From: an uncultured Nitrospirales bacterium
GTDB taxonomy: Bacteria; Nitrospirota; Nitrospiria; Nitrospirales; UBA8639
Assembly: GCA_951812745.1 (NCBI GenBank)
Contig: OX638327.1
Location: 1,947,501 to 2,011,500, forward strand
DNA: 64,000 bases
Direction: 5' to 3'
Shown: in pieces, positions 1-64,000 of the stretch
Numbering within the stretch: position 1 is the stretch's first letter
Layout: every line of letters begins with the position of its first letter
The notes under the pieces: model-generated
Database searches by the model: none
Seen by the model: the letters and a program-made list of their open reading frames with translations, nothing else
Told to the model about the DNA's origin: nothing
Made by a program: the position numbers and the translations under genes

Positions 1-203
1 GGTACAGCGGTGTCGACGAGTGACAAACCAACCTGTTAGCGGAATGGTCTGGAAAGGCCAACCACAGAGGGTGACAGTCCCGTATGCGAAAGCAGGTTGG
101 CTCGTTGAATGCAGGTCCTGAGTACCACGGGGCTCGAGAAACCTTGTGGGAATCTGGGAGGACCACCTTCCAAGGCTAAATACTCTCTGATGACCGATAG
201 TGA

Positions 204-237
<34 letters not shown>

Positions 238-723
238 GGTGAGGGGAGTGAAATAGAACCTGAAACCGTATACCTACAAGCAGCGAAAGGGCTATGCCCC
301 GCAAGGGGAATGCCTGATCGCGTGCCTTTTGCTTAATGAGCCGGCGAGTTATTCTGCGTAGCAAGGTTAAGTTGACAAGACGGAGCCGTAGCGAAAGCGA
401 GTCCGAATAGGGCGCTCAGTTGCGTAGAATAGACCCGAAGCGAGGTGATCTACCCATGGCCAGGGTGAATCCGTCGTAACAGATGGAGGAGGCCCGAACC
501 GTTGTTTGTTGCAAAAAGCTCGGATGAGCTGTGGGTAGGAGTGAAAGGCTAATCAAACCTCGTAATAGCTGGTTCTCCCCGAAATAGCTTTAGGGCTAGC
601 CTTGGAGTAACCGTGGCGGAGGTAGAGCACTGGATGGGCTAGGGGCGTTACCGCGCTACCGAACTCAACCAAACTCCGAATGCCGCTACTGGATCTCCGG
701 GAGTCAGACTACGGGCGCTAAGG

Positions 724-754
<31 letters not shown>

Positions 755-805
755 CCAGCTAAGGTCCCTAATTGTAAGCTAAGTGGGAAAGGTTGTGGGT
801 GTGCT

Positions 806-875
<70 letters not shown>

Positions 876-1542
876 TGCCTGCGCCGAAAATGTAACGGGG
901 CTTAAGTTTACAACCGAAGCTGCGGGCTTGTCCCTTACGGGATGAGCGGTAGGGGAGCATTCTCTGTGAGGTGAAGGTTGACCGACAAGGACAGCTGGAT
1001 TGCAGAGAAGAGATTATGCCGGCATAAGTAGCGATAAACGATGTGAGAATCATCGTCCCCGTAAGCCTAAGGTTTCCTGGCCAATGTTCGTCAGGTCAGG
1101 GTTAGTCGGTCCCTAAGGCGAGGCCGAAAGGCGTAGTCAATGGGAAACAGGTCAACATTCCTGTACCACCGTGTTCGCGTTATCAACGAAGGGGGGACGC
1201 AGGAGGGTAGGCACCGCCGGGTCCCTGGAATACCCGGTCCAAGCGTGTAGGCGGGATTCGTAGGCAAATCCGCGAATCCATTAACGCCGAGGCGTGATGG
1301 GGAGGCCGCAAGGCCACAAACGGGCTGATCCCACACTGCCGAGAAAAGCCTCGTAGTGAGTGGGCATGGTGACCGTACCGCAAACCGACACAGGTAGGCG
1401 AGTGGAATACACTCAGGGGCGTGAGAGAACACTCCCTAAGGAACTCTGCAAACTAGCCCCGTAACTTCGGGAGAAGGGGTGCCTCGCGTACGTGAGAGGA
1501 CTTGCTCCTTGAGCGGAACGAGGTCGCAGTGAACTGGCTCTG

Positions 1543-1573
<31 letters not shown>

Positions 1574-1698
1574 TAACTCGTAAGAGGATGTATAGGGTCT
1601 GATGCCTGCCCGGTGCTGGAAGGTTAACTGGAGATGTTAGCCGCAAGGCGAAGCTTCGAAGGGAAGCCCCAGTAAACGGCGGCCGTAACTATAACGGT

Positions 1699-2408
1699 AA
1701 AGTGCGCTACGACTTGGCCGTTGTAAAATTTGGCTATATGCTGGGACATCTGAGAATCCCTTGCTACCGAGGAGGTGACAAAGCATGGGTGCAGACAATC
1801 AGCAGGAAAGGCTGTCAAGCGAGGAAACGAAACGTTGGTATTTAGCGGGTGTAATTGAAGGAGAAGGAAGCGTTTGTATCTCCATAAAAAAGCATCCCAC
1901 CGCAGCGTTTGGTTACTACGTCGATCCGGAATTTTTTCTGTACCAACACCGGAACCGTCGCAGGACCCTCGAGATCGCATCGGAAGTTTTCCAGACGGGT
2001 CGTATTTTCCCAAAACATGGGAATCCAGATGTGTTGGTATACGCCATCACATCGAGGCGGACGATTACGGAAAAGATTATTCCGTTTCTGAATCGGTATA
2101 TGATCTTTTCTGCACGGAAGGAAGACTACGGGAAGTTTGGTGAGGCGTTGCGACTTTTTGAAGATGGTGCCCATCAAACCAAGGAGGGACTTGCGAGAAT
2201 TGTCCAGCTTGCCTATGAGATGAACCATGAAGGCAAGCAACGACAGCGACCACTACAAGAAGTCCTTGACAGAATCCTCAGAGGCCATATGCCAAACACT
2301 TCAGTTGAGAAGTGAAGATATGGTCCGATCTCCATAGCGATATGGAGAGCTAGGCGGAACAGAAACGTCCTAGCCGCGCGGTTTAAGGCCGCGTCAGTAA
2401 CAAGAATG
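1699..2408 (+). mobile_element. Group I intron in 23S rRNA at position L1923 (the I-CeuI site)
   Basis: The intact 23S sequence ATAACGGT/CCTAAGG is split exactly between T1698 and C2409. By E. coli numbering this follows U1923, the position of the Chlamydomonas I-CeuI intron. The upstream exon ends in U and the intron ends in G, as group I introns require. The exon segment 1690-1698 (TATAACGGT) pairs over nine bases with an internal guide at 1717-1725 (GCCGTTGTA), placing a U-G wobble (1698 with 1717) at the 5' splice site. An S-like core element AAGATATGGTCC lies at 2315-2326. A P9-type hairpin with a GCGA tetraloop follows at 2330-2347. Subgroup and the full core fold were not determined. 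Confidence 0.93.
1785..2315 (+). CDS. LAGLIDADG homing endonuclease encoded in the 23S intron
   Basis: The 176-residue protein has a single LAGLIDADG-type motif, LAGVIEGEG, at residues 20-28. The second acidic residue (E27) is the expected metal-binding position. One motif means it should act as a homodimer, like I-CreI and I-CeuI, cutting intronless 23S alleles to spread the intron. A very strong ribosome-binding site, GGAGGTGA at 1771-1778, sits six bases before the ATG. The stop codon's last A (2315) is also the first base of the S-like intron core element, so the gene is packed tightly into the ribozyme. The frame is intact, which suggests recent or maintained activity. Cleavage specificity is inferred from the insertion site. 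Confidence 0.93.
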   Translation: MGADNQQERLSSEETKRWYLAGVIEGEGSVCISIKKHPTAAFGYYVDPEFFLYQHRNRRRTLEIASEVFQTGRIFPKHGNPDVLVYAITSRRTITEKIIPFLNRYMIFSARKEDYGKFGEALRLFEDGAHQTKEGLARIVQLAYEMNHEGKQRQRPLQEVLDRILRGHMPNTSVEK

Positions 2409-2459
<51 letters not shown>

Positions 2460-2750
2460 ATAACGATTGGAGCGCTGTCTCGGGGAGTGACTCAGCGAAC
2501 TTGTGGTTCCGGTGAAGACGCCGGGTGCCCGCAACTAGACGGAAAGACCCTGTGCACCTTTACTACAACTTGACATTGGGTGTTGGGCGACTATGTGTAG
2601 GATAGGTGGGAGACGGTGAAGCGGGGGCGCTAGTTCCCGTGGAGTCATCCTTGAAATACCACCCTTATTTTTCCGACATTCTAACCTGGCTCTGTCATCC
2701 AGGGCAGGGACAGTGTCTGGTGGGTAGTTTGACTGGGGCGGTCGCCTCCC

Positions 2751-2784
<34 letters not shown>

Positions 2785-2891
2785 GCTGGTCGGCAATCAG
2801 CCGTCGAGTGTAAAGACAAAAGGGAGCTTGACTGCGAGACGGACACGTCGAGCAGGGACGAAAGTCGGGCTTAGTGATCCGGTGGTCCTGG

Positions 2892-2993
<102 letters not shown>

Positions 2994-3019
2994 ACTCATC
3001 GCATCCTGGGGCTGAAGCG

Positions 3020-3052
<33 letters not shown>

Positions 3053-3064
3053 CGGTACGAGAGT

Positions 3065-3101
<37 letters not shown>

Positions 3102-3209
3102 TGTTGTGGGCGTAGGAGATTTGAGAGGGTCTGTCTCTAGTACGAGAGGATTGAGATGGACGGACCTCTAGTGTGCCGGTTGTCGCGCCAGCGGCAGCGC
3201 CGGGTAGCT

Positions 3210-3253
<44 letters not shown>

Positions 3254-3435
3254 AGCCTCAAGACGAGATCTCCCGGAGGGTAACCTCCCTAAAGGCCACT
3301 CGTAGACGACGAGTTTGATAGGCTGGATGTGGAAGAGCTGTAAAGCTTGAAGCTAACCAGTACTAATCGGCCGTGCGACTTAACATCATTTTACTTCTGA
3401 TAGACATGACCTCCCGAGAGCGGGACGTCGACGAC

Positions 3436-3493
3436 GGGAACCATGAAGGATGTGGACCGGGGAAGAATGTCCGGTCCCGGGGCATGGGTTCCC
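3436..3493 (+). other. Nested inverted repeats in the 23S-5S spacer
   Basis: GGGAACCATG (3436-3445) can pair with CATGGGTTCCC (3483-3493), and inside it GGACCGG (3454-3460) pairs with CCGGTCC (3471-3477). The structure lies between the 23S 3' end and 5S and is a plausible rRNA-processing stem. Its role is inferred from position only. Confidence 0.5.
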
Positions 3494-3514
3494 GAAACCA
3501 CAGCGATTACCACA

Positions 3515-3634
<120 letters not shown>

Positions 3635-3640
3635 CTTCTG

Positions 3641-3678
3641 AAGCCCACGGATGTGCGCATCCGTGGGCTTTTCTTTTT
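3641..3678 (+). terminator. Rho-independent terminator of the rRNA operon
   Basis: A perfect 13-bp stem, AAGCCCACGGATG with CATCCGTGGGCTT, closed by a TGCG loop, is followed by TTCTTTTT. It begins seven bases after 5S. Confidence 0.95.
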
Positions 3679-3793
3679 CGAGACATTCCGTGTGCCCTAC
3701 CACCATGAAAAGGGGTGGTCTTCGAAAACCATGTTTGCTACCCTTGGGGGAAATTTCATCGAGCGTCCCTCTAAAGTGAGCGCGTAAATCTGC

Positions 3794-5218
3794 ATGAGAC
3801 ACATGACCTTTGGGACCTCAGGGTGGCGAGCCGTTCTGGGGGAAAATTTTACGTATCAGAACGTTCGAATCGTCAGTCAAGCCATCGCCCACGTCTTGAG
3901 ACAACAAAAGATCGATCAGCGAGGCCTGATTATTGGCTATGATTCCCGATTTCTGAGTGAAAGATTTGCCAGGGTCGCGGCGGAAGTGTTTGCAGGGCAT
4001 GGCATGTCGGTGATGCTGTGTGATCGGAAAACCCCCACTCCGACGATTTCGTACCACGTCCTCCAGCACAACTTGGCCGGCGGGCTGAATATTTCCGCCA
4101 GCCACCATCCTCCTGAATATAACGGAATCAAGTTTACACCGGAGTCGGGAGGTCCTGTGCTTCCCGAAACCGCCCAAGCCATCGAACAACGTATTTTTCC
4201 CCTCCTGCATGGAGAGCATGTGAAGTGGCTCCCGTGGGAGAAAGCGGAAAAAAGGGGCATAGTTCAACTGTTTGATCCGTGTCCCGAGTATTTGGCTGCG
4301 TTGGAGAAGCATATCGACGTGAATGCGATCCACAAGGCCAAGCTGCGCGTGATTATGGATCCTCTCTATGGCACAGCGCACGGCTACCTCGACGATTTCC
4401 TGAGGAATGCCGGTGCGAAAATGGCGGTCCTGCATTATTGGCGCGACCCCTATTTTGGGGGAGTCTGCCCTGAGCCCACGCGCAAGACGACGGCGGAGTT
4501 GCAAGAAACGGTGAAAACAAAAGGAGCCCATCTCGGGTTGGCCACCGATGGGGATGCCGATCGATTCGGGATCGTCGGCCAGGACGGCAGCTTTATCGAC
4601 CCGAATATCGTCTTGGCGTTACTGGTGGATTATCTGGCGACGACCAGACAGTGGACCGGATCCGTGGGCCGATCCGTTGCCACGACGCACCTCATCGATC
4701 GTGTGGCACACAAGCACGGCTTGGGCGTCCGCGAAACCCCCGTGGGGTTCACCCATCTCGCGGACCTCTTGGTCAAAGGAGAGATCCGGATGGGCGGAGA
4801 TGAAAGGGCGGGTCTGTCCATCCACGGGCACGTGCCGGAAAAAGACGGGATTCTGGCTTGCCTGCTGGTGACGGAAATGATTGCCCGAACCAAGAAAACG
4901 CTCCACGAACTCACGGAAGCGCTGTTCGATCGAGTGGGCGCGGTCGTTTCGAATCGTGCAGATCTGGTCCTTACGGAATCGATGCGAGAAAATTTGCTCA
5001 AGGTCCAAGAGTCGCCGCCGTCCGCTCTCGCGGGGAAATCGATTCAGCAGGTCAACACCCTTGATGGATGCAAGCTCCTGTTGAAAGACGGGAGTTGGTT
5101 GCTGTTCCGTCTTGCCGGGTCGGAACCACTCGTGCGCTGTTACGCGGAAGCGGCGACTCGTCAGGAGTTGGAGGCACTGATGGCAGCCGGGCAACAACTC
5201 CTGCTGCGCAACTCCTAA
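3794..5218 (+). CDS. Phosphoglucomutase/phosphomannomutase (alpha-D-phosphohexomutase family)
   Basis: The 474-residue cytosolic enzyme should interconvert hexose 1- and 6-phosphates for cell-surface sugar and glycogen metabolism. All four family loops are visible: the phosphoserine loop SASHHPP with Ser103, the metal-binding loop DGDADR at 252-257, the sugar-binding loop GGDERAGLS at 334-342, and the phosphate loop RLAGSEPLVRCY near the C-terminus. The canonical TASHNP is SASHHP here, and the sugar loop lacks the usual GEESGG, so substrate preference cannot be assigned. ATG 3794 has no clear ribosome-binding site; ATG 3803 is an alternative. It stands alone between the rRNA terminator and a repeat-bearing gap. 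Confidence 0.93.
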   Translation: MRHMTFGTSGWRAVLGENFTYQNVRIVSQAIAHVLRQQKIDQRGLIIGYDSRFLSERFARVAAEVFAGHGMSVMLCDRKTPTPTISYHVLQHNLAGGLNISASHHPPEYNGIKFTPESGGPVLPETAQAIEQRIFPLLHGEHVKWLPWEKAEKRGIVQLFDPCPEYLAALEKHIDVNAIHKAKLRVIMDPLYGTAHGYLDDFLRNAGAKMAVLHYWRDPYFGGVCPEPTRKTTAELQETVKTKGAHLGLATDGDADRFGIVGQDGSFIDPNIVLALLVDYLATTRQWTGSVGRSVATTHLIDRVAHKHGLGVRETPVGFTHLADLLVKGEIRMGGDERAGLSIHGHVPEKDGILACLLVTEMIARTKKTLHELTEALFDRVGAVVSNRADLVLTESMRENLLKVQESPPSALAGKSIQQVNTLDGCKLLLKDGSWLLFRLAGSEPLVRCYAEAATRQELEALMAAGQQLLLRNS

Positions 5219-5493
5219 CGTGGCGGGTGACGCGCCAGGTCCGGCCCACCTCGAGCCTTTGCGTGTGATCCTGCCCCGTCGTGCCCACGTGCTTCAATCA
5301 ATTCGATCTCGTCCACGCATCAGGTGCGCGTGTTTCCCTGTCACCGCCACGTGGCGCAGTGGTTTCGCAGGCCCCTCGCTGACGTCTCGGTTCGCCCGAT
5401 GGCTCGATGTGTGGAGCTGGAGGAGCCGACGATCGTTGGTCGCTGGCAAGCCGAGGACGACTGTAAAGGTTCACTGATTCGCTGACAAAGAGA

Positions 5494-5532
5494 CCCCCTC
5501 TCCCCACGTGGGAGAGGGCTGGGGTGAGGGGG
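5494..5532 (+). repeat. Dispersed palindromic repeat, copy 1
   Basis: CCCTCTCCC (5496-5504) and GGGAGAGGG (5510-5518) form a hairpin followed by CTGGGGTGAGGGGG. It lies in the 344-base gap 5219-5562, which otherwise shows no gene. Several close relatives occur elsewhere in the window. Confidence 0.85.
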
Positions 5533-5562
5533 AAACGGTCAACGAAGGGAAGGAAGGAACGC

Positions 5563-6450
5563 ATGAACAAGGAATTGTCAGTGGCCGTGCAATTGGCGCG
5601 CCAAGCAGGCCAAGTCGTGATGGACGTCTATGCCACGAACTTTGCCGTGGCGTCGAAAGGGCAAAACGATCCCGTGACCGAGGCCGACCGGCAAGCAAAC
5701 GACCTGATTGTGAAGGGCCTGCAAGCGGCTTTTCCCCGGGACACCGTGGTGGCCGAGGAAAGCCCCTCTCCTGACGGCCTCCCGGCCTCCGGGCGCGTCT
5801 GGTACGTGGATCCGCTGGACGGCACAAAAGATTTTATCGCCAGGAACGGAGAGTTCTCCGTGATGATCGGACTCGCCGTCAACGGGGAAGCGAAACTCGG
5901 TGCGGTCTATCAACCGGAGGGAGACGTGCTGTATGCCGGAGCCGTAGGCCGTGAGGCCTGGATGGAACGACAGGGCATCCGGTCGCCCTTGGTGATCAAG
6001 GAACAGGATGCCGGAAGACCGCTCACTTTGACGGTCTCCCGGTCGCATCGCCATCCCATGGTCGAAACGATTGGCCGGGCACTCGGCGTGGGGAACGAAA
6101 TTCCATCGGGAAGCGTCGGATTAAAAATCGGCCTCATTGCAAGAGGAGAAGCCGACGTGTATCTCGAGCCCGGTCCCTATACCAAACGCTGGGATTCCTG
6201 TGCCCCGGAAGCGATCCTGCGGGCGGCGGGTGGAGCGTTTACCACGATCCTGGGCCAGCCCCTGGTCTATGGCGGGAGCCTGTCCTCGAGGGTGTTAGTC
6301 GGGGATCAACTCGCCAACAGGCATGGCCTGCTGGCGAGCAACGGGTTCTGTCATGAACGCGTGGTGCAAGCGTTGCGGCCGCTTGTGGAAGCGTTAGGGC
6401 TGAGCACACAGAAAGCCAGAGGGTCAGAATCGATTGATGGTCAGGCTTGA
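5563..6450 (+). CDS. cysQ: 3'(2'),5'-bisphosphate nucleotidase / inositol monophosphatase family (CysQ-like)
   Basis: The 295-residue protein has the lithium-sensitive phosphatase signatures: DPVTEADRQAN at 37-46, an acidic EE pair at 65-66, the metal site DPLDGTKDF at 83-91, and WDSCAPEAILRAAGG in the C-terminal half. CysQ enzymes recycle adenosine 3',5'-bisphosphate from sulfate assimilation; inositol monophosphatase is the alternative within the family. ATG 5563 was chosen because GGAAGGAA lies just upstream and the homologous region begins there. The longer frame starting at 5524 would be translated from the repeat. Confidence 0.9.
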   Translation: MNKELSVAVQLARQAGQVVMDVYATNFAVASKGQNDPVTEADRQANDLIVKGLQAAFPRDTVVAEESPSPDGLPASGRVWYVDPLDGTKDFIARNGEFSVMIGLAVNGEAKLGAVYQPEGDVLYAGAVGREAWMERQGIRSPLVIKEQDAGRPLTLTVSRSHRHPMVETIGRALGVGNEIPSGSVGLKIGLIARGEADVYLEPGPYTKRWDSCAPEAILRAAGGAFTTILGQPLVYGGSLSSRVLVGDQLANRHGLLASNGFCHERVVQALRPLVEALGLSTQKARGSESIDGQA

Positions 6451-6560
6451 ACCGCGTGCCTTCCTCCCATCACTCACCACCTTGTTCTTCGCCTCTGCCG
6501 CCTCTCCCAAGTCGAGAGACGGGAAGGCGCGAAGCAAGCCTAGGGGGTTGGGGAGCCGTC

Positions 6561-6710
6561 ATGGTAAGGCGAACGTGGAACATCGCCAACCCGTTCACCG
6601 AACCCGAAGACTTTACGCGCACGACCCACGACGTGCTCGCCGCGCTGAAAGAAAAAGGCATCCTGGCGAAAACCATCGGCAACCAACCCGTGTTTCAATT
6701 CTCGATTTAG
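6561..6710 (+). CDS. Small protein of unknown function (49 aa)
   Basis: The ATG at 6561 opens a 49-residue frame with codon usage like that of its neighbours and a compact, plausible composition: an N-terminal WNIANPF segment, a charged helix around DVLAALKEKG, and a C-terminal PVFQFSI. A GGGGAG stretch lies about nine bases upstream. It lies between the phosphatase and a repeat. I do not recognise the family. It could be noise, but the sequence does not look like a shadow of another gene. Confidence 0.5.
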   Translation: MVRRTWNIANPFTEPEDFTRTTHDVLAALKEKGILAKTIGNQPVFQFSI

Positions 6711-6718
6711 AGCTGATC

Positions 6719-6756
6719 TCCTCTCCCTCGATGGGAGAGGATTAAGGTGAGGGTGA
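6719..6756 (+). repeat. Dispersed palindromic repeat, copy 2
   Basis: CCTCTCCC (6720-6727) pairs with GGGAGAGG (6733-6740), followed by ATTAAGGTGAGGGTG. It lies between two convergent genes and could also end transcription. Confidence 0.85.
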
Positions 6757-6765
6757 AAAACCCGC

Positions 6766-7086
6766 CTACGCGGGCGTAGACAGTTTCAACCCCACAACTC
6801 CCGAAACGATCAACACGATAAACAACAGCCGCGCGACGTCGCGGGGCTCATTGAACAGCATCATGCCCATGATCGCCGCGCCCGCCGCGCCGATGCCCGT
6901 CCAGACCGCATACGCCGTCCCGATCGGAATAACCCGCACGGCCAGCGACAGACACACCATGCTCACGGCCATCGCCACAACCGTCCCCACACTCGGCCAC
7001 AACCGCGTAAACCCGTCCGCATATTTGATCCCGGTAATCCAGACAATCTCAAAAACCCCGGCCACAAACACATACACCCACGCCAT
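6766..7086 (-). CDS. sugE: SMR-family small multidrug/guanidinium exporter (SugE/Gdx type)
   Basis: The 106-residue protein has four hydrophobic helices and the family glutamate in the first helix (VFEIVW). The segment AYAVWTGIGAAGAAI is typical of the SugE/Gdx branch, which exports guanidinium in antiport with protons, rather than EmrE. AGGAGG lies six bases before the ATG. I looked upstream for a guanidine riboswitch and saw no convincing match. The gene is monocistronic and converges on the repeat at 6719. Confidence 0.92.
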   Translation of the reverse strand: MAWVYVFVAGVFEIVWITGIKYADGFTRLWPSVGTVVAMAVSMVCLSLAVRVIPIGTAYAVWTGIGAAGAAIMGMMLFNEPRDVARLLFIVLIVSGVVGLKLSTPA

Positions 7087-7149
7087 ACACGCCTCCTATT
7101 CGCAACAGGAACACCCGAAGGCCTCCCTTGTAGCACGCCACGGCCTGGG

Positions 7150-7920
7150 ATGACCACTCCTGTCATCCGCGCTTCCGGTCGTTCTGAGGGAAGCGAAGAA
7201 TCTGCAGTTTCTTTTTTCCTGTCATTCCCTATCGAGTCGGGAATAACAGAGGGGAGAGCAAAGCGCCATCTTATGGCGCTATTTCCCGGCGCCTGCGGGC
7301 GTGGCTGCGCCCCAGTCCCGCAACCTTTTTGGGGGCGAGGACTGTCTGAGCGAAGCGAGTTCCGCAGCCCTAGCACTCGGGACTGGGGCAAAGGCACCCC
7401 CTGGGGGCCACGCCCGGGCGCCAATGGTTTTGGGTCCTTTTGCCGAAACAAAAGGACCTCGTCGTGCGGGGGCGAAACCCCGCGAGAACCTTTCTCCTTC
7501 TGTCATCCCCGACCTGATCGGGGATCCAGTGTCGTTGTCTTTGGGCTTCCTAACCCTCTCCCTCTGGGAGAGGGCAGGGTGAGGGGGCAGCGAAGCTGTC
7601 GTGTTACGCTTCGCGAACCCAACCTCCTGCGCTCAACCCTCCTATGATGCCACAGAGATGCCGTTTGTTCCCTGAATGGATCCATTAAGGACCATTTTAT
7701 GCCCATGAATGATCCATTAATGCTTTTTGTGTCATCATCAGTGCATATACTGTCACCCTGAAACCCTGTTACGCACTAGGCACGAAACACCAACGTGGTC
7801 ATCCTGAGCGAAGCGAGGAATCTTTTTGCTTGTGCCTTTGCAGCCGCGCCATCCATTGGCGGCACAAGATGCCGCCCTACAAATACCGCGTGTAGACTAA
7901 AAATCCAGGCTGGCGCATAC
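7150..7920. repeat. Non-coding mosaic of hairpins and dispersed repeats
   Basis: This stretch holds no convincing gene. Readable elements include a hairpin around GCGCCA/TGGCGC (7264-7279); a long imperfect inverted repeat with arms 7288-7320 and 7378-7422; a perfect stem GGTCCTTTTG/CAAAAGGACC (7433-7458); a GCGGGG/CCCCGC hairpin (about 7465-7485); and a CCCCGA/TCGGGG hairpin near 7507-7523. There are also CTGAGCGAAGCGA-type segments near 7345 and 7805. Such mosaics are built from small non-autonomous repeats. The tmRNA promoter should lie near its right end. Confidence 0.75.
7552..7590 (+). repeat. Dispersed palindromic repeat, copy 3
   Basis: CCCTCTCCC and GGGAGAGGG (7554-7574) are followed by CAGGGTGAGGGGG, the same design as the copy at 5494. 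Confidence 0.85.
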
Positions 7921-7978
7921 GGCAGAGGTTAGGATATAGTACAGAAAAAGGCAGCACAGAAACCGACCATCACACAAA

Positions 7979-8330
7979 GGGGGTGACTAGCTTCGACGGG
8001 GATCAGGAGGTCAACGGTGCGTGTCGAGCTCTCGGAGTCTCGTTAAACCTTCGGGAAACCAATAATTGCCAATCAAGACTTGGCTCTCGCAGCTTAATTG
8101 ACTGCGACGTCTCCCCATTCTTTGTCTGCGGGCATGGATGAGGCGCTACTTCAGCAGGCTGGTCCAATGTTGGTGCTCAGCAACGGCGGATGAGACTTTT
8201 CTGGGCTAGCGAACGCTCTAAGCCGGTCAGTGGGCGTGGGCGGTTGCGAATTCTAAATCATTGGCTACACACGTAGGACCGTTGTGCTGAATATCTTCGG
8301 ACGCGGGTGCGAATCCCGCCACCTCCACCA
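7979..8330 (+). ncRNA. ssrA: Transfer-messenger RNA (tmRNA)
   Basis: The 5' end GGGGGTGACTAGCTTCGACGG and the 3' tRNA-like end TTCGGACGCGGGTGCGAATCC...CCACCA are diagnostic. Between them lies the tag reading frame at 8068-8097: GCC AAT CAA GAC TTG GCT CTC GCA GCT TAA, giving ANQDLALAA. tmRNA rescues stalled ribosomes and marks the nascent chain for ClpXP-type proteolysis. The LALAA ending is the usual protease signal. An intrinsic terminator follows directly. Confidence 0.98.
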
Positions 8331-8333
8331 TAA

Positions 8334-8370
8334 GGGCCTCTGGACTATTTGATCCAGAGGCCTTTTTTAT
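8334..8370 (+). terminator. Rho-independent terminator of tmRNA
   Basis: A perfect 10-bp stem GGCCTCTGGA/TCCAGAGGCC with an 8-base loop is followed by six T residues. Confidence 0.95.
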
Positions 8371-8405
8371 TCAAAGTTGGTGTGTGCATTCATTCGTTGA
8401 CAATT

Positions 8406-8443
8406 CCCCCTCACCCCAGCCCTCTCCCACCGTGGGGAGAGGG
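8406..8443 (-). repeat. Dispersed palindromic repeat, copy 4 (inverted orientation)
   Basis: CCCCCTCACCCCAGCCCTCTCCC is followed by ACCGTGGGGAGAGGG, the reverse orientation of copies 1-3. Its right arm supplies the purine-rich GGGGAGAGGGAG just before the permease start, so the repeat may act as its ribosome-binding site. Confidence 0.8.
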
Positions 8444-8452
8444 AGAAATACG

Positions 8453-10204
8453 ATGACCGCCACCGAGACTACCCTGCGTAAAGGTATTCGCTACCAGCCT
8501 GATGAAACGCCGCCGGTGCCGCTCGCCTTCGGGCTCGGGCTGCAACTCGTGGTGCTGTGCGTTGCGGGCATCGTCCTGACTCCGGCGATCGTCATCCGGG
8601 CGGCCGGCGGGAGCGAAGCCTTCCTGTCATGGGCCGTGTTTGCCGCGATCCTGGTCAGCGGTGTGACCACGCTGATCCAGGCCATCCGGTTCGGCCGGTT
8701 CGGCGCGGGGTACGTCCTCCTGATGGGCACCTCCGGGGCCTTCATCGCGGTCTGTGTCGCGGCGATCGCCCAAGGCGGACCGGCGATGCTCGCCACCCTG
8801 GTGGTCATTTCCTCGCTCTTCCAGTTCGTGTTTTCCACGTGGCTGTCGCTGTTCAGGCGTCTCCTGACCCCGGCCGTGTCCGGCACGGTCATCATGCTGG
8901 TGGCGGTCACGGTGATGCCGATCATCTTCAACATGCTGAAGAATGTCCCGGAGGGCGTCCCCACGTCGGCCGCGCCGGTCAGCGCCCTCGTCACCTTGCT
9001 CGTCATCGTCGTGATCGCGCTGAAGGCGACCGGCACGTTCCGTCTCTGGGCGCCGGTCATCGGCGTGGTCGTGGGTTCGGTGGTGGCGGCGTTCTACGGG
9101 CTCTACGACGTGGACCGTGTGGCCGAGGCGTCATGGATCGGACTCCCGGACGGTGCATGGCCGGGCTTCGACCTGGAATTCGGATCGGTCTTCTGGGGGC
9201 TGTTGCCGGCGTTCGTGTTCGTGACCCTGGTGGGCGCCATCGAAACCGTCGGCGACGCCGTCGCCATCCAGCGCATAGCCTGGCGCCGTCCCCGGGCCGT
9301 GGATTTCAGGGCGGTGCAGGGCGCCGTGGCCGCGGACGGCGTGGGCAACCTGCTGTCCGGTCTCGCGGGGACCGTGCCGAACACGACCTATTCCACGAGC
9401 GTGTCCGTGGCCGAACTCACCGGCGTCGGCGCCCGCCGCGTGGGCGTGGCCGTGGGGATCCTGTTCCTCGCGATGGCGTTTTTCCCCAAGGTGCTGGCCG
9501 TGATCCTGGCGATCCCGGGTCCGGTGGCTTCGGCGTATCTCACCGTGTTGCTGTCGATGCTCTTCGTGGTCGGCATGCGAGTGGTCTTCCAGGACGGGAT
9601 CGACTACCGCAAGGGGCTGGTCTGTGGCGTCTCGTTCTGGATCGGCGTCGGGTTCCAGAACGGCGTGATTTTCCCCGAGTACTTCTCGGAGTTCGCTGGC
9701 GGTCTGCTCGAGAACGGCATGACGGCGGGCGGGCTCGTGGCCATCCTGATGACCCTGTTCGTGGAGTTGACGGGACACCGGCGCAGCCGGATCCAGGTGG
9801 AGTTCGATATTTCTGCCCTGCCGAAGATCAGCGAGTTTCTGCGGGCGTTCGCCTCCCGCATGGGGTGGGACGCGGCGATGGCCGACCGCCTCGACGCCGT
9901 CGGGGAGGAAGGATTGCTGACGCTGCTCCAGGACAAGAGCGAGGCGGAACGCGGGCAACGGCGCCTGCTGCTGGTCGCGTACGAGGAAGACGGCGGGGCG
10001 CACCTCGAGTTCATTGCCGGCACCGGGGATGAAAACATTCAGGACAGGATCGCGCTGCTCGGCGCGCGGACCGCGGGGGAGTTGATCGAGATCGAGCAGG
10101 AAGTCTCGCTCCGGCTGTTGCGGCACCTCGCGTCTTCGGTCCGCCACCAGCAATACTATGACACGGATATCGTAACCGTCCGCGTGGACAGACCCTCAGC
10201 CTGA
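8453..10204 (+). CDS. NCS2-family nucleobase permease with a C-terminal RsbW-like domain
   Basis: The 583-residue inner-membrane protein begins with an NCS2 (xanthine/uracil permease) fold. PPVPLAFGLGLQLVVL opens the first helix, and roughly a dozen hydrophobic segments run to about residue 450. It should import a purine or pyrimidine with a cation; the substrate is not assignable. Typical family members end near there. This one adds about 130 soluble residues containing DRLDAVGEEGLLTLL, RRLLLVAYEEDGG and EVSLRLLRHLASS, ending DTDIVTVRVD. In order and spacing these resemble a GHKL/RsbW ATPase domain without clear nucleotide-binding residues. The same domain ends a second, partial gene at 63599-64000. 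ATG 8453 was preferred over a start inside the upstream repeat. Confidence 0.85.
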   Translation: MTATETTLRKGIRYQPDETPPVPLAFGLGLQLVVLCVAGIVLTPAIVIRAAGGSEAFLSWAVFAAILVSGVTTLIQAIRFGRFGAGYVLLMGTSGAFIAVCVAAIAQGGPAMLATLVVISSLFQFVFSTWLSLFRRLLTPAVSGTVIMLVAVTVMPIIFNMLKNVPEGVPTSAAPVSALVTLLVIVVIALKATGTFRLWAPVIGVVVGSVVAAFYGLYDVDRVAEASWIGLPDGAWPGFDLEFGSVFWGLLPAFVFVTLVGAIETVGDAVAIQRIAWRRPRAVDFRAVQGAVAADGVGNLLSGLAGTVPNTTYSTSVSVAELTGVGARRVGVAVGILFLAMAFFPKVLAVILAIPGPVASAYLTVLLSMLFVVGMRVVFQDGIDYRKGLVCGVSFWIGVGFQNGVIFPEYFSEFAGGLLENGMTAGGLVAILMTLFVELTGHRRSRIQVEFDISALPKISEFLRAFASRMGWDAAMADRLDAVGEEGLLTLLQDKSEAERGQRRLLLVAYEEDGGAHLEFIAGTGDENIQDRIALLGARTAGELIEIEQEVSLRLLRHLASSVRHQQYYDTDIVTVRVDRPSA

Positions 10205-10338
10205 AACACGCCGGGGGCTTTGGCGCAGCACGAACAACCACGGGGGTTGGTCCCTATTGGATGTGGAGGAACTGGGACAAGACGTTGCGGAATCGGGGAT
10301 TGAGGCTTGTCCAATTGCGTAGGATATAAATCCCAAAA

Positions 10339-10956
10339 CTATTTCTTCATCACATCAACCACGCGCCCAGCAAATCTGTAGTTGTCGTTCTCGTGAATAA
10401 AAATTGGAAGATGTTCCTTAGTCGATTCCGATTTAAGAATAATCCTTTTGTTTTTCCGATCGTGAACAAATCGCTTAATGTTTGCCATTTCATCTATTAC
10501 CGAGATTATGTAATGTCCCGGTTCTGGATTCGATTGCTCTGCGTCAACTATGACAAAATCGCCGTCTTCAATATTCCTCCCATTGATATTCGCCTTGTTC
10601 ATGGAACTACCTTCTGCGCGCAATACAAATAACTTTCCGCCCCGAGGAACCAATTTCTTTGATACCTTCAGGTAGCCAGTAACATTTTCGTCTGCAAAGA
10701 TCGTTGCGGGCCCGCAATTGGCAGAACCGACGATAGGCAGGGATACGAAACCTTCTTTGGAAATTTTTTGTACTCTCCTGATTTCCCGTCTTGCAGGATT
10801 GTAGGCAATAAAGCCATTTTTAGATAATTGTGTAAGATGGTGTTTGATCTTCTGTGCGGATTTCTCACCTACAAGGCCACCGATATCGCGCAGAGTCATA
10901 CCTGAAAGATTTTCCCGCCCGATTGCTCTTAATAGTTTTTCTTGCAATTTATGCAT
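10339..10956 (-). CDS. LexA-like self-cleaving transcriptional repressor (S24 peptidase)
   Basis: The 205-residue protein has an N-terminal helical DNA-binding region (about 1-65) and a C-terminal LexA/UmuD-type serine peptidase. Visible elements are the likely self-cleavage site Cys81-Gly82 in GSANCGPA, catalytic Ser118 in AEGSSMN, and catalytic Lys161 in ANIKRF. Such repressors cleave themselves when RecA filaments form, inducing target genes after DNA damage. A near-consensus promoter puts the transcript start almost on ATG 10956, so the message is probably leaderless; a TTG 27 bases further upstream would lie within the promoter. It diverges from a 47-aa basic protein and sits at the edge of a lower-GC island. 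It could be a phage-type repressor rather than the global LexA. Confidence 0.87.
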   Translation of the reverse strand: MHKLQEKLLRAIGRENLSGMTLRDIGGLVGEKSAQKIKHHLTQLSKNGFIAYNPARREIRRVQKISKEGFVSLPIVGSANCGPATIFADENVTGYLKVSKKLVPRGGKLFVLRAEGSSMNKANINGRNIEDGDFVIVDAEQSNPEPGHYIISVIDEMANIKRFVHDRKNKRIILKSESTKEHLPIFIHENDNYRFAGRVVDVMKK

Positions 10957-10964
10957 GCTTTCGT

Positions 10965-10993
10965 AGTATAGGGGTTCTGTCAATGTTTATCAA
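10965..10993 (-). promoter_or_regulatory. Promoter of the LexA-like repressor
   Basis: On the minus strand, TTGATA (10988-10993) and TATACT (10965-10970) are separated by 17 bases. Transcription would begin at or a few bases before ATG 10956. Confidence 0.7.
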
Positions 10994-11033
10994 GAGTTAA
11001 TAAAATTCATTTTATCTCTTGACAGAGTTGACA
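10978..11033. promoter_or_regulatory. Candidate shared operator between divergent genes
   Basis: TCAAGAG (10990-10996) and CTCTTGA (11016-11022) form an exact inverted repeat. TGTCAA at 10978 mirrors TTGACA at 11019 and 11028. The sites overlap both promoters, as expected for a self-regulating repressor. Binding is inferred. Confidence 0.5.
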
Positions 11034-11083
11034 AATAAAGCGACATCGATGTACGATCGATCCTATCAAAAGGAGAAAGTTGA

Positions 11084-11227
11084 ATGGCACATAAAAAAGC
11101 CACTAGCCCGAAGATAGCCAAGATCGCAAGCCGTGCACTTCGTAGCCACAATACGAACAAGAACACGAAAAAGATTGCTGGAAGCGCATTGTCACAAACT
11201 CCAGGCAAACATCGTGACAAAAAATAG
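11084..11227 (+). CDS. Small basic protein of unknown function (47 aa)
   Basis: The frame encodes 47 residues rich in Lys, Arg, Ser and Ala, with segments KIAKIASRAL and KKIAGSALSQTP. It resembles the short basic proteins with a repeated AS-K-L and AGSALSQ pattern that I recall from plasmids and accessory islands; their function is unknown to me. AGGAGA lies eight bases before the ATG, and TTGACA (11028-11033) with TACGAT 18 bases downstream forms a possible promoter. It is transcribed away from the LexA-like repressor and shares its regulatory region, which suggests that the repressor controls it. Confidence 0.75.
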   Translation: MAHKKATSPKIAKIASRALRSHNTNKNTKKIAGSALSQTPGKHRDKK

Positions 11228-11248
11228 GGGCTTATTCAGATTGCTAGA

Positions 11249-11498
11249 CCGAAAGTCCTGGACCCACGGGCGACAGTGATCAAAACAAGGGGTATCGTGG
11301 TTTGAGGGAAAAAGAGTATACTCATCAAGCCGTAAATCACTCCGTCGTGGATATTACAATACCTATCACCAAACGAGTTCCAAGCACCTGCCGCGCTACG
11401 TTGACAAATTTGCCGGTCGGCATAACATCCATGAAGAGGACACCGTAGACCAAATGGCCTTCATTGCCAAAGGCTTTGTTGGGAAGCGGTTACGGTAA
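11249..11498 (+). pseudogene. Remnant of an IS1595-family transposase (C-terminal part)
   Basis: Reading across frames gives VLDPRATV, then DQNKGYRGLREKEYTHQ-VNHSVVD, then SKHLPRYVDKFAGRHN and DTVDQMAFIAKGFVGKRLR with a stop at 11498. These match the order of the C-terminal half of IS1595/ISXO2-type DDE transposases. At least two frameshifts and loss of the middle section (between VNHSVVD and SKHLPRY) have destroyed it. The N-terminal half is absent. It marks a past insertion at the border of the restriction-modification island. Confidence 0.8.
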
Positions 11499-11512
11499 CG
11501 GGATTTAGTCGC

Positions 11513-12892
11513 ATGATCGGACCGCCAGCCAGACACCATCTTTTTGAAAACTTTACGTCGTGCTTGTCAGTTGAACCAGCATTTGACCGAACTGTTGTGT
11601 CGTATCAGGGCAATAGAGGTGTTCCTGGTTTTCGTTGGATGAAGTACAAAGAAGGGTTTTCGCGGCGCCTTGTGGAGCAGTTCATACAAGCATACCGTCC
11701 GCACTCAGTCCTTGATCCATTTTCTGGAATTGGGACTGTCCCAATCATCGCGACAGGACACGGCGCGTTGGGAACGGGCATTGAGATCATGCCTATTGGG
11801 GCTCGTGTTGGTGAGGGTATTGTGCAAGCTGCAAACGGTGTTTCAGCTACGGACATGAGTCGTGCCACAGACGCTCTTTTGCGCCGAATCAAGACCTCAC
11901 GACCAGCCCCGAAACGCTTCTCATTTCCTCATGTTCGGATTACAGAACAGGCGTTCTCTGCTGAGACTGAGTTGGAGATAGCCAAGGCTCGCCACTTCAT
12001 TAGCGAGGTAGATCGACCAGCGATTCGGTTGTTGTTGGACGTGGCATGTATGACGGTATTGGAGTCCGTGAGTTACACAAGAAAGGATGGACAGTATTTG
12101 CGATGGGATTGTCGATCTGGCCGTTCCCTCCGTTCAAGAGTAGACAAAGGTCCCATTGCGACTTTCCACGACGCGATTGAAGCTCGTTTGTGGGAAATGA
12201 TTGAAGACATGGACAGCTTAAAAGATGCCTATGGACGTGGCTATCCACATTTGATGATTGGCTCAAGCCTCAATCTGCTTCGGAAATTTTCCGCCGGTCA
12301 GTTTGATATGGTCATTACATCGCCGCCATACGCCAACAGGTATGACTACACCAGAACGTATGCCCTTGAATTGGCTTGGCTTGGATACGATCAAGACGGT
12401 TTCGCAAAACTTCGGCAGCGTATGTTATCCGCGACGGTGGAAAACAAGCCAAAACTGAACTGGTTACATAGCGTCTATGCCGATGATCGTGTATTCCTTG
12501 ATACCGCATTCACCATGTACCGGTCGCAGTCAGTCCTTCACGACATTCTCAATGCTCTGAGAAACAAAGCCCATGAATTGAGCAACAAACACGTCATTCG
12601 ACTCCTAGAAGGGTATTTTCAAGAGATGGCGATTATCATCAAAGAATTGGGACGGGTTGTCGCTCCTGGTGGGACGGTCATTATGGTCAACGACAATGTT
12701 CAGTATCACGGCGAAGAGGTGCCTGTTGATTTCATCCTCTCCGATTTTGCCGAACAATCGGGATTCGTTTGTGAGAATATATGGGTACTGCCTCGTGGCA
12801 AAGGCAATTCGAGCCAACAGATGGCCCGGTTTGGTAGACGAGAAATCCGAAAATGTGTGTATCGTTGGGTACGGACTGATGAGAGATATTAA
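11513..12892 (+). CDS. Type II DNA methyltransferase, probably N4-cytosine, partner of the XcyI-like endonuclease
   Basis: The 459-residue protein has the S-adenosylmethionine site DPFSGIGT at 68-75 and the catalytic motif TSPPY at 269-273. TSPPY is typical of N4-cytosine and some N6-adenine methylases. Motif I precedes motif IV here, the reverse of the common beta-class order. The following gene encodes an XcyI/Cfr9I-like endonuclease, whose family cuts CCCGGG, so this enzyme most likely methylates that site to protect the host. The two genes overlap by 14 bases, indicating coupled translation. Base composition is visibly lower in GC than in the flanking housekeeping genes, consistent with acquisition. 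Confidence 0.9.
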   Translation: MIGPPARHHLFENFTSCLSVEPAFDRTVVSYQGNRGVPGFRWMKYKEGFSRRLVEQFIQAYRPHSVLDPFSGIGTVPIIATGHGALGTGIEIMPIGARVGEGIVQAANGVSATDMSRATDALLRRIKTSRPAPKRFSFPHVRITEQAFSAETELEIAKARHFISEVDRPAIRLLLDVACMTVLESVSYTRKDGQYLRWDCRSGRSLRSRVDKGPIATFHDAIEARLWEMIEDMDSLKDAYGRGYPHLMIGSSLNLLRKFSAGQFDMVITSPPYANRYDYTRTYALELAWLGYDQDGFAKLRQRMLSATVENKPKLNWLHSVYADDRVFLDTAFTMYRSQSVLHDILNALRNKAHELSNKHVIRLLEGYFQEMAIIIKELGRVVAPGGTVIMVNDNVQYHGEEVPVDFILSDFAEQSGFVCENIWVLPRGKGNSSQQMARFGRREIRKCVYRWVRTDERY

Positions 12893-13784
12893 GGATGCGA
12901 AGTTCCGTTCCAATGTCTTATCGGAACGGATTCGCCAACGTACCGATCAAGCGATGCTTCGGTTGATACAACGATACCAGGGCGAATTGATCTTTCGTCC
13001 GTTGAGTGATTTGATGATCAGCAATGGAGCATGGAAGTATGTGAATCGCTCTGGCATCGAACCGAAACTCGTGTTCGCCCATCCGAACATGCTTTCCGCA
13101 CACCCTGAAACATCCCAATATTATCGAGGCATTGCTCTAGTGTCTCAAAAACGCGCAGGCGCGCAGGTTACGAAATGGGAAAACGGCTCTCAAAAGAAAC
13201 CTCCGTCCCGTCAGAGTTGCAAGAAGGTTGCTCGTTTATACAATGCCGTCATTTCTTCAATAATTGAGGGGGCAAGCGACTGGACGTTGGAGAATGGTTA
13301 TAGAAACATTCTTGCAACAATGGGGATTCGACTTGATGGATTTTTCCGAAACAAAATCGGACAAGATGCGGAGAAGTTGATAAAGAAGCGCATTTTGAGG
13401 TGGTTGAAAGACCGGAATCTCATTTCCAAAACCAGAGGAGGCAATGTCTACGAATTACCTAAGCAGACGGTGATGCGTTTTGGGTCTGAACCAGACATTG
13501 CATTATTGAGAGATGATGAACGAATCGCAACGATTGAGATCAAAGGCGGGAAGGACCCTGCTGGGGCCTTAGAACGCTTGGGGGCTATGCAAAAGAGTTT
13601 TGATGAAACGCCGCCCAGTTGCGTGAACTTCCTGATTGCTGGGGTTGTGACCAAAGAAATGGAGAAACGGTTGAAACAGATTGGCAGGGTGAAGTTCTTT
13701 GTGTTGGGTGATATTGCTGACAGGGAAGAGAGTTGGGAAGCCTTCATGCAAGAGGTATTTCATCACGCATTAAGAGTAGTCTGA
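12879..13784 (+). CDS. XcyI/Cfr9I-family type II restriction endonuclease
   Basis: The 301-residue protein carries YYRGIALVSQKRAGAQV at 81-97 and a PD-(D/E)xK nuclease core: PD at 205-206 and EIK at 220-222, followed by GGKDPAGALERLGA. This arrangement is that of the XcyI family (XcyI, Cfr9I, XmaI), which cleaves C^CCGGG; the specificity here is inferred from the family. ATG 12879 was chosen because it overlaps the methyltransferase end in a typical coupled arrangement and starts the conserved region. A longer in-frame reading would lie wholly inside the methyltransferase. Family members are slightly longer (about 330 aa), so a few N-terminal residues could differ. Confidence 0.88.
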   Translation: MRDIKDAKFRSNVLSERIRQRTDQAMLRLIQRYQGELIFRPLSDLMISNGAWKYVNRSGIEPKLVFAHPNMLSAHPETSQYYRGIALVSQKRAGAQVTKWENGSQKKPPSRQSCKKVARLYNAVISSIIEGASDWTLENGYRNILATMGIRLDGFFRNKIGQDAEKLIKKRILRWLKDRNLISKTRGGNVYELPKQTVMRFGSEPDIALLRDDERIATIEIKGGKDPAGALERLGAMQKSFDETPPSCVNFLIAGVVTKEMEKRLKQIGRVKFFVLGDIADREESWEAFMQEVFHHALRVV

Positions 13785-13787
13785 TCC

Positions 13788-13979
13788 ATGCCCCCCCAAA
13801 TCCCCCAAAAAGTCCCAAAACCCAGGCGTCCCTGTGGCCGTCCGATTGTCCGGATGATCAAGTTGAAAGCCACGCCTGAACAGGTGGCTCAAGCCATTTT
13901 CAAGGCTGGTCGGAAGCCAGCCATGCCCATATCCTCAAGTTTGGGCAGCTTTCCGTATAAGTCCCACCACGAAGCCTAA
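13788..13979 (+). CDS. Small hypothetical protein (63 aa), Pro/Arg-rich N-terminus
   Basis: The ATG lies three bases after the endonuclease stop. The N-terminal part, with KPRRPCGRP and then ATPEQVAQAIFKAGRKP, resembles short accessory proteins that start with a GRP motif followed by a TPE helix. The last twenty or so residues look unrelated and may reflect a frameshift. It ends within the stop of the convergent gene at 13976. Function unknown; it may be passenger cargo of the restriction-modification island. Confidence 0.5.
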   Translation: MPPQIPQKVPKPRRPCGRPIVRMIKLKATPEQVAQAIFKAGRKPAMPISSSLGSFPYKSHHEA

Positions 13980-14335
13980 CTCTCCATCATTTCCAGGCGG
14001 GCGTCGAATTCGTGGCCGCACGACACACAGCGGATGCAGTCCGATTCGACCATGGGTTCGTCGTCGCGAATCCCCATGCCGCCGCAGTCCGGGCATCGCG
14101 CCAGGTGCAGCACTTCGTCCTTGAGATTTTCGTACCGCGTGCCCCGTAGACAATAGACGGGTTCGCCGTCGAGAAGCCAGGGTTCGCATTGCTTATTCAC
14201 CACCGGGAGGACAATGTAATGGTGATCGACATAGTCCCGAATCGCTTCATGGGTCGTGAGCCCATCCTTGAGCAACTTCCCGGTCTTGGCATCGTAGAGG
14301 GCTCCATCTTTCACAATGGCTTTGGTCGGTCCCAT
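13976..14335 (-). CDS. Hypothetical zinc-ribbon protein (119 aa)
   Basis: The C-terminal third contains two cysteine pairs, CPDCGG and CVSCGH, spaced as in a zinc ribbon. The N-terminal two thirds are mixed alpha/beta with segments TTHEAIRDYVDHHY and DGEPVYCLRG. AAGGAGGTG precedes the ATG by four bases, a strong start. It is followed on the same strand, going upstream, by a small basic gene at 14364. I do not recognise the family. A nucleic-acid or protein-binding role is possible but unproven. Confidence 0.7.
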   Translation of the reverse strand: MGPTKAIVKDGALYDAKTGKLLKDGLTTHEAIRDYVDHHYIVLPVVNKQCEPWLLDGEPVYCLRGTRYENLKDEVLHLARCPDCGGMGIRDDEPMVESDCIRCVSCGHEFDARLEMMES

Positions 14336-14363
14336 GTGACACCTCCTTGGAGTAAAGGAACGA

Positions 14364-14522
14364 TCAGGGCTTTTTGGCTACGACTTTGCCGTCCTTCCAA
14401 ATATAGATCGGTGTGTTATGCATACGCGCGGTTTTCCGGGCAACTTTAGCGGCCCGACGCAACGCACGGCCAACGCCACGTGCAAATGCTTGCGCCTCTT
14501 TTTGGGCTTTCGAAGATTTCAT
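14364..14522 (-). CDS. Small basic hypothetical protein (52 aa)
   Basis: The protein is highly basic, with a helix from KAQKEAQAFARG to RKTARM and a short C-terminal strand pair IYIWKDGKVVAKKP. AGAGGTGGG precedes ATG 14522; the longer frame reading upstream lacks this. The C-terminal pattern recalls small antitoxin-like or chaperone-like proteins, but no toxin gene is adjacent. It is probably co-transcribed with the zinc-ribbon gene at 13976 (28-base gap). Confidence 0.6.
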   Translation of the reverse strand: MKSSKAQKEAQAFARGVGRALRRAAKVARKTARMHNTPIYIWKDGKVVAKKP

Positions 14523-14606
14523 GGTCCCACCTCTAAGAGTCGATGGATATTCTTTGCTCAGCAGATTATCCGTCTTTGAGATTGAAAAATAAAGCCTCAA
14601 CTCCCT

Positions 14607-14643
14607 CACCCTCACCTTAATCCTCTCCCATCAAGGGAGAGGA
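14607..14643 (+). repeat. Dispersed palindromic repeat, copy 5 (first of a 37-nt identical pair)
   Basis: CACCCTCACCTTAATCC leads into CCTCTCCC ATCAA GGGAGAGG. The 37 bases are identical to 14737-14773. The region 14523-14809 otherwise shows no gene. Confidence 0.88.
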
Positions 14644-14736
14644 AATCAGGGGCGAGGGTAAGAGCGGCCAAGAGAATCTTTGAAGCCGCCCCATTTGTGC
14701 CTGGCCATTTGGGAGACTATAATTCTTTTCTTATTA

Positions 14737-14773
14737 CACCCTCACCTTAATCCTCTCCCATCAAGGGAGAGGA
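14737..14773 (+). repeat. Dispersed palindromic repeat, copy 6 (second of the identical pair)
   Basis: An exact 37-base match to 14607-14643, 130 bases downstream in the same orientation, which suggests recent duplication or insertion. It lies just upstream of the pterin dehydratase gene. Confidence 0.88.
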
Positions 14774-14809
14774 GACTGGGCTGAGTCACGGAACAAGAGG
14801 AGGACTTTC

Positions 14810-15148
14810 ATGAGTTTGGCTGATAAGCAATGCGTGCCGTGTCGCGGGGGGGTGCCGGCGCTGGAACCGGCGAAGGTGCAGGAGTTGTTGGGGCAATTGG
14901 ACCAGGGATGGGCGTTGAATGCCGAGGGGCACATCGAGCGCCAGTACGAATTCAAGGACTTTGCGGAGGCCCTGGCGTTCGTGAATGCGGTGGGCGCGAT
15001 TGCCGAGACAGAAGGCCATCATCCCGACCTGTTTTTGGCGTGGGGCCGGTGCAAGGTGGAAATCTGGACGCATAAGATCCACGGGCTCACGGAAAGCGAT
15101 TTTTACCTGGCGGCCAAGGCCGACCGGGTCTTCACGGGCAATGGCTGA
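14810..15148 (+). CDS. phhB: 4a-hydroxytetrahydrobiopterin dehydratase (pterin carbinolamine dehydratase)
   Basis: The 112-residue protein has the family signature ETEGHHPDLFLAWGRCKVEI followed by WTH and the closing LTESDF, the histidine-rich active site that dehydrates 4a-hydroxytetrahydropterins. In bacteria this recycles the cofactor of aromatic amino acid hydroxylases, though many copies stand without a hydroxylase, as here. Its stop overlaps the start of the radical SAM gene by eight bases, so the two are translationally coupled. The functional link is unexplained. Confidence 0.93.
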   Translation: MSLADKQCVPCRGGVPALEPAKVQELLGQLDQGWALNAEGHIERQYEFKDFAEALAFVNAVGAIAETEGHHPDLFLAWGRCKVEIWTHKIHGLTESDFYLAAKADRVFTGNG

Positions 15149-17069
15149 TCCTCTCATCACGATTGAGCCGTCCGCTGAAGCCGGCCCCGCGCTCGCGGAA
15201 GAACCCTGGGGCGATCCGGACGGCATCCCGCAGGTGGCCCTGGTCACCATGCCGTTCGGGTATTCCAAATTCCCGTCCATTCAACTCGGCACGCTCTCCC
15301 GGGTCTTGAAGAACCACGGCATCGGCTCCAGGAGTTATCACTTCAACCTGCTGTTTGCCAATCGCATCGGTGTCCCGCTCTACGAAGTGTTGTGCGAAAA
15401 ACGCGGCATGATCGGCGAGTGGTTGTTCTCGTCGATACTCTTCCGGGACAACCCGAAGCACGCCCAGTACCCCGACGTGTTCAAGCCCGTGTTTGAGAGC
15501 ACGGCTCAAGAGGCCGGATGTTCCACGGGGTACCTGGAAGAGATCGCCCACACCATCGCGCCGCAATTTCTCACCGAGCTGCTGACCTCCTACGACTGGG
15601 GGCAATTCAAGGTGGTGGGGTTCACGTCCACCTTCGACCAGAACGTGGCGAGCCTGACCCTGGCGAAATTGATCAAGGAACTGTATCCCGCGGTCCGCAT
15701 CGTGTTCGGCGGGGCCAACTTCGACGGGGAGATGGGCCTGGAGCATTTCCGGGCGTTTCCCTGGATCGATTACGTGGTGGTCGGCGAAGGCGAGGAGGTG
15801 TTTCCCGCCTTGGCGAAAAACGTGTTGCGCGGTCAGGAGAACGCGCTCCCCTCCGGGGTGGCCTTTCGCAAAGATGGAGAGATCCGGTTCCAGCCCAACA
15901 CCACGCTCTTTTCCGATTTTACCGGGGTCGGGCCGCCGGACTACGATGATTATTTCGACATGGTGCGGGAGCTGGAGGGCCAAGGCTCGACCGGGCTCAA
16001 CCGGATTTTGTTGTACGAAGGGTCACGCGGTTGCTGGTGGGGCGAAAAACATCACTGCACGTTCTGCGGGTTGAACGCGCAGGCCATGAAGTTTCGCGCC
16101 AAGTCTTCCGACCAGGTGGCCCGGGAAATGGACGGGCTCTCCAGCCGCTATAACACGACGCGCTTCAGGCTGGTGGACAACATCATCGACCTGAAATATA
16201 TCGACACGCTGTTCGGCCGGTTCGCCGCCGGGCACTATGACCTGGACGTGTTCATGGAGACCAAGGCCAACCTGACCAAGCAGCAGATCCGGACCCTGGC
16301 GCAAGGCGGGGTGAAGTGCATGCAGCCGGGTATCGAAAGCCTGAGCGCCGCGCAGCTCAAGGAGATGGATAAAGGCGTCAGCCCGCTCCAGAACGTCCAG
16401 TGTTTGAAATGGAGCCGGTATTACAACCTGGACATCAACTGGAACATCCTGCTGGGCTTCCCGCAGGAGACCGACGCGGACTACCGGCGCCAGATTGCGC
16501 TCATTCCCTCACTGTTTCATCTCCAGCCGCCTGAAAGCACGGGCAAACTGTGGCTGGAACGATTCAGCCCCTATTTCATGCGTCCCGAAGACTACGGCGT
16601 GCGCATTACCGGACCGGGCGCGGCGTACGAATACGTGTACGACGCGAGGAAAGTGGACCTGAACAAGATCGCGTACGATTTCGAATACGAGATCGACTGG
16701 AAGGTGGACCCGGGCCTCTACGAACGGTTGTGCGCGCTCGTGCAGGAATGGCGGGCCCGGTATTTCTCGCAGGACCGCCCGTTTCTGTTCTATGCCAAGG
16801 CCATGAGTTACGTGACCGTCTACGACGGTCGGACCGATCAGCCCACGAGCGAACGGTTCGATTGGCCGCTTGCGTTTGTCATCGAGTATTGTAATGAGGC
16901 CCCGAAAACGCTCGAGCAAATCCGGCGGGCTTCAGCGGACGATCCGGCGGCGTTGACATCGGCGACTTCCATTGACGACGCGGTCGCCACCCTCGTGACG
17001 AAACGGATCCTGGTTGAGGATAAGGGGCGCTTCCTGACCCTGGCCCTGCCGGTCAATCCGCATCTGTAG
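15141..17069 (+). CDS. Cobalamin-binding radical SAM protein, RiPP-maturation C-methyltransferase type
   Basis: The 642-residue protein has an N-terminal B12-binding domain (about 30-200, with VGEGEEVFPAL) and a radical SAM core. The cluster cysteines are C298, C306 and C309 in SRGCWWGEKHHCTFCGLN, a CX7CX2C spacing rather than the usual CX3CX2C. That signature and the following MKFRAKS match proteins I know as RiPP maturation radical SAM C-methyltransferases, which methylate unactivated carbons in ribosomal peptides. No clear precursor peptide or protease is adjacent. ATG 15141 overlaps the pterin dehydratase stop. The long C-terminal region (about 480-642) is unassigned. A small-molecule substrate remains possible. 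Confidence 0.85.
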   Translation: MADPLITIEPSAEAGPALAEEPWGDPDGIPQVALVTMPFGYSKFPSIQLGTLSRVLKNHGIGSRSYHFNLLFANRIGVPLYEVLCEKRGMIGEWLFSSILFRDNPKHAQYPDVFKPVFESTAQEAGCSTGYLEEIAHTIAPQFLTELLTSYDWGQFKVVGFTSTFDQNVASLTLAKLIKELYPAVRIVFGGANFDGEMGLEHFRAFPWIDYVVVGEGEEVFPALAKNVLRGQENALPSGVAFRKDGEIRFQPNTTLFSDFTGVGPPDYDDYFDMVRELEGQGSTGLNRILLYEGSRGCWWGEKHHCTFCGLNAQAMKFRAKSSDQVAREMDGLSSRYNTTRFRLVDNIIDLKYIDTLFGRFAAGHYDLDVFMETKANLTKQQIRTLAQGGVKCMQPGIESLSAAQLKEMDKGVSPLQNVQCLKWSRYYNLDINWNILLGFPQETDADYRRQIALIPSLFHLQPPESTGKLWLERFSPYFMRPEDYGVRITGPGAAYEYVYDARKVDLNKIAYDFEYEIDWKVDPGLYERLCALVQEWRARYFSQDRPFLFYAKAMSYVTVYDGRTDQPTSERFDWPLAFVIEYCNEAPKTLEQIRRASADDPAALTSATSIDDAVATLVTKRILVEDKGRFLTLALPVNPHL

Positions 17070-17117
17070 GTTAAGGGTCAGCGCACAAGCGCCGCGGCTG
17101 AGGGACGATCTGCGTGC

Positions 17118-17378
17118 TTACGCGGTTCCGCCGGTTTCCGTCGGACCTTGGGCCAGCATTTCCGAAAACCGTTTGCCCACGATGTCGGTGACTTTCCCCA
17201 TGATGTCCGTCACCTCTTGCCATTCCTCGGGAGTCAATTCCTCTTTCAATCTCGGATTCAACCCCCATTTGGCGCTGACTTGCTGGCCTTCACGCTCGAC
17301 GTGGACCGTCAGGATTTCGGTGTCGAGGGGTTTTGTGGATCTGGAGGAGCGTTTCCGCGGTGAGGCTTCGTCTGCCAC
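17118..17378 (-). CDS. Hypothetical small protein (86 aa)
   Basis: A GTG start at 17378 is preceded by AAAGG. The basic N-terminus (PRKRSSRSTK) leads to a short beta segment, TEILTVHVEREGQQVSAKWG, and a helix, PEEWQEVTDIMGKVTDIVGK, ending GPTETGGTA. I do not recognise it. It lies convergent to the radical SAM gene. A precursor-peptide role was considered because of the neighbour, but its orientation and the absence of a known leader motif make this only a guess. Confidence 0.6.
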   Translation of the reverse strand: MADEASPRKRSSRSTKPLDTEILTVHVEREGQQVSAKWGLNPRLKEELTPEEWQEVTDIMGKVTDIVGKRFSEMLAQGPTETGGTA

Positions 17379-17582
17379 AATGTACGCCTTTCTGCGTGTG
17401 GTGGAACATCCTGGACAATGAAATATTACTGTGACGGGTTGTTGCGTCGAGTGTCAAATTGACCGGCAATATGAGGATCCGACAAGAAGGACTCTTTCCA
17501 ATGCATCCGGAAAGCCCTTGTCTCAAGGCCTTCTCTCCGGTTAGAGTCAGGGAATTGAGCGATTGAACCGGAGGCAGGACCC

Positions 17583-18281
17583 ATGAGTTTCGACTGGAAA
17601 GAAATTCTGAAATCCCTCAAGGATGCAGTCATTCCCAAGCGCTGGGACACGCAAGAATTTGTGCAAAATTTCTTTGAAGGCCTGTTTCTCGTGGTCCCGG
17701 TGGCCGTCACCATCTACGTCGTCTTCCTCGTGTTCAATTTCATCGACGGCTGGCTGAATATCCCTATTCCGGGGATCGGGTTCATCCTCACCATCGGCAT
17801 GCTCGTTCTCGTCGGCCGCCTGGCCTCGAACGTGTTCTTCCGCGGCGCCCTGGGTTCCCTGGAGAAAGTCCTGACCCGCACGCCCTTTGTCAAATTGGTC
17901 TACACGTCGCTCAAAGATCTCATCGAAGCGTTCATGGGCGAGAAAAAGCGTTTCGATCAACCCGTCCTCGTCTCGCTGACCCCGGGCGGCCATGCGGAAG
18001 CAATCGGGTTCGTCACCCGCCAGAACCTGGACCTGCTGGGGCTGGAAGACCGGGTCGCCGTGTATTTTCCGCAATCCTACAATTTTGCCGGCAACCTGCT
18101 GGTCGTGCCTCGCAGTCAGATCCGCCCGCTCCACGCCGACAGCGCGGACATCATGACCTTCATCGTCTCGGGCGGGGTCTCGGGCGGCGCCGCCAACGGA
18201 AAAACACCGCCTCCTCCCGGCGACACCCCAGCTCTACCCTCCCCGGCCGAGTCGCACAAGCCTCCCGATTCCTTTCAATAA
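17583..18281 (+). CDS. DUF502 family inner-membrane protein
   Basis: The 232-residue protein has two transmembrane helices (about 28-51 and 60-85) and then the conserved DUF502 segment: GSLEKVLTRTPFVKLVYTSLKDL, FDQPVLV, GFVTR, and VAVYFPQSYNFAGNLLVVPRSQI. The family is widespread and of unknown function. The C-terminal tail is Gly/Pro-rich and probably disordered. The gene appears monocistronic. Confidence 0.9.
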   Translation: MSFDWKEILKSLKDAVIPKRWDTQEFVQNFFEGLFLVVPVAVTIYVVFLVFNFIDGWLNIPIPGIGFILTIGMLVLVGRLASNVFFRGALGSLEKVLTRTPFVKLVYTSLKDLIEAFMGEKKRFDQPVLVSLTPGGHAEAIGFVTRQNLDLLGLEDRVAVYFPQSYNFAGNLLVVPRSQIRPLHADSADIMTFIVSGGVSGGAANGKTPPPPGDTPALPSPAESHKPPDSFQ

Positions 18282-18342
18282 CCGGCGGATTGCGTATCCC
18301 TTTGTGGCGGGAGTTGCAAAGACCTGACGGCGTGTTCTAATT

Positions 18343-18370
18343 TTGACACGGGGTTTTCATATAGTAGAAT
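18343..18370 (+). promoter_or_regulatory. Predicted promoter of the RND efflux operon
   Basis: TTGACA (18343-18348) and TAGAAT (18365-18370) are separated by 16 bases, about 55 bases before the first gene of the operon. Confidence 0.6.
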
Positions 18371-18424
18371 ATCCTTACTATTGACTGAGAGATATGATTA
18401 TCGGCTTCGTTGATAGATCCTGTT

Positions 18425-19561
18425 ATGATGATCCCGCACCCGTTTCAGCAATTGTTTCGCAGGGCCTGCCGGCCCCTCTTCGTGATCCTGTGCCTGATCA
18501 CCCTCCCGGCATGTAACGAGCAACAAGCCGCCCCTCCTCCCCCGGCTCCTCCACCCGCGCCGGTACGCGTCGCGCCGGTTCTTCAACGGGAAGTGAAGCA
18601 AACCGCCACGTTGGTCGGGACCGTCGAACCCTGGAAACGAAGCGTCGTGGCCAGCGAAGTCGAAGGGTTGGTCCAAGCCTTTCCCGCAGAAGAAGGCATG
18701 AAGGTCGCACGTGGGCAACTCCTGGCACGTTTGCGCACGGAAACCTTGCGGATCCGACTCGATTCGGCCGTGGCCCTCTATCGAGAGTCCGGCGCTCGCT
18801 ATCAACGAGCCAAACGTGATCTGAAACGAGTCCGCGTCCTCTTTAAAAAAGAACTGGTCACGCAGAAAGACTTCGATGACGCCCTGGCCGAGGAAACGGC
18901 GCTGAAAGAACACCTGTCTCAAATGGAGGCCGACATCCGGCAGGTCAGAGACTCCCTGAACCAGTCTACAATCGTCGCTCCTTTCGATGGATGGATTACG
19001 CAGGAATTTACGGAGATCGGACAGTGGGTGGAAGAAGGCGGGGCGATTGTCGAGATGGTCGACCTGTCGCACGTGCAAGTCGAAGTTCCTCTGCCGGAAC
19101 GCTACGTGAGTCACATTCAAATCCGTGATCCCGTCACCGCGACCTTCGACGGCCTGCCGGAGTTCGAGGCGCGGGGCCGTGTGTTCTCGCTCGTCGCCCA
19201 GGCCGATCGAATTGCGAGAACCTTTCCGGTCAAAGTGGCCATCCCGAATCCCGACCTGGCGATCAAGAGCGGCATGGTGTCCCGCGTCACGTTTCGGATC
19301 GACCGGCCTCACCAGGGGATCGTGATCCCGAAGGACGCCCTGGTCCTCCGAGGAGGCAAGCAATTCGTGTTTCGGGTGAACGAGGGGATCGTCGACCAAA
19401 TCCCGGTGACCCCCATCCTGCACGTCGAAGACCTCGTTGAAATCGAAGGGCCGATCCGGGAAGGGATGACCGTCGTGGTGGAGGGCAACGAACGCCTGTT
19501 CCCCGGTCAACCCGTGCGTGTGTTGGACGCTCCCGTAGAGGCTCCGGGCAACGATCAATGA
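18425..19561 (+). CDS. RND efflux periplasmic adaptor lipoprotein (membrane fusion protein)
   Basis: The N-terminus has a basic and hydrophobic signal ending in the lipobox LPAC, so the protein should be lipid-anchored. A Pro-rich linker is followed by biotinyl-lipoyl half-motifs (ASEVEGLVQAFPAEEGMKV and STIVAPFDGWI), a coiled-coil hairpin between them, and a beta-barrel domain. It bridges the inner-membrane RND pump and TolC. It overlaps the pump gene by four bases (ATGA). The start is uncertain: TTG 18410, ATG 18425 and ATG 18428 are in frame, and none has a clear ribosome-binding site. Confidence 0.93.
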   Translation: MMIPHPFQQLFRRACRPLFVILCLITLPACNEQQAAPPPPAPPPAPVRVAPVLQREVKQTATLVGTVEPWKRSVVASEVEGLVQAFPAEEGMKVARGQLLARLRTETLRIRLDSAVALYRESGARYQRAKRDLKRVRVLFKKELVTQKDFDDALAEETALKEHLSQMEADIRQVRDSLNQSTIVAPFDGWITQEFTEIGQWVEEGGAIVEMVDLSHVQVEVPLPERYVSHIQIRDPVTATFDGLPEFEARGRVFSLVAQADRIARTFPVKVAIPNPDLAIKSGMVSRVTFRIDRPHQGIVIPKDALVLRGGKQFVFRVNEGIVDQIPVTPILHVEDLVEIEGPIREGMTVVVEGNERLFPGQPVRVLDAPVEAPGNDQ

Positions 19562-22500
19562 ACATCATTCAATTCGCCATCCGGTACCCGGTGACCACGA
19601 CCGTGGTCGTGATCCTCGTGTCCCTCTTCGGGCTCGTCTCGCTCATGAAGCTGCCCATCCAGCTCACGCCCGACGTCTCCAAACCCGAGATCACGATTGC
19701 GACCCAGTGGCAGGGGGCCAGCCCCAAGGAAGTCGAACGCGAAATCGTGGACAAACAGGAAGAGCAACTGAAGGGGGTGGAAGGGCTGGAGAAAATGTTC
19801 GGCGAAAGTTCCTACGACTCCGCTGAAATCATCCTTCGGTTTCCGGCCGGAACCAATACCGAGACGGCGCTTCTTCGCGTCTCCAACCGGCTCAATCAGG
19901 TCAAGGAATATCCCGACGAAGTCGACGAACCCGTGATCAGCAGCGCCAATACGCGCGGCAGCGCCATGGGGTGGTTTATTTTCGAACCGTTGGAAGACAA
20001 CCCCATCGAAATCGACACCCTGCGGGATTTTGCGGAAGACGTGATCAAGGCGCGGTTCGAGCGCATTCCGGGAGTGGCCGCGTCGAACGTGTACGGGGGC
20101 CGCAAACGGGAACTGCGGGTGCTCGTGGACCCCTTGAAACTGGCCATCCGTTCCCTGATGGTTCTGGATCTGGCGCAGGCGCTGGATCAGGAAAATCGCG
20201 ATTACAGTGCGGGTGATTTCGATGAAGGTAAACGATCGTACGTCGTCAGAACCACCGGTGAATACCAAAGCCCCGAAGACGTGGGGAACGTCATTATCGC
20301 CAGACGGGACGGCGCGCCGGTGTATGTGCGCGACGTGGCGACCGTCAGCGTCGCGTATCAGGAGCCGCAACACGTCGTTCGGGAAATGGGGCGCAATTCC
20401 ATTGCCGTCAACGCCATCCGCGAGACCGGGGCCAATACCTTGGACACGATGCAGCAGCTTCGAGAAGCCGTTCAGGAACTGAACGACGAAATTCTCCAAC
20501 GACGGGGCTTCAAACTGTTTCAGGTCTATGACGAAACGGACTACATCTACAGTTCCATCAACCTGGTGCAAAAGAATCTGGTCATCGGCGGCATCCTCGC
20601 CGTGACGATTCTCTTCCTATTCCTGCGTACGGCGAGCACGACCTTCGTGGTCGGGTTGGCCATTCCCGTCAGCATCATGGGCACCTTCATTGCCCTGTGG
20701 GTGTTGGACCGGAACGTGAACGTGATCAGTCTCGCCGGCATGACGCTTGCCGGGGGCATGCTGGTCGACAATTCCATCGTCGTCCTGGAAAACATCTATC
20801 GTCACCGGGAATCGGGCAAACCGCTGTGGAAGGCCGCCTATGACGGCACCTCTGAAGTCTGGGGCGCGGTGCTGGCCAGCACCCTCACGACCATCGCCGT
20901 CTTCGTACCCATCGTGTTCATCGAGGAACAGGCCGGACAACTGTTTCGGGACATTGCCATTGCCATCAGCGCCGGAGTCGGGCTGAGTCTCCTGGTCTCC
21001 ATTACCGTGATCCCGTGCCTGTCCGCGCGCATTCTGACGACCACGAACCGCGGTCGGCGCCGGAGGGCCGGCCGGAAGAAAAAAACAGCCGACCGGATCG
21101 GCGATTTCGTGTACTGGATGTGCGGCAGTGCCGCCTGGCGCGTGGTGATCGTCTTCGGACTCACGGCGTTCGCCCTCGGCATCATCACGCAGTTGTTGCC
21201 GAAAGCCGAATACCTGCCCAGCGGGAATCGAAATCTGATCTTCGGTGTGGTCCTGCCCCCGCCCGGCTACAACACGGAGAAGTACGTGCGGTTGGGAGAG
21301 TCCATCGAGAGCGTCCTCACTCCCCATTGGGACGCCGAACCCGGGTCCGCGGAAGAAGCCGCCCTGGATGGTCCCAGTATCCGCAATTTCTTCTACGTGG
21401 CGCGTGGACGCGGCGTGTTCATGGGCGGCCGCACAAATGACGATGCCGAAATCCGCGACCTGATCCCGGTGTTTCGCCGGGCCTTGGCCGATCTCCCCGG
21501 GGTCATTCCGATTGTGACCCAAAGCAGTCTGTTTCAACGAGGGTTGGGGGAAGGGCGGAACATCGACATTGAAATTACCGGGCCGGACCTCGACAAGCTC
21601 CTCGCCCTGGGCGGACGGATCTTCGGACAAATTCAAGCCGTCCTGCCGGGCGCACAGGTTCGGCCGAAGCCGAGTCTCGACCTGGGAAGTCCCGAAGTGC
21701 GGGTCCATCTGAGGCGGGACCGGGCGGCGGACGTGCAAATGACGAATCAGGCGCTCGGCTTCACCATCGACGCCCTCGTGGACGGAGCCAAGGCGAGTGA
21801 CTATCAATTTGAAGGAGACGAGATCGATCTTACCATCCGGGGCATCGATGAGTATGCCAATCGAACGCAAGACCTGGGGAACCTGCCCATCTTTACACCG
21901 GGCGGCCGCATCACCACGGTCGGTGACATTGCCGACGTCACGCTCGTGGCAGGCCCGGAACAAATCAACCACATCGAACGGGAACGGGCCATCACCATCC
22001 AGGTCATTCCGCCGAGCCAGATCCCGTTGGAGACGGCCATGGACCTGATCCAGCAGCAGGTGGTTCGTCCGATCGAACAAGCGGGGACCCTCGGGCGTCT
22101 CTACAATATTCACCTGGCGGGCACGGCGGACGACCTCACGAAAACCTATGACGCCCTGAAATACAATCTGCTCATGGCCGTGCTTATTACCTATTTGCTC
22201 ATGGCGGCCTTGTTTGAAAGTTTCCTGTATCCTTTTGTCATTATCTTCAGCGTGCCGTTGGCCGCGGCCGGCGGCCTGCTCGGGCTGTCCGTCGTCAACC
22301 GCGTCATTGCCCATCAACCCATGGATGTCCTGACCATGCTGGGGTTCATCATCCTGATCGGCGTCGTGGTCAACAACGCCATTCTGGTCGTGCACCAGGC
22401 CCTGAACTTTATGGATCCGCAACGGCTCAACCTGTGGGCGTCCGGTGAAGACCAACCGACGGGCGGCATGCCGGCTCGTGAAGCCATCGCCGAATCCGTG

Positions 22501-22755
22501 CGGTCCCGCGTCAGGCCCATCATGATGAGCATGCTGACGACGACCTTCGGCCTCCTGCCGCTGGTCCTGGCCTCGGGCGCCGGATCGGAATTGTACCGGG
22601 GGATCGGCAGCGTGGTGCTCGGCGGGCTCATGCTCTCGACCATGTTTACGCTCCTCCTGGTCCCGGCGATCTTCAGCCTCATGATGAGCTGGAAACTCAA
22701 AAGACGGACCGCGCCGCCGGAAGCGGTCCTGGGCCCGGAAATCCGGGAGACGTGA
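19558..22755 (+). CDS. RND family efflux transporter permease
   Basis: The 1065-residue length and the two-fold repeat of one helix, a large periplasmic loop and then a helix bundle fit AcrB/MdtB-type pumps. The first helix is followed by KLPIQLTPDVSKPEI. The fourth-helix motif GGMLVDNSIVVLENIYRH carries the proton-relay aspartate. The mirrored helix in the second half (GFIILIGVVVNNAILVVHQAL) has Asn in place of the acid, as in many pumps. It exports drugs, bile-like compounds or metabolites by proton antiport; the substrate is not assignable. It is translationally coupled to both neighbours. Confidence 0.95.
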   Translation: MNIIQFAIRYPVTTTVVVILVSLFGLVSLMKLPIQLTPDVSKPEITIATQWQGASPKEVEREIVDKQEEQLKGVEGLEKMFGESSYDSAEIILRFPAGTNTETALLRVSNRLNQVKEYPDEVDEPVISSANTRGSAMGWFIFEPLEDNPIEIDTLRDFAEDVIKARFERIPGVAASNVYGGRKRELRVLVDPLKLAIRSLMVLDLAQALDQENRDYSAGDFDEGKRSYVVRTTGEYQSPEDVGNVIIARRDGAPVYVRDVATVSVAYQEPQHVVREMGRNSIAVNAIRETGANTLDTMQQLREAVQELNDEILQRRGFKLFQVYDETDYIYSSINLVQKNLVIGGILAVTILFLFLRTASTTFVVGLAIPVSIMGTFIALWVLDRNVNVISLAGMTLAGGMLVDNSIVVLENIYRHRESGKPLWKAAYDGTSEVWGAVLASTLTTIAVFVPIVFIEEQAGQLFRDIAIAISAGVGLSLLVSITVIPCLSARILTTTNRGRRRRAGRKKKTADRIGDFVYWMCGSAAWRVVIVFGLTAFALGIITQLLPKAEYLPSGNRNLIFGVVLPPPGYNTEKYVRLGESIESVLTPHWDAEPGSAEEAALDGPSIRNFFYVARGRGVFMGGRTNDDAEIRDLIPVFRRALADLPGVIPIVTQSSLFQRGLGEGRNIDIEITGPDLDKLLALGGRIFGQIQAVLPGAQVRPKPSLDLGSPEVRVHLRRDRAADVQMTNQALGFTIDALVDGAKASDYQFEGDEIDLTIRGIDEYANRTQDLGNLPIFTPGGRITTVGDIADVTLVAGPEQINHIERERAITIQVIPPSQIPLETAMDLIQQQVVRPIEQAGTLGRLYNIHLAGTADDLTKTYDALKYNLLMAVLITYLLMAALFESFLYPFVIIFSVPLAAAGGLLGLSVVNRVIAHQPMDVLTMLGFIILIGVVVNNAILVVHQALNFMDPQRLNLWASGEDQPTGGMPAREAIAESVRSRVRPIMMSMLTTTFGLLPLVLASGAGSELYRGIGSVVLGGLMLSTMFTLLLVPAIFSLMMSWKLKRRTAPPEAVLGPEIRET

Positions 22756-22766
22756 TCGGGAGGGTT

Positions 22767-24131
22767 ATGTTACACGGCGTTGCAAGACCATCAAACCCGT
22801 TTCAAGAGGCCGTCATGATCGTCATCATCTTCGCCGGCATCGTCTGTTTCTCAGGAACGACGAGCCTGGCTTGGGCAGAGGATCAGGCCGCCTTCCGTCA
22901 ACACCCGCTCGAACTCCGGTTGAGCATGCAGGACGCGATGCAAGCGGCCGTGGATAACAATCCCACGGTGCAGATCTTCAAGGAGCGCGTGACTCAGGCC
23001 GAAGAGCAAGCCGTGACCCGGCGCGGAGCCCTGCTGCCGAATCTCTCCGCCCGGGTCAGCGGAGCGAGACGGCGGTTCTTTCTCGGCGCATTCGCCCAAC
23101 GTGCCGGGGTGTCCGACCCCATCAATTTTTACGAAAGCCGTATCGCGTTGACCCAGAACATCTTCAGCCTGAGCCTGATCCAGAAATGGCGCGCGGCCCG
23201 CACGAACATCGAAGTGGCCGGCCTGGACTCGGCAACCCAGCAAATGGACACCATGGCCCTCGTCGCCCTGGCGTACCTGGAAACCTTACGGGTCCAAAAA
23301 TCCGTCAAGGCCCGCATGGCCGACGTCAAGCTCAATAACCAACTGTTGCGCCTGGCCATGGAACGCAAGTCGGTCGGCATGGCCACCAGGCTGGACGTCA
23401 CCCGTGCGAAGGTGCAACTGGAAAACGAAAAGCAGCGCCTGCTCGTCGCCCGCAACGACTTCGGCAGCGCGAAACTCAACCTGAGCCGCGGCATCGGGCT
23501 CTCCTTCGACGTGAAGCTGATCCTCACGGACGACCTGAAACTCGTCCCCGTCACGCCCCAGACCGTGGACGAGGCCCTGCAGGTCGCCCGGGAACACCGG
23601 GTCGAACTCAAGGCCCAACAAAAGCGGGAACGGCTGGCCGCGCTCTCGCTCAGTTCGGTGGTGATGGAACGCGTGCCCTCTCTCACGGCCAACGGAGACG
23701 TGGGCCTGATCGGGAATCAACCCGGCAAAGCGTTGACCACGGACAACGTCCAGGTCCTGCTCTCCATTCCCCTGTTCGACGGAGGCCAGCGTGAAGGCCG
23801 CATCTCCGAACAGCGCAGTCTGGTTCGCCTGGAGTCCCTCAGGACGCGGGACGTCGAACGGCAAGTCGGGTTGGAAGTCCGGGACGCCCTGTTGACGATG
23901 GAATCGACCCAACAACGGGTGGCCGTGGCCAAGGAAGGGCTCCGGCTGGCGTTCCAGGAACTCGGCCTGGCCAAGCGGCGCTTCGCCGTGGGCCTGGCGA
24001 CCAACATCGAGGTCACGAACGCCCAGACGCGGGTGGCGCAAGCCCGGGACAACCTCATTGAGGCGCTGTTCAATTTCAACGCGTCGCGCGTGGACCTCGC
24101 CAGGGCCCAGGGCCGGCTCGAAGCACTCTAA
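22767..24131 (+). CDS. TolC-family outer membrane efflux protein
   Basis: A signal peptide ends at AWA before EDQ. The mature protein has the internal duplication typical of TolC: long helices carrying SMQDAMQAAVDNNP, LALAYLETLRVQKSV and, in the second half, GLRLAFQELGLAKRRFAVGLATNIEV. It forms the outer-membrane channel for the adjacent pump. ATG 22767 follows GGGAGGG closely; GTG 22752 (overlapping the pump stop) and ATG 22815 are alternatives. It completes a three-gene efflux operon. Confidence 0.93.
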   Translation: MLHGVARPSNPFQEAVMIVIIFAGIVCFSGTTSLAWAEDQAAFRQHPLELRLSMQDAMQAAVDNNPTVQIFKERVTQAEEQAVTRRGALLPNLSARVSGARRRFFLGAFAQRAGVSDPINFYESRIALTQNIFSLSLIQKWRAARTNIEVAGLDSATQQMDTMALVALAYLETLRVQKSVKARMADVKLNNQLLRLAMERKSVGMATRLDVTRAKVQLENEKQRLLVARNDFGSAKLNLSRGIGLSFDVKLILTDDLKLVPVTPQTVDEALQVAREHRVELKAQQKRERLAALSLSSVVMERVPSLTANGDVGLIGNQPGKALTTDNVQVLLSIPLFDGGQREGRISEQRSLVRLESLRTRDVERQVGLEVRDALLTMESTQQRVAVAKEGLRLAFQELGLAKRRFAVGLATNIEVTNAQTRVAQARDNLIEALFNFNASRVDLARAQGRLEAL

Positions 24132-24147
24132 CCCACCGGCATCACCC

Positions 24148-25755
24148 ATGGTCACATCCGACCCGCACATGCAGAACGACGTCCGGGCCCAGGCCAAAAA
24201 GCGCCGGACCTTCGCCATTATCAGTCATCCCGACGCCGGGAAAACCACCGTCACGGAAAAACTCCTGCTCTATTCGGGCATGGTCCGCACGGCCGGCATG
24301 GTGGGAAGCCGCAAAAGCTCCAGGACGGCGACCTCCGACTGGATGGAAATGGAACAGGAGCGCGGGATCTCGATCACGGCCTCGGCCATGCAGTTCCAAT
24401 ACAAACAGGCCGTCATCAACGTCCTCGACACACCGGGTCACCAGGATTTCTGTGAAGATACGTACCGGACGCTGACCGCCGCGGACAGCGCCGTGATGGT
24501 CATCGATGCGGCGAAAGGTGTTGAGACCCAAACCCGGAAGCTGTTCGAGGTGTGCCGCCTGCGCAAGATCCCGGTGCTGACGCTGATCAACAAAATGGAC
24601 CTGCCGGGACGCCCGCCGCTCGACCTCATGGCGGAGGTGGAAGACGTCCTGCGCATTCACGCCAATCCGATCGATTGGCCCGTCGGGTCGGGACAACAAT
24701 TCGTGGGCGTCGTGGATCGCGCCACGCGCCGGGTCTCGCTGTTCAAAAAAATGGCTGCGCAAGGCGCCGCTAAAGCCGACCGCACGGAAATCGCTTTGGA
24801 CAGCCCTGAAGCCAAGGCATTGATCGGGGAAGACGTGCTGCAGGAAGTCAACCACGATCTGGAATTGTTGGATGTGGCCGGGAACCCGTATTCGCAGGAG
24901 GCCTTTCTCAACGGGGCGGTCACGCCCGTGTTTTTTGCCTCCGCGCTCACGAACTTCGGTATCGAAAATTTCTTCGACGCCTTCGTGGACATGGCGCCGG
25001 CCGCCATCCCGCGAACGGCCGACCGGCACGACGGCACGCAAATCGTCGTGGACCCGGTGGAGCGGCCGTTCAGCGCCTATATCTTTAAAATCCAGGCGAA
25101 CATGAATCCCCGGCATCGCGACAGCACGGCCTTCCTGCGAGTCTGCTCCGGTCGATTCGAGCGCGACATGGTGGTCAAACATCACCGCCTGGGAAATGAC
25201 GTGCGCCTGTCCCGACCGCACAGTCTTATCGCCAAGGGCCGCCACACCGTGGACGTGGCGTATCCCGGGGACATCATCGGCGTGATCAACCCGGGCCAGT
25301 TTGCCATCGGCGATACCATCTCACTGAGCGACGGGTTCAATTATCAACCCCTGCCCCAGTTTCAACCGGAAGTCTTCGCCAGGGTTCAGCCCACCGACGT
25401 GGGCAAACGCAAAGCCTTTGACAAAGGCATGGAACAGATGGCCGCCGAAGGCACGGTGCAGATTCTCCGGAGCCTCGACGACCTGGACTTCCTTGCCGCC
25501 GCGGTGGGCCGGCTCCAGTTCGACGTGCTGGAATTCCGCCTGCGCAACGAATACCGGGTGGAGATCCGGCTCGAACCGTTGAGCTATGCCTGCGGCGCGT
25601 GGTTGGCCGGAGACCTCGACACCTTTCGCGCCCCGAGCGACGCCATGATCGTCAAAGACCACCGGGACCGTCCCATCGTGCTCTTCCGCTCTTCCTGGTC
25701 CAAGAACTTCGCCAAAGAACACAACCCCGACCACGACCTGCTGGAGATGGGGTAA
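24148..25755 (+). CDS. prfC: Peptide chain release factor 3
   Basis: The 535-residue GTPase has P-loop SHPDAGKTT, switch region RGISITASAMQF, DTPGHQDF and the base-specificity motif NKMD. The length and the QFQPEVFARV and FDVLEFRLRNEY segments fit RF3, which removes RF1/RF2 from the ribosome after termination, rather than EF-G. It starts 17 bases after the TolC gene and may be read through from the efflux promoter. ATG 24148 was chosen by homology; ATG 24169 is also in frame. Confidence 0.97.
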   Translation: MVTSDPHMQNDVRAQAKKRRTFAIISHPDAGKTTVTEKLLLYSGMVRTAGMVGSRKSSRTATSDWMEMEQERGISITASAMQFQYKQAVINVLDTPGHQDFCEDTYRTLTAADSAVMVIDAAKGVETQTRKLFEVCRLRKIPVLTLINKMDLPGRPPLDLMAEVEDVLRIHANPIDWPVGSGQQFVGVVDRATRRVSLFKKMAAQGAAKADRTEIALDSPEAKALIGEDVLQEVNHDLELLDVAGNPYSQEAFLNGAVTPVFFASALTNFGIENFFDAFVDMAPAAIPRTADRHDGTQIVVDPVERPFSAYIFKIQANMNPRHRDSTAFLRVCSGRFERDMVVKHHRLGNDVRLSRPHSLIAKGRHTVDVAYPGDIIGVINPGQFAIGDTISLSDGFNYQPLPQFQPEVFARVQPTDVGKRKAFDKGMEQMAAEGTVQILRSLDDLDFLAAAVGRLQFDVLEFRLRNEYRVEIRLEPLSYACGAWLAGDLDTFRAPSDAMIVKDHRDRPIVLFRSSWSKNFAKEHNPDHDLLEMG

Positions 25756-25860
25756 CCTTTTTCTCAAGAGCCCTGTTACGTGTGTGAACGCCTGATCTAG
25801 GAAGATCTGGTATGATCGACAATGAACTGGAGCTTTTATCTAGACAAAGGAGATGAAGAA

Positions 25861-26271
25861 ATGGCCGTTCAAGTCTATGGATGTAATCACGTCGTCATCG
25901 AAGTGGACGACGCGCAGAAAGCCGTGGAATTCTATTCAGACGTATTCAACCTGGAAATGTTGCGGGGAGGAGAGGGAGCCGCCTGGTGTAAACTCGGGGA
26001 ACATCAGTTCCTGGCCATCTTCGAAGTCGAAACCCTGCAATCCGATCGCATGAAACACTTCGGCATCATGGTCCGGGACGACGCGCAAATCAACGAAGTG
26101 CGGGACAAACTCGTCAATAAATACGGCCTGACGCTGGAACCGCCGTTCCGGTGCGACTTCCGCGACCCCTGGGGAAACCGCATCCAGGTGGTCGACATCC
26201 ACGACGAGTCGCTCGTGTGGTTAATACCCTACCGCGAAGTGCAGGACACGGGGGTCACGTTTTCACAATGA
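25861..26271 (+). CDS. Glyoxalase/bleomycin-resistance (VOC) family protein
   Basis: The 136-residue protein has the paired beta-alpha-beta-beta-beta modules of the vicinal oxygen chelate fold: NHVVIEVDDAQKAVEFYSDV in the first half and FGIMVRDDA, then CDFRDPWGNRIQVVDIH, in the second. A metal-dependent dioxygenase, isomerase or resistance role is possible; the substrate cannot be told. GGAG eight bases before ATG 25861 decides the start over the upstream ATG at 25822. Confidence 0.88.
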   Translation: MAVQVYGCNHVVIEVDDAQKAVEFYSDVFNLEMLRGGEGAAWCKLGEHQFLAIFEVETLQSDRMKHFGIMVRDDAQINEVRDKLVNKYGLTLEPPFRCDFRDPWGNRIQVVDIHDESLVWLIPYREVQDTGVTFSQ

Positions 26272-26331
26272 TTTCGGAATCGGGGGCCGTAGATACTTAT
26301 ATCGGAGAATGCAGACGTTTGGCATGATTGG

Positions 26332-26547
26332 TCAGGCAACATGAACTTCCACTTGCGTAAATTCGCAATGAGGCTTGGGTATGGCTTCTCCATCTTCTTT
26401 TAAGCCCGTCAAATAAAAATCTATGGCCTCCTGAATTAATTTAAGCTCTTCTTCCCTGGTTTCCGCTACTGCGACACAACCCGGAAGATCAGGCACAAAC
26501 GCACCGTAACTTGTCGCGCCTTCTTCAACAACGACCGTGTATTTCAT
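26332..26547 (-). CDS. HicB-like antitoxin-family protein
   Basis: The 71-residue protein MKYTVVVEEG... has the HicB N-terminal fold: YGAFVPDLPGCVAVAETREEEL followed by a helix IQEAIDFYLTGL. HicB proteins normally neutralise a HicA mRNA interferase, but no HicA gene is adjacent. It overlaps the upstream small gene by four bases, so the two are co-translated. The longer frame reading back to 26712 lies in the neighbour and is rejected. Confidence 0.82.
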   Translation of the reverse strand: MKYTVVVEEGATSYGAFVPDLPGCVAVAETREEELKLIQEAIDFYLTGLKEDGEAIPKPHCEFTQVEVHVA

Positions 26548-26735
26548 GAGACTTGTAATTCGCCGACTCTCCGGACGCAGGGAATGGTGCCACTCGTCAG
26601 TTCGGTGTAAATATCCGTCAGATTTTCTTCCAATTCTTCTCTCGTTTCGCCTTGCGTCCAGTAGTCGGGATACTCTGCGAAGAATCCGAGCCACATGTCC
26701 CCATCTTGCCAATAAACGTACTTTTCCGTTTGCAT
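26544..26735 (-). CDS. HicB-like small protein, partner of the adjacent HicB-like gene
   Basis: This 63-residue protein reads KYVYWQDGDMWLGFFAEYPDYWTQGETREELEENLTDIYTELTSG, a half-size HicB-type fold with the Y-P-x-Y-W-T-Q-G core. I recall such proteins being mislabelled in databases as a 2-oxoisovalerate dehydrogenase subunit; they usually precede a TA-type partner. Here the partner is another HicB-like protein. ATG 26735 is preferred; an in-frame start at 26762 adds a basic tail. Confidence 0.75.
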   Translation of the reverse strand: MQTEKYVYWQDGDMWLGFFAEYPDYWTQGETREELEENLTDIYTELTSGTIPCVRRVGELQVS

Positions 26736-26771
26736 TGTTTTAGCCCTTTTCTTTACAGACAATCATCTCAA

Positions 26772-26810
26772 TCAGCGACGGCCCACGCGAACACCCGACT
26801 CATTCGTCAT
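26772..26810 (-). pseudogene. Possible vestige of a toxin gene start after the YefM-type antitoxin
   Basis: An ATG overlapping the antitoxin stop (ATGA at 26810-26807) opens a 12-codon frame, MTNESGVRVGRR, then stops. The overlap is the usual coupling seen in YefM-YoeB pairs, but no toxin sequence follows. The call is inferred from the arrangement alone. Confidence 0.3.
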
Positions 26811-27049
26811 GCCTCGTTCGGCGACCTGGTTTTTCTGAATTGCTCGATGGATTGAGCCAAATGAGCAGCGTTGGCCGGCGACGTCAGCAAATGGAGGGTT
26901 TCCTTCAAGCTATTGTAATAATCCATGGACATCACGACAACATCCTCTGCATCCCGGCGCGTGATGACCACACAGTCGGCCTCATTCGCGACCCCGTCAA
27001 GCACTGATTTCAGGCGATTTCTTGCTTCGGCGAAGGAGAATACCCGCAT
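26807..27049 (-). CDS. YefM/Phd-type antitoxin, apparently without its toxin
   Basis: The 80-residue protein begins MRVFSFAEARNRLKSVLDGV and contains CVVITRRDAEDVVVMSMDYYNSLKETLHLLTSPANAAHL, the pattern of YefM/Phd antitoxins: an N-terminal DNA-binding fold and a flexible toxin-binding tail. These normally pair with a YoeB/RelE toxin directly downstream. Downstream here is only a 12-codon frame, then the HicB-like pair. It may act as a solitary repressor or as protection against an incoming toxin. Confidence 0.88.
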   Translation of the reverse strand: MRVFSFAEARNRLKSVLDGVANEADCVVITRRDAEDVVVMSMDYYNSLKETLHLLTSPANAAHLAQSIEQFRKTRSPNEA

Positions 27050-27146
27050 ATTAAAACCTCATTCAGCGAAAACGCTCAAACTTCCCTGCCGCGTTCGAGG
27101 ACCGAATCGAAGGCTGGAGGGCATTGATGCGCACAAGTTGGCCGTA

Positions 27147-27803
27147 TTATCGGAGTGGATTATAGTTACCTATGTACCTCGTGACGTCCAGCATATCTTT
27201 TCCAGAAACGTACATTAAGAAGCGGGCAGCGTCTCTTTTAACGTTGAATTTTACTCCTGTATGGCTCCTGCTGAGCACACTCCACCCCTCAGGTAAATCC
27301 GAGGCAGGCAGTACAATATCGTGGAGATTACCTGCCAAGGGTTTGCATAAAAGGACAATGATGTCTGTAGGCTCGTCGGGAAGGCCAAGGAACCACTTGT
27401 TTTTCGATCGAGCGAGTTCGTTCGCGAACGCCACTCCTACAGACAGCCCACTCATGGTTTGATACTTTTTGCCATACCTATTTAAAGAGATGCCATGAGT
27501 GGTGAGCCTGCCAATCCATTCTAAGCGTACCTGCTTGCCGACCTCTCGGCCTGAAAGAGGAGTAGATCTTGTTGAATACGTGGGCTTTGCAGACACCGTT
27601 GACTTAGATCTAGAGCCGTTGAGAGAGATCTTGATTGCCTGGACACGACGATTGAGTAACGTCCATTCAGTCTCAATCCTCTCACACTCTTTAGCGAGAC
27701 CGCTAAGCTCGGCAACTTTGGCAACGTCACGATTTGAGGCAGCAGAAGATATCTGCTCCAGCAAAAGGGATTGAATGTTTTTCAATTCTGTTTGAGTATT
27801 CAC
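27147..27803 (-). CDS. Hypothetical protein (218 aa), accessory
   Basis: The first 60 residues form an amphipathic coiled-coil-like segment (LKNIQSLLLEQISSAASNRD...). A Ser/Thr-rich linker follows, then a folded C-terminal part including VRLEWIGRLTTHGISLNRYGKKYQT and VGVAFANELARSKNKWFLGLP. I recognise no domain. GC is visibly lower than in the core genes. The GTG start at 27803 is supported by GGGAGG five bases upstream. A near-consensus promoter with a perfect palindrome over the likely transcript start indicates tight regulation. It may be a DNA-binding or defence-associated protein; this is unproven. Confidence 0.75.
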   Translation of the reverse strand: MNTQTELKNIQSLLLEQISSAASNRDVAKVAELSGLAKECERIETEWTLLNRRVQAIKISLNGSRSKSTVSAKPTYSTRSTPLSGREVGKQVRLEWIGRLTTHGISLNRYGKKYQTMSGLSVGVAFANELARSKNKWFLGLPDEPTDIIVLLCKPLAGNLHDIVLPASDLPEGWSVLSRSHTGVKFNVKRDAARFLMYVSGKDMLDVTRYIGNYNPLR

Positions 27804-27829
27804 GTCTGCCTCCCTTATGGAATAGTCTA

Positions 27830-27872
27830 GTAAAATTTTACCTATACTATTACTTTACTATACTATTGTCAA
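27830..27872 (-). promoter_or_regulatory. Strong promoter with palindromic operator
   Basis: On the minus strand, TTGACA (27867-27872) and TAGTAT (27844-27849) are 17 bases apart. The perfect 12-bp palindrome GTAAAATTTTAC (27830-27841) lies immediately downstream of the -10 box. The spacer carries direct repeats of a TAGTATAG type. The palindrome is well placed for a repressor. Confidence 0.7.
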
Positions 27873-28047
27873 GCTAGAGACTTTCCCAACAGAGTTTTCG
27901 GCAACAGGCATTAAGGCTCTCGATAATGCTTGAACCTACTTGACTGAAATATCAAGGGAATGGGATGCGTCGCCGCAGAGAACAGACGTGGACTGCGTCC
28001 AGATATTCAACCAAAACGGATGGGAACCAGGTTCTGGTTCGAGACGC

Positions 28048-28806
28048 TTACTTGCCGAATAATTCCTTCAACAACTCCTTGCCCATCTTGCCGATGGATT
28101 TGCCGAGTTGCTCCACACCCTGGGGCAGAAGGACACCCGGTTTCATGACGGTCTTGTTAATGGCCTCGTAGATCTTCTCGAAGATGACGGCTGAGGCTTG
28201 CGAGAACGTGGTGCCGCCGGAAGGGTTGCCGATATCACGCAAGTCGAGATCGGGCAGCGGCAACTGCGTGACTTCGTCTTGTCCACCGATGAAGCTCACG
28301 TTGATGACCGCGTCCTTGACCGTCACTTTTTTGATGTGAACGGTTTTATCGGATTCTTCTTTCTCGTCCTTTTCTCTGCCATGGCGGTCGGAACCGGATC
28401 GCGTATTGCGTTTGACGTTCTCGTGAATCGCGCCAAGGTTGCTGCCTTCTAACGACCATTCGAACGTAATGGCCGGTGAGACGATCAGCATTTCTTCGAC
28501 GATCACGGTGTCAGTCAACAGAGAATTCCTATCGACTCGCACTCGAATCTCCGGCAAGGACACGGCGTACGCCGTCTTATACCCTTCGGGGTTCTTGACG
28601 ACGAGTTGAGCCAAACCGGCTCGCACGCTCGTGCCGGACAACAGCGCAATCTCCACGTCCTCCACAGTGACCGGCACACCCAATATCCGGGGTCCCATGG
28701 TCTCGACCCCGCCCTTGACCAGGGCATCCAACGACAGGCCGACCAACACCACGGCGACGATCCCGAGTACCCCGATGAGCACGAGGAATCTCACGAACAC
28801 TTTCAT
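28048..28806 (-). CDS. AsmA-like envelope protein
   Basis: The 252-residue protein starts with a single membrane anchor (FVRFLVLIGVLGIVAVVLVGL). It continues with the AsmA-type pattern GVPVTVEDVEIALLSGT, LAQLVVKNPEGYKT, SLPEIRVRVDRNSLLTD and VIVEEMLIVSPAITFEW. A Lys/Glu-rich stretch follows and then a second beta-rich part. AsmA-like proteins sit in the periplasm and influence envelope assembly or lipid transport. It is shorter than full AsmA. ATG 28806 was chosen because it directly precedes the anchor. Confidence 0.75.
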   Translation of the reverse strand: MKVFVRFLVLIGVLGIVAVVLVGLSLDALVKGGVETMGPRILGVPVTVEDVEIALLSGTSVRAGLAQLVVKNPEGYKTAYAVSLPEIRVRVDRNSLLTDTVIVEEMLIVSPAITFEWSLEGSNLGAIHENVKRNTRSGSDRHGREKDEKEESDKTVHIKKVTVKDAVINVSFIGGQDEVTQLPLPDLDLRDIGNPSGGTTFSQASAVIFEKIYEAINKTVMKPGVLLPQGVEQLGKSIGKMGKELLKELFGK

Positions 28807-28883
28807 GGGAGTCGCGCCTTTCCGGCTCACGATTCAAACGGAGAATTTGTGATCAAACCGAAGTGGATGTGTTGATCCGCCCG

Positions 28884-29489
28884 CTACAATTCACGGCGAC
28901 CTTCGATGGATTTGGTCAGCGTCACGTCGTCGGCGTATTCGATATCCATGCCGACGGGAATGCCGTATGCAATCCGCGAGACCTTGACCCCGTAAGGCTT
29001 CAGGAGCTTCGTGAGGTAAATCGCCGTGGCCTCGCCTTCGATGGTGGGATTCGTCGCGACGATGACCTCCTGTACTCCCCCGTCCCGGACGCGTTCTTCC
29101 AATTCCTCCGCGCGGATGTCGGATGGCCCCACCCCGTCCAGCGGCGAGATTGAGCCCATCAGGACATGATACAGGCCTTTGTACCCGCGACTTTGATCGA
29201 TCGCATGTAAGGTGCTCGGTTCTTCCACGACCAGGATTCTGGTCCGGTCCCGTGCCGGGTCCTGGCAGATGTCGCACAATTCGCTTTCCGCAATATTGCG
29301 GCATCGCTCGCAAAACACCACGTGTTCTTTGACGTCCCGAATGGCATCGGCCAGGCGCAGGGCATCGTCCTTGTCGACCTTCATCAGATGAAAGGCGAGT
29401 CGTTGCGCGGTCTTTTGCCCAATACCGGGCAACCGCACAAATTCCTTGGCCAGCTTGGCCAACAATCCTTGCCGCTGTTGCACGCTCAT
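28884..29489 (-). CDS. recR: Recombination mediator RecR
   Basis: The 201-residue protein shows the helix-hairpin-helix (FVRLPGIGQKTAQRLAFHL), the four-cysteine zinc finger (CERCRNIAESELCDIC) and the Toprim region (ILVVEEPSTLHAID, EVIVATNPTIEGEATA). RecR helps load RecA on SSB-coated gaps. It is last in the dnaX-ybaB-recR cluster, a widely conserved order. Confidence 0.98.
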   Translation of the reverse strand: MSVQQRQGLLAKLAKEFVRLPGIGQKTAQRLAFHLMKVDKDDALRLADAIRDVKEHVVFCERCRNIAESELCDICQDPARDRTRILVVEEPSTLHAIDQSRGYKGLYHVLMGSISPLDGVGPSDIRAEELEERVRDGGVQEVIVATNPTIEGEATAIYLTKLLKPYGVKVSRIAYGIPVGMDIEYADDVTLTKSIEGRREL

Positions 29490-29556
29490 AATTGCATTTT
29501 TGATTGTGGTTTGTGGATTAAAAATCCAAAATCAGAAATCCACAATCAGCAATTCC

Positions 29557-29880
29557 TTACATTCCGGGGATGCCGAGCCCTCCGGTCAACCCCTTCACTT
29601 CTTCAGACACCAAGTCTTTGGCCTTGCGCAAGGCTTCATTCGTGGCCGCGACGAGGAGATCCTGCAACATGTCGGGATCCTCCGACTTCAGCACTTCAGG
29701 CTCGATCTCCACTTTGGTAATTTGCATCCCTCCGTTGGCCGTGACCGTGACCATCCCGCCCCCGGCCGATGCCTGGACGGTTTTCGCGGCTGCTTCTTCC
29801 TGGATTTTTCCCAGTTTCTCCTGCATGGCTTGGGCTTGTTTCAACAGATTTCCCATATTGCCAAACGGACTCTTGGACAT
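29557..29880 (-). CDS. ybaB: YbaB/EbfC family nucleoid-associated protein
   Basis: The 107-residue protein has the family pattern: the N-terminal GNLLKQAQAMQEKLGKIQEE helix, the VTVTANGGMQITKVEI strand pair and the DLLVAATNEALRKAKDL helix. YbaB binds DNA as a dimer. It lies between dnaX (2-base gap) and recR, as usual. The 67-base gap to recR contains AT-rich inverted repeats (GTGGATT/AATCCAC). Confidence 0.97.
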   Translation of the reverse strand: MSKSPFGNMGNLLKQAQAMQEKLGKIQEEAAAKTVQASAGGGMVTVTANGGMQITKVEIEPEVLKSEDPDMLQDLLVAATNEALRKAKDLVSEEVKGLTGGLGIPGM

Positions 29881-29882
29881 AC

Positions 29883-31706
29883 TTAGGCCTCCTTCTCTCC
29901 TTTTGCCCGACTTGCCTTCACCACTTCTCCACCAAACAGTTCCATGGCGTGTTTCACCATGGGATTCGCTCGTGCCTGCTCCAACAAGGCCTCGTCATCC
30001 TGCTCCTGCCGTTTGGCCCGCATCTGCCTGATCGTGGGCCCGTCACCGGCTTCTCCGGTCAATTCAACCACGCGAAGGTGAATCGTGACGCCCGCGACTT
30101 CCTGGCAGGCCCTGACGATCCGTGCACGATTATCTTCTTTCTGGATTCTTGAACAGGCCACTGACGCGGTTTTGGGAAACCCGACGATGACCTGGTTGCC
30201 TTCGATTTTCACCAACCTTCCCATCTCCAAAAAGCTTCCGATGTTGGGGGAATGCTGAATCACGGATTCGACGACCCGCTGCCAGTCTTCCTGCCGAAGA
30301 GCCGGCGGACTCCCCGGGGCTGCCGGCCTCGGTTGCGAGACGGATTTCGTCTCGACCGCCGGCGGTGCGGTGCGAGGAACACTCACCACAGTTTTGGGCT
30401 GGGGGGGTTCTTGGGGCACGGGAGGAGATGGGCCGCCCCCCTGACCTGACACAGGAGCCGAGGGCCGCCCGGAGGTGCCAGGGTCCGGTGATCGTACCGG
30501 TGTCGGCGATGCGACTGACGCCTGGCCGCTTTTTTCAGCCGGCGTTCGTGAAACGGGTGATTGTGGACCCCTTGCCGTTTCAACTGGCTGCGGAACCTGC
30601 GCACTGCGTTCAAGCAACCGCGCTGCGCGTACGGCGGCCACTTCAAAGACAAAACGGGGATGCGCCGTCGACCGCAGGCGATCTTCGGCTTGGGCAAAGA
30701 GATGAAAGACCTCTTGTAACTGCTCCACCGAAAGCGACTTGGCTTCCGTCAACAGGTGTTTCACGTCTTCATCGGGCAAATCCATCAAGCCTTGCGCCTG
30801 CTCGAACCCGGGAACGACTGCCGCGATCATCAGGTGGCGCATGCGTTCCACCACCGCTCCGCAATAGGCCCGCAAATCGTACCCGTGATCAACCACCTCG
30901 CCGACAAGGGCGACGGCCGCGGCGGGATCCTGGGTCACGACCGTCTGCACGATTCGCCCCACCAGTTCGTCGGGCACGGCCCCGAGCATCTCGTCCACGT
31001 CCTGCTCGGTAATCGTGTTGCCGCCGAACGCCACGGCCTGATCCAACAAACTGAGGGCGTCGCGCATACTGCCTTCACTCGCCCTGGCCATCGCTCCCAG
31101 GCTTCGTTCGGCGATCTCCACGTCAACGTGTTTCACGACTTCCTGGAGACGGGCAATGATCTCTCGCCGGGGAATCCGTCGAAAGTTGAAATGTTGACAG
31201 CGTGATGTGATGGTGGGCGGGATCTTATGGACTTCAGTCGTCGCAAAGATGAACACCGCATGCGGCGGAGGCTCTTCCAACGTCTTCAACAGCGCGTTGA
31301 ACGCCGAATTGGAAAGCATGTGCACTTCGTCGATGATGTAGATCCGATAGGTGCCCCGGAAGGGGGAAAATTTGACGTTTTCGCGAAGCTCCCGGACGTC
31401 GTCCACCCCGGTGTTCGAGGCGCCATCGATTTCGATGACGTCAACCGAGTTGCCACGCGCAATTTCGAGACAACTCTCGCACTGCCCGCAGGGTTCCGGG
31501 GTCGGACCCTTTTCGCAATTCAGCGCCTTGGCCAGTATACGGGCGGCCGTAGTTTTGCCCACCCCGCGCATGCCGGAAAAGAGATAGGCATGGGCCACCT
31601 GTTGCCGAAGGATGGCATTCCGCAGCGTTTGAACGACGTGCGGCTGCCCGATCAACTCTTCAAACGTGCCCGGACGAAATTTTCTGGCGGAAACCTGGTA
31701 TTCCAT
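29883..31706 (-). CDS. dnaX: DNA polymerase III subunits gamma and tau
   Basis: The 607-residue clamp-loader ATPase has Walker A GMRGVGKTT at 45-53, zinc ligands C64, C73, C76 and C79, the DEVH box near 126, and sensor motifs TTEVHKIPPTITSRCQ and SEGSMRDALSLLDQ. Domain III is followed by a long Pro-rich linker and a tau-type C-terminal domain. No obvious A-rich slippage heptamer was seen, so whether a short gamma form is made is unclear. ATG 31706 was chosen over an adjacent GTG at 31709. Confidence 0.97.
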   Translation of the reverse strand: MEYQVSARKFRPGTFEELIGQPHVVQTLRNAILRQQVAHAYLFSGMRGVGKTTAARILAKALNCEKGPTPEPCGQCESCLEIARGNSVDVIEIDGASNTGVDDVRELRENVKFSPFRGTYRIYIIDEVHMLSNSAFNALLKTLEEPPPHAVFIFATTEVHKIPPTITSRCQHFNFRRIPRREIIARLQEVVKHVDVEIAERSLGAMARASEGSMRDALSLLDQAVAFGGNTITEQDVDEMLGAVPDELVGRIVQTVVTQDPAAAVALVGEVVDHGYDLRAYCGAVVERMRHLMIAAVVPGFEQAQGLMDLPDEDVKHLLTEAKSLSVEQLQEVFHLFAQAEDRLRSTAHPRFVFEVAAVRAARLLERSAQVPQPVETARGPQSPVSRTPAEKSGQASVASPTPVRSPDPGTSGRPSAPVSGQGGGPSPPVPQEPPQPKTVVSVPRTAPPAVETKSVSQPRPAAPGSPPALRQEDWQRVVESVIQHSPNIGSFLEMGRLVKIEGNQVIVGFPKTASVACSRIQKEDNRARIVRACQEVAGVTIHLRVVELTGEAGDGPTIRQMRAKRQEQDDEALLEQARANPMVKHAMELFGGEVVKASRAKGEKEA

Positions 31707-31784
31707 CACTCGTCCTGCGTCACGCGTATTATCCTTTACTGCACCGCCGCGTGGTCACTTTTCACGCATGAGGATCGTCAAAAC

Positions 31785-31888
31785 CGGGGCCGGGTGATCC
31801 TGTAGCACACAGACTCACCTGCTTACCGTTGCTTCCTTCCGGACCTGGCGGGGTTCACAAGAGTCTGCTGCACAGGGCCCAGCCCCTT
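31785..31888 (-). ncRNA. ffs: Signal recognition particle RNA (4.5S type)
   Basis: On the minus strand the diagnostic apical loop CCAGGTCCGGAAGGAAGCA is flanked by arms that pair: GGGGCTGGG at the 5' end with CCCGGCCCC at the 3' end, and CAGCAGACTC with GAGTCTGTGTGCT. This is the small bacterial form without the Alu domain. It lies just upstream of dnaX, as in many genomes. End positions are estimated from the helix. Confidence 0.93.
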
Positions 31889-32425
31889 TCCGTTGCAGTG
31901 ATGATCTCCGAACACCAAACGGAGAATCGAATTGTTTCCGAGTTGCTGTCGGTGTTTCTTGGACGAAATTTCGAACGACTGTTGAGAGATATCCAAAGGA
32001 TTCCGCGTCGTGACCCTCGCCGTCACCTCTCTGTCCAGGCAGTGTGGCACTCCCCCTGGGGAGTGGACGGTTCTTGGTGTTTGGGATACTGAGTCAAGGG
32101 TAATCACACCGCCACTCCCCTGTCAAGAAAAGCGCCATGCGGCCTGTCTCCAACAGGTGGAATCGGGGAGTGTGGACCTATACTCAGGAACGCAACCTCT
32201 TCGGTGACAGCCAAAATTTCCAGAGAGCCTACGGAGAGCAATGATCCGGCCGAACCCGACGCGGCATCTGGTTGCCAGCGATGCGCATTGTCAGGAGCGT
32301 TCGATGCAAAGACCGGCTTGTCTTGGGTCAGTGCGTCTTGGTATCGCTTCTCGGGCGTGCCGCCTTTTGCGGCGTGGGCGATGAAGGGATGGCCGCCGGC
32401 ACGTACGATTTCCCGGCTTTCGCTC
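31889..32425. other. Gene-free stretch upstream of the SRP RNA
   Basis: I see no convincing coding frame here. A perfect hairpin CACTCCCC/GGGGAGTG occurs at 32049-32066. The SRP RNA promoter must lie in the left part, but I could not pick out a clear one. Confidence 0.5.
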
Positions 32426-32827
32426 TCACAGCCGCCGTACGTCGGACAAGGCGGCCATCTTGCGGTCCAGCGTCAGGGTCTCCACCCCGGCCCGCAAGTA
32501 GTCATCGGCGATGAGTCTGTCGAAGAGTCCGGAACCGCCTGAGGCTGAAAGGGCTTCAATGACGGCCGGACCATTCAGAGGGGCAACCAAGCCGCTGTCA
32601 AAGGCCCGCAGCAATCCTGTGCAAGCATCGTCCCCGGATGCGCCGTAATGATGTCGCAAGGCAGCGTAGGGTTCCCCAATGACCTGGTTCGAGACATAGA
32701 CCGTACCCCCCTGTTCTTCGATCAAAGTACGAAGGCCGTTGACACATTGCTGGAAGGTCTCTTCCGGGTCCTGGGCAACCAACCTGACCAGGACAGAGGT
32801 ATCAATCCCGATACGCCGCTGGATCAT
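32426..32827 (-). CDS. vapC: PIN-domain toxin of a VapBC-type module
   Basis: The 133-residue protein has the PIN nuclease acids: Asp in GIDTSVLVRLV, Glu in IGEPYAAL, and the aspartates of FDRLIADDYLRAG and LTLDRKM. VapC toxins cut tRNA or rRNA. It overlaps the AbrB-type antitoxin gene upstream on the same strand by 26 bases. ATG 32827 is preferred because GAGGG precedes it; ATG 32836 is also possible. Confidence 0.88.
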   Translation of the reverse strand: MIQRRIGIDTSVLVRLVAQDPEETFQQCVNGLRTLIEEQGGTVYVSNQVIGEPYAALRHHYGASGDDACTGLLRAFDSGLVAPLNGPAVIEALSASGGSGLFDRLIADDYLRAGVETLTLDRKMAALSDVRRL

Positions 32828-33047
32828 ATCCCTCATCCCGAAACTTTCGGACGTCGAATGGCGGGGTTCCAGGCAGTATCTTGTCCCGTAGATAGCCGAG
32901 CTTGGAGAGGTCGATACGCCTGGGTCGCAGAATGAAACCGTCGGGACTTTCTTGCAGTTCGAGCTGGTCGCCTGGGCCTACGCCCAGCGCATCCAGCACC
33001 CGCGCCGGGAACGTGACCTGTCGCTTCGATGTAATCTTGACGATCAT
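32802..33047 (-). CDS. vapB: AbrB/SpoVT-type antitoxin of the PIN-toxin module
   Basis: The 81-residue protein begins MIVKITSKRQVTFPARVLDALGVGPGD, the swapped-hairpin AbrB DNA-binding domain. Its tail (DLSKLGYLRDKI..., FDVRKFRDEGYDP) should bind the toxin. AAGGAGG lies upstream of the ATG. The near-palindrome TTACCAAATCG...GAGTAA around 33059-33080 is a candidate site for autoregulation. Confidence 0.88.
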   Translation of the reverse strand: MIVKITSKRQVTFPARVLDALGVGPGDQLELQESPDGFILRPRRIDLSKLGYLRDKILPGTPPFDVRKFRDEGYDPAAYRD

Positions 33048-33292
33048 GGCGATCCTCCTTACCAAATCGTATATGAGTAAGGCGAAAGAACCAAGCATGG
33101 TTCCGCTTATCCGGCGTTGGCCGTTGTGGCCGCGGGACTCAAGGAGTGGAACATAATACAAAATCATCACTCTGCCAAGAGTAGACGGTGGCTACGGTTG
33201 CGGGCAGCCATGCAAAGGCCAGCTTCACAACGCGCAGCCAGCAAGCAGATCTCATCCCGGCATCACGCGCATCTTATTCGTTGTTTGCCTTT

Positions 33293-33311
33293 GTTATCGA
33301 GTTCCGATAAC
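33293..33311. promoter_or_regulatory. Operator-like palindrome upstream of higBA
   Basis: GTTATCG (33293-33299) and CGATAAC (33305-33311) form a perfect 7-bp inverted repeat with a 5-base spacer, eight bases before the toxin ATG. TTGCCT (33285-33290) and TAACAT (33308-33313), 17 bases apart, could be the promoter. HigA proteins repress their own operon at such sites. Confidence 0.6.
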
Positions 33312-33319
33312 ATGTAAAC

Positions 33320-33610
33320 ATGATTCTGGCATTTGGTAATGTTTTGGCAAAAGATCTGTTCTACGACAAGCAAAGTAAAGCGACACGATTATTTCCTCCT
33401 GAGTTGCGACGGACGGCGAGACGTAAGCTGCTCTATCTCCACGATGCCGCAGACATGAGAGATCTGAGAATACCCCCCGGCAACCGGCTGGAGAGTCTGA
33501 AAGGAAAATGGAAAGGGTTTCATTCCCTCAGGATTAATGACCAGTGGCGCTTGGTGTTTCCATGGAGTGGAGGCCATGCGTATGGCGTGCAAATTATCGA
33601 CTATCACTAG
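33320..33610 (+). CDS. higB: HigB-type toxin (RelE superfamily mRNA interferase)
   Basis: The 96-residue protein has the HigB pattern: RTARRKLLYLHDAADMRDLRIPPGNRLESL followed by GKWKGFHSLRINDQWRLVFPW, ending YGVQIIDYH. HigB cleaves mRNA on the ribosome. It precedes its antitoxin, the typical hig order. If the predicted promoter is right, the message begins close to the ATG and may be leaderless, since no ribosome-binding site is visible. Confidence 0.92.
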   Translation: MILAFGNVLAKDLFYDKQSKATRLFPPELRRTARRKLLYLHDAADMRDLRIPPGNRLESLKGKWKGFHSLRINDQWRLVFPWSGGHAYGVQIIDYH

Positions 33611-33624
33611 AGGAGCAAAAAACT

Positions 33625-33894
33625 GTGGACAAACAACCGAAAAATCCTTTTCATCCGGGTGAGATGCTGCTTGAGGAATTTCTTGAGCCCATGGGAATGA
33701 GCCAGGCGGCTTTCGCACAGAAGATCGGCTGGAGTCGAGCGCGTCTGAATGAAGTGATACGAGGCAAGCGGGGCATCACCGCCGATGCGGCGCTCGATCT
33801 TGCAGAAACCCTGGGGACCTCGCCAAAGCTTTGGCTGAACTTGCAGGCGACGTATGACTTGGCCAAGGCTGTCGAGGCAAGACGGGTGGCGTAA
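33625..33894 (+). CDS. higA: HigA-type antitoxin (XRE family)
   Basis: The 89-residue protein has a helix-turn-helix: [43 protein letters not shown], then [23 protein letters not shown]. It should bind HigB and repress the operon. GTG 33625 was chosen because AGGAGC lies eight bases upstream and the conserved part starts there. It begins 14 bases after higB. Confidence 0.93.
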
Positions 33895-34073
33895 ATCATT
33901 TGTTCTCTGCCAACGCAGAACACCGTTACGAAGAATTCACAAGGAATTCAAGCGGCTGGAGCCATTTCGCTTATCTACTGAACGCTTATCTTGTCGCCTC
34001 TCCGCCGCTGTGGTACATTTTTTCTTCATCCCAGGCGCGGGACGGGCATTGCCTGACCGCGTTCATCCGGCCC

Positions 34074-36701
34074 ATGTCCAAATTCTACGATCACCAGGCC
34101 ATCGAAAAGAAGTGGCAAGCCTACTGGCGTGAGCATCAGCCTTTTCGTTCTGACATCGACCCTGCCAAGCCCAAGTTTTATATCCTCGATATGTTCCCGT
34201 ACCCGTCGGGAGCCGGACTCCACGTGGGCCATCCCAAAGGCTATATTGCGACCGATATCATCGCCCGTTACAAACGGATGCGGGGCTGGAACGTGCTGCA
34301 TCCCATGGGATGGGACGCCTTCGGCCTGCCCGCGGAACAATACGCGATTGAAACCGGGACCCATCCGCGAGAAACCACCAAACGAAACATTGCAAACTTC
34401 AAACGACAATTCCAGGCCCTGGGCATGGATTACGACTGGTCACGGGAAATCGATACCACGGATCCTCGGTACGTGCGATGGACGCAATGGATCTTTCGGA
34501 AACTCTATGAAAAGGGGCTGGCGTATCTGGCGGAAGTCCCGGTGAACTGGTGCCCGGCCCTGGGCACCGTGCTGGCCAACGAGGAAGTGATCGATGGCAA
34601 GAGCGAGCGAGGCGGGCATCCGGTCGTGCGGGTACCCATGCGGCAGTGGATGTTGCGCATCACGGCTTATGCCGAGCGGTTGATCGACGATCTGGATCTG
34701 GTGGATTGGCCGGAGTCCATCAAGCGGATGCAGCGGGAGTGGGTCGGTCGTTCGGAAGGCGCCAGAATTTTCTTTGAGGTCGCAGGGCATGCGCCACGAT
34801 CGATCGAGGTGTTTACGACCCGGCCCGACACCCTGTTCGGGGCTACCTATATGGTCCTGTCCCCTGAGCATGCATTGGTGACGACCATCACGACGCCCGA
34901 GCAACGTCCGGCGGTGGAAGCCTACGTGGACGAGGTCTCCCGCCGGAGCGAACGGGCGCGCATGGCCGAACTGGGTGAGAAGACCGGGGTCTTCACCGGA
35001 GCGTTTGCCGTGCACCCGGTCACGGGCAAGCCCATTCCGATCTGGATTGCAGATTACGTGTTGGCGACCTACGGAACCGGCGCGATCATGGCGGTGCCGG
35101 GACATGATACGCGGGATTATGTCTTTGCGCAGCAAATGCACTTGCCGATTGTGGAAGTCGTCTCCGGGGGCGATCTTTCCACCGGCGCGTATACGGGCGA
35201 CGGCACGAACGTGAATTCCGACTTCTTGGACGGTTTGGCCACTGCCGAAGCCAAGACCCGCATGTGCGACTGGCTGGCGCAACACGGCAAGGGTGAGCGG
35301 ACCGTGAACTATAAACTGCGCGATTGGCTTTTCAGCCGGCAGCGGTATTGGGGGGAGCCGTTTCCCGTGCTGCACCTTGAAGACGGCACGACCAAGCTCG
35401 TTCCCGAATCGGAGTTGCCGGTGGTGCTGCCCGAGTTGGAGGATTTTCGCCCCAGCGGGGAGTTCGAAACGCCCCTGGCCCGCGTCCGCGATTGGGTGGA
35501 AGTGACGGATCCCGAGACCCGGCGCAAGGCCCTGCGTGACACCAATACCATGCCCCAGTGGGCCGGCAGTTGCTGGTATTACCTTCGCTTTTGCGACCCC
35601 CGCAATGACCGGGAGCCGTGGTCCAAGGAAGCCGAGCAGTATTGGATGCCGGTGGACTTGTACGTTGGCGGAGCCGAGCACGCTGTCCTGCACCTGCTCT
35701 ATTCACGGTTTTGGCATAAGGTGCTGTATGACCTCGGGCTGGTGCATACGCCCGAACCGTTTCAGAAGTTGCTGAACCCGGGCATGATCCTGGGGCACAG
35801 CTATCGTTACTTCGATAACAATCTGTCGGATGATCCCGGCTTTGCGGTGCAAGCGTACCCCGCATCGGAAGTGCGTTTTGAACACGACACCCCGGTTCAC
35901 AAGCAGACGGGCGAGGAAGTCAAAGCCCGCTGGGTGGCTTCACAAGACGTGCGGTGGGAAGAGGGGACGCCGTTGCATCCGACGCTTGACGGGTTGGCGT
36001 TGGAGGAAGTCACGGAGAAAATGTCCAAGAGTCGCGGCAACGTGGTGAACCCGGACGAGATCATTGCCGAACACGGGACCGATGCGTTGCGGCTGTATGA
36101 AATGTTCATGGGGCCGTTGGAGAAAGGCGCTCCCTGGTCGTCCGAGTCCATCCCGGGTGTGGCGCGGCTTCTGCAGCGCGCTTATCGGCTGGTGTTGGGT
36201 GAACACGAACCCGTGCCGGTCGTGGAGGGGAGTGGAACGCCAGACCAGGCCCGGCTCACGGCCCGGACGATCCAAGGCGTGACGCAGGACCTCGAGGAGA
36301 TGGGCTTCAATACGGCCATATCGAAACTGATGGTCTTTGTGCGGGATATCACCAAAGACGGGCCTCTGCCGCGCGCGTCAGCCGAATCCTTTGTCCTGTT
36401 GCTGTCGCCGTTTGCCCCACACCTGGCGGAAGAGTTATGGGAAGCGTTGGGGCACGCGTCGAGCCTTTCGCACCAGGCATGGCCGGTATTTGATCCCGCC
36501 CTGGCGGTCCGCGAGGAATTGACGATACCCCTTCAGGTCAACGGCAAGCTGCGCAGCAAGATTCAGGTGCCGGCCGGCGCGCAGAAAGACGAGATCCTCG
36601 AACTCGCGCACAGGGACAAAAAATTGGGAGAATGGTTGCAGGGGACCACGCCTCGCAAGGTGATCTACGTCGAAAAGAAGCTGGTCAATTTTGTGGTCTA
36701 A
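34074..36701 (+). CDS. leuS: Leucyl-tRNA synthetase
   Basis: The 875-residue class I synthetase has [17 protein letters not shown] (HIGH motif), the editing-domain segments [18 protein letters not shown] and [15 protein letters not shown], the tRNA-discriminating SCWYYLRF region and [10 protein letters not shown] (KMSKS). It charges tRNA-Leu in the cytosol. ATG 34074 begins the conserved [18 protein letters not shown]; no strong ribosome-binding site is visible. It heads the leuS-lptE-holA group. Confidence 0.98.
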
Positions 36702-36735
36702 GTGCTCTCTCCCCTTGGGAGGGGGCGGGCAGGGA
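36702..36735 (+). repeat. Dispersed palindromic repeat, copy 7 (degenerate)
   Basis: CTCTCTCCCC TT GGGAGGGGGCGGG lies in the leuS-lptE gap. It resembles the other copies but is less symmetrical. Confidence 0.6.
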
Positions 36736-36744
36736 AAAAGGGAC

Positions 36745-37428
36745 ATGCATCTGATGAACAGATTCGTCTCGGCTCTGGTTTTCGTCTCGATGTTGCTCGT
36801 CGTTCTCCCGGGATGCGGCTACCAGTTTTCCGTGGAAGGGCCGGGTCCGCGGGTGGGGGGAGGTCCCGACCCTGATCAAGCGGGACCGCCGGTGAGATTA
36901 GTCATTCGAGACCTGCTCAACCGCACGTTCCAGAGCAATCTGGAATTTGCGTATACCAGATACATGCGGGAGCAATTCGCCGTCAGCAGCGGAGCGCAAG
37001 TCGTGGCGGATGACGCCCAAGCCGATTACGTCATGACGGGCGAGATCGTCTCGGTCACGGTCCCGTCAATCACGTTTTCGGCCGGCCAAACCCGGGAACG
37101 CCGCGTGAACGTGGTGGTGCGCGTGACGGTGGCCCATCGAGAGACGGGCCGGAGTCTCTGGGCGGAAACGGCCACGGGCACCGGAGAGTTTTTTGTGAAT
37201 CGTGCGCCCGACGTCGAAGCCCGCCAGGATCAAATTCAGTTTAACCGGGTCCTGCAAGACCGGGCCTTGGAGCGGGCCGGCCAGGACGTCGCGGAAATAT
37301 TGGCCGCAGCCTTCTGGCACGCCAGAGACCAAGGAATCTTTTCCGGGGCGGGCGCCCAGTCCCCTACTTCCGAGGATTCCCTCTCCCTCTGGGAGAGGGC
37401 TAGGGTGAGGGGAAAAGAGCCAGGGTGA
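36745..37428 (+). CDS. lptE: LptE-like LPS-assembly lipoprotein
   Basis: The 227-residue protein has a signal peptide with lipobox LPGC (Cys24) followed by GYQFS, the typical LptE start. It then reads VRLVIRDLLNRTFQSNLEFAYTRYMREQF and a beta region VMTGEIVSVTVPSI. LptE plugs the LptD barrel that inserts LPS in the outer membrane. The position between leuS and holA supports the call. The last dozen or so residues (SLSLWERARVRG) come from a dispersed repeat that has become the gene's 3' end. Confidence 0.88.
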   Translation: MHLMNRFVSALVFVSMLLVVLPGCGYQFSVEGPGPRVGGGPDPDQAGPPVRLVIRDLLNRTFQSNLEFAYTRYMREQFAVSSGAQVVADDAQADYVMTGEIVSVTVPSITFSAGQTRERRVNVVVRVTVAHRETGRSLWAETATGTGEFFVNRAPDVEARQDQIQFNRVLQDRALERAGQDVAEILAAAFWHARDQGIFSGAGAQSPTSEDSLSLWERARVRGKEPG

Positions 37429-37431
37429 GGG
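37379..37431 (+). repeat. Dispersed palindromic repeat, copy 8, within the lptE 3' end
   Basis: CCCTCTCCC TCT GGGAGAGGG (37379-37399) is followed by CTAGGGTGAGGGG and a second CAGGGTGAGGG. The lptE frame reads through it and stops in its tail; the holA GTG lies eight bases further on. Confidence 0.88.
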
Positions 37432-37435
37432 TCTG

Positions 37436-38500
37436 GTGATCAAACCTGCCGAACTCGGTCCGTCTTTACAACAAAAGAAGAGGTTGTTTCTGGTCCTTGG
37501 GGAAGAGGACTGCCTGCGCGATCAAGCGATCGAGACGATCCAGGGCGCCTCGCGTTCCAAAGGCGCGAATACGGGCGACGGACAAAGCAACGGTGACGAG
37601 TTTTCCTGTGACGTCCTGTACGGCGATGACACGAATGCCCAGGAAATTTTGGCCCGTGTCCAGGAAGTGCCCTTCTTTTCAACCCACCAGGTGGTTTTGC
37701 TGAAATGGGCGGACAAGCTTCCCGCCAAAGAGGGGGAAACCCTCATCCCCTATTTTTCCGCGCCGTCCGATTCGACAACCATGATCGTCTCCGCGGGAAA
37801 ACTGGATGGCCGGCTGAAGTGGGTCCAGGCCTTGAAAAAACAGGCGGTGGTGGTGAACTGTGCGCCCTTGTATGACAATCAACGATTGGGGTGGGTCCGC
37901 CAGGAAGCCGGGCGTTTGGGGATTCGGCTGGATGCCGAAGCCGCGGGGTTGTTGAAAGAACTGGCCGGCGAAGGGTTGTACGTGGTCCGGCGGGAATTGG
38001 AGAAGTTATCGCTTTACGTATCAGCGAAAGAAGCGGTCACCGCGCATGACGTCGTTGCCGTCCAAGGAGCGGAACCCGGCGCGTCGGTGTTTGATCTATC
38101 GGGCGCCATTATCCAAGGCCGGGTGTCGCAAGCCCTACTCATTCTGGAGAAAACCTTGGAGGCGGGTGAGGCCCCGCTTCGGATTCTCGGCGCGTTGCTG
38201 TGGCAGTACCGTCGTCTGTGGAAAGCCAAGGACGGGCTGAGTCGTCGGGTCAGTGAGGCAGCGGTCGCGAAGTCCCTGGGGATCCCTCCTTTTCGGCAGG
38301 GCGAGTTTTTTGCCGTGCTCAAACGCGCTCCCTTGGCGCATTTTCCCGAGGCGTTTCAAGCCTTTTCGGTCACGGACCGGGCGCTGAAAGGGGCAGCCGC
38401 CGCTGCTCCTCACCGGATCATGCATGCATTGATCATGGATTTGTGCCAGTCGGCAAAACCGCCGTCGCGGCCCCAATTACGACGTGAACGTGCGGGGTAG
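37436..38500 (+). CDS. holA: DNA polymerase III delta subunit
   Basis: The 354-residue protein has HolA features: LFLVLGEEDCLRDQAIETI at the start, QEVPFFSTHQVVLLKWADKLPA, and GEGLYVVRRELEKLSLY in the middle domain. The C-terminal collar reads SVFDLSGAIIQGRVSQALLILEKTL, then PLRILGALLWQYRRLWKAK. Delta opens the sliding clamp during loading. It begins with GTG a few bases after lptE. The conserved order with leuS and lptE supports the call. Confidence 0.92.
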   Translation: MIKPAELGPSLQQKKRLFLVLGEEDCLRDQAIETIQGASRSKGANTGDGQSNGDEFSCDVLYGDDTNAQEILARVQEVPFFSTHQVVLLKWADKLPAKEGETLIPYFSAPSDSTTMIVSAGKLDGRLKWVQALKKQAVVVNCAPLYDNQRLGWVRQEAGRLGIRLDAEAAGLLKELAGEGLYVVRRELEKLSLYVSAKEAVTAHDVVAVQGAEPGASVFDLSGAIIQGRVSQALLILEKTLEAGEAPLRILGALLWQYRRLWKAKDGLSRRVSEAAVAKSLGIPPFRQGEFFAVLKRAPLAHFPEAFQAFSVTDRALKGAAAAAPHRIMHALIMDLCQSAKPPSRPQLRRERAG

Positions 38501-38545
38501 GACCGTCTCAGGGCATGTCACGGAACTTGATTGTTGCCGCTTGTT

Positions 38546-38566
38546 CCCCTCCTTTGTAAGGAGGGG
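38546..38566 (+). repeat. Dispersed palindromic repeat, copy 9 (variant), possible bidirectional terminator
   Basis: CCCCTCCTT (38546-38554) and AAGGAGGGG (38558-38566) form a perfect 9-bp hairpin between the convergent holA and rpsT genes. Confidence 0.75.
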
Positions 38567-38588
38567 TGAAGGGGAGGTAGAGGGCAGT

Positions 38589-38861
38589 TTATTGGGCCTT
38601 GAGGGCGTTGAACCGGGTCGAGAGTTGAGAAATGCGTCGGGAAGCGGTATTCCGATGGAGCGCGCCTTTGGTCACGGCCTTGTGAATGGCTGAGGTGGCT
38701 TCGCGGAGCAGGGGTTGAGCCGCTTCGGCATCGTGTTGTTGGACGGCGGCGGCAAATTTTTTCATAACGGTTTTGGTGCGATGCAAGGTCGCGTGGTTCC
38801 GGGCGTGACGCTTCTTGGACTGACGGGCACGTTTAATGGCTGATTTATGAACAACCGGCAT
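38589..38861 (-). CDS. rpsT: 30S ribosomal protein S20
   Basis: The 90-residue basic helical protein has KSAIKRARQSKKRHARN and the C-terminal IHKAVTKGALHRNTASRRISQLSTRFN, diagnostic of S20. AAGGAG lies five bases before the ATG. A hairpin GGCTGT/ACAGCC at 38894-38913 lies in the leader. Confidence 0.98.
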   Translation of the reverse strand: MPVVHKSAIKRARQSKKRHARNHATLHRTKTVMKKFAAAVQQHDAEAAQPLLREATSAIHKAVTKGALHRNTASRRISQLSTRFNALKAQ

Positions 38862-38906
38862 AATGCTCCTTCTTCTTTAGCTTAAGCGGATAATGGCTGT
38901 TTCTTA

Positions 38907-38935
38907 ACACAGCCTCTTCGCGCTGGTCAACGGGA
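38907..38935 (-). promoter_or_regulatory. Predicted rpsT promoter
   Basis: On the minus strand TTGACC is followed after 17 bases by TTAAGA, about 45 bases before the rpsT ATG. The -10 match is only fair. Confidence 0.4.
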
Positions 38936-38946
38936 AAGATGCCAGA

Positions 38947-39690
38947 ATGGATCGAAACATGAAAGGCGCGGGGATTCAAGCCAAAGACCGGCTCGTGTTT
39001 GCCTTGGACGTGCCGACGGCACAGGCTGCCGAGTCGATGCTGGATCGTGTCCGGGAATCCGTTGGCGTGATCAAAGTCGGGTTGGAACTCTTTGCGAGCG
39101 AAGGGCCTGCGGTCGTCCGGATGGTGCGGCAGTATGGGAAACCCGTGTTTCTCGACTTGAAGGTGTTGGATATTGCGGAGACGGTGCAACGGACCACCGC
39201 GCGGGTCGCGGACCTGGGCGTCTCCTTCCTGACCGTGCATGCCGAGCGCAAGGCGTTGGCTGCCGCGGTGAAGGGACGGGCAGGTCACCCGGAGATGAAT
39301 ATTCTGGCGGTGACGGTGTTGACGAACGTTGATCAGGCGGATCTTCGGGAATCGGGATTCGACGGGACTATCGAGCAAGCGGTGGTGGCTCGTGCAAGAG
39401 TGGCTGCCGAGGTGGGGTGTGACGGGGTGATTGCCTCGGGGAAGGAACCCACGGCCATTCGATCGGCCGTCGACTCGCCGTTGTTGATTGTGACGCCCGG
39501 CGTACGGCCGGCCGGGAAGGACGTGGATGAGCATGCTCGTGCCGCGACGCCCCGCCAGGCCATTCACGCAGGAGCGGATTACGTGGTGGTAGGCCGGCCG
39601 ATTCGGGATGCGCCTGATCCGTGCGCCGCGGCCCGGGCGATCGTGGACGAAATGCAAGCAGCCTTTGATCAGCAATCACTCTCCCCTTGA
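38947..39690 (+). CDS. pyrF: Orotidine 5'-phosphate decarboxylase
   Basis: The 247-residue TIM-barrel enzyme makes UMP in pyrimidine synthesis. The catalytic stretch FLDLKVLDIAETVQ provides the Asp-Lys-Asp triad, and VGLELFASEGP, GVIASGKE, TPGVRP and ADYVVVGRPI complete the barrel signatures. Usual enzymes have His between Lys and Asp (DLKFHDIP); here it is Leu. The last codons and the stop lie inside a palindromic repeat. ATG 38947 or ATG 38959 may be used. Confidence 0.95.
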   Translation: MDRNMKGAGIQAKDRLVFALDVPTAQAAESMLDRVRESVGVIKVGLELFASEGPAVVRMVRQYGKPVFLDLKVLDIAETVQRTTARVADLGVSFLTVHAERKALAAAVKGRAGHPEMNILAVTVLTNVDQADLRESGFDGTIEQAVVARARVAAEVGCDGVIASGKEPTAIRSAVDSPLLIVTPGVRPAGKDVDEHARAATPRQAIHAGADYVVVGRPIRDAPDPCAAARAIVDEMQAAFDQQSLSP

Positions 39691-39698
39691 GGGAGAGT
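39678..39698 (+). repeat. Dispersed palindromic repeat, copy 10, containing the pyrF stop codon
   Basis: ACTCTCCC (39678-39685) and GGGAGAGT (39691-39698) are perfect arms around CTTGA, in which TGA is the pyrF stop. It may also act as a terminator. Confidence 0.8.
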
Positions 39699-39913
39699 CG
39701 GGGAGCCATGCAGGGGACGGCCTATGTGCCGTCCCGCCGGTGAACCGGTGAGGGGCAGGGAACGTCGGATTACGCCACACCTGTCCTGAGCGAAGTCGAA
39801 GGGCGAACCCGACCTGCGGCTACCGACATAGGCGTTTGTCTTGCATCGTCTCAAGCCTTTTCAGTAAAATCGCTCTACGTTCGTGAAACGGTTCTTATCA
39901 CGACTCGTCGGGT

Positions 39914-39991
39914 GGTGGGTGTAGCTCAGTTGGTTAGAGCGCCGGATTGTGGTTCCGGAGGTCGCGGGTTCAATTCCCGTCACTCACCCCA
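39914..39991 (+). tRNA. tRNA-His (GTG)
   Basis: The acceptor GTGGGTG (39915-39921) pairs with CACTCAC (39981-39987). The anticodon arm CCGGA-TT-GTG-GT-TCCGG gives anticodon GTG at 39949-39951. A G at -1 (39914) faces C73, the histidine identity feature, and CCA is encoded at 39989-39991. It stands alone before slt. Confidence 0.98.
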
Positions 39992-40064
39992 TTTCCCCTT
40001 TCAATGTCCAGTCTTCCCGCTCCGTGCCACTTTTCCAACCCAGTGATGCTTCACGGTCAGTTGA

Positions 40065-42320
40065 ATGGTGTGGCGTGAACAGAAACATTGGTCAGCAGTG
40101 AGGCCGTCTCGCTCATGGGGCCGTCGTGGGACCCTCCTCCTCGTTGTTCTGTTGACGAGTGTCTCTGCATGGTGTCAGGCCGAGGCTCGGGACGTGGCCT
40201 GTGCATCGGCGGAAGCCTGTTTTCGACAGGCCGCGTCTTTTTCCGACGAGCATCCCGATCGAGTGCTTCTACAGGCCGACCGTTTTCGCCACGTGCAGGA
40301 GGCGTATCCGGGCACCCTGTGGGCCCGGCGCGCAGGATTTCGCATCGGATGGTCCTTGCTCGAACATGATCCTGCCCGGGCCCTTGACTATCTCCGTACG
40401 GCCCGCATGGATTTCCCGCTGCTCGAAGATTACGTGTTGTTGAAACTCGGTCGGGCATTGAGGCGGATGGGTTCATTTCATGCATCCGCCCTGACGTTTG
40501 AATCGGCGTTGGAGTTGTCCGCTCCTTCCGCCTTGAGCAACGACACGTCGTATGAAGCGGGATTCGCCTGGTTCGAGAACGGGCAATGCCAGTCTGCCAT
40601 CGCCCACCTTGAGCAAGCCACGTCCGGTGATCCGGATTCTCCTTCTGCTCCCCGAGCCTTCTCCGTCGTTGCCGATTGCGCAACCCGGTTGCAACGAGTG
40701 ACCCGGGCGAAACACGCGCTGGGCGAGATGTGGCGGGAATATCCAGAATCTCCGGAGGCCCAAGCAGTGGACCAAGTCGTGCAGTCCGGTCAGCCGGGTG
40801 CGCTGCCTTGGACTCCTTCGCTGGAAGATTATTTTCAGCGAGGCCAGACGTGGTACGCCCTGGCACGCTTTGACGCCGCCATACGGGATTTTCAGAAGTT
40901 TTTGGCCGGGCGACCGCATGGCCCGCGCTCCGAGCAGGGGAATTTTCGGTTGGGGTTGGCCCACGTGCGATTGAAGCAGTATGCCCAAGCCGAGCCAATA
41001 TTCCGCCGGCTGTTGACCACCTCTTCCGCGTATACCGGCAAAGCCGCAGTGTGGTTGGCCAAGGTGTACTTGCGACGGGATCAGGGCCGGCTGCTTCTCA
41101 CGTTTCGCAATTCGGTTCCTCACGGCTTGAGTGCGAATGAACGTAGCCGGATCGGATGGCTGAGTGGCGTGTGGGCTGAAGGGGCACACGCGATTCAGCA
41201 AGCCGTCCTGGCCTATACGGACGCCTATCGTGTGGCGGAGCTTCCTTCAGTCAAAACAGATGCGTTGTGGCGTTTGGGATGGCTGCATTATCAACAAGGC
41301 GCTTGGGAAGATGCGGTTGAAGCCTTTCGCTCTCTTGCGGCTATTGCTCCCGGCCGGAATCGGCAGAATCGGGCGCACTATTGGACGGCACGGGCGCTTG
41401 AACGGATGGGCCGGGTCGATGAGGCGCAAACATTGTATGGGCAGGTGTCTGCCGAATGGCCCATGACCTATTATGGGCAATTGTCCGCGTTTCGTCTGCG
41501 GCGTCCACTCCACGTGGAACGCGAGCAAGGTGACAACCGTGCGAACCAAGTGCTGAACGGTCCCGTGTCGTCTTCATTCCGAATCAACCCGCATTTCCAA
41601 AAGGCCATGGAACTGTCGAGACTGGGGCTTCGCCGGGAAGCGGCGGAAGAATTGTTGGTGGTCAAGGAGCAATACGGCGATCAGCCGGAAACCCTCTATG
41701 CCCTGGCGCGGCACATGCTGGCAGTCGGAGATCATGAATCACCGATCGTGATCGCCAAACGATATTTTCGGGAGCCACTTGAGCGTCGCCGGATTTCTCT
41801 TGATTCCCCGCTATGGCGCATGGCGTACCCAACGGGTTATATCCCTAAGATACGGCGCTATGCTGCTCAGCACGTGGACCCCTTGTTGATTGCAGGGATT
41901 ATCCGTGAGGAAAGTTTGTATAATCCCGAGGCCTTGTCATCCGTCGGTGCCATGGGGCTGATGCAACTCATGCCGGAGACGGCGAACCGCATCGCCCGCC
42001 GCTTGGGCCTCGGCTCCGTGGACCGGGAGGATTTATTGCAAGGCGAGTTGAACGTCCGGTTAGGGGTGGACTACGTTGGTGAATTGTTACGTGACTATCA
42101 GGGCAATCTCATTCGAGCCGTCGCGGCGTATAATGCCGGTCCCGATGCGATGAACCGTTGGATTGCCAGGTTCGGCAATCGAGACCCGGACGAATTTGTC
42201 GAACTGATTTCCTATAGGGAAACCCGTCGCTACGTGAAACGGGTGCTTACAACTTATCGTATCTATCATGCCCTCCATGGCACAACATGTAGGGCTCTTT
42301 CTCTTGACAGGGCCTGTTAA
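40065..42320 (+). CDS. slt: Soluble lytic murein transglycosylase (Slt70-like)
   Basis: The 751-residue protein has a signal peptide (LLLVVLLTSVSAWCQAEA). A long helical, TPR-like superhelix follows, with repeats such as YFQRGQTWYALARFDAAIRDFQKFL and ALWRLGWLHYQQGAWEDAVEAFR. The C-terminal lysozyme-like SLT domain has catalytic Glu in GIIREESLYNPEALS, then GAMGLMQLMPETA and AVAAYNAGPDAMNRW. It cleaves peptidoglycan in the periplasm, leaving anhydromuramic ends. The start at ATG 40065 lacks a clear ribosome-binding site. Confidence 0.94.
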   Translation: MVWREQKHWSAVRPSRSWGRRGTLLLVVLLTSVSAWCQAEARDVACASAEACFRQAASFSDEHPDRVLLQADRFRHVQEAYPGTLWARRAGFRIGWSLLEHDPARALDYLRTARMDFPLLEDYVLLKLGRALRRMGSFHASALTFESALELSAPSALSNDTSYEAGFAWFENGQCQSAIAHLEQATSGDPDSPSAPRAFSVVADCATRLQRVTRAKHALGEMWREYPESPEAQAVDQVVQSGQPGALPWTPSLEDYFQRGQTWYALARFDAAIRDFQKFLAGRPHGPRSEQGNFRLGLAHVRLKQYAQAEPIFRRLLTTSSAYTGKAAVWLAKVYLRRDQGRLLLTFRNSVPHGLSANERSRIGWLSGVWAEGAHAIQQAVLAYTDAYRVAELPSVKTDALWRLGWLHYQQGAWEDAVEAFRSLAAIAPGRNRQNRAHYWTARALERMGRVDEAQTLYGQVSAEWPMTYYGQLSAFRLRRPLHVEREQGDNRANQVLNGPVSSSFRINPHFQKAMELSRLGLRREAAEELLVVKEQYGDQPETLYALARHMLAVGDHESPIVIAKRYFREPLERRRISLDSPLWRMAYPTGYIPKIRRYAAQHVDPLLIAGIIREESLYNPEALSSVGAMGLMQLMPETANRIARRLGLGSVDREDLLQGELNVRLGVDYVGELLRDYQGNLIRAVAAYNAGPDAMNRWIARFGNRDPDEFVELISYRETRRYVKRVLTTYRIYHALHGTTCRALSLDRAC

Positions 42321-42541
42321 AGAATTGATTCATCGTCTTTGTTCGGGTACGGTCGCGCGGTTCTTCACCACGATGATCTCTGGTGGCGGCGATGGGGGCA
42401 TGGAGCCGAGTGCGGTGAGGGCCGCAGGATTTTCCCCAGCCTCATTGAACGTTTGAGCACGGTGGTTCGCGGTTCCCCATCGGGACGAGCCGACGCGCTT
42501 TTCACCTGTCCGAAGCAAAGTGGTTGGGCTGTGACGGAACC

Positions 42542-43453
42542 TTAATAGGTTTGGCGTTCCACAATGGGTTTAATCTCGACGTCTCCCAGCAATTCCATGC
42601 CGAAGCGAGTCCCTTCACTCATTTCGTTGGCATAGAGTCGGCCTTTCGGCGCATCGATCTCGATCGGTAAGTCCGTGGTGCCGTTGGGGGTGATCGTCAC
42701 GGTATATTCTTTCTGAACCATGGGATGCCAGATCTGGACCTTGTAGGTCCCCGGCGGTATGCCGGCAATAGAATACGAACCGTCTTTCGCACTGAGCGCG
42801 TAGTAGGGGTTTTTGACCGTGAACCCCCAACTTTCCATGTAGGCGTGAAATCCGCATTGCATCACGAACAGGTTGCGCTGTTTCCCCATCTTGATGTGTT
42901 GCGTCAGGACCTTGCCTGCCCGATTTTTGACCGTCTTGCCGGCCAGCAACACTTCCTTGCGCAGTTTTTTGCTCATCGGCAGGGGCACGTTGAAGAGGAC
43001 ACGGGCTCCGAACTTCGACGTTTCATAGCCTTGAATGTCGTGAAACACCGGGTCCATGTTCACGACTTCGATGTCGTGCCTGTCCCGGACAATGGTGATG
43101 TACGGCTCGAATTTGCAGTCGACCGCCGCAATCCGTGGTGGGTCGTAATGGAAGGGTTTCCCCTTGTGGATTTCTTCGATGTAGATGACGACGTTTTTGA
43201 ATCCGCCGTTGGGGCCGATGACAAAGGGTTGCAGGAGACGCCATCCCGTTCCGGTCGAGATGCGGCCGCAATACACGGCGTCCGGTAAGGTGACGAGGTT
43301 GTACCCCTTGGGTTTGGGGACTTTCCCGATCAACTTGACCATCCCCTGCAAGGTTCCCCCATCGGAGACGGGGATTTCTTCATATCCCCAACTCGGGCCG
43401 GCACTCAGTCCAACCGCCAATCCCAAGCCAAGGAGCAATTTCACCGGTTTCAT
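42542..43453 (-). CDS. Exported cupredoxin-like / carboxypeptidase-regulatory-domain protein
   Basis: The 303-residue protein has a signal peptide (KLLLGLGLAVGLSAGPSWG). The middle forms a cupredoxin-like part with NMDPVFHDIQGYE and FVMQCGFHAYMES, whose His, Cys, His and Met are candidates for a type 1 copper site. The C-terminal part (YALSAKDGSYSIAGIPPGTYKVQIWHP) is a transthyretin-like carboxypeptidase-regulatory domain. I know such two-part proteins from nitrifiers and methylotrophs as suspected periplasmic copper or redox proteins. GGGAGG seven bases before ATG 43453 sets the start. Confidence 0.82.
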   Translation of the reverse strand: MKPVKLLLGLGLAVGLSAGPSWGYEEIPVSDGGTLQGMVKLIGKVPKPKGYNLVTLPDAVYCGRISTGTGWRLLQPFVIGPNGGFKNVVIYIEEIHKGKPFHYDPPRIAAVDCKFEPYITIVRDRHDIEVVNMDPVFHDIQGYETSKFGARVLFNVPLPMSKKLRKEVLLAGKTVKNRAGKVLTQHIKMGKQRNLFVMQCGFHAYMESWGFTVKNPYYALSAKDGSYSIAGIPPGTYKVQIWHPMVQKEYTVTITPNGTTDLPIEIDAPKGRLYANEMSEGTRFGMELLGDVEIKPIVERQTY

Positions 43454-43621
43454 AGAGAACCCTCCCATAAAGAAGCCATGCACGTGCCGATGAAAAAAAT
43501 ATATTTTAACATTCACGAAATCAAGATGAAAGAACCGGGTGTCAAGACTATGTGGCCGGATCCGCGGCCCGTGTGACGGGACTCCTTGACCTCTCTGAAG
43601 GAAACCCACTAGACTTAAAAC

Positions 43622-44452
43622 ATGACTTTCAAGACTAGGAGCGTGTGGATGAGAGCGAGTCTCGTTTGGCTTGTGGTGGGATGGGGTCTCCTTTGCTGTG
43701 CATCGGCTTCATTGGCAGGCGCCGACGCACCTGATGCTCCACCGGCGTATCTTGTTCCGGTCCAAATCCCCTATAATGCCCCGCCCGAGGCGGAATTTCC
43801 GGAAGTCGAACAGGCCACGCCTGCCCCGGACGTCCTTTCTGAAAAGGAATTACAGCGGGCGGAAGCCTTGTTGCCGTTATTGGAAGGACGCCAGGAACTG
43901 TACATCATCGCCGAGTTCGTCCACTTGGGAAAACCGGTCGTGCCCGTCCTGGTGAAAGCCCTCAAGATGCCGGGGAGCCGGCTTCGCTATAACGCGATTG
44001 AAACGTTGGAGATTATCAAGGATCCACGAGCCGTGCCGGATTTACTCGACGTGGCCGGGGACGACGAGGAAGTCACGAGGGTGCGGGCTCACGCCCTGCG
44101 CGTGGCGGTGCGGTTGGCGCCCAGGGAGGCGCTGCCGACGCTCCAAACGTTGGTGAAGGATCAGGCGGACAGCATTCGGCAAGCCGTGGCGTTTGAGAGT
44201 CGTCACGTGAGACGTCCGGAATCGGTGTCGCTCCTCATCGAGTTGCTGGCCGATCAGGAGAAATACGTTTCCGTGACGGCCCGCGAATCGCTCTGGCTGT
44301 TGACCCGACGGGTGGGGCCGCCGCATGATTGGCAAGGTTCGACCCATGAACAGCGGGTTGCGTGGGCGAAGGAATGGAAGGCTTGGTGGGACAAGACCCT
44401 CAAGGAGCGCGAGGCTGCGCCGAACAAGCCACAATCCGAACCTGTTTCCTGA
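43622..44452 (+). CDS. Exported HEAT-repeat protein
   Basis: The 276-residue protein has a signal peptide (LVWLVVGWGLLCCASASLAGA) and a Pro-rich linker. About four HEAT-like helical repeats follow, e.g. GKPVVPVLVKALKMPGSRLR, YNAIETLEIIKDPRAVPDLLD and RRPESVSLLIELLADQEKYV. Such scaffolds mediate protein contacts; partners are unknown. It is followed after 63 bases by def. Confidence 0.8.
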   Translation: MTFKTRSVWMRASLVWLVVGWGLLCCASASLAGADAPDAPPAYLVPVQIPYNAPPEAEFPEVEQATPAPDVLSEKELQRAEALLPLLEGRQELYIIAEFVHLGKPVVPVLVKALKMPGSRLRYNAIETLEIIKDPRAVPDLLDVAGDDEEVTRVRAHALRVAVRLAPREALPTLQTLVKDQADSIRQAVAFESRHVRRPESVSLLIELLADQEKYVSVTARESLWLLTRRVGPPHDWQGSTHEQRVAWAKEWKAWWDKTLKEREAAPNKPQSEPVS

Positions 44453-44515
44453 AGACATGATGTTCGAGACTCTGACCGATACGTGGTACTCGTGGTACTA
44501 CCAGGGGAGTACAGC

Positions 44516-45046
44516 ATGGCAACGTTGCCGGTTGCAAAAGTAGGGAATCCCGTCTTACGGAAAATGGCCGGATCGGTTGATCCGGCGGTCGTCCCCACGC
44601 GCGCCTACCAACAATTTATCGACGACATGTTCGAAACGATGGATGCGTACGAGGGGATCGGGTTGGCGGCTCCTCAGGTGTCACGGTCCGAACAACTCAT
44701 CGTGATGCGGTGTGACGGTCAGGATGGGTTCCCCGAGACGGTCCTGATCAATCCCAGGATCGTGTTTTACGGCCCCGTTCAAGCCGAAATGTGGGAAGGC
44801 TGTTTAAGCGTGGACGGGCTGCGCGGGAAAGTGACGCGGCCGTCCTCCATTCGGGTCCAGGCATTGGACCGGGAAGGGCGATCTGTCGATTTCGAGGCGG
44901 CGGGTTTGTTTGCCGTGTGTATCCAACATGAGATGGACCATCTGATCGGAAAACTCTTTTTGGACCGGATGACGGATCTGTCCACGTTGACCCAGTTGAA
45001 AGAATTTGACGCATATTGGAAACAAGAACCCGCGACCGTCATTTGA
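44516..45046 (+). CDS. def: Peptide deformylase
   Basis: The 176-residue metalloenzyme has the three family motifs GIGLAAPQV, EGCLSV and HEMDHL, with the Cys and two His as metal ligands. It removes the formyl group from new proteins. GGGGAG lies six bases before ATG 44516; the longer upstream frame lacks this. Confidence 0.98.
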   Translation: MATLPVAKVGNPVLRKMAGSVDPAVVPTRAYQQFIDDMFETMDAYEGIGLAAPQVSRSEQLIVMRCDGQDGFPETVLINPRIVFYGPVQAEMWEGCLSVDGLRGKVTRPSSIRVQALDREGRSVDFEAAGLFAVCIQHEMDHLIGKLFLDRMTDLSTLTQLKEFDAYWKQEPATVI

Positions 45047-45287
45047 TGATTTATTGCGCTATCGGGCGCATGGCGGCGTTGTGTCCTCGCTCAACCCTCG
45101 CCTATCTCTGTTGATAAGCCTCGGATTTCGCTGCGGGACGGCTTGCCCTGCATCCCGCTATCACAATAAAACTGTCCTTGATGTCCTTAACCGGGGTTCC
45201 TAAGTTCATGGGAGTTCGTTCCCCCTATCACTGGGTCTTGTATCCTCCCACGCGGCCGTATCTGAAATCGTCATGGTGTAAAACACG

Positions 45288-47012
45288 GTGAACGTGCTCC
45301 TTCGCATTCTCGGGTATTTGCGGCCTCACCGTTCCCTTGCCCTGACGACCCTTTCCTTCGCCGCCATGGCAACGGTGTTCGATCTCCTGCCGCCCTGGCT
45401 GCTGAAGGTGATTATCGACGACGTGATCCAGGCGGACCAATTTTCCCTCCTGCCGTGGGTGCTGGGCGGATTGGTGCTGGCCTATGCGTTCAAGAACGTC
45501 GCGAACTCCCTGCGAATCCGGTTCAACAATGTTCTGGAGCAACGCGTCGTGTTCCAACTGCGGCAACAGGTGTTTCACGCGCTCCAGCGGCTCTCGGTCG
45601 GGTTTTACGAGGATCGATCGACCGGAGAAATCATGTCGCGCATCATGAATGATACCGAACACGTCGAGCGTATTTTCATCGATGGGCTGGAGGGCATGTT
45701 GACGGCCTCGTTGACGTTGATCGGCATCACCGTGGTCCTCTTCGTGGTCAATTGGCAATTGGCGCTCCTCGCCCTGGTTCCCATCCCGATTTTGATGGTG
45801 TCCGCGGTGAAGTTTTCCCGCCGGGTCCACGGGTACTACCATGAAATTCGACAGAATACGGCCGGAATGAGCGGCTACCTCCAGGATTCCCTTTCGGGCA
45901 TTCGAGAAACCATGGCCTTCAATCGTCACGCGTTTGAACGGGAACGCTTCGAAGCCAGAAATCGCGAGGTCAGTCGGAGCAATCTCAAAGCCATGTTTCT
46001 GTGGTCCATCTATTCACCGGCGATGATTTTTCTCGGGGCCCTGGGCACGGTCCTCATTTTGTGGGTGGGATCGGTGGAAGTCGCGCAGGGGAACTTGAAA
46101 GTGGGAGAACTCGTGATGTTCGTGTCGTATCTGGCGCTGTTCTACGTTCCGGTGAATCAGATCCATTCCGTCAATCACATGCTCCAGCATGCTCTTGCGT
46201 CGAGTGAACGCATCTTTGAAGTGTTGGATGCCGAACCCGACGTGCAGGATCGCCCCGGGGTGGTGGCTCCTGTCGCCCGGTTTCGCGGAAGCGTGCAGTT
46301 CGCGGCTGTGGACTTTTCCTATAAGCCGGAGATGGAGGTGTTACACGACGTCTCCCTCGGCGTGGAGGCGGGAGAGCGTGTTGCCCTGGTTGGTCCGAGC
46401 GGCGCCGGCAAGAGCACGATCATCAAACTCCTGATGCGGTTTTATGACGTCTCGGGAGGCGTGGTGGCGTTGGACGGCATTGACGTCCGGAACATGCCGT
46501 TGGCGTTTCTGCGATCGCAAATCGGGTTGGTCCAACAGGAACCGTTTCTCTTTAATGGGACCGTGCGAGAAAACATTATTTACGGCGACCTCCAAGCTAC
46601 CGACCACGCCATCGAACAAGTCGCCGTCGCGGCGCGGGCTCATGAGTTCATCATGGAACTCCCGGAACAATACGACACCTGGATCGGGGAACGGGGTGTG
46701 AAATTGTCCGTCGGGCAAAAACAGCGCGTGGCGATCGCCCGGGTGTTGTTGAAAAATCCCCCTATCGTGGTCTTCGACGAAGCCACGTCGAATATCGATA
46801 CGGAGACGGAAGTCAAAATTCGCGAAGCGTTGGCCGTTCTGACTCGCGGCCGCACCACCGTTTTCATTGCGCACCGCCTGACGACCCTGCAACAGGTTGA
46901 CCGCATCATCGTGCTTGAGCAGGGACGGGTGGTCGAAGAGGGCACTCACGCCGAGTTGATGGGCGAAAAAGGGCTGTATGCCGATTTGTATGACGCGCAG
47001 TTTCAGATTTGA
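45288..47012 (+). CDS. ABC exporter, fused membrane and ATPase domains (MsbA-like)
   Basis: The 574-residue half-transporter has six transmembrane helices and then an ATPase domain: Walker A VGPSGAGKST, Q-loop IGLVQQEPFLF, signature LSVGQKQRVAIARVLL, Walker B PIVVFDEATSNID and the H-loop AHRL. The signature LSVGQ is slightly unlike the usual LSGGQ. It works as a dimer to export lipid or drug-like substrates; MsbA-type lipid A flipping is possible but not demonstrated. The start is GTG 45288. The gap 45047-45287 upstream contains nothing I recognise. Confidence 0.92.
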   Translation: MNVLLRILGYLRPHRSLALTTLSFAAMATVFDLLPPWLLKVIIDDVIQADQFSLLPWVLGGLVLAYAFKNVANSLRIRFNNVLEQRVVFQLRQQVFHALQRLSVGFYEDRSTGEIMSRIMNDTEHVERIFIDGLEGMLTASLTLIGITVVLFVVNWQLALLALVPIPILMVSAVKFSRRVHGYYHEIRQNTAGMSGYLQDSLSGIRETMAFNRHAFERERFEARNREVSRSNLKAMFLWSIYSPAMIFLGALGTVLILWVGSVEVAQGNLKVGELVMFVSYLALFYVPVNQIHSVNHMLQHALASSERIFEVLDAEPDVQDRPGVVAPVARFRGSVQFAAVDFSYKPEMEVLHDVSLGVEAGERVALVGPSGAGKSTIIKLLMRFYDVSGGVVALDGIDVRNMPLAFLRSQIGLVQQEPFLFNGTVRENIIYGDLQATDHAIEQVAVAARAHEFIMELPEQYDTWIGERGVKLSVGQKQRVAIARVLLKNPPIVVFDEATSNIDTETEVKIREALAVLTRGRTTVFIAHRLTTLQQVDRIIVLEQGRVVEEGTHAELMGEKGLYADLYDAQFQI

Positions 47013-47180
47013 TTCGTCAACGGGGTGACGGCTCTCGTGCCGTGCCTTTTTCAGGGAGACGAGACACGGGATACGGAGAGGCATATAATGTTATTGACAG
47101 ATTGCATGCTCTTATGATAGGGGATAAAAAATTATCACTTCAGCTAGGTCTTCATACATGATGTTTATATTATAGATCTT

Positions 47181-47217
47181 CCGCAGGAGGCGAAGAGTCT
47201 GTCTGCGGTTTTTTTTA
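47181..47217 (+). terminator. Terminator-like hairpin in the cold-shock gene leader
   Basis: CCGCAG (47181-47186) pairs with CTGCGG (47203-47208), followed by a run of T residues, 56 bases before the csp start. It may end upstream transcription or attenuate csp. The stem is short with a large loop. Confidence 0.5.
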
Positions 47218-47273
47218 GGGCCTTTTGGGGGTAAAACTGTGTTTTTCCCTGGTCCGTGAAAAGGGAGGCGCAC

Positions 47274-47504
47274 GTGAGTGATCGAAAGTCGGGGACAGTC
47301 AAATGGTTTAATGATCGAAAGGGCTTTGGATTCATTCGAGTCGAAGGTGAACAAGACGTCTTTGTGCACTATTCGGCTCTTCAGGGTGAGGGATTTAAAA
47401 CGCTGAAGGAGGGCGAACCGGTGGAATTTGATCTCGTGGAAGGAGCCAAAGGGCCACAGGCGGCTAACGTGGTGAAAACGGCTGCGGCTCAACAGTCAGC
47501 CTAA
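47274..47504 (+). CDS. cspA: Cold-shock domain protein
   Basis: The 76-residue OB-fold protein has [15 protein letters not shown] (RNP1) and DVFVHYSAL (RNP2), and binds single-stranded nucleic acid as an RNA chaperone. AAAAGGGAGG before GTG 47274 decides the start over an upstream GTG at 47256. The leader is long and AT-rich with a terminator-like hairpin, in line with the leader regulation of many csp genes. A strong terminator follows. Confidence 0.95.
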
Positions 47505-47554
47505 ACCGAACAGTTCCGACACCAGCGAGCCCGACCGGCTTCAGAAACGTGGTG

Positions 47555-47597
47555 AAACCCAAAAGGGGGGCAAACACCTCCCTTTTGGGTTTTTTAT
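47555..47597 (+). terminator. Rho-independent terminator of the cold-shock gene
   Basis: AAACCCAAAAGGG pairs with CCCTTTTGGGTTT around a short G/C/A loop, with T residues on the 3' side. Confidence 0.92.
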
Positions 47598-47635
47598 TGA
47601 GGCAATCCGCTGTGAGGGGTAGGGGGTTCTTCCCG

Positions 47636-47665
47636 TTGACGGGCTTTTTCCGGGAAGCGTATACT
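47636..47665 (+). promoter_or_regulatory. Predicted promoter of the peroxiredoxin gene
   Basis: TTGACG (47636-47641) and TATACT (47660-47665) are 18 bases apart, about 85 bases before the ATG. Confidence 0.65.
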
Positions 47666-47682
47666 ATTTTCTTGTTTTAAAA

Positions 47683-47706
47683 GTAAAAGCGTCGAATCGC
47701 TTTTAC
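47683..47706 (+). promoter_or_regulatory. Perfect hairpin in the peroxiredoxin leader
   Basis: GTAAAAGCG (47683-47691) and CGCTTTTAC (47698-47706) with a TCGAAT loop lie between the predicted promoter and the ribosome-binding site GGAGGG. It could be an operator or a 5' RNA structure. Confidence 0.55.
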
Positions 47707-47748
47707 CGGTAACGACTATCCGATAGCTTTAAGAGGAGGGAAAACATC

Positions 47749-48384
47749 ATGGCACTTCGCTTAGGGGATGAAGCCCCCAATTTCACTGCCGAAACAACAG
47801 CAGGAACGATAAATTTTCATGAATGGCTCGGTGACGGATGGGGTATTTTGTTTTCCCATCCCAAAGATTTTACCCCGGTGTGTACCACGGAACTGGGAAC
47901 CGTGGCGAAAATCACCGAGGATTTTGCAAAGCGCAACGTCAAAGTCCTTGCCGTGAGCGTGGATCCATTGGACTCGCATAAAGGCTGGATCAATGACATC
48001 AATGAAACGCAGCAGTGTACGGTTCAGTATCCGATCATTGCCGATCCCGATCGGCAAGTCGCGAATTTGTACGACATGATTCATCCCAACGCGTTGGACA
48101 ATATGACGGTGCGTTCGGTTTTTGTCGTCGGGCCTGATAAAAAAATTAAATTGACCCTCACCTATCCGGCATCGACTGGAAGGAATTTTGATGAGATTCT
48201 TCGTGTAGTGGACTCGTTGCAACTGACGGCCAAGCATCAGGTGGCTACCCCCGCCAATTGGAAGGACGGGGAAGATTGTATCATTGTCCCTGCGGTGAAG
48301 GATGAGGAAATTCCCGCCAAGTTTCCCAAGGGCCACCGGGCGGTTAAGCCGTATCTTCGGTACACGCCACAGCCTAACAGATAA
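47749..48384 (+). CDS. Peroxiredoxin, 1-Cys (Prx6) type
   Basis: The 211-residue protein has the peroxidatic cysteine in DFTPVCTTELG and the Prx6 arm domain: PNALDNMTVRSVFVVGPDKK, TGRNFDEILRVVDSLQLT and ANWKDGEDCIIVPAV. It reduces hydrogen and organic peroxides in the cytosol. The length and the long C-terminal dimer arm exclude AhpC and Tsa types. GGAGGG precedes ATG 47749. It has its own promoter and terminator. Confidence 0.96.
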   Translation: MALRLGDEAPNFTAETTAGTINFHEWLGDGWGILFSHPKDFTPVCTTELGTVAKITEDFAKRNVKVLAVSVDPLDSHKGWINDINETQQCTVQYPIIADPDRQVANLYDMIHPNALDNMTVRSVFVVGPDKKIKLTLTYPASTGRNFDEILRVVDSLQLTAKHQVATPANWKDGEDCIIVPAVKDEEIPAKFPKGHRAVKPYLRYTPQPNR

Positions 48385-48413
48385 GGCCTTCTCGCAGGCC
48401 TCGTTCATTCCGC

Positions 48414-48457
48414 AAGAGCCGCCCCTTCTCTATAGAGGGGCGGCTCTTTTTTTCTTA
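48414..48457 (+). terminator. Rho-independent terminator of the peroxiredoxin gene
   Basis: AAGAGCCGCCCCT pairs with AGGGGCGGCTCTT around a TCTCTATAG-type loop, followed by a T-rich tail. Confidence 0.95.
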
Positions 48458-48501
48458 GGGTTCCTCGGAGCGGAGGATTCCCGGGCGGGATTCGAGGGAA
48501 G

Positions 48502-48765
48502 CTACGGCTGGTAGGTTTCGAACAAGGAGACCGTCGTCTGAAAGCCGGAGCGACACGCGCGGCAACGAAATTGGACGATGTCTCGCTCCACGCTGACTTC
48601 CGTGACGTGCAGGGCTTCCTGATGGTGGCCGGCACAGGCCTCGAGCTTGGTGCTCGCGTCTTCTTCACTCAACTCCGAATCCCCGATGATGCGAGTAATG
48701 GTTCCAACGGTCAGGCGATGCCGGGATTTGCAGTTCATGCAAAAGATACCGATGGTGTCGGGCAT
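48502..48765 (-). CDS. Hypothetical zinc-ribbon protein (87 aa)
   Basis: Two CxxC pairs (CMNCKSRH near the start and CRACRSGF near the end) should bind zinc. The middle reads RLTVGTITRIIGDSELSEEDASTKLEACAGHHQE. No known family comes to mind. ATG 48765 begins MPDTIGIFCMNC; an in-frame upstream start would add 28 residues without a visible ribosome-binding site. Confidence 0.65.
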   Translation of the reverse strand: MPDTIGIFCMNCKSRHRLTVGTITRIIGDSELSEEDASTKLEACAGHHQEALHVTEVSVERDIVQFRCRACRSGFQTTVSLFETYQP

Positions 48766-48967
48766 GGTGAACAGTTTCACATTCAGCGACAGGGGGTGGA
48801 CGGAAAAGCATTGTTGCAAAAATGCGCCGGATTGAAAAACGTGACCCATGCCGTTATGCCTGTTGTTGACGTTTACTCATCCGGGACCCAGGTGCCGGAA
48901 ACGAGGTCGGATCGGGACAAGCAAGCGTTGGCCGCCCGGATGAGAACTCGTTTGCGTCGTGACGCGG

Positions 48968-49426
48968 TCACAGATCAGTGTCAGCGCATGCTTCCCGCAC
49001 CCAACGTTGGAGGATCTTGGTGGCTTCATCGAACGTGAGGACATAGTGAAAACAGTGCGGTCTGATGCCTGGATCCAGCGGATTGCCGGAGCCGCCGCCG
49101 AGTCCCATCATGGCTGTGACGCTTTCGGTGGCCTGGAACACGCTCCGTCCCAGCTTGTCGACGCCCATGGGGTCGAGTTCATCCTGGGTGAGCGCATAGC
49201 GATAGACCCACCTCGTTTGACCTCTTAACAATGAACTCTTTTTTTTCCACGGTTCCCCGAGTTGTTCAACGACTTCTTCTTGCGTGGCGTTCTTGAGTGC
49301 GCTCTTGAGATATGACTCTCGCGAAGAGCTACAGGCCGGAAGCGACAGGAGAAGGAACAGCACGAGGGGCCAGACCACCCGTGCCGGCATGGGTCGTGAA
49401 TGGATGTTTCGGAAGAAAACACTCAT
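48968..49426 (-). CDS. SmpA/OmlA-like lipoprotein
   Basis: A hydrophobic signal ends in lipobox LPAC followed by SSSRESYLKSALKNATQEEVVEQLGEPWKKKSS, the helix-and-turn pattern of SmpA/BamE-type domains. The mature part ends with CFHYVLTFDEATKILQRWVREAC. A role in outer-membrane assembly is possible by analogy only. It overlaps the upstream membrane-protein gene by four bases. ATG 49390 is an alternative start directly before the signal peptide. Confidence 0.75.
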   Translation of the reverse strand: MSVFFRNIHSRPMPARVVWPLVLFLLLSLPACSSSRESYLKSALKNATQEEVVEQLGEPWKKKSSLLRGQTRWVYRYALTQDELDPMGVDKLGRSVFQATESVTAMMGLGGGSGNPLDPGIRPHCFHYVLTFDEATKILQRWVREACADTDL

Positions 49427-49776
49427 CGGTCCTGGGGATTCCGCGAGGGCATTCTGGACATAATAGTTCGGTAGAATGCATAGACTTGGGCGCATAAGCC
49501 CGTCACGATCAGGGTGAGCGCAATGGGCAACCAAATCGAATCCGGCTGATTCAGGCCTTCGATCCCGAGCAGGAATCCTGCCGCGATCGCAATAATGCCG
49601 ATGACGCGCGCAATGACGATATTGGGTTGGGTCAGGAACGGCACACTCGGGCTCCCATATCCGTGCGCGGTATTCTGCCACAACTCGTATCCAGCGGCAA
49701 CGAGTCGGAAAACGCGTCGCTCGGCCATTCGGTTTGAAACCCATGCCGCCAATCTTTTAAAAAGGGGTTGTGTCAT
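49423..49776 (-). CDS. Small membrane protein of unknown function (117 aa)
   Basis: Two hydrophobic segments, VIARVIGIIAIAAGFLLGI and SIWLPIALTLIVTGLCAQVYAF, follow a basic N-terminal region (MTQPLFKRLAAWVSNRMAERR). It is co-translated with the downstream lipoprotein (ATGA overlap). No family recognised. Confidence 0.7.
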   Translation of the reverse strand: MTQPLFKRLAAWVSNRMAERRVFRLVAAGYELWQNTAHGYGSPSVPFLTQPNIVIARVIGIIAIAAGFLLGIEGLNQPDSIWLPIALTLIVTGLCAQVYAFYRTIMSRMPSRNPQDR

Positions 49777-49844
49777 CCCGGCACCCGTGGGAATGTGTGT
49801 CCGATAACAACGAGTACCTGTGACCGTGAAGATCAGGAGGCTTT

Positions 49845-50951
49845 ATGGCTGAACCGGATTGGGTCGACGTAGGAAGCGTCGATGAACTGCGTACGTCGTC
49901 TCTCCAGCAGGTCACCGCACGTAAAACCAAAATTGCTCTTTCGTATCAGGATGACGAGTTTTGTGCCATTTCCAACGCGTGTAATCACGTCGGTGGACCA
50001 TTGGGCGAGGGCACGTTGGCCGGCGAGTTTGTGGTGTGCCCGTGGCACTACTGGAAATTTCACAGGAAGACCGGGAAAGGGGAGCCTGGATATGAGGAAG
50101 ATCAAGTGCCGTCATTTCAGGTCAAGGTGGAAAATAATCGAGTCTTGATTGACGTGTCCTCTTCAACCAAGCGCCGGCAACAGCCTCATGTTCCTCATCC
50201 GTTGGCTCGTCCCCCTCAAAGGGAAGAGGGACAGATTCGCGTCGTGGGCATTTCCACGACCGTGATGGACCCGGCTCATCCCCGCTACAGCACTTCCGAG
50301 GCATTGCTGAAACATGCGTTAGCGCATGCCCAAGACACCCTTCAGGTGGACACGCAGTGCATTGCATTGCGGGAATTGCAGTTTCGACCGTGCGAAGGGT
50401 TCTATTCGAAGTCCGCTCGCGCCTGCACGTGGCCGTGCTCCATCACGCAAATGGATCCTTCTGATCAACTCGATCGTGTCTATGAAGCGTTCGTGCATTG
50501 GGCTGACGTCATTCTCGTGGCGACGCCGATACGGTGGGGTGCGGCGAGCAGCCTGTATTACAAGATGGTCGAAAGGATGAATTGCATCCAGAATCAGGAG
50601 ACCATTGCCAACAAACATTTATTGAAGAACAAAGTCGCCGCCTTTCTCATCACCGGTGGCCAGGACAACGTGCAGGGCGTGGCCGGTCAATTGCTGGGCT
50701 TCTTTGCCGAAGTGGGGTGTCAGTTTCCACAGTTTCCATTCATTGCCCATTCTCGTGGGTGGAGCGCCGAAGACATGGAAAACAACGTTCGGTACGTGCA
50801 ACGGAGCAAGGCGTTGCGTGAAGGTGCCGAGGCCTTGGTTGGCCGGGCAGTCGACATGGCCAGATTGCTGGTTGCCGGGCACGTCCCCGAACGCCGGCTT
50901 CCACGTGGAGGCCGGAAAGCGCATGAGTTGGACGTGAAGGCGCAGACGTGA
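49845..50951 (+). CDS. Rieske [2Fe-2S] domain fused to an NAD(P)H-dependent FMN reductase-like domain
   Basis: Residues 1-105 form a Rieske ferredoxin: ligands C46 and H48 in CNHVGGPLG, and C65 and H68 in CPWHYWKF. After a basic linker (about 106-129), residues 130-350 form a flavodoxin-like fold, IRVVGISTTVMDP..., with VILVATPIRWGAASSLYYKMVERM and VAAFLITGGQDNVQGVAGQLLGFF, as in NADPH-dependent FMN reductases. Joining the two should allow electron flow between flavin and the iron-sulfur centre within one soluble protein. Pathway unknown. It is followed by two genes spaced or overlapping like an operon. Confidence 0.85.
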   Translation: MAEPDWVDVGSVDELRTSSLQQVTARKTKIALSYQDDEFCAISNACNHVGGPLGEGTLAGEFVVCPWHYWKFHRKTGKGEPGYEEDQVPSFQVKVENNRVLIDVSSSTKRRQQPHVPHPLARPPQREEGQIRVVGISTTVMDPAHPRYSTSEALLKHALAHAQDTLQVDTQCIALRELQFRPCEGFYSKSARACTWPCSITQMDPSDQLDRVYEAFVHWADVILVATPIRWGAASSLYYKMVERMNCIQNQETIANKHLLKNKVAAFLITGGQDNVQGVAGQLLGFFAEVGCQFPQFPFIAHSRGWSAEDMENNVRYVQRSKALREGAEALVGRAVDMARLLVAGHVPERRLPRGGRKAHELDVKAQT

Positions 50952-50981
50952 GTGTCAAAAATATCAGCGAAGGATAGGACA

Positions 50982-51323
50982 ATGGACGGGCATGGAAAGC
51001 TGTTCGAAATCGGCGTGAGTTTCCGATACGCGCAAGAGCATGAATGGGTCGTGCAGGCGATCACGGGGTTTTTGTCGGCCTATTTCATGGAAGATGCCGG
51101 GTTCCGACTGAAGCGGCATCTTCATGAATTGGAAACGGGCATGTACGTGTGGATTTGCGAAGCCCCGGGGGAAAAATTCATACGCCGGTTGTTGAAACGG
51201 CTACAGGTCGATATCCCGCCGTTCGAGGTGTATCAGCGCAATGCAAACTCAGGTGGGCCGACGCGTCACGTCATTGATTTGCCGGCACTTCAGTCCGCGC
51301 CGGAAGAACCGGCTGCCTCTTGA
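50982..51323 (+). CDS. Hypothetical protein (113 aa)
   Basis: The protein has a 6-carboxytetrahydropterin-synthase-like feel in SFRYAQEHEWVVQAI and a later GMYVWICEAPGEKFIRRLLKRLQ, but no family is certain. AAGGATAGG precedes ATG 50982. It ends overlapping the possible TTG start of the next gene, so the two may be coupled. Function unknown. Confidence 0.65.
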   Translation: MDGHGKLFEIGVSFRYAQEHEWVVQAITGFLSAYFMEDAGFRLKRHLHELETGMYVWICEAPGEKFIRRLLKRLQVDIPPFEVYQRNANSGGPTRHVIDLPALQSAPEEPAAS

Positions 51324-52600
51324 AGTATGATCACCAAGAGCGAGCGTGGGTTCGTCGCGTGAGCCGTCAGGTTTCGGCCCCGTCTTCGGCTGTTTGTGCT
51401 TGCTTGATTTGGCTGTTGCTGTGTTCGAACGCGGGTGCCGTAAATCAGGAATTCGCGACGCAAGGCCCCCGCCTCCAAGCATCCAAGCCGACGTTGTTGG
51501 ATGGTTTCGGCTTTGCCGTATCCAGTCAAGGAGATCAGGTCCTCGTCGGTGCACCCCATGCGGCAGGGACTCGTGGTCAAACGGGAAAGGCGGTTTTATT
51601 CGATCGTGAGTCCGGCAGACTCCTTCGGGAATTTGCCCCCTCATCGCCTCTGGGCAATGATTTATTCGGCCTGTCCGTGTGCCTCACCGCGGACCACGTG
51701 CTTGTGGGTGCTCCCAAGGGAAAAGCGACGTCGCGTCGACCGGTGGGCTCGGTCTCCGTATTCGACAGAAACACGGGAGCCTTACGGCGGATGATCGTCA
51801 GTCCCAATCAATCGGCAGCCGCGTTCGGGCATGCCGTGGCCGCACAGGATCTGGTGGTGGCCGTCGGAGATCCCGGGGCGAGCACAGCCACGGAATTCGA
51901 GGTGGGGGAAACCTATCTGGTGGACGTGACCACTGGGGAGATCCGCCGGACCCTTGTCGCTCCGCGTGCGGGAAACCGCAGTTCGGATGGGTTCGGGCAT
52001 GCGGTGACGTTTCTGGGCCCTATGCTGGCGGTGAGTGCCCCGCTTGGCGGGAGGGACCCGGTTGATCATGGGCAGGTGTTTCTCTTTGATCGGGAAAGCG
52101 GACGTTTGCAACGCATCCTTGAACCGCCCGAACCTCAGACGAAGGAGTATTTCGGATGGGCGTTGGCAAGTGACGCGGAGCTGTTGGTCGTCGGTGCCTT
52201 GGGACGAGGGACCACGCAACCGGACGCCGGAGTCGTGTATCTCTATACGAAGAGCGGCGAATTCCTGAGAACGTTGGAAGCCCCTGAACCCAAGAAAGGC
52301 GATCATTTTGGAGAAGCCGTGGCCCTGCTGCCTGAGGCCGTCATTGTCGGCGCGCCCGGACATGATGCCGCCGGAGTCGATGCCGGGGCGATTTTCGTCT
52401 TTGACCGAAAAACCGGAAAGCTGCAAGCCATGATTGCCAATCCATCGGCAATAACCGGCGTGGCCGACCTCTTCGGACTGTCCTTGAGTGGAACAGGAAA
52501 TCACGTGGCCGTGGGTTCGCCCTATGGAGACCTCGACGCGATGCCCGATGCGGGGCTGGTTCATCAGTTTCACCTTTCCGTGACCCGGGAAGGAAAGTAA
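51320..52600 (+). CDS. Exported FG-GAP beta-propeller protein
   Basis: A signal peptide (AVCACLIWLLLCSNAGAV) precedes six or seven repeats of about 55 residues: DGFGFAVSSQGDQVLVGAPHA, NDLFGLSVCLTADHVLVGAPKG and DHFGEAVALLPEAVIVGAPGHD, each with an FD(R/K)-x-(S/T)GxL strand. This is the FG-GAP propeller of integrin-alpha type, probably a surface or periplasmic binding protein. The start is unclear: TTG 51320 overlaps the previous stop, and GTG 51359 would also keep the signal peptide. Confidence 0.82.
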   Translation: MKYDHQERAWVRRVSRQVSAPSSAVCACLIWLLLCSNAGAVNQEFATQGPRLQASKPTLLDGFGFAVSSQGDQVLVGAPHAAGTRGQTGKAVLFDRESGRLLREFAPSSPLGNDLFGLSVCLTADHVLVGAPKGKATSRRPVGSVSVFDRNTGALRRMIVSPNQSAAAFGHAVAAQDLVVAVGDPGASTATEFEVGETYLVDVTTGEIRRTLVAPRAGNRSSDGFGHAVTFLGPMLAVSAPLGGRDPVDHGQVFLFDRESGRLQRILEPPEPQTKEYFGWALASDAELLVVGALGRGTTQPDAGVVYLYTKSGEFLRTLEAPEPKKGDHFGEAVALLPEAVIVGAPGHDAAGVDAGAIFVFDRKTGKLQAMIANPSAITGVADLFGLSLSGTGNHVAVGSPYGDLDAMPDAGLVHQFHLSVTREGK

Positions 52601-52692
52601 GGCATTCCGAGATGTCGAACCCCATCTAGGCGCTCCAGATTCGTGGCCCGCCGCCGGCAGCCTCATGATAGACAGGGCCGGTCTTCTTCGCT

Positions 52693-53166
52693 ATGATCAG
52701 AAATATGTCTTTTTCATTGCAAGCGTGGCGGAAGGCTCGACAATACTCTCTCGTCAAGTTGGCCGCCGAGTCCGGCGTGGAAGGTTCCATGATTGAAGCC
52801 ATAGAAGCCGGAGAGATGGATCCCTCCGTCTCAACGGTGGAGGCTTTGGCCAAGGCCCTCGCTCTTCCTCCATCCTGGTTATATAGTTCCCCCCAATCGA
52901 TCGATTTATTGTTGGGGGATCCCGACGAAGAAGGTTCCCTCTCTCCCAACCTGGATTCTCCTGATCCCGTGACCGAACGGATTCTCCGGGGGAGTCGGAC
53001 CGAGCGGGATTTGTACGTGCTCCTCACGGCCTTGCTTCGCCATGGTGAACCCAAACTCCTCCGTGCCGCCGAGGTCAATCTCCGAAGTCTTCTCAAACAG
53101 GCCAAAACGACGACGGTCCCTTGGCAAAATCGTCCGTCTGGACATTTTGAACCGCCGAGTGATTGA
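52693..53166 (+). CDS. XRE-family helix-turn-helix protein
   Basis: The N-terminal 65 residues form a Cro/CI-type HTH: LQAWRKARQYSLVKLAAESGVEGSMIEAIEAGEMDPSVSTVEALAKAL. The rest is a helical, Leu/Arg-rich region (DLYVLLTALLRHGEPKLLRAAEVNLRSLLKQ) that may dimerise. It lies 185 bases before rpoD on the same strand; regulation of rpoD is possible but unproven. ATG 52705 is an alternative start. Confidence 0.82.
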   Translation: MIRNMSFSLQAWRKARQYSLVKLAAESGVEGSMIEAIEAGEMDPSVSTVEALAKALALPPSWLYSSPQSIDLLLGDPDEEGSLSPNLDSPDPVTERILRGSRTERDLYVLLTALLRHGEPKLLRAAEVNLRSLLKQAKTTTVPWQNRPSGHFEPPSD

Positions 53167-53350
53167 ATGAAGACAAGAGTGCCCCACGATCAAGCCGGGG
53201 CCGTGCACCCGTTTCTCGTATCGTAGCGTTTCTTGCAATAGTCGTTTCCTTTTCAATACGATAGAGTATTCCGGTTTTTCATACGGTCTCTCCTGTGCAG
53301 CGAGAACGAAGTCATTATTCATTGCCAAAAACGTGGAAGAGGAATAAGAG

Positions 53351-55153
<1,803 letters not shown>

Positions 55154-55168
55154 CGCGTGACTGAACGT

Positions 55169-55245
55169 GGGCCCATAGCTCAGTTGGTCAGAGCGGCTGA
55201 CTCATAATCAGTTGGTCCCAGGTTCAAGTCCTGGTGGGCCCACCA
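55169..55245 (+). tRNA. tRNA-Ile2 (CAT, lysidine type)
   Basis: The acceptor GGGCCCA (55169-55175) pairs with TGGGCCC (55235-55241); the anticodon loop is CTCATAA, and CCA is encoded at 55243-55245. Anticodon CAT is shared by tRNA-Met and tRNA-Ile2. The variable region TTGGTC and the strong GGGCCC acceptor match the Ile2 type better than elongator Met, but this is an inference. Confidence 0.9.
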
Positions 55246-55324
55246 ACTTTGCTATTTGTGCGGCGGATGAGGTAAGGTATCTGATCATGAACGGCTCACT
55301 CCTTTCTCACGCGCAGAGGCGTTT

Positions 55325-56095
55325 TTGAATTTTCAACTTTCCCTCCTGGTGCAACTCCAGCAGCTTGACCTGAAGTTGCACGATCTCGAAAAACAGCGAC
55401 AACAGATTCCTCAACGTCTTCATGCGGCGCAGTTGCCGGTCGATCAGGCCCGCACGCGCTCGGAGGACCTGAAGGCCGCACTGGAGACCATTGCGGCGGA
55501 GCGGCGGAGCGGCGAACAGGACTTGAGCGCGCATGAGAGTCACGTCCAGAAAATGCGAGAGCGGTTGAACGAGTTGAAAACGAACAAAGAGTATCAAGCC
55601 CATTTGTTTGAAATTGAAATGGCCAATAAGAAAAAGGATGCCCTGGAAGAACGTGTCCTCCTGGCCATGGAGCGGGGGGAAGAGAAACGGAAAGAGTTCG
55701 AAGAGGTCGAGAAACTGCTTCAGGACGTGACGCAAACCTTGGAGCAGGAAAAGGTTGAACTGGAGGCCTTGTCGGCGAAACTGGCGGATGAGGTCGCGCG
55801 GATCGAGCAGGAGAAGCCAAGCCTGTTGGCCTCATTGGAAAAACGAGTCTATCATCGATACTCGACACTCAAATCTTCCTTGAAACTCGTGGTGGTGGCC
55901 ACCGTTCAAGGTGAAACCTGCCAGGGGTGTCAATTACAAATCCCTCCCCAGTTAGTCGCCAGTGTGAAGCGGGCCGATGAACTGTTAACCTGTCCCTACT
56001 GCTATCGCATTTTGTACTGCGAAGATGCTCTCAGTGAAACGCCTGAATGCGTGAGCGCCCAGGAACCCGTGGCTCACGAACACATGGACGGCTGA
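55325..56095 (+). CDS. C4-type zinc-ribbon protein with long coiled coil
   Basis: Residues 1-180 form a coiled coil (LVQLQQLDLKLHDLEKQRQQ..., NKEYQAHLFEIEMANKKKDALEE). It ends in a zinc ribbon with CQGCQLQIPPQLV and CPYCYRILYC. This is the widespread zf-RING_7/CdsZ-type family, reported to bind nucleic acid or the translation apparatus; the precise role is uncertain. The start is a TTG at 55325 preceded by AGAGG. It lies between tRNA-Ile2 and rnpB. Confidence 0.85.
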   Translation: MNFQLSLLVQLQQLDLKLHDLEKQRQQIPQRLHAAQLPVDQARTRSEDLKAALETIAAERRSGEQDLSAHESHVQKMRERLNELKTNKEYQAHLFEIEMANKKKDALEERVLLAMERGEEKRKEFEEVEKLLQDVTQTLEQEKVELEALSAKLADEVARIEQEKPSLLASLEKRVYHRYSTLKSSLKLVVVATVQGETCQGCQLQIPPQLVASVKRADELLTCPYCYRILYCEDALSETPECVSAQEPVAHEHMDG

Positions 56096-56126
56096 CCGTA
56101 TCCGCAACGCGTCCTTCCTGCCTCTC

Positions 56127-56155
56127 TTGTTTCCAAGCCAGGCATTGCGTATCAT
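56127..56155 (+). promoter_or_regulatory. Predicted rnpB promoter
   Basis: TTGTTT (56127-56132) and TATCAT (56150-56155) are 17 bases apart, seven bases before the expected RNA 5' end. Confidence 0.7.
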
Positions 56156-56162
56156 GGTTCCG

Positions 56163-56617
56163 GGTATGAGGCGTGGGTCAGGTGGCCGCTTGCCTGGTCT
56201 CAGGTGAGAGGAAAGTCCGGACTCCAAAGGGCAGGGTGCTGGGTAACGCCCAGGCGGAGCGATCCGACATGAGCGCCACAGAAAACAAACCGCCTCGGGA
56301 CCATCCTCGGATGGGTTCCGGGGTAAGGGTGAAACGGCGGGGTAAGAGCCCACCGCGTCCACGGCAACGTGGATGGCAGGGTAAGCATCACCCGGAGCAA
56401 GACCAAATAGGAGGACGCTTCGAACGGCCCGATCGGCTTCGTACGGTGAAAGCCGTTTGCGAGGATGCATCGGTGACGTTCGGGAGAGGTCGGCCCGGCC
56501 GAGGTTCTCGGGTAGGTCGCTGGAGGCTTATGGCAACATAGGCCGTAGAGACATGGTCACCGCCGTATGCACGATCGATACGGAACAGAATCCGGCTTAT
56601 CGACCCACCCCCATACC
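56163..56617 (+). ncRNA. rnpB: RNase P RNA (class A)
   Basis: Conserved blocks are present: GAGGAAAGTCCGGACTCC, GGGTAACGCCC, GCGCCACAGAAA, GGTAAGAGCCCACCG, AGACCAAATAGG and AGAATCCGGCTTAT. The ends pair as a long P1: GGTATG and GTGGGTC at the 5' side with GACCCAC and CATACC at the 3' side, followed by a T run that may end transcription. The catalytic RNA processes tRNA 5' ends. At about 455 bases it is a little longer than usual class A RNAs, partly because of the extended P1. Confidence 0.96.
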
Positions 56618-56734
56618 TTTTTCACGCCAGCCAGCACGCACCGTGGTTCATGCGACCGTTCGGGAACGAGGGGGTCGTTTGACGTGATCCGATCCCCCTT
56701 GTTACCATGTGTGCTTTCCGAGAATTCGTTTTGC

Positions 56735-56812
56735 GTCCCCATCGTCTAGCCTGGCCTAGGACGCCGGCCTTTCAAGCCGGCAACACGGGTTCAAATCCCG
56801 TTGGGGACGCCA
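56735..56812 (+). tRNA. tRNA-Glu (TTC)
   Basis: The acceptor GTCCCCA (56735-56741) pairs with TGGGGAC (56802-56808); the anticodon loop CTTTCAA gives TTC; the T loop GGTTCAAATCC and an encoded CCA (56810-56812) complete the molecule. Confidence 0.98.
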
Positions 56813-56881
56813 CCCTAGAGCAGCCGCTGAACTCCGTTTCAGCGGCTCTTGTCGATGCGGAGTTGGGGACGGAGGAGAATC

Positions 56882-57784
56882 ATGAATCGGCACAACAATC
56901 GTGGAGCGTGGCTGACCCTTGTCATGGGAATGACGGGGTTGGTCCTGGGATGGCACCAGGCGGCGGCCGAATGGAAGTATGAGTCAACCGAACCTCCGAT
57001 CGAATCCCAATTTGAAATGATCGAGGGGAAGGATGGGGCTCCGATGATCAAGATCCCCGAGGGGGAGTTTCTGATGGGAGCCAATGACGGGTCGAGGAAT
57101 GAACGTCCGGAACACATGGTCCGGTTGGACAGTTATTTTATCGATCAATTTGAAGTGACGATGGAGCGGTATCAGAAGTTTCTCGATGAGACCAATCACG
57201 ATTTCCCTCCATTGTGGGATGATTATGCGGCGCTCGAAGAGGCGAAAGACCGTCCGGCCGTCGGCATGGCATGGGACAGCGCGAAAGCCTATTGTGAATG
57301 GGGGGGCAAACGGCTGCCGACCGAAGCCGAATGGGAGAAGGGTGCCCGGGGCACCGATGGCCGCCGGTATCCCTGGGGGCATATGCAGCCGTTTGTCGAT
57401 ATTGCCCGGTACAATTTCGGGACGACCGGATGGGTCAGCTACGAAGTGACGTTGGCGCCCGTGAAAAGCGGAGTGACCGGCATGAGTATTCGCCATGGAT
57501 TGAAGGAGGGGACGAAGAGTCCCTATGGGTTATATCACATGGCGGGCAACGCTTCGGAATGGGTGGCGGATTGGTATGACCGGACGTATTACGAAGAGAG
57601 TCCGGAGAAAAATCCACCCGGACCCAAAGAGGGAGAGCGGAAAGTCTATCGAGGCGGGTCGTGGGAAGATCCGCCCAAGTGGCTGAAAGTGACTGCCCGG
57701 CGAAGTGCCGAACCGATGTTTCCCATTGACGCGAATGATTTGACCATCGGGTTTCGTTGTGCGATGGATGGGAAGACAAAATGA
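56882..57784 (+). CDS. Exported SUMF1/FGE-sulfatase-like domain protein
   Basis: A signal peptide (WLTLVMGMTGLVLGWHQAAA) precedes a formylglycine-generating-enzyme fold: MIKIPEGEFLMGANDGSRNERPEHMVRLDSYFIDQFEVT, WGGKRLPTEAEWEKGARGTDGRRYPWG, GNASEWVADWYD and YRGGSWEDPP, ending IGFRCAMD. The paired cysteines of true formylglycine synthases are not evident, so it is more likely a structural or ligand-binding member. Export to the periplasm is predicted. GGAGGAG precedes ATG 56882. Confidence 0.9.
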   Translation: MNRHNNRGAWLTLVMGMTGLVLGWHQAAAEWKYESTEPPIESQFEMIEGKDGAPMIKIPEGEFLMGANDGSRNERPEHMVRLDSYFIDQFEVTMERYQKFLDETNHDFPPLWDDYAALEEAKDRPAVGMAWDSAKAYCEWGGKRLPTEAEWEKGARGTDGRRYPWGHMQPFVDIARYNFGTTGWVSYEVTLAPVKSGVTGMSIRHGLKEGTKSPYGLYHMAGNASEWVADWYDRTYYEESPEKNPPGPKEGERKVYRGGSWEDPPKWLKVTARRSAEPMFPIDANDLTIGFRCAMDGKTK

Positions 57785-58382
57785 ACGCGATCAATCCGCC
57801 CCCCCCTGTTTGTTGGTGAGGGGATAAAGGAATGACTGAGCACCCTCCCCTATGCTCCCGTCTTCGCCTAAGCCCACTCCATGGGACGACGAGCCCTCCA
57901 TGGAAAAAGACCTGAAGAGCATTCTCGCCACATTGCACTACGTTTGATAAAGGGACCCCGTTGCTGGATGGGGCGCATCCCACGAATCGGCGCTCTACGG
58001 ACATTGCCGGGCGCATTGAGGCGGTCATAGGATTTTTTGCTATTGGTCTTCGTTTCTTTATACTCAAATTTCAAATGGAATCGGAGCCGTTTAGGTCCTT
58101 TTGGTGAAAAATGCCTCTCCTGAGTTGTCGTTGCGCCATCCCTCGATTAAGAACGTCAAGGACAGGCCCTGCTTGGAGGCAGGAGCATTCCTGATCGTGC
58201 CTATTTTTCGGGCCGCCTAAGATGCGGCAGCTACGCTCCCACACCAAAACCATGCTAAACAATGACAAATGGAATGGCAGGAACCAGTGAGCAAGGAAAC
58301 TCCAAAACGTCGAAGAAAATTTGGATGCCCACGAGTACTACGGGTATGACAATGTGAAGTTGCGAGGCAATAAGCAATCGTT
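57785..58382. other. Gene-free stretch with possible coding fragments
   Basis: I see no intact gene. GC drops visibly in 58020-58380. Around 57900-58080 two out-of-frame open segments (MEKDLKSILATLHYV and KGTPLLDGAHPTNRRSTDIA) could be pieces of one broken gene joined by a +1 shift. Near 58300-58380 another short open segment reads AHEYYGYDNVKLRGNKQSF. None was recognised. Confidence 0.35.
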
Positions 58383-59012
58383 TTACGTAAACGCTTGCCA
58401 ATTCGCGTACGGCTTCAGCCGGTAAATCTCTTCCACGGGCATCGGGAGCACGACGCCCTGTTGCTTCAGCAGGTTGGCGGTCTGTAGCAAGGGCAACCCG
58501 ACGATGGTGAGGTAATCCCCCTCGATCTTCTCGATGAACCGCGCTCCTTCCCCTTGAATGGAATACGCCCCGGCCTTCCCCAAACTCTCCCCGGTCTCCA
58601 GATAGCGCCCGAGTTCATGGTCCGTGAACGGTGTCATCCGGACCCGGGCGGTCTCGACCCGAGCGAGGGTCACGTGTGCGGCCTGGTGAATGAGCGCGAT
58701 GCCGGTGTGCACCTCGTGACGGCGTCCCCGGATCTGCCGCAGCATGATTTCGGCGTCGTGGAGATCTTGCGGTTTGCCCATCAGTGTTCCGTCGATTTCA
58801 ATCACCGTGTCGCTGCCCAACACCAGGTCGTCCGGATACCGGCATGCAATGGAGAGCGCCTTATCCAGCGCAAATTGTTTTGCTTGCTCCCGAGGGCACA
58901 GGTCAAAGGCGGGGACCTCCTCGGCCGCGGGCGGCACGACCTCGAACGGGATGCCGAGCAGAGCCAGCAATTCGCGGCGGCGGGGGGAAGTGGAAGCCAG
59001 GATGACGGACAC
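58383..59012 (-). CDS. maf: Maf-like nucleoside triphosphate pyrophosphatase
   Basis: The 209-residue protein has ILASTSPRRRELLALLG, the substrate-binding start of Maf proteins, LVLGSDTVIEIDG and a later GESLGKAGAYSIQGEGARFIEKIEGDYLTIVGLPL. Maf enzymes hydrolyse non-canonical or modified nucleotides; substrate subtype uncertain. It lies 15 bases after dus on the same strand. Confidence 0.96.
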   Translation of the reverse strand: MSVILASTSPRRRELLALLGIPFEVVPPAAEEVPAFDLCPREQAKQFALDKALSIACRYPDDLVLGSDTVIEIDGTLMGKPQDLHDAEIMLRQIRGRRHEVHTGIALIHQAAHVTLARVETARVRMTPFTDHELGRYLETGESLGKAGAYSIQGEGARFIEKIEGDYLTIVGLPLLQTANLLKQQGVVLPMPVEEIYRLKPYANWQAFT

Positions 59013-59027
59013 GGGTGGCGCGGCGGA

Positions 59028-60164
59028 TTACGCCGGAGCGGCGGTGAGGGTTTCGACGTCTGGGGCGACGTGTCGGGAGACGTATTCGAGGAGCAAGTGT
59101 TCGACGTCCCCGGCGTTGTTGGTTTTGACCATGTGGGCGCGCAGGGCGGCCGCATGGGGGAAGCCGCTGCAATACCAGCCCAGATGTTTGCGCATCCGCG
59201 GGAAACGGGACACGTCGTGGAACCGTTCAAACGTGTGCGCGTGCTTCAGGATCATGTCGAACCGGTCTTTGCGGGAAACCGTCGGTTCGGAGACCGGATA
59301 CCGGGAGCGGGCTCGCACGGCCTCCCGGACCGATTCCTTCCCGTGAAAGATCCACGGGTTTCCCAGGGCCGCCCGGCCGATGAGAATGCCGTCCACCCCG
59401 CTGGCAAGGATGCGGGCGATGGATTCGTTCAGGGAACCGATGTCGCCGTTGCCCAACGTGAGGATGCCTTGTTGGCGGATGTGGGCCGCGGCCTCGGCGA
59501 TCGCTTCCCAATCCGCGTCGCCCCGGTACATTTGTTTCAAGGTTCGACCGTGGATGGAAATGACCTCTGGTCGGCCTTCGGTGAGACACGCGCTCCATTC
59601 CTTGATGATGACGGAGTCGTACCCCAGGCGCGTTTTCACCGACAGAGGAAGGGCGGCACGAGACGGGGCCGGACGGTCCTGCCCCGCATGCGCCATTCGC
59701 ACTCTTTCGACGATGCCGGGTTTGAGCCCGGCTTCGGCCAGGGTCTGTCCGTCGGCCCAATCGCGCAGCCCGCGTTCGGTCGCGGCCATGATGTCCAGCG
59801 CCAGTTCCGGCGTTTTGATGAGCCCGGCGCCGCACCCTGACGACGCCACGTTTTTCGACGGGCACCCCATGTTGATGTCCAGGCCATCAAATCCGAGTTC
59901 ACTCACCACGTGGGCGGCCTGGTAGAACAAGAGAGGCTCTTTGCCGTACAGCTGGGCTACGATCGGGCGTTGCCCCTCGGTATACCGTAACGGCGCCCAG
60001 CCCATGATCCGGCCCCGGCAAATATCGTGGACGTTGGTGAATTCGGTAAAGACCACGTCCGGTCGGCCAGAGGTGGCGATGACGTGGCGGAACGCGATAT
60101 CGGTGACCCCGTCCATGGGAGCCAACCCGATGAGGGGCCGTGGCAGGTATTGCCAAAAACTCAT
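59028..60164 (-). CDS. dus: tRNA-dihydrouridine synthase
   Basis: The 378-residue flavoenzyme has the TIM barrel start LIGLAPMDGVTDIAFRHV, the catalytic region DINMGCPSKNVASSGCGAGL with its conserved Cys, SVKTRLGYDS, ISIHGRTLKQMY and GVDGILIGRAALGNPWIF. It reduces uridine to dihydrouridine in tRNA D-loops. Its start abuts the vapC stop, so it is probably in one transcript with vapB-vapC and maf. There is an insert of about 25 residues (AEAGLKPGIVERVRMAHAG region) before KTRLGY. Confidence 0.95.
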   Translation of the reverse strand: MSFWQYLPRPLIGLAPMDGVTDIAFRHVIATSGRPDVVFTEFTNVHDICRGRIMGWAPLRYTEGQRPIVAQLYGKEPLLFYQAAHVVSELGFDGLDINMGCPSKNVASSGCGAGLIKTPELALDIMAATERGLRDWADGQTLAEAGLKPGIVERVRMAHAGQDRPAPSRAALPLSVKTRLGYDSVIIKEWSACLTEGRPEVISIHGRTLKQMYRGDADWEAIAEAAAHIRQQGILTLGNGDIGSLNESIARILASGVDGILIGRAALGNPWIFHGKESVREAVRARSRYPVSEPTVSRKDRFDMILKHAHTFERFHDVSRFPRMRKHLGWYCSGFPHAAALRAHMVKTNNAGDVEHLLLEYVSRHVAPDVETLTAAPA

Positions 60165-60551
60165 TTATGCCGGCTCGATGTCGGTATGGGTGAAATCTTC
60201 GCCTTTGAACAGGAGTGGTTCGCCCGTTGTTTTCGCGAGCGCGTAGGCAAAACAGTCGCCGAAATTCAAGGCTGCCCGGTGATTCCCCTTGCCGAAACGC
60301 CGCCAAGCCCGGCGAGCGGCGTTGGCATGTTCGGACGTGACTGGAAACAACTCGATCGCCGCTTTCTCCAATAGCACATCCAATTCATGTCCTGCCTTGA
60401 CTCCACCCCGGCTTTCGATAATCATTGCCGTTTCAAGCAACGCGACCGCCGACACGCGACGGGGCCACGCCGCCGCTATTGCATCTTCATAACGCCCCGC
60501 GTCTGGTTCGCCGAGCAGGATGGCAAGGATGGCCGACGTATCGATAATCAT
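60165..60551 (-). CDS. vapC: VapC-type PIN-domain ribonuclease toxin
   Basis: The 128-residue protein begins MIIDTSAILAILLGEPDAGRY and has VALLETAMII and FGDCFAYALAKTTGEPLLFKGEDF, the four acidic PIN positions. This is the variant most similar to the toxin of PSK-type VapB pairs. It overlaps vapB by four bases and ends one base before dus. Confidence 0.95.
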   Translation of the reverse strand: MIIDTSAILAILLGEPDAGRYEDAIAAAWPRRVSAVALLETAMIIESRGGVKAGHELDVLLEKAAIELFPVTSEHANAARRAWRRFGKGNHRAALNFGDCFAYALAKTTGEPLLFKGEDFTHTDIEPA

Positions 60552-60805
60552 TTGGGTAACCCTTGCTCATCGTAGAGCAGGTCGCCATGCTCGATGGCCG
60601 AAGGTCCAGGCCCCAGAAGACTGGCGCAGCGCTGTCCGATGGCATGCAACTCCCGAGCCAAGGCTTCCGCGCTACGCGCGCGCTTCTCGCGCTCAAGGCG
60701 TTCGCGCAGTGCGACGGTAATCGCGCCGGTCATGGTCTCGCCGGTCAAATGGGCTAGCTCTCCAGCGAGCCTGCAGGTTTCCTCATTCTTGATGTTGAGG
60801 CTCAT
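60548..60805 (-). CDS. vapB: VapB-type antitoxin (PSK family)
   Basis: The 85-residue protein has MSLNIKNEETCRLAGELAHLTGETMTGAITVALRERL, a ribbon-helix-helix-like N-terminus of PSK-type antitoxins, and a C-terminal tail GDLLYDEQGLPK. AGGAGAG precedes ATG 60805. It is the first gene of a vapB-vapC-dus-maf run. Confidence 0.93.
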   Translation of the reverse strand: MSLNIKNEETCRLAGELAHLTGETMTGAITVALRERLEREKRARSAEALARELHAIGQRCASLLGPGPSAIEHGDLLYDEQGLPK

Positions 60806-60817
60806 CACGACTCTCCT

Positions 60818-60843
60818 GGTAGAAAAAATATTTGTCTTCTACC
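60818..60843. promoter_or_regulatory. Operator-like inverted repeat upstream of vapB
   Basis: GGTAGAA (60818-60824) and TTCTACC (60837-60843) are exact arms with a 12-base AT-rich centre, 13 bases upstream of the vapB ATG, as expected for autoregulation by the VapBC complex. Confidence 0.55.
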
Positions 60844-61074
60844 CTACACTATGCTGCGATCATATGCAACGCCAATGACGGGCATGAGCAAGATATCCTC
60901 GGAGAAGGACAACCCATCGAACAACGTGATGTAAGGCAACGTGGAATGGGGGCGATCAGGTTCTTCCTCACCCGTTATTTCTTATCAACGATGCAGCTAA
61001 CACGTCACCCGAGGGGCAGCAGAACAAGGAAAGGGGCTTTGTCTTCACCCGGATTCGTGTTATCGTTTTGAACG

Positions 61075-61911
61075 ATGAGCGATTCCATGGCCAAACCATT
61101 TTCGAGACACGATCCCACGGTCGTGCTGTACCATGCCGATTGCGTCGATGGCTTCGGCGCGGCATGGGCCCTGTGGAAAAAGTACCCGGACGCGCACTAT
61201 CTTCCGGTCGAACACGGGCAACCTCCGCCTTCGGGGTTGGACCAGGCGCACATGGTGATGGTGGACTTCAGTTATCCTCGTGAGGTCGTCGAACGCTTGG
61301 CCGGGTCCACGGCCAGTTTTCAGATCTTGGATCACCACGTCACGGCGCAGGCTGCGTTAGCCGGTCTCCCGTACGCGTATTTCGACGTGAAAAAAAGCGG
61401 CGCGGTGTTGGCGTGGGAGTGGGCGCACCCGGAGCCGGCCCCCTGGTTGCTGCTATACATTCAGGATAAGGATCTGTGGGAATGGCGGTTGCCCAAGAGT
61501 CGCGAGATCAACGCCGCGTTGGACTCGTATCCGTTCGATTTTCAGGTCTGGGATGGGCTGACGCAGGACACGCTGGAAGTCGAAGGCCGGGCGATTCTAA
61601 GGCGGGAAGACGTCCTGATTACCAAGATCGTCAAGGAATCGGTCCTTGTCGAGTTTGAAGGGGAAACCGTGCCGGCGGTGTACAGTCCGGTGATGACCAG
61701 TCAAATCGGAGAACGCCTGTGTCAAGGATTTCCGTTTTGCATCATTTGGCACCAACGGGACGGCCGGCGGTATTTCAGCCTGCGTTCGAAACCGGGGACC
61801 GTTGACGTCTCCGCCATTGCTGCCCGGCACGGGGGTGGGGGGCACGTCAATGCCGCGGGCTTTTCGATCCCTCTTCAAGCGGCGGATATCCTGAATCCGA
61901 TACGGGGATAG
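61075..61911 (+). CDS. DHH/DHHA1 family phosphoesterase
   Basis: The 278-residue protein has VVLYHADCVDGFGAAWA, VMVDFSYP, the DHH motif in ILDHHVTAQAAL, and the C-terminal DHHA1 glycine loop GGGGHVNAAGF. Such enzymes degrade short oligonucleotides or cyclic dinucleotides (NrnA/NrnB group); the exact substrate is uncertain. The gap 60809-61074 upstream contains only the vapB operator and no gene. Confidence 0.9.
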   Translation: MSDSMAKPFSRHDPTVVLYHADCVDGFGAAWALWKKYPDAHYLPVEHGQPPPSGLDQAHMVMVDFSYPREVVERLAGSTASFQILDHHVTAQAALAGLPYAYFDVKKSGAVLAWEWAHPEPAPWLLLYIQDKDLWEWRLPKSREINAALDSYPFDFQVWDGLTQDTLEVEGRAILRREDVLITKIVKESVLVEFEGETVPAVYSPVMTSQIGERLCQGFPFCIIWHQRDGRRYFSLRSKPGTVDVSAIAARHGGGGHVNAAGFSIPLQAADILNPIRG

Positions 61912-61969
61912 CGAGGCATTGTGGTCTTCTGAAGGCCCCTTGACCGTTCAGGGGTAACGGCGTGGTTCC

Positions 61970-62680
61970 ATGATTCCATTACGTGACGATAATCCCACGG
62001 AAATCACCCCTTTCGTGACCATTGGGTTTCTGGTTGCCTGTGTAGTGGTCTTCCTGAATCAGGCGATGCTGGGTCAGCAGAGCGGGCAAGCCTTTGTGTA
62101 TCAGTATGGGGCCATTCCCGCGGTCGTGTTCGGGTATGCCGAACTCCCGAGTGAACTCGTGGCGGTGTCACCCTATGGCAGTTTGTTCACCAGCATGTTT
62201 CTGCACGGCGGATGGATGCACCTGATCGGGAACATGCTGTATCTGTGGATTTTCGGGAACAACGTTGAAGACGTCATGGGGCATGGCAAGTTCATCATCT
62301 TTTATCTCCTGTGCGGGATTATTGCGGCGTTGAGTCATGCCGCCATTGACCCGGTTTCGACGATTCCGATGGTTGGGGCCAGTGGCGCCATCTCGGGGAT
62401 TCTGGGTGCCTATGTGTTGCTCTACCCCCGCGCCCAGGTGTTGGTGCTCATTCCGCTGGGGTTCTTCAGCCAGATGCTCTATGTCCCGGCCTCGATCGTG
62501 TTGGGCCTGTGGTTTGTGCTACAAGTCTTGAGCGGCGGCATGAGCCTCGGAACCGAAGGCGGCGGCGTGGCGTTTTTCGCGCATATTGGCGGATTTCTGG
62601 CTGGAATCCTGTTAATCGGGTTCTTCAAACACCCACGCGTCAAGTTTTTTAATCCTCCCCATCCGCATGACCGACGCTAG
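61970..62680 (+). CDS. Rhomboid-family intramembrane serine protease
   Basis: The 236-residue protein has six or seven hydrophobic segments, the loop FLHGGWMHLIGNMLYLWIFGNNVED, catalytic Ser in VGASGAISGILGAY and catalytic His in FFAHIGGFLAGI. Rhomboids cut membrane proteins within the bilayer. The long first extracytoplasmic loop is typical. It follows the DHH gene by 58 bases. Confidence 0.94.
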   Translation: MIPLRDDNPTEITPFVTIGFLVACVVVFLNQAMLGQQSGQAFVYQYGAIPAVVFGYAELPSELVAVSPYGSLFTSMFLHGGWMHLIGNMLYLWIFGNNVEDVMGHGKFIIFYLLCGIIAALSHAAIDPVSTIPMVGASGAISGILGAYVLLYPRAQVLVLIPLGFFSQMLYVPASIVLGLWFVLQVLSGGMSLGTEGGGVAFFAHIGGFLAGILLIGFFKHPRVKFFNPPHPHDRR

Positions 62681-63067
62681 CGATAACGGCACGGAACCGG
62701 TTGCTGCAGAATGGCGCAAGTCCTCACGTTTGGTAATCGTCCCCAAGCCTCATTCTCTCGTCCAACGTTGAGATTCTTTACCCCGACCGGGCAAGGCTGC
62801 GAGCCTGTCTCTCGGCGCAAGCGGCCCATTGGTAGCAGATGGGCATTCGTTTACCGGGCCAACGCGTAACAATCTCGTGGTCTTGTTGGTGGACGACAAC
62901 CCCTCCAGCCAGGCCTGAGACCGCACCCCACGCCGACGCACGTCCCGTTCAAGGGACCTATTCGGAACCCCCACTGATTTTATGCTATTATGCTATAGTG
63001 CGTCTCTCTATGAAACACACCACTAGAGTGTATTCTATGGGTCGTGTTTAGTTATCTCAGAGCTGAC
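62681..63067. other. Gene-free stretch before the RsbW-like gene
   Basis: No gene or known RNA was recognised. An AT-rich segment at about 62979-63000 (TTTTATGCTATTATGCTATAGTG) may contain -10 boxes for the downstream gene. Confidence 0.4.
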
Positions 63068-63487
63068 ATGAAGCCGATTACCCTTACCCCAGATTTGTCC
63101 TCGATTGCGGAACTGGAGCAGGTGCTGGAAGACTTTGCCAGTGCCCACGAACTGGATATGGGATTGCAAAATCGCCTGAATCTGATGCTCGAAGAACTAA
63201 TCACCAATAGCGTGAACTACTCCCTGCAAACGGTGTCCGAACCGGAACTGGAGTTATGGCTGTCTCTGGAAAAAACGTGTGTCGTGGCTCGGCTTGAAGA
63301 TAACGGACCCGCGTTCAACCCGTTCGACGACGCACCCGAAGCGGATACCACATCATCCCTGGAGGATCGGCCCGTTGGGGGGCTGGGCATCTATCTCACG
63401 AAAAAGTTTGCGGATGAATACGCTTACGAGCGGGTTAGCGAGCGTAACCGCGTGACCTTGCGGTGCAAAATTGGAAAACTCCCCTAA
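63068..63487 (+). CDS. RsbW/SpoIIAB-like ATP-binding protein (HATPase)
   Basis: The 139-residue protein has all three GHKL boxes: N-box NLMLEELITNSVNY, G1 ARLEDNGPAFNPFD and G2 GGLGIYLTKKFADEY. Stand-alone proteins of this kind are anti-sigma factor serine kinases that hold a sigma factor and are released by an anti-anti-sigma protein. No STAS or PP2C gene is visible nearby. It converges with the partial permease gene at 63599, whose C-terminal domain looks related. ATG 63068 is preferred; GTG 63044 is possible. Confidence 0.9.
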   Translation: MKPITLTPDLSSIAELEQVLEDFASAHELDMGLQNRLNLMLEELITNSVNYSLQTVSEPELELWLSLEKTCVVARLEDNGPAFNPFDDAPEADTTSSLEDRPVGGLGIYLTKKFADEYAYERVSERNRVTLRCKIGKLP

Positions 63488-63598
63488 GCTGTCCATGCGG
63501 ACCGTATGAATAGCGTCTGGTGGCTACAAGGCCATTGAGACAACCGTCCGGTATCAGGCCTGTTCTGCCTCACAAACGTCTTGTAGCCCGGGGATCAT

Positions 63599-64000
63599 TC
63601 ACGTCCGGCCGCTGCGAACCGGCCCTGCGGCTTCCACGCGGAGGGTCACGATGTCCGTGCCATGGTATTGCTGGTGGCGAACCGAGGACGCAAGGTGCCG
63701 TAACAAGCGCAGTGAAATTTCCTGTTCGACCAGGGCTTCGTCGATCCGTGCGCCAAGCAGCGCGATCCGGTCCTGCAGGTTTTCTGCGCCGGTCGAGGCA
63801 ATGAACTCAAGGACTGCCCCGTTCTCTTCCTTGTAGGCAACCAAAAGCAAGCGTCGTGTGCGGCCCTCTCCGGCCTCGTCCCGTCGTATGAGCGTCAGTA
63901 GCGTCTCCTCGCCGCCGGCGTCGAGCCGGTTCGCCGTGTCCGTATCCCAACCGCTTTGGGCCGCGAATCCGAAAAGAAACTCCCTGATCCTCGGCAGAGC
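63599..64000 (-). CDS. C-terminal part of a second NCS2-type permease with RsbW-like domain (partial)
   Basis: The 133 visible residues end a gene whose start lies beyond the window. They match, position by position, the C-terminus of the permease at 8453-10204: ALPRIREFLFGFAAQSGWDT versus ALPKISEFLRAFASRMGWDA, then NRLDAGGEETLLTL, RRLLLVAYKEENG and ISLRLLRHLASSVRHQQYHGTDIVTLRV. The membrane part is assumed from the paralogue and not seen. Confidence 0.85.
   Translation of the reverse strand, partial: ALPRIREFLFGFAAQSGWDTDTANRLDAGGEETLLTLIRRDEAGEGRTRRLLLVAYKEENGAVLEFIASTGAENLQDRIALLGARIDEALVEQEISLRLLRHLASSVRHQQYHGTDIVTLRVEAAGPVRSGRT

Follow-up and report, generated by a model that had tools for sequence, protein, structure and literature searches.

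A UraA-fold membrane protein family carrying a degenerate RsbW/SpoIIAB-type domain at its C-terminus

The 64,000-nucleotide stretch of DNA analysed here (the window) encodes an NCS2-fold membrane protein, which we call copy A, with a predicted degenerate GHKL domain of the RsbW/SpoIIAB type as its C-terminal tail. An initial annotation had proposed this architecture from the letters of the sequence, and it was borne out by the profile searches of the membrane part and by modelling of the tail. The 3' part of a second such fusion, copy B, lies at the far end of the window (Table 1). What is new is the joining of a known membrane fold to a known, catalytically dead partner-switching fold; the literature search, with most subscription journals outside its reach, found no published description of an NCS2-RsbW fusion. 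We propose, with a probability of roughly 0.45, that the tail is a non-catalytic docking module that would couple a UraA-fold receptor or transporter to STAS/RsbW partner switching. The fold itself is near certain, while the link to partner switching is circumstantial.

Table 1. Positions in the window of the two fusion genes, their domains and motifs, and the neighbouring RsbW-like gene
Feature	Position	Strand	Basis
Copy A, NCS2-fold membrane protein with C-terminal pseudo-RsbW domain, 583 aa	8453..10204	+	Open reading frame (ATG 8453, stop 10204) and start; PF00860, 2.4e-51
NCS2/UraA-fold transport domain, aa 28-436	8534..9760	+	Pfam and NCBIfam profiles; comparison with UapA residues
C-terminal degenerate SpoIIAB/RsbW-type GHKL domain, aa 440-583 (~140 aa)	9770..10201	+	AF2 model; Foldseek; PF13581 matches of homologues
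N-box relic, with the EE pair still present at aa 485-486 and Thr at aa 490 in place of the Mg-binding Asn	9905..9922	+	hhalign register; count over 65 fusions
LEFIAGTG at the G1-box position, retaining the Glu but not the Asp and Gly	10004..10027	+	Strand order in the model; count over 65 fusions
Family-specific motif in place of the G2 box, EVSLRLLRHLASSVRHQQY	10100..10156	+	Invariant columns in alignment A1
Genuine RsbW-like HATPase_c_2 protein, essentially one per genome of the genus	63068..63487	+	PF13581, 1.3e-19; search of the genus
Copy B, 3' part of the second fusion	63599..64000	-	Homologue searches; relatives in the genus

Searched alone, the copy A tail has no match in Pfam or PHROGs, and its relationship is therefore visible only through homologues and fold comparison. 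Homologues were gathered with a tail query and with a whole-protein query. Among 32 homologous tails, nine match the HATPase_c_2 profile (PF13581; best 8.8e-4); most of the divergent members also match it, at up to 1.9e-5, and one tail (L063) scores 28.8 bits, above the curated cut-off of 27.4. An AlphaFold model of the tail, made from the 32 homologues, has a pLDDT of 81 and the element order beta-alpha-alpha-beta-beta-alpha-lid-alpha-beta-beta, which is the order found in SpoIIAB. The initial annotation had suggested comparing a predicted structure of the tail with HATPase_c_2 folds; indeed, all of the 20 best PDB matches of the model in Foldseek were SpoIIAB, UsfX or RsbW (best E 8.4e-7, probability 1.00). 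When the tail profile was aligned by hhalign with a profile of genuine RsbW proteins, the two matched over the N-terminal 76 columns, half of the domain (E 4e-5, probability 70%). The tail profile also matches the RsbW protein of the window (7.5e-5), and RsbW proteins of the genus match it at 2e-5 to 9e-4. A full-length model of copy A, predicted without an alignment, reached a pLDDT of only 44. As the weak sequence matches and the strong structural match point the same way, we have very little doubt that the tail belongs to the RsbW/SpoIIAB type. The motif parallels that the annotation drew with the window's RsbW stand for the N-box and the C-terminal part, but its G1 box at LLLVAYEEDGG lies one strand too early: by strand order in the model, G1 falls at aa 518-525.

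The annotation had further stated that the metal-binding Asn and the glycine boxes are lost, and this holds throughout the family. Among 65 distinct full-length fusions, the Mg-binding Asn of the N-box is present in 0/65 and the Asp of G1 in 0/65, while both Glu of the N-box helix (the EE pair) and the Glu on the G1 strand are kept in 65/65. In the aligned tails the G2 glycines are replaced by SLRLLRH. An alignment of 32 tails spanning phyla has 27 invariant columns, many of which fall in the C-terminal motif LRLLRH...HQQY..TD. Within the genus, the tail has a dN/dS of 0.17 among copies A and of 0.24 among copies B; by this computation the tail is under purifying selection, and as judged from its sequence it is a retained pseudokinase, not a product of decay. 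A search for an ancestral, less degenerate fusion with an intact ATP site found none; in the nearest (L095), TM10 (ENIS) is partly canonical and G2 (GVRLTILKK) is half preserved, and the N-box Asn is absent there too.

The start codon of copy A is backed by aligned starts in relatives, and residues 28-401 match Xan_ur_permease (PF00860, 2.4e-51, 175 bits) over profile positions 6-383 of 389. The more specific NCBIfam scores fall short: ncs2 gives 188 bits against a cut-off of 292, the best model, PbuX, gives 211 bits against 414, and TIGR03173 and TIGR00801 match below their cut-offs. We took the roles of the substrate-site residues from work on UapA, where the site is formed by E356 (the TM8 Glu), Q408 and N409 (TM10), D388, and Q85 and H86 (TM1) (PMC3405029). 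Copy A retains Q31, E264, D268 and D295, corresponding to UapA Q85, E356, D360 and D388, and departs from UapA at L32 (H86), T315 (Q408), S316 (N409) and S318 (G411), so that the set of a nucleobase permease is incomplete, with the TM10 Q408/N409 and TM1 His equivalents replaced. In the copies B of the genus, the eight UapA-critical sites read Q,L,Q,A,A,T,T,S in 9/9, with only Q85 kept. These losses leave nucleobase transport unproven in copy A and make it unlikely in copy B, which would more likely be a receptor or scaffold. The TM10 Q/E-N-x-G signature is missing from nearly all fusions, and the TM8 Glu has been substituted on at least three separate branches of the tree. The nucleobase uptake or sensing that the annotation envisaged is thus doubtful, both for copy A, given its lost Q408, N409 and TM1 His equivalents, and for uptake by the family at large. 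The membrane part of copy A may still carry a substrate, though a standard nucleobase is improbable; it could be some other compound, since a change at Q408 by itself can alter specificity, for example in ascorbate carriers (PMC3405029). Around copy A, a LexA-like repressor gene lies convergent with it at 10339-10983 (-) (TIGR00498, 1.8e-22, below cut-off), and a RiPP-maturation radical SAM C-methyltransferase gene is found at 15135-17066 (+) (TIGR03975, 8e-180), homologues of which also lie close to copy A in four relatives.

The tail is conserved as a fusion far beyond the window genome, with at least 65 distinct full-length fusions found in Nitrospirota, Dadabacteria, Gammaproteobacteria and Paracoccaceae. 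All matches to the tail query were full NCS2-tail fusions, with tail identities of 42-92%. Of the 14 genomes in the window's genus, 12 carry the fusion, mostly as two or three copies each; it is also present in two further families of the same phylum, in 13/58 genomes of the Dadabacteria group and, rarely, in Gammaproteobacteria (3/369 genomes); a sample across Pseudomonadota, searched with a different query, yielded 2/398. At the larger locus L075 the fusion has 597 aa, and a 1448-aa open frame at another fusion (L080) was rejected as an upstream start artefact. A plasmid search returned only ordinary NCS2 proteins, with 27-28% identity over about three quarters of the query. Since phyla are mixed on the fusion tree, horizontal transfer of the fusion is suggested. 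Several source names of fusion-bearing genomes belong to what we take to be sponge-symbiont projects.

Some of the fusions lacking the TM8 Glu lie beside polyketide synthase (PKS) or phosphopantetheinyl transferase genes (L087:675-12165; L135:6949-10417; L136; L147; L013:8544-9293). In Nitrospirota and Dadabacteria, the neighbours of such fusions are genes for large PKSs, for Sfp-type phosphopantetheinyl transferases and for an alpha/beta hydrolase; at L087 the fusion begins 44 bp past the PKS gene on the same strand, and in the gammaproteobacterium (L013) the fusion has only the phosphopantetheinyl transferase gene as such a neighbour. Two tandem fusion genes at L078:8892-12252 both lack the TM8 Glu. 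The location of some copies in PKS clusters suggests a role unrelated to sigma control and counts against the partner-switching reading.

The connection with partner switching comes mainly from copy B. In the window genome only its last ~180 aa survive, in an open frame that runs beyond the window to L003:5774, and the tail lies ~110 bp from the RsbW gene. The transporter part of this truncated copy (63599-64000 (-), L003:5100-5774) is deleted, while the tail frame is intact with a dN/dS of 0.15 against the nearest whole copy, and the tail might survive as a free-standing domain. In relatives from the genus copy B is whole, and the dN/dS of its membrane part is 0.12. It is convergent with the RsbW gene, at distances of about -3 to 124 bp, in the six genus genomes examined, and coordinates place RsbW beside copy B in four more (G003, G009, G011, G013), making ten genomes. 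A STAS gene lies 0.8-1.0 kb from the copy B end in five of the six and is also close by in the sixth (from L036); a response-regulator/SpoIIE phosphatase gene comes next at 5/6 of the loci, and further on lie a periplasmic binding protein gene in four genomes and a histidine kinase gene in five. In the window genome, the SpoIIE and STAS genes are located away from copy B, at C1:104830-106382, with the STAS gene at C1:106071-106382. In the two genus genomes without the fusion, RsbW, the SpoIIE phosphatase and STAS proteins are all missing too, a co-loss that may reflect genome reduction because both are the smallest of the genus.

In another genus, an NCS2 homologue is divergent from an RsbW gene at a distance of 76 bp (L035/L076:9033-11304, genome G022), but a gap of ~100 N falls exactly at the start of the tail and makes it unreadable; gaps of ~100 N occur at many genes of this genome. 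A gammaproteobacterial fusion is convergent, at 94 bp, with a gene for an HTH-HATPase_c_2-DUF4325 (STAS-like) protein. Over 20 genomes with 37 fusion loci, three next-door HATPase genes were observed against 0.24 expected (P 0.002), and five HATPase/STAS matches within 5 kb against 1.44 expected (P 0.016), values that are indicative only, as they are post hoc, rest on rounded genome sizes and count each locus as an independent case. At most of the 37 loci no partner-switching gene is found nearby, nor is there one beside copy A in the window; the set of RsbW kinase, STAS protein and PP2C phosphatase that accompanies genus copy B is found neither next to copy A nor next to most fusions elsewhere. 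The link to a partner-switching regulator put forward in the initial annotation is thus sustained in part, by copy B next to RsbW and by adjoining HATPase_c_2 genes in two other lineages, and goes without support at copy A and most other loci. At one locus (L081:5091-7247), the fusion gene has, ~1.2 kb upstream on the same strand, a gene for a SulP-like, STAS-containing protein. Genome-wide, all 20 fusion-bearing genomes tested encode a short STAS protein, compared with STAS proteins in 10/14 control genomes, and a stand-alone RsbW was not seen in three carriers (G267, G1085, G1089).

Because it has no ATP site, the tail would act by binding. Candidate partners are a STAS protein, RsbW itself and the membrane part in cis; under the docking reading, the tail would most likely dock a STAS-type antagonist or pair with RsbW; the membrane domain could then pass its state on to a partner-switching regulator, or be controlled by the state of that regulator. 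Since 20/20 carriers have a short STAS protein and three have no stand-alone RsbW, STAS is the more general candidate, an argument weakened by STAS proteins being common in bacteria. A narrower and rather unlikely version of the docking reading, confined to proteins of the copy B type, would make them non-transporting ligand receptors whose pseudokinase tail competes with RsbW for the STAS antagonist or caps RsbW.

The most serious alternative, to which we attach a tentative but substantial likelihood, is that the tail serves in cis as a regulatory or assembly module, packing on the membrane part or dimerising and so tuning transport, much like the STAS domain of SLC26, with neither a partner nor a link to sigma factors. 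The conservation of the architecture at the many loci without partner-switching neighbours argues for it, as does the fact that both halves have dimerising relatives, since SpoIIAB/RsbW proteins form dimers. So do UraA-fold transporters (PMC6497670), and in SLC26 proteins deletion of the STAS domain impairs transport and does not abolish dimerisation (PMC6497670). Such a module would, however, leave unexplained why copy B is conserved without its substrate-site residues and beside an RsbW gene. It is improbable, though not far-fetched, that the ATP pocket has instead been remodelled for another small molecule, for example the transported solute, with feedback on transport: the conserved E485, E486, E519, N528, D531, R554, H558 and HQQY sit on elements that frame the old nucleotide pocket, but they are placed there by element order and not in space, and could equally form a protein interface. 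That the tail is a leftover of a decaying fusion with no present function would fit the loss of all nucleotide-binding motifs, yet we give this hardly any credence in view of the low dN/dS (0.17-0.24), the 27 columns invariant across phyla and the finding of only full-length fusions apart from remnants.

Compared with the NCS2/SLC23 permeases UraA, XanQ, UapA and PbuX, the fusions share the PF00860 domain and, in copy A, the TM8 Glu and Asp, but lack the TM10 signature and the TM1 His and carry an extra domain; copy B is also without the remaining substrate-site residues. The tail has the fold, topology, sequence homology and N-box-helix EE pair of the anti-sigma serine kinases RsbW, SpoIIAB and UsfX (HATPase_c_2), but not their Mg-binding Asn, G1 Asp and G2 glycines, and it is fused to a membrane protein. 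Partner-switching modules composed of RsbW, RsbV/STAS and PP2C resemble the genus copy B loci, where the fusion adjoins an RsbW gene and where STAS and response-regulator/SpoIIE genes are usually present too; to our knowledge, no membrane pseudo-transporter with a pseudo-RsbW tail has been recognised as a member of such a module. The closest parallel is SLC26/SulP, which shares the 7+7 inverted-repeat membrane fold with SLC23/NCS2 (PMC6497670) and likewise has a cytosolic domain from the partner-switching toolkit directly after the last TM helix. In SLC26 this domain is STAS, whereas in the NCS2 fusion it is the opposite partner, the SpoIIAB/RsbW-type kinase fold; SLC23 proteins are said to have no C-terminal domain (PMC6497670). 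A transporter with a role in signalling has a precedent in the SLC26 protein DauA (PMC5703999).

The family thus presents the anti-sigma kinase fold, the other half of the partner-switching pair, fused to a transporter of SLC26's membrane fold, and offers an independent instance, open to experimental test, in which a transporter has gained a partner-switching domain. The matched paralogues within one genome, with the substrate site largely kept in one and lost in the other, could serve to separate transport from signalling. If the receptor role considered for the copy B type is true, these proteins would feed a membrane signal directly into partner switching and be the mirror image of the SLC26-STAS arrangement.
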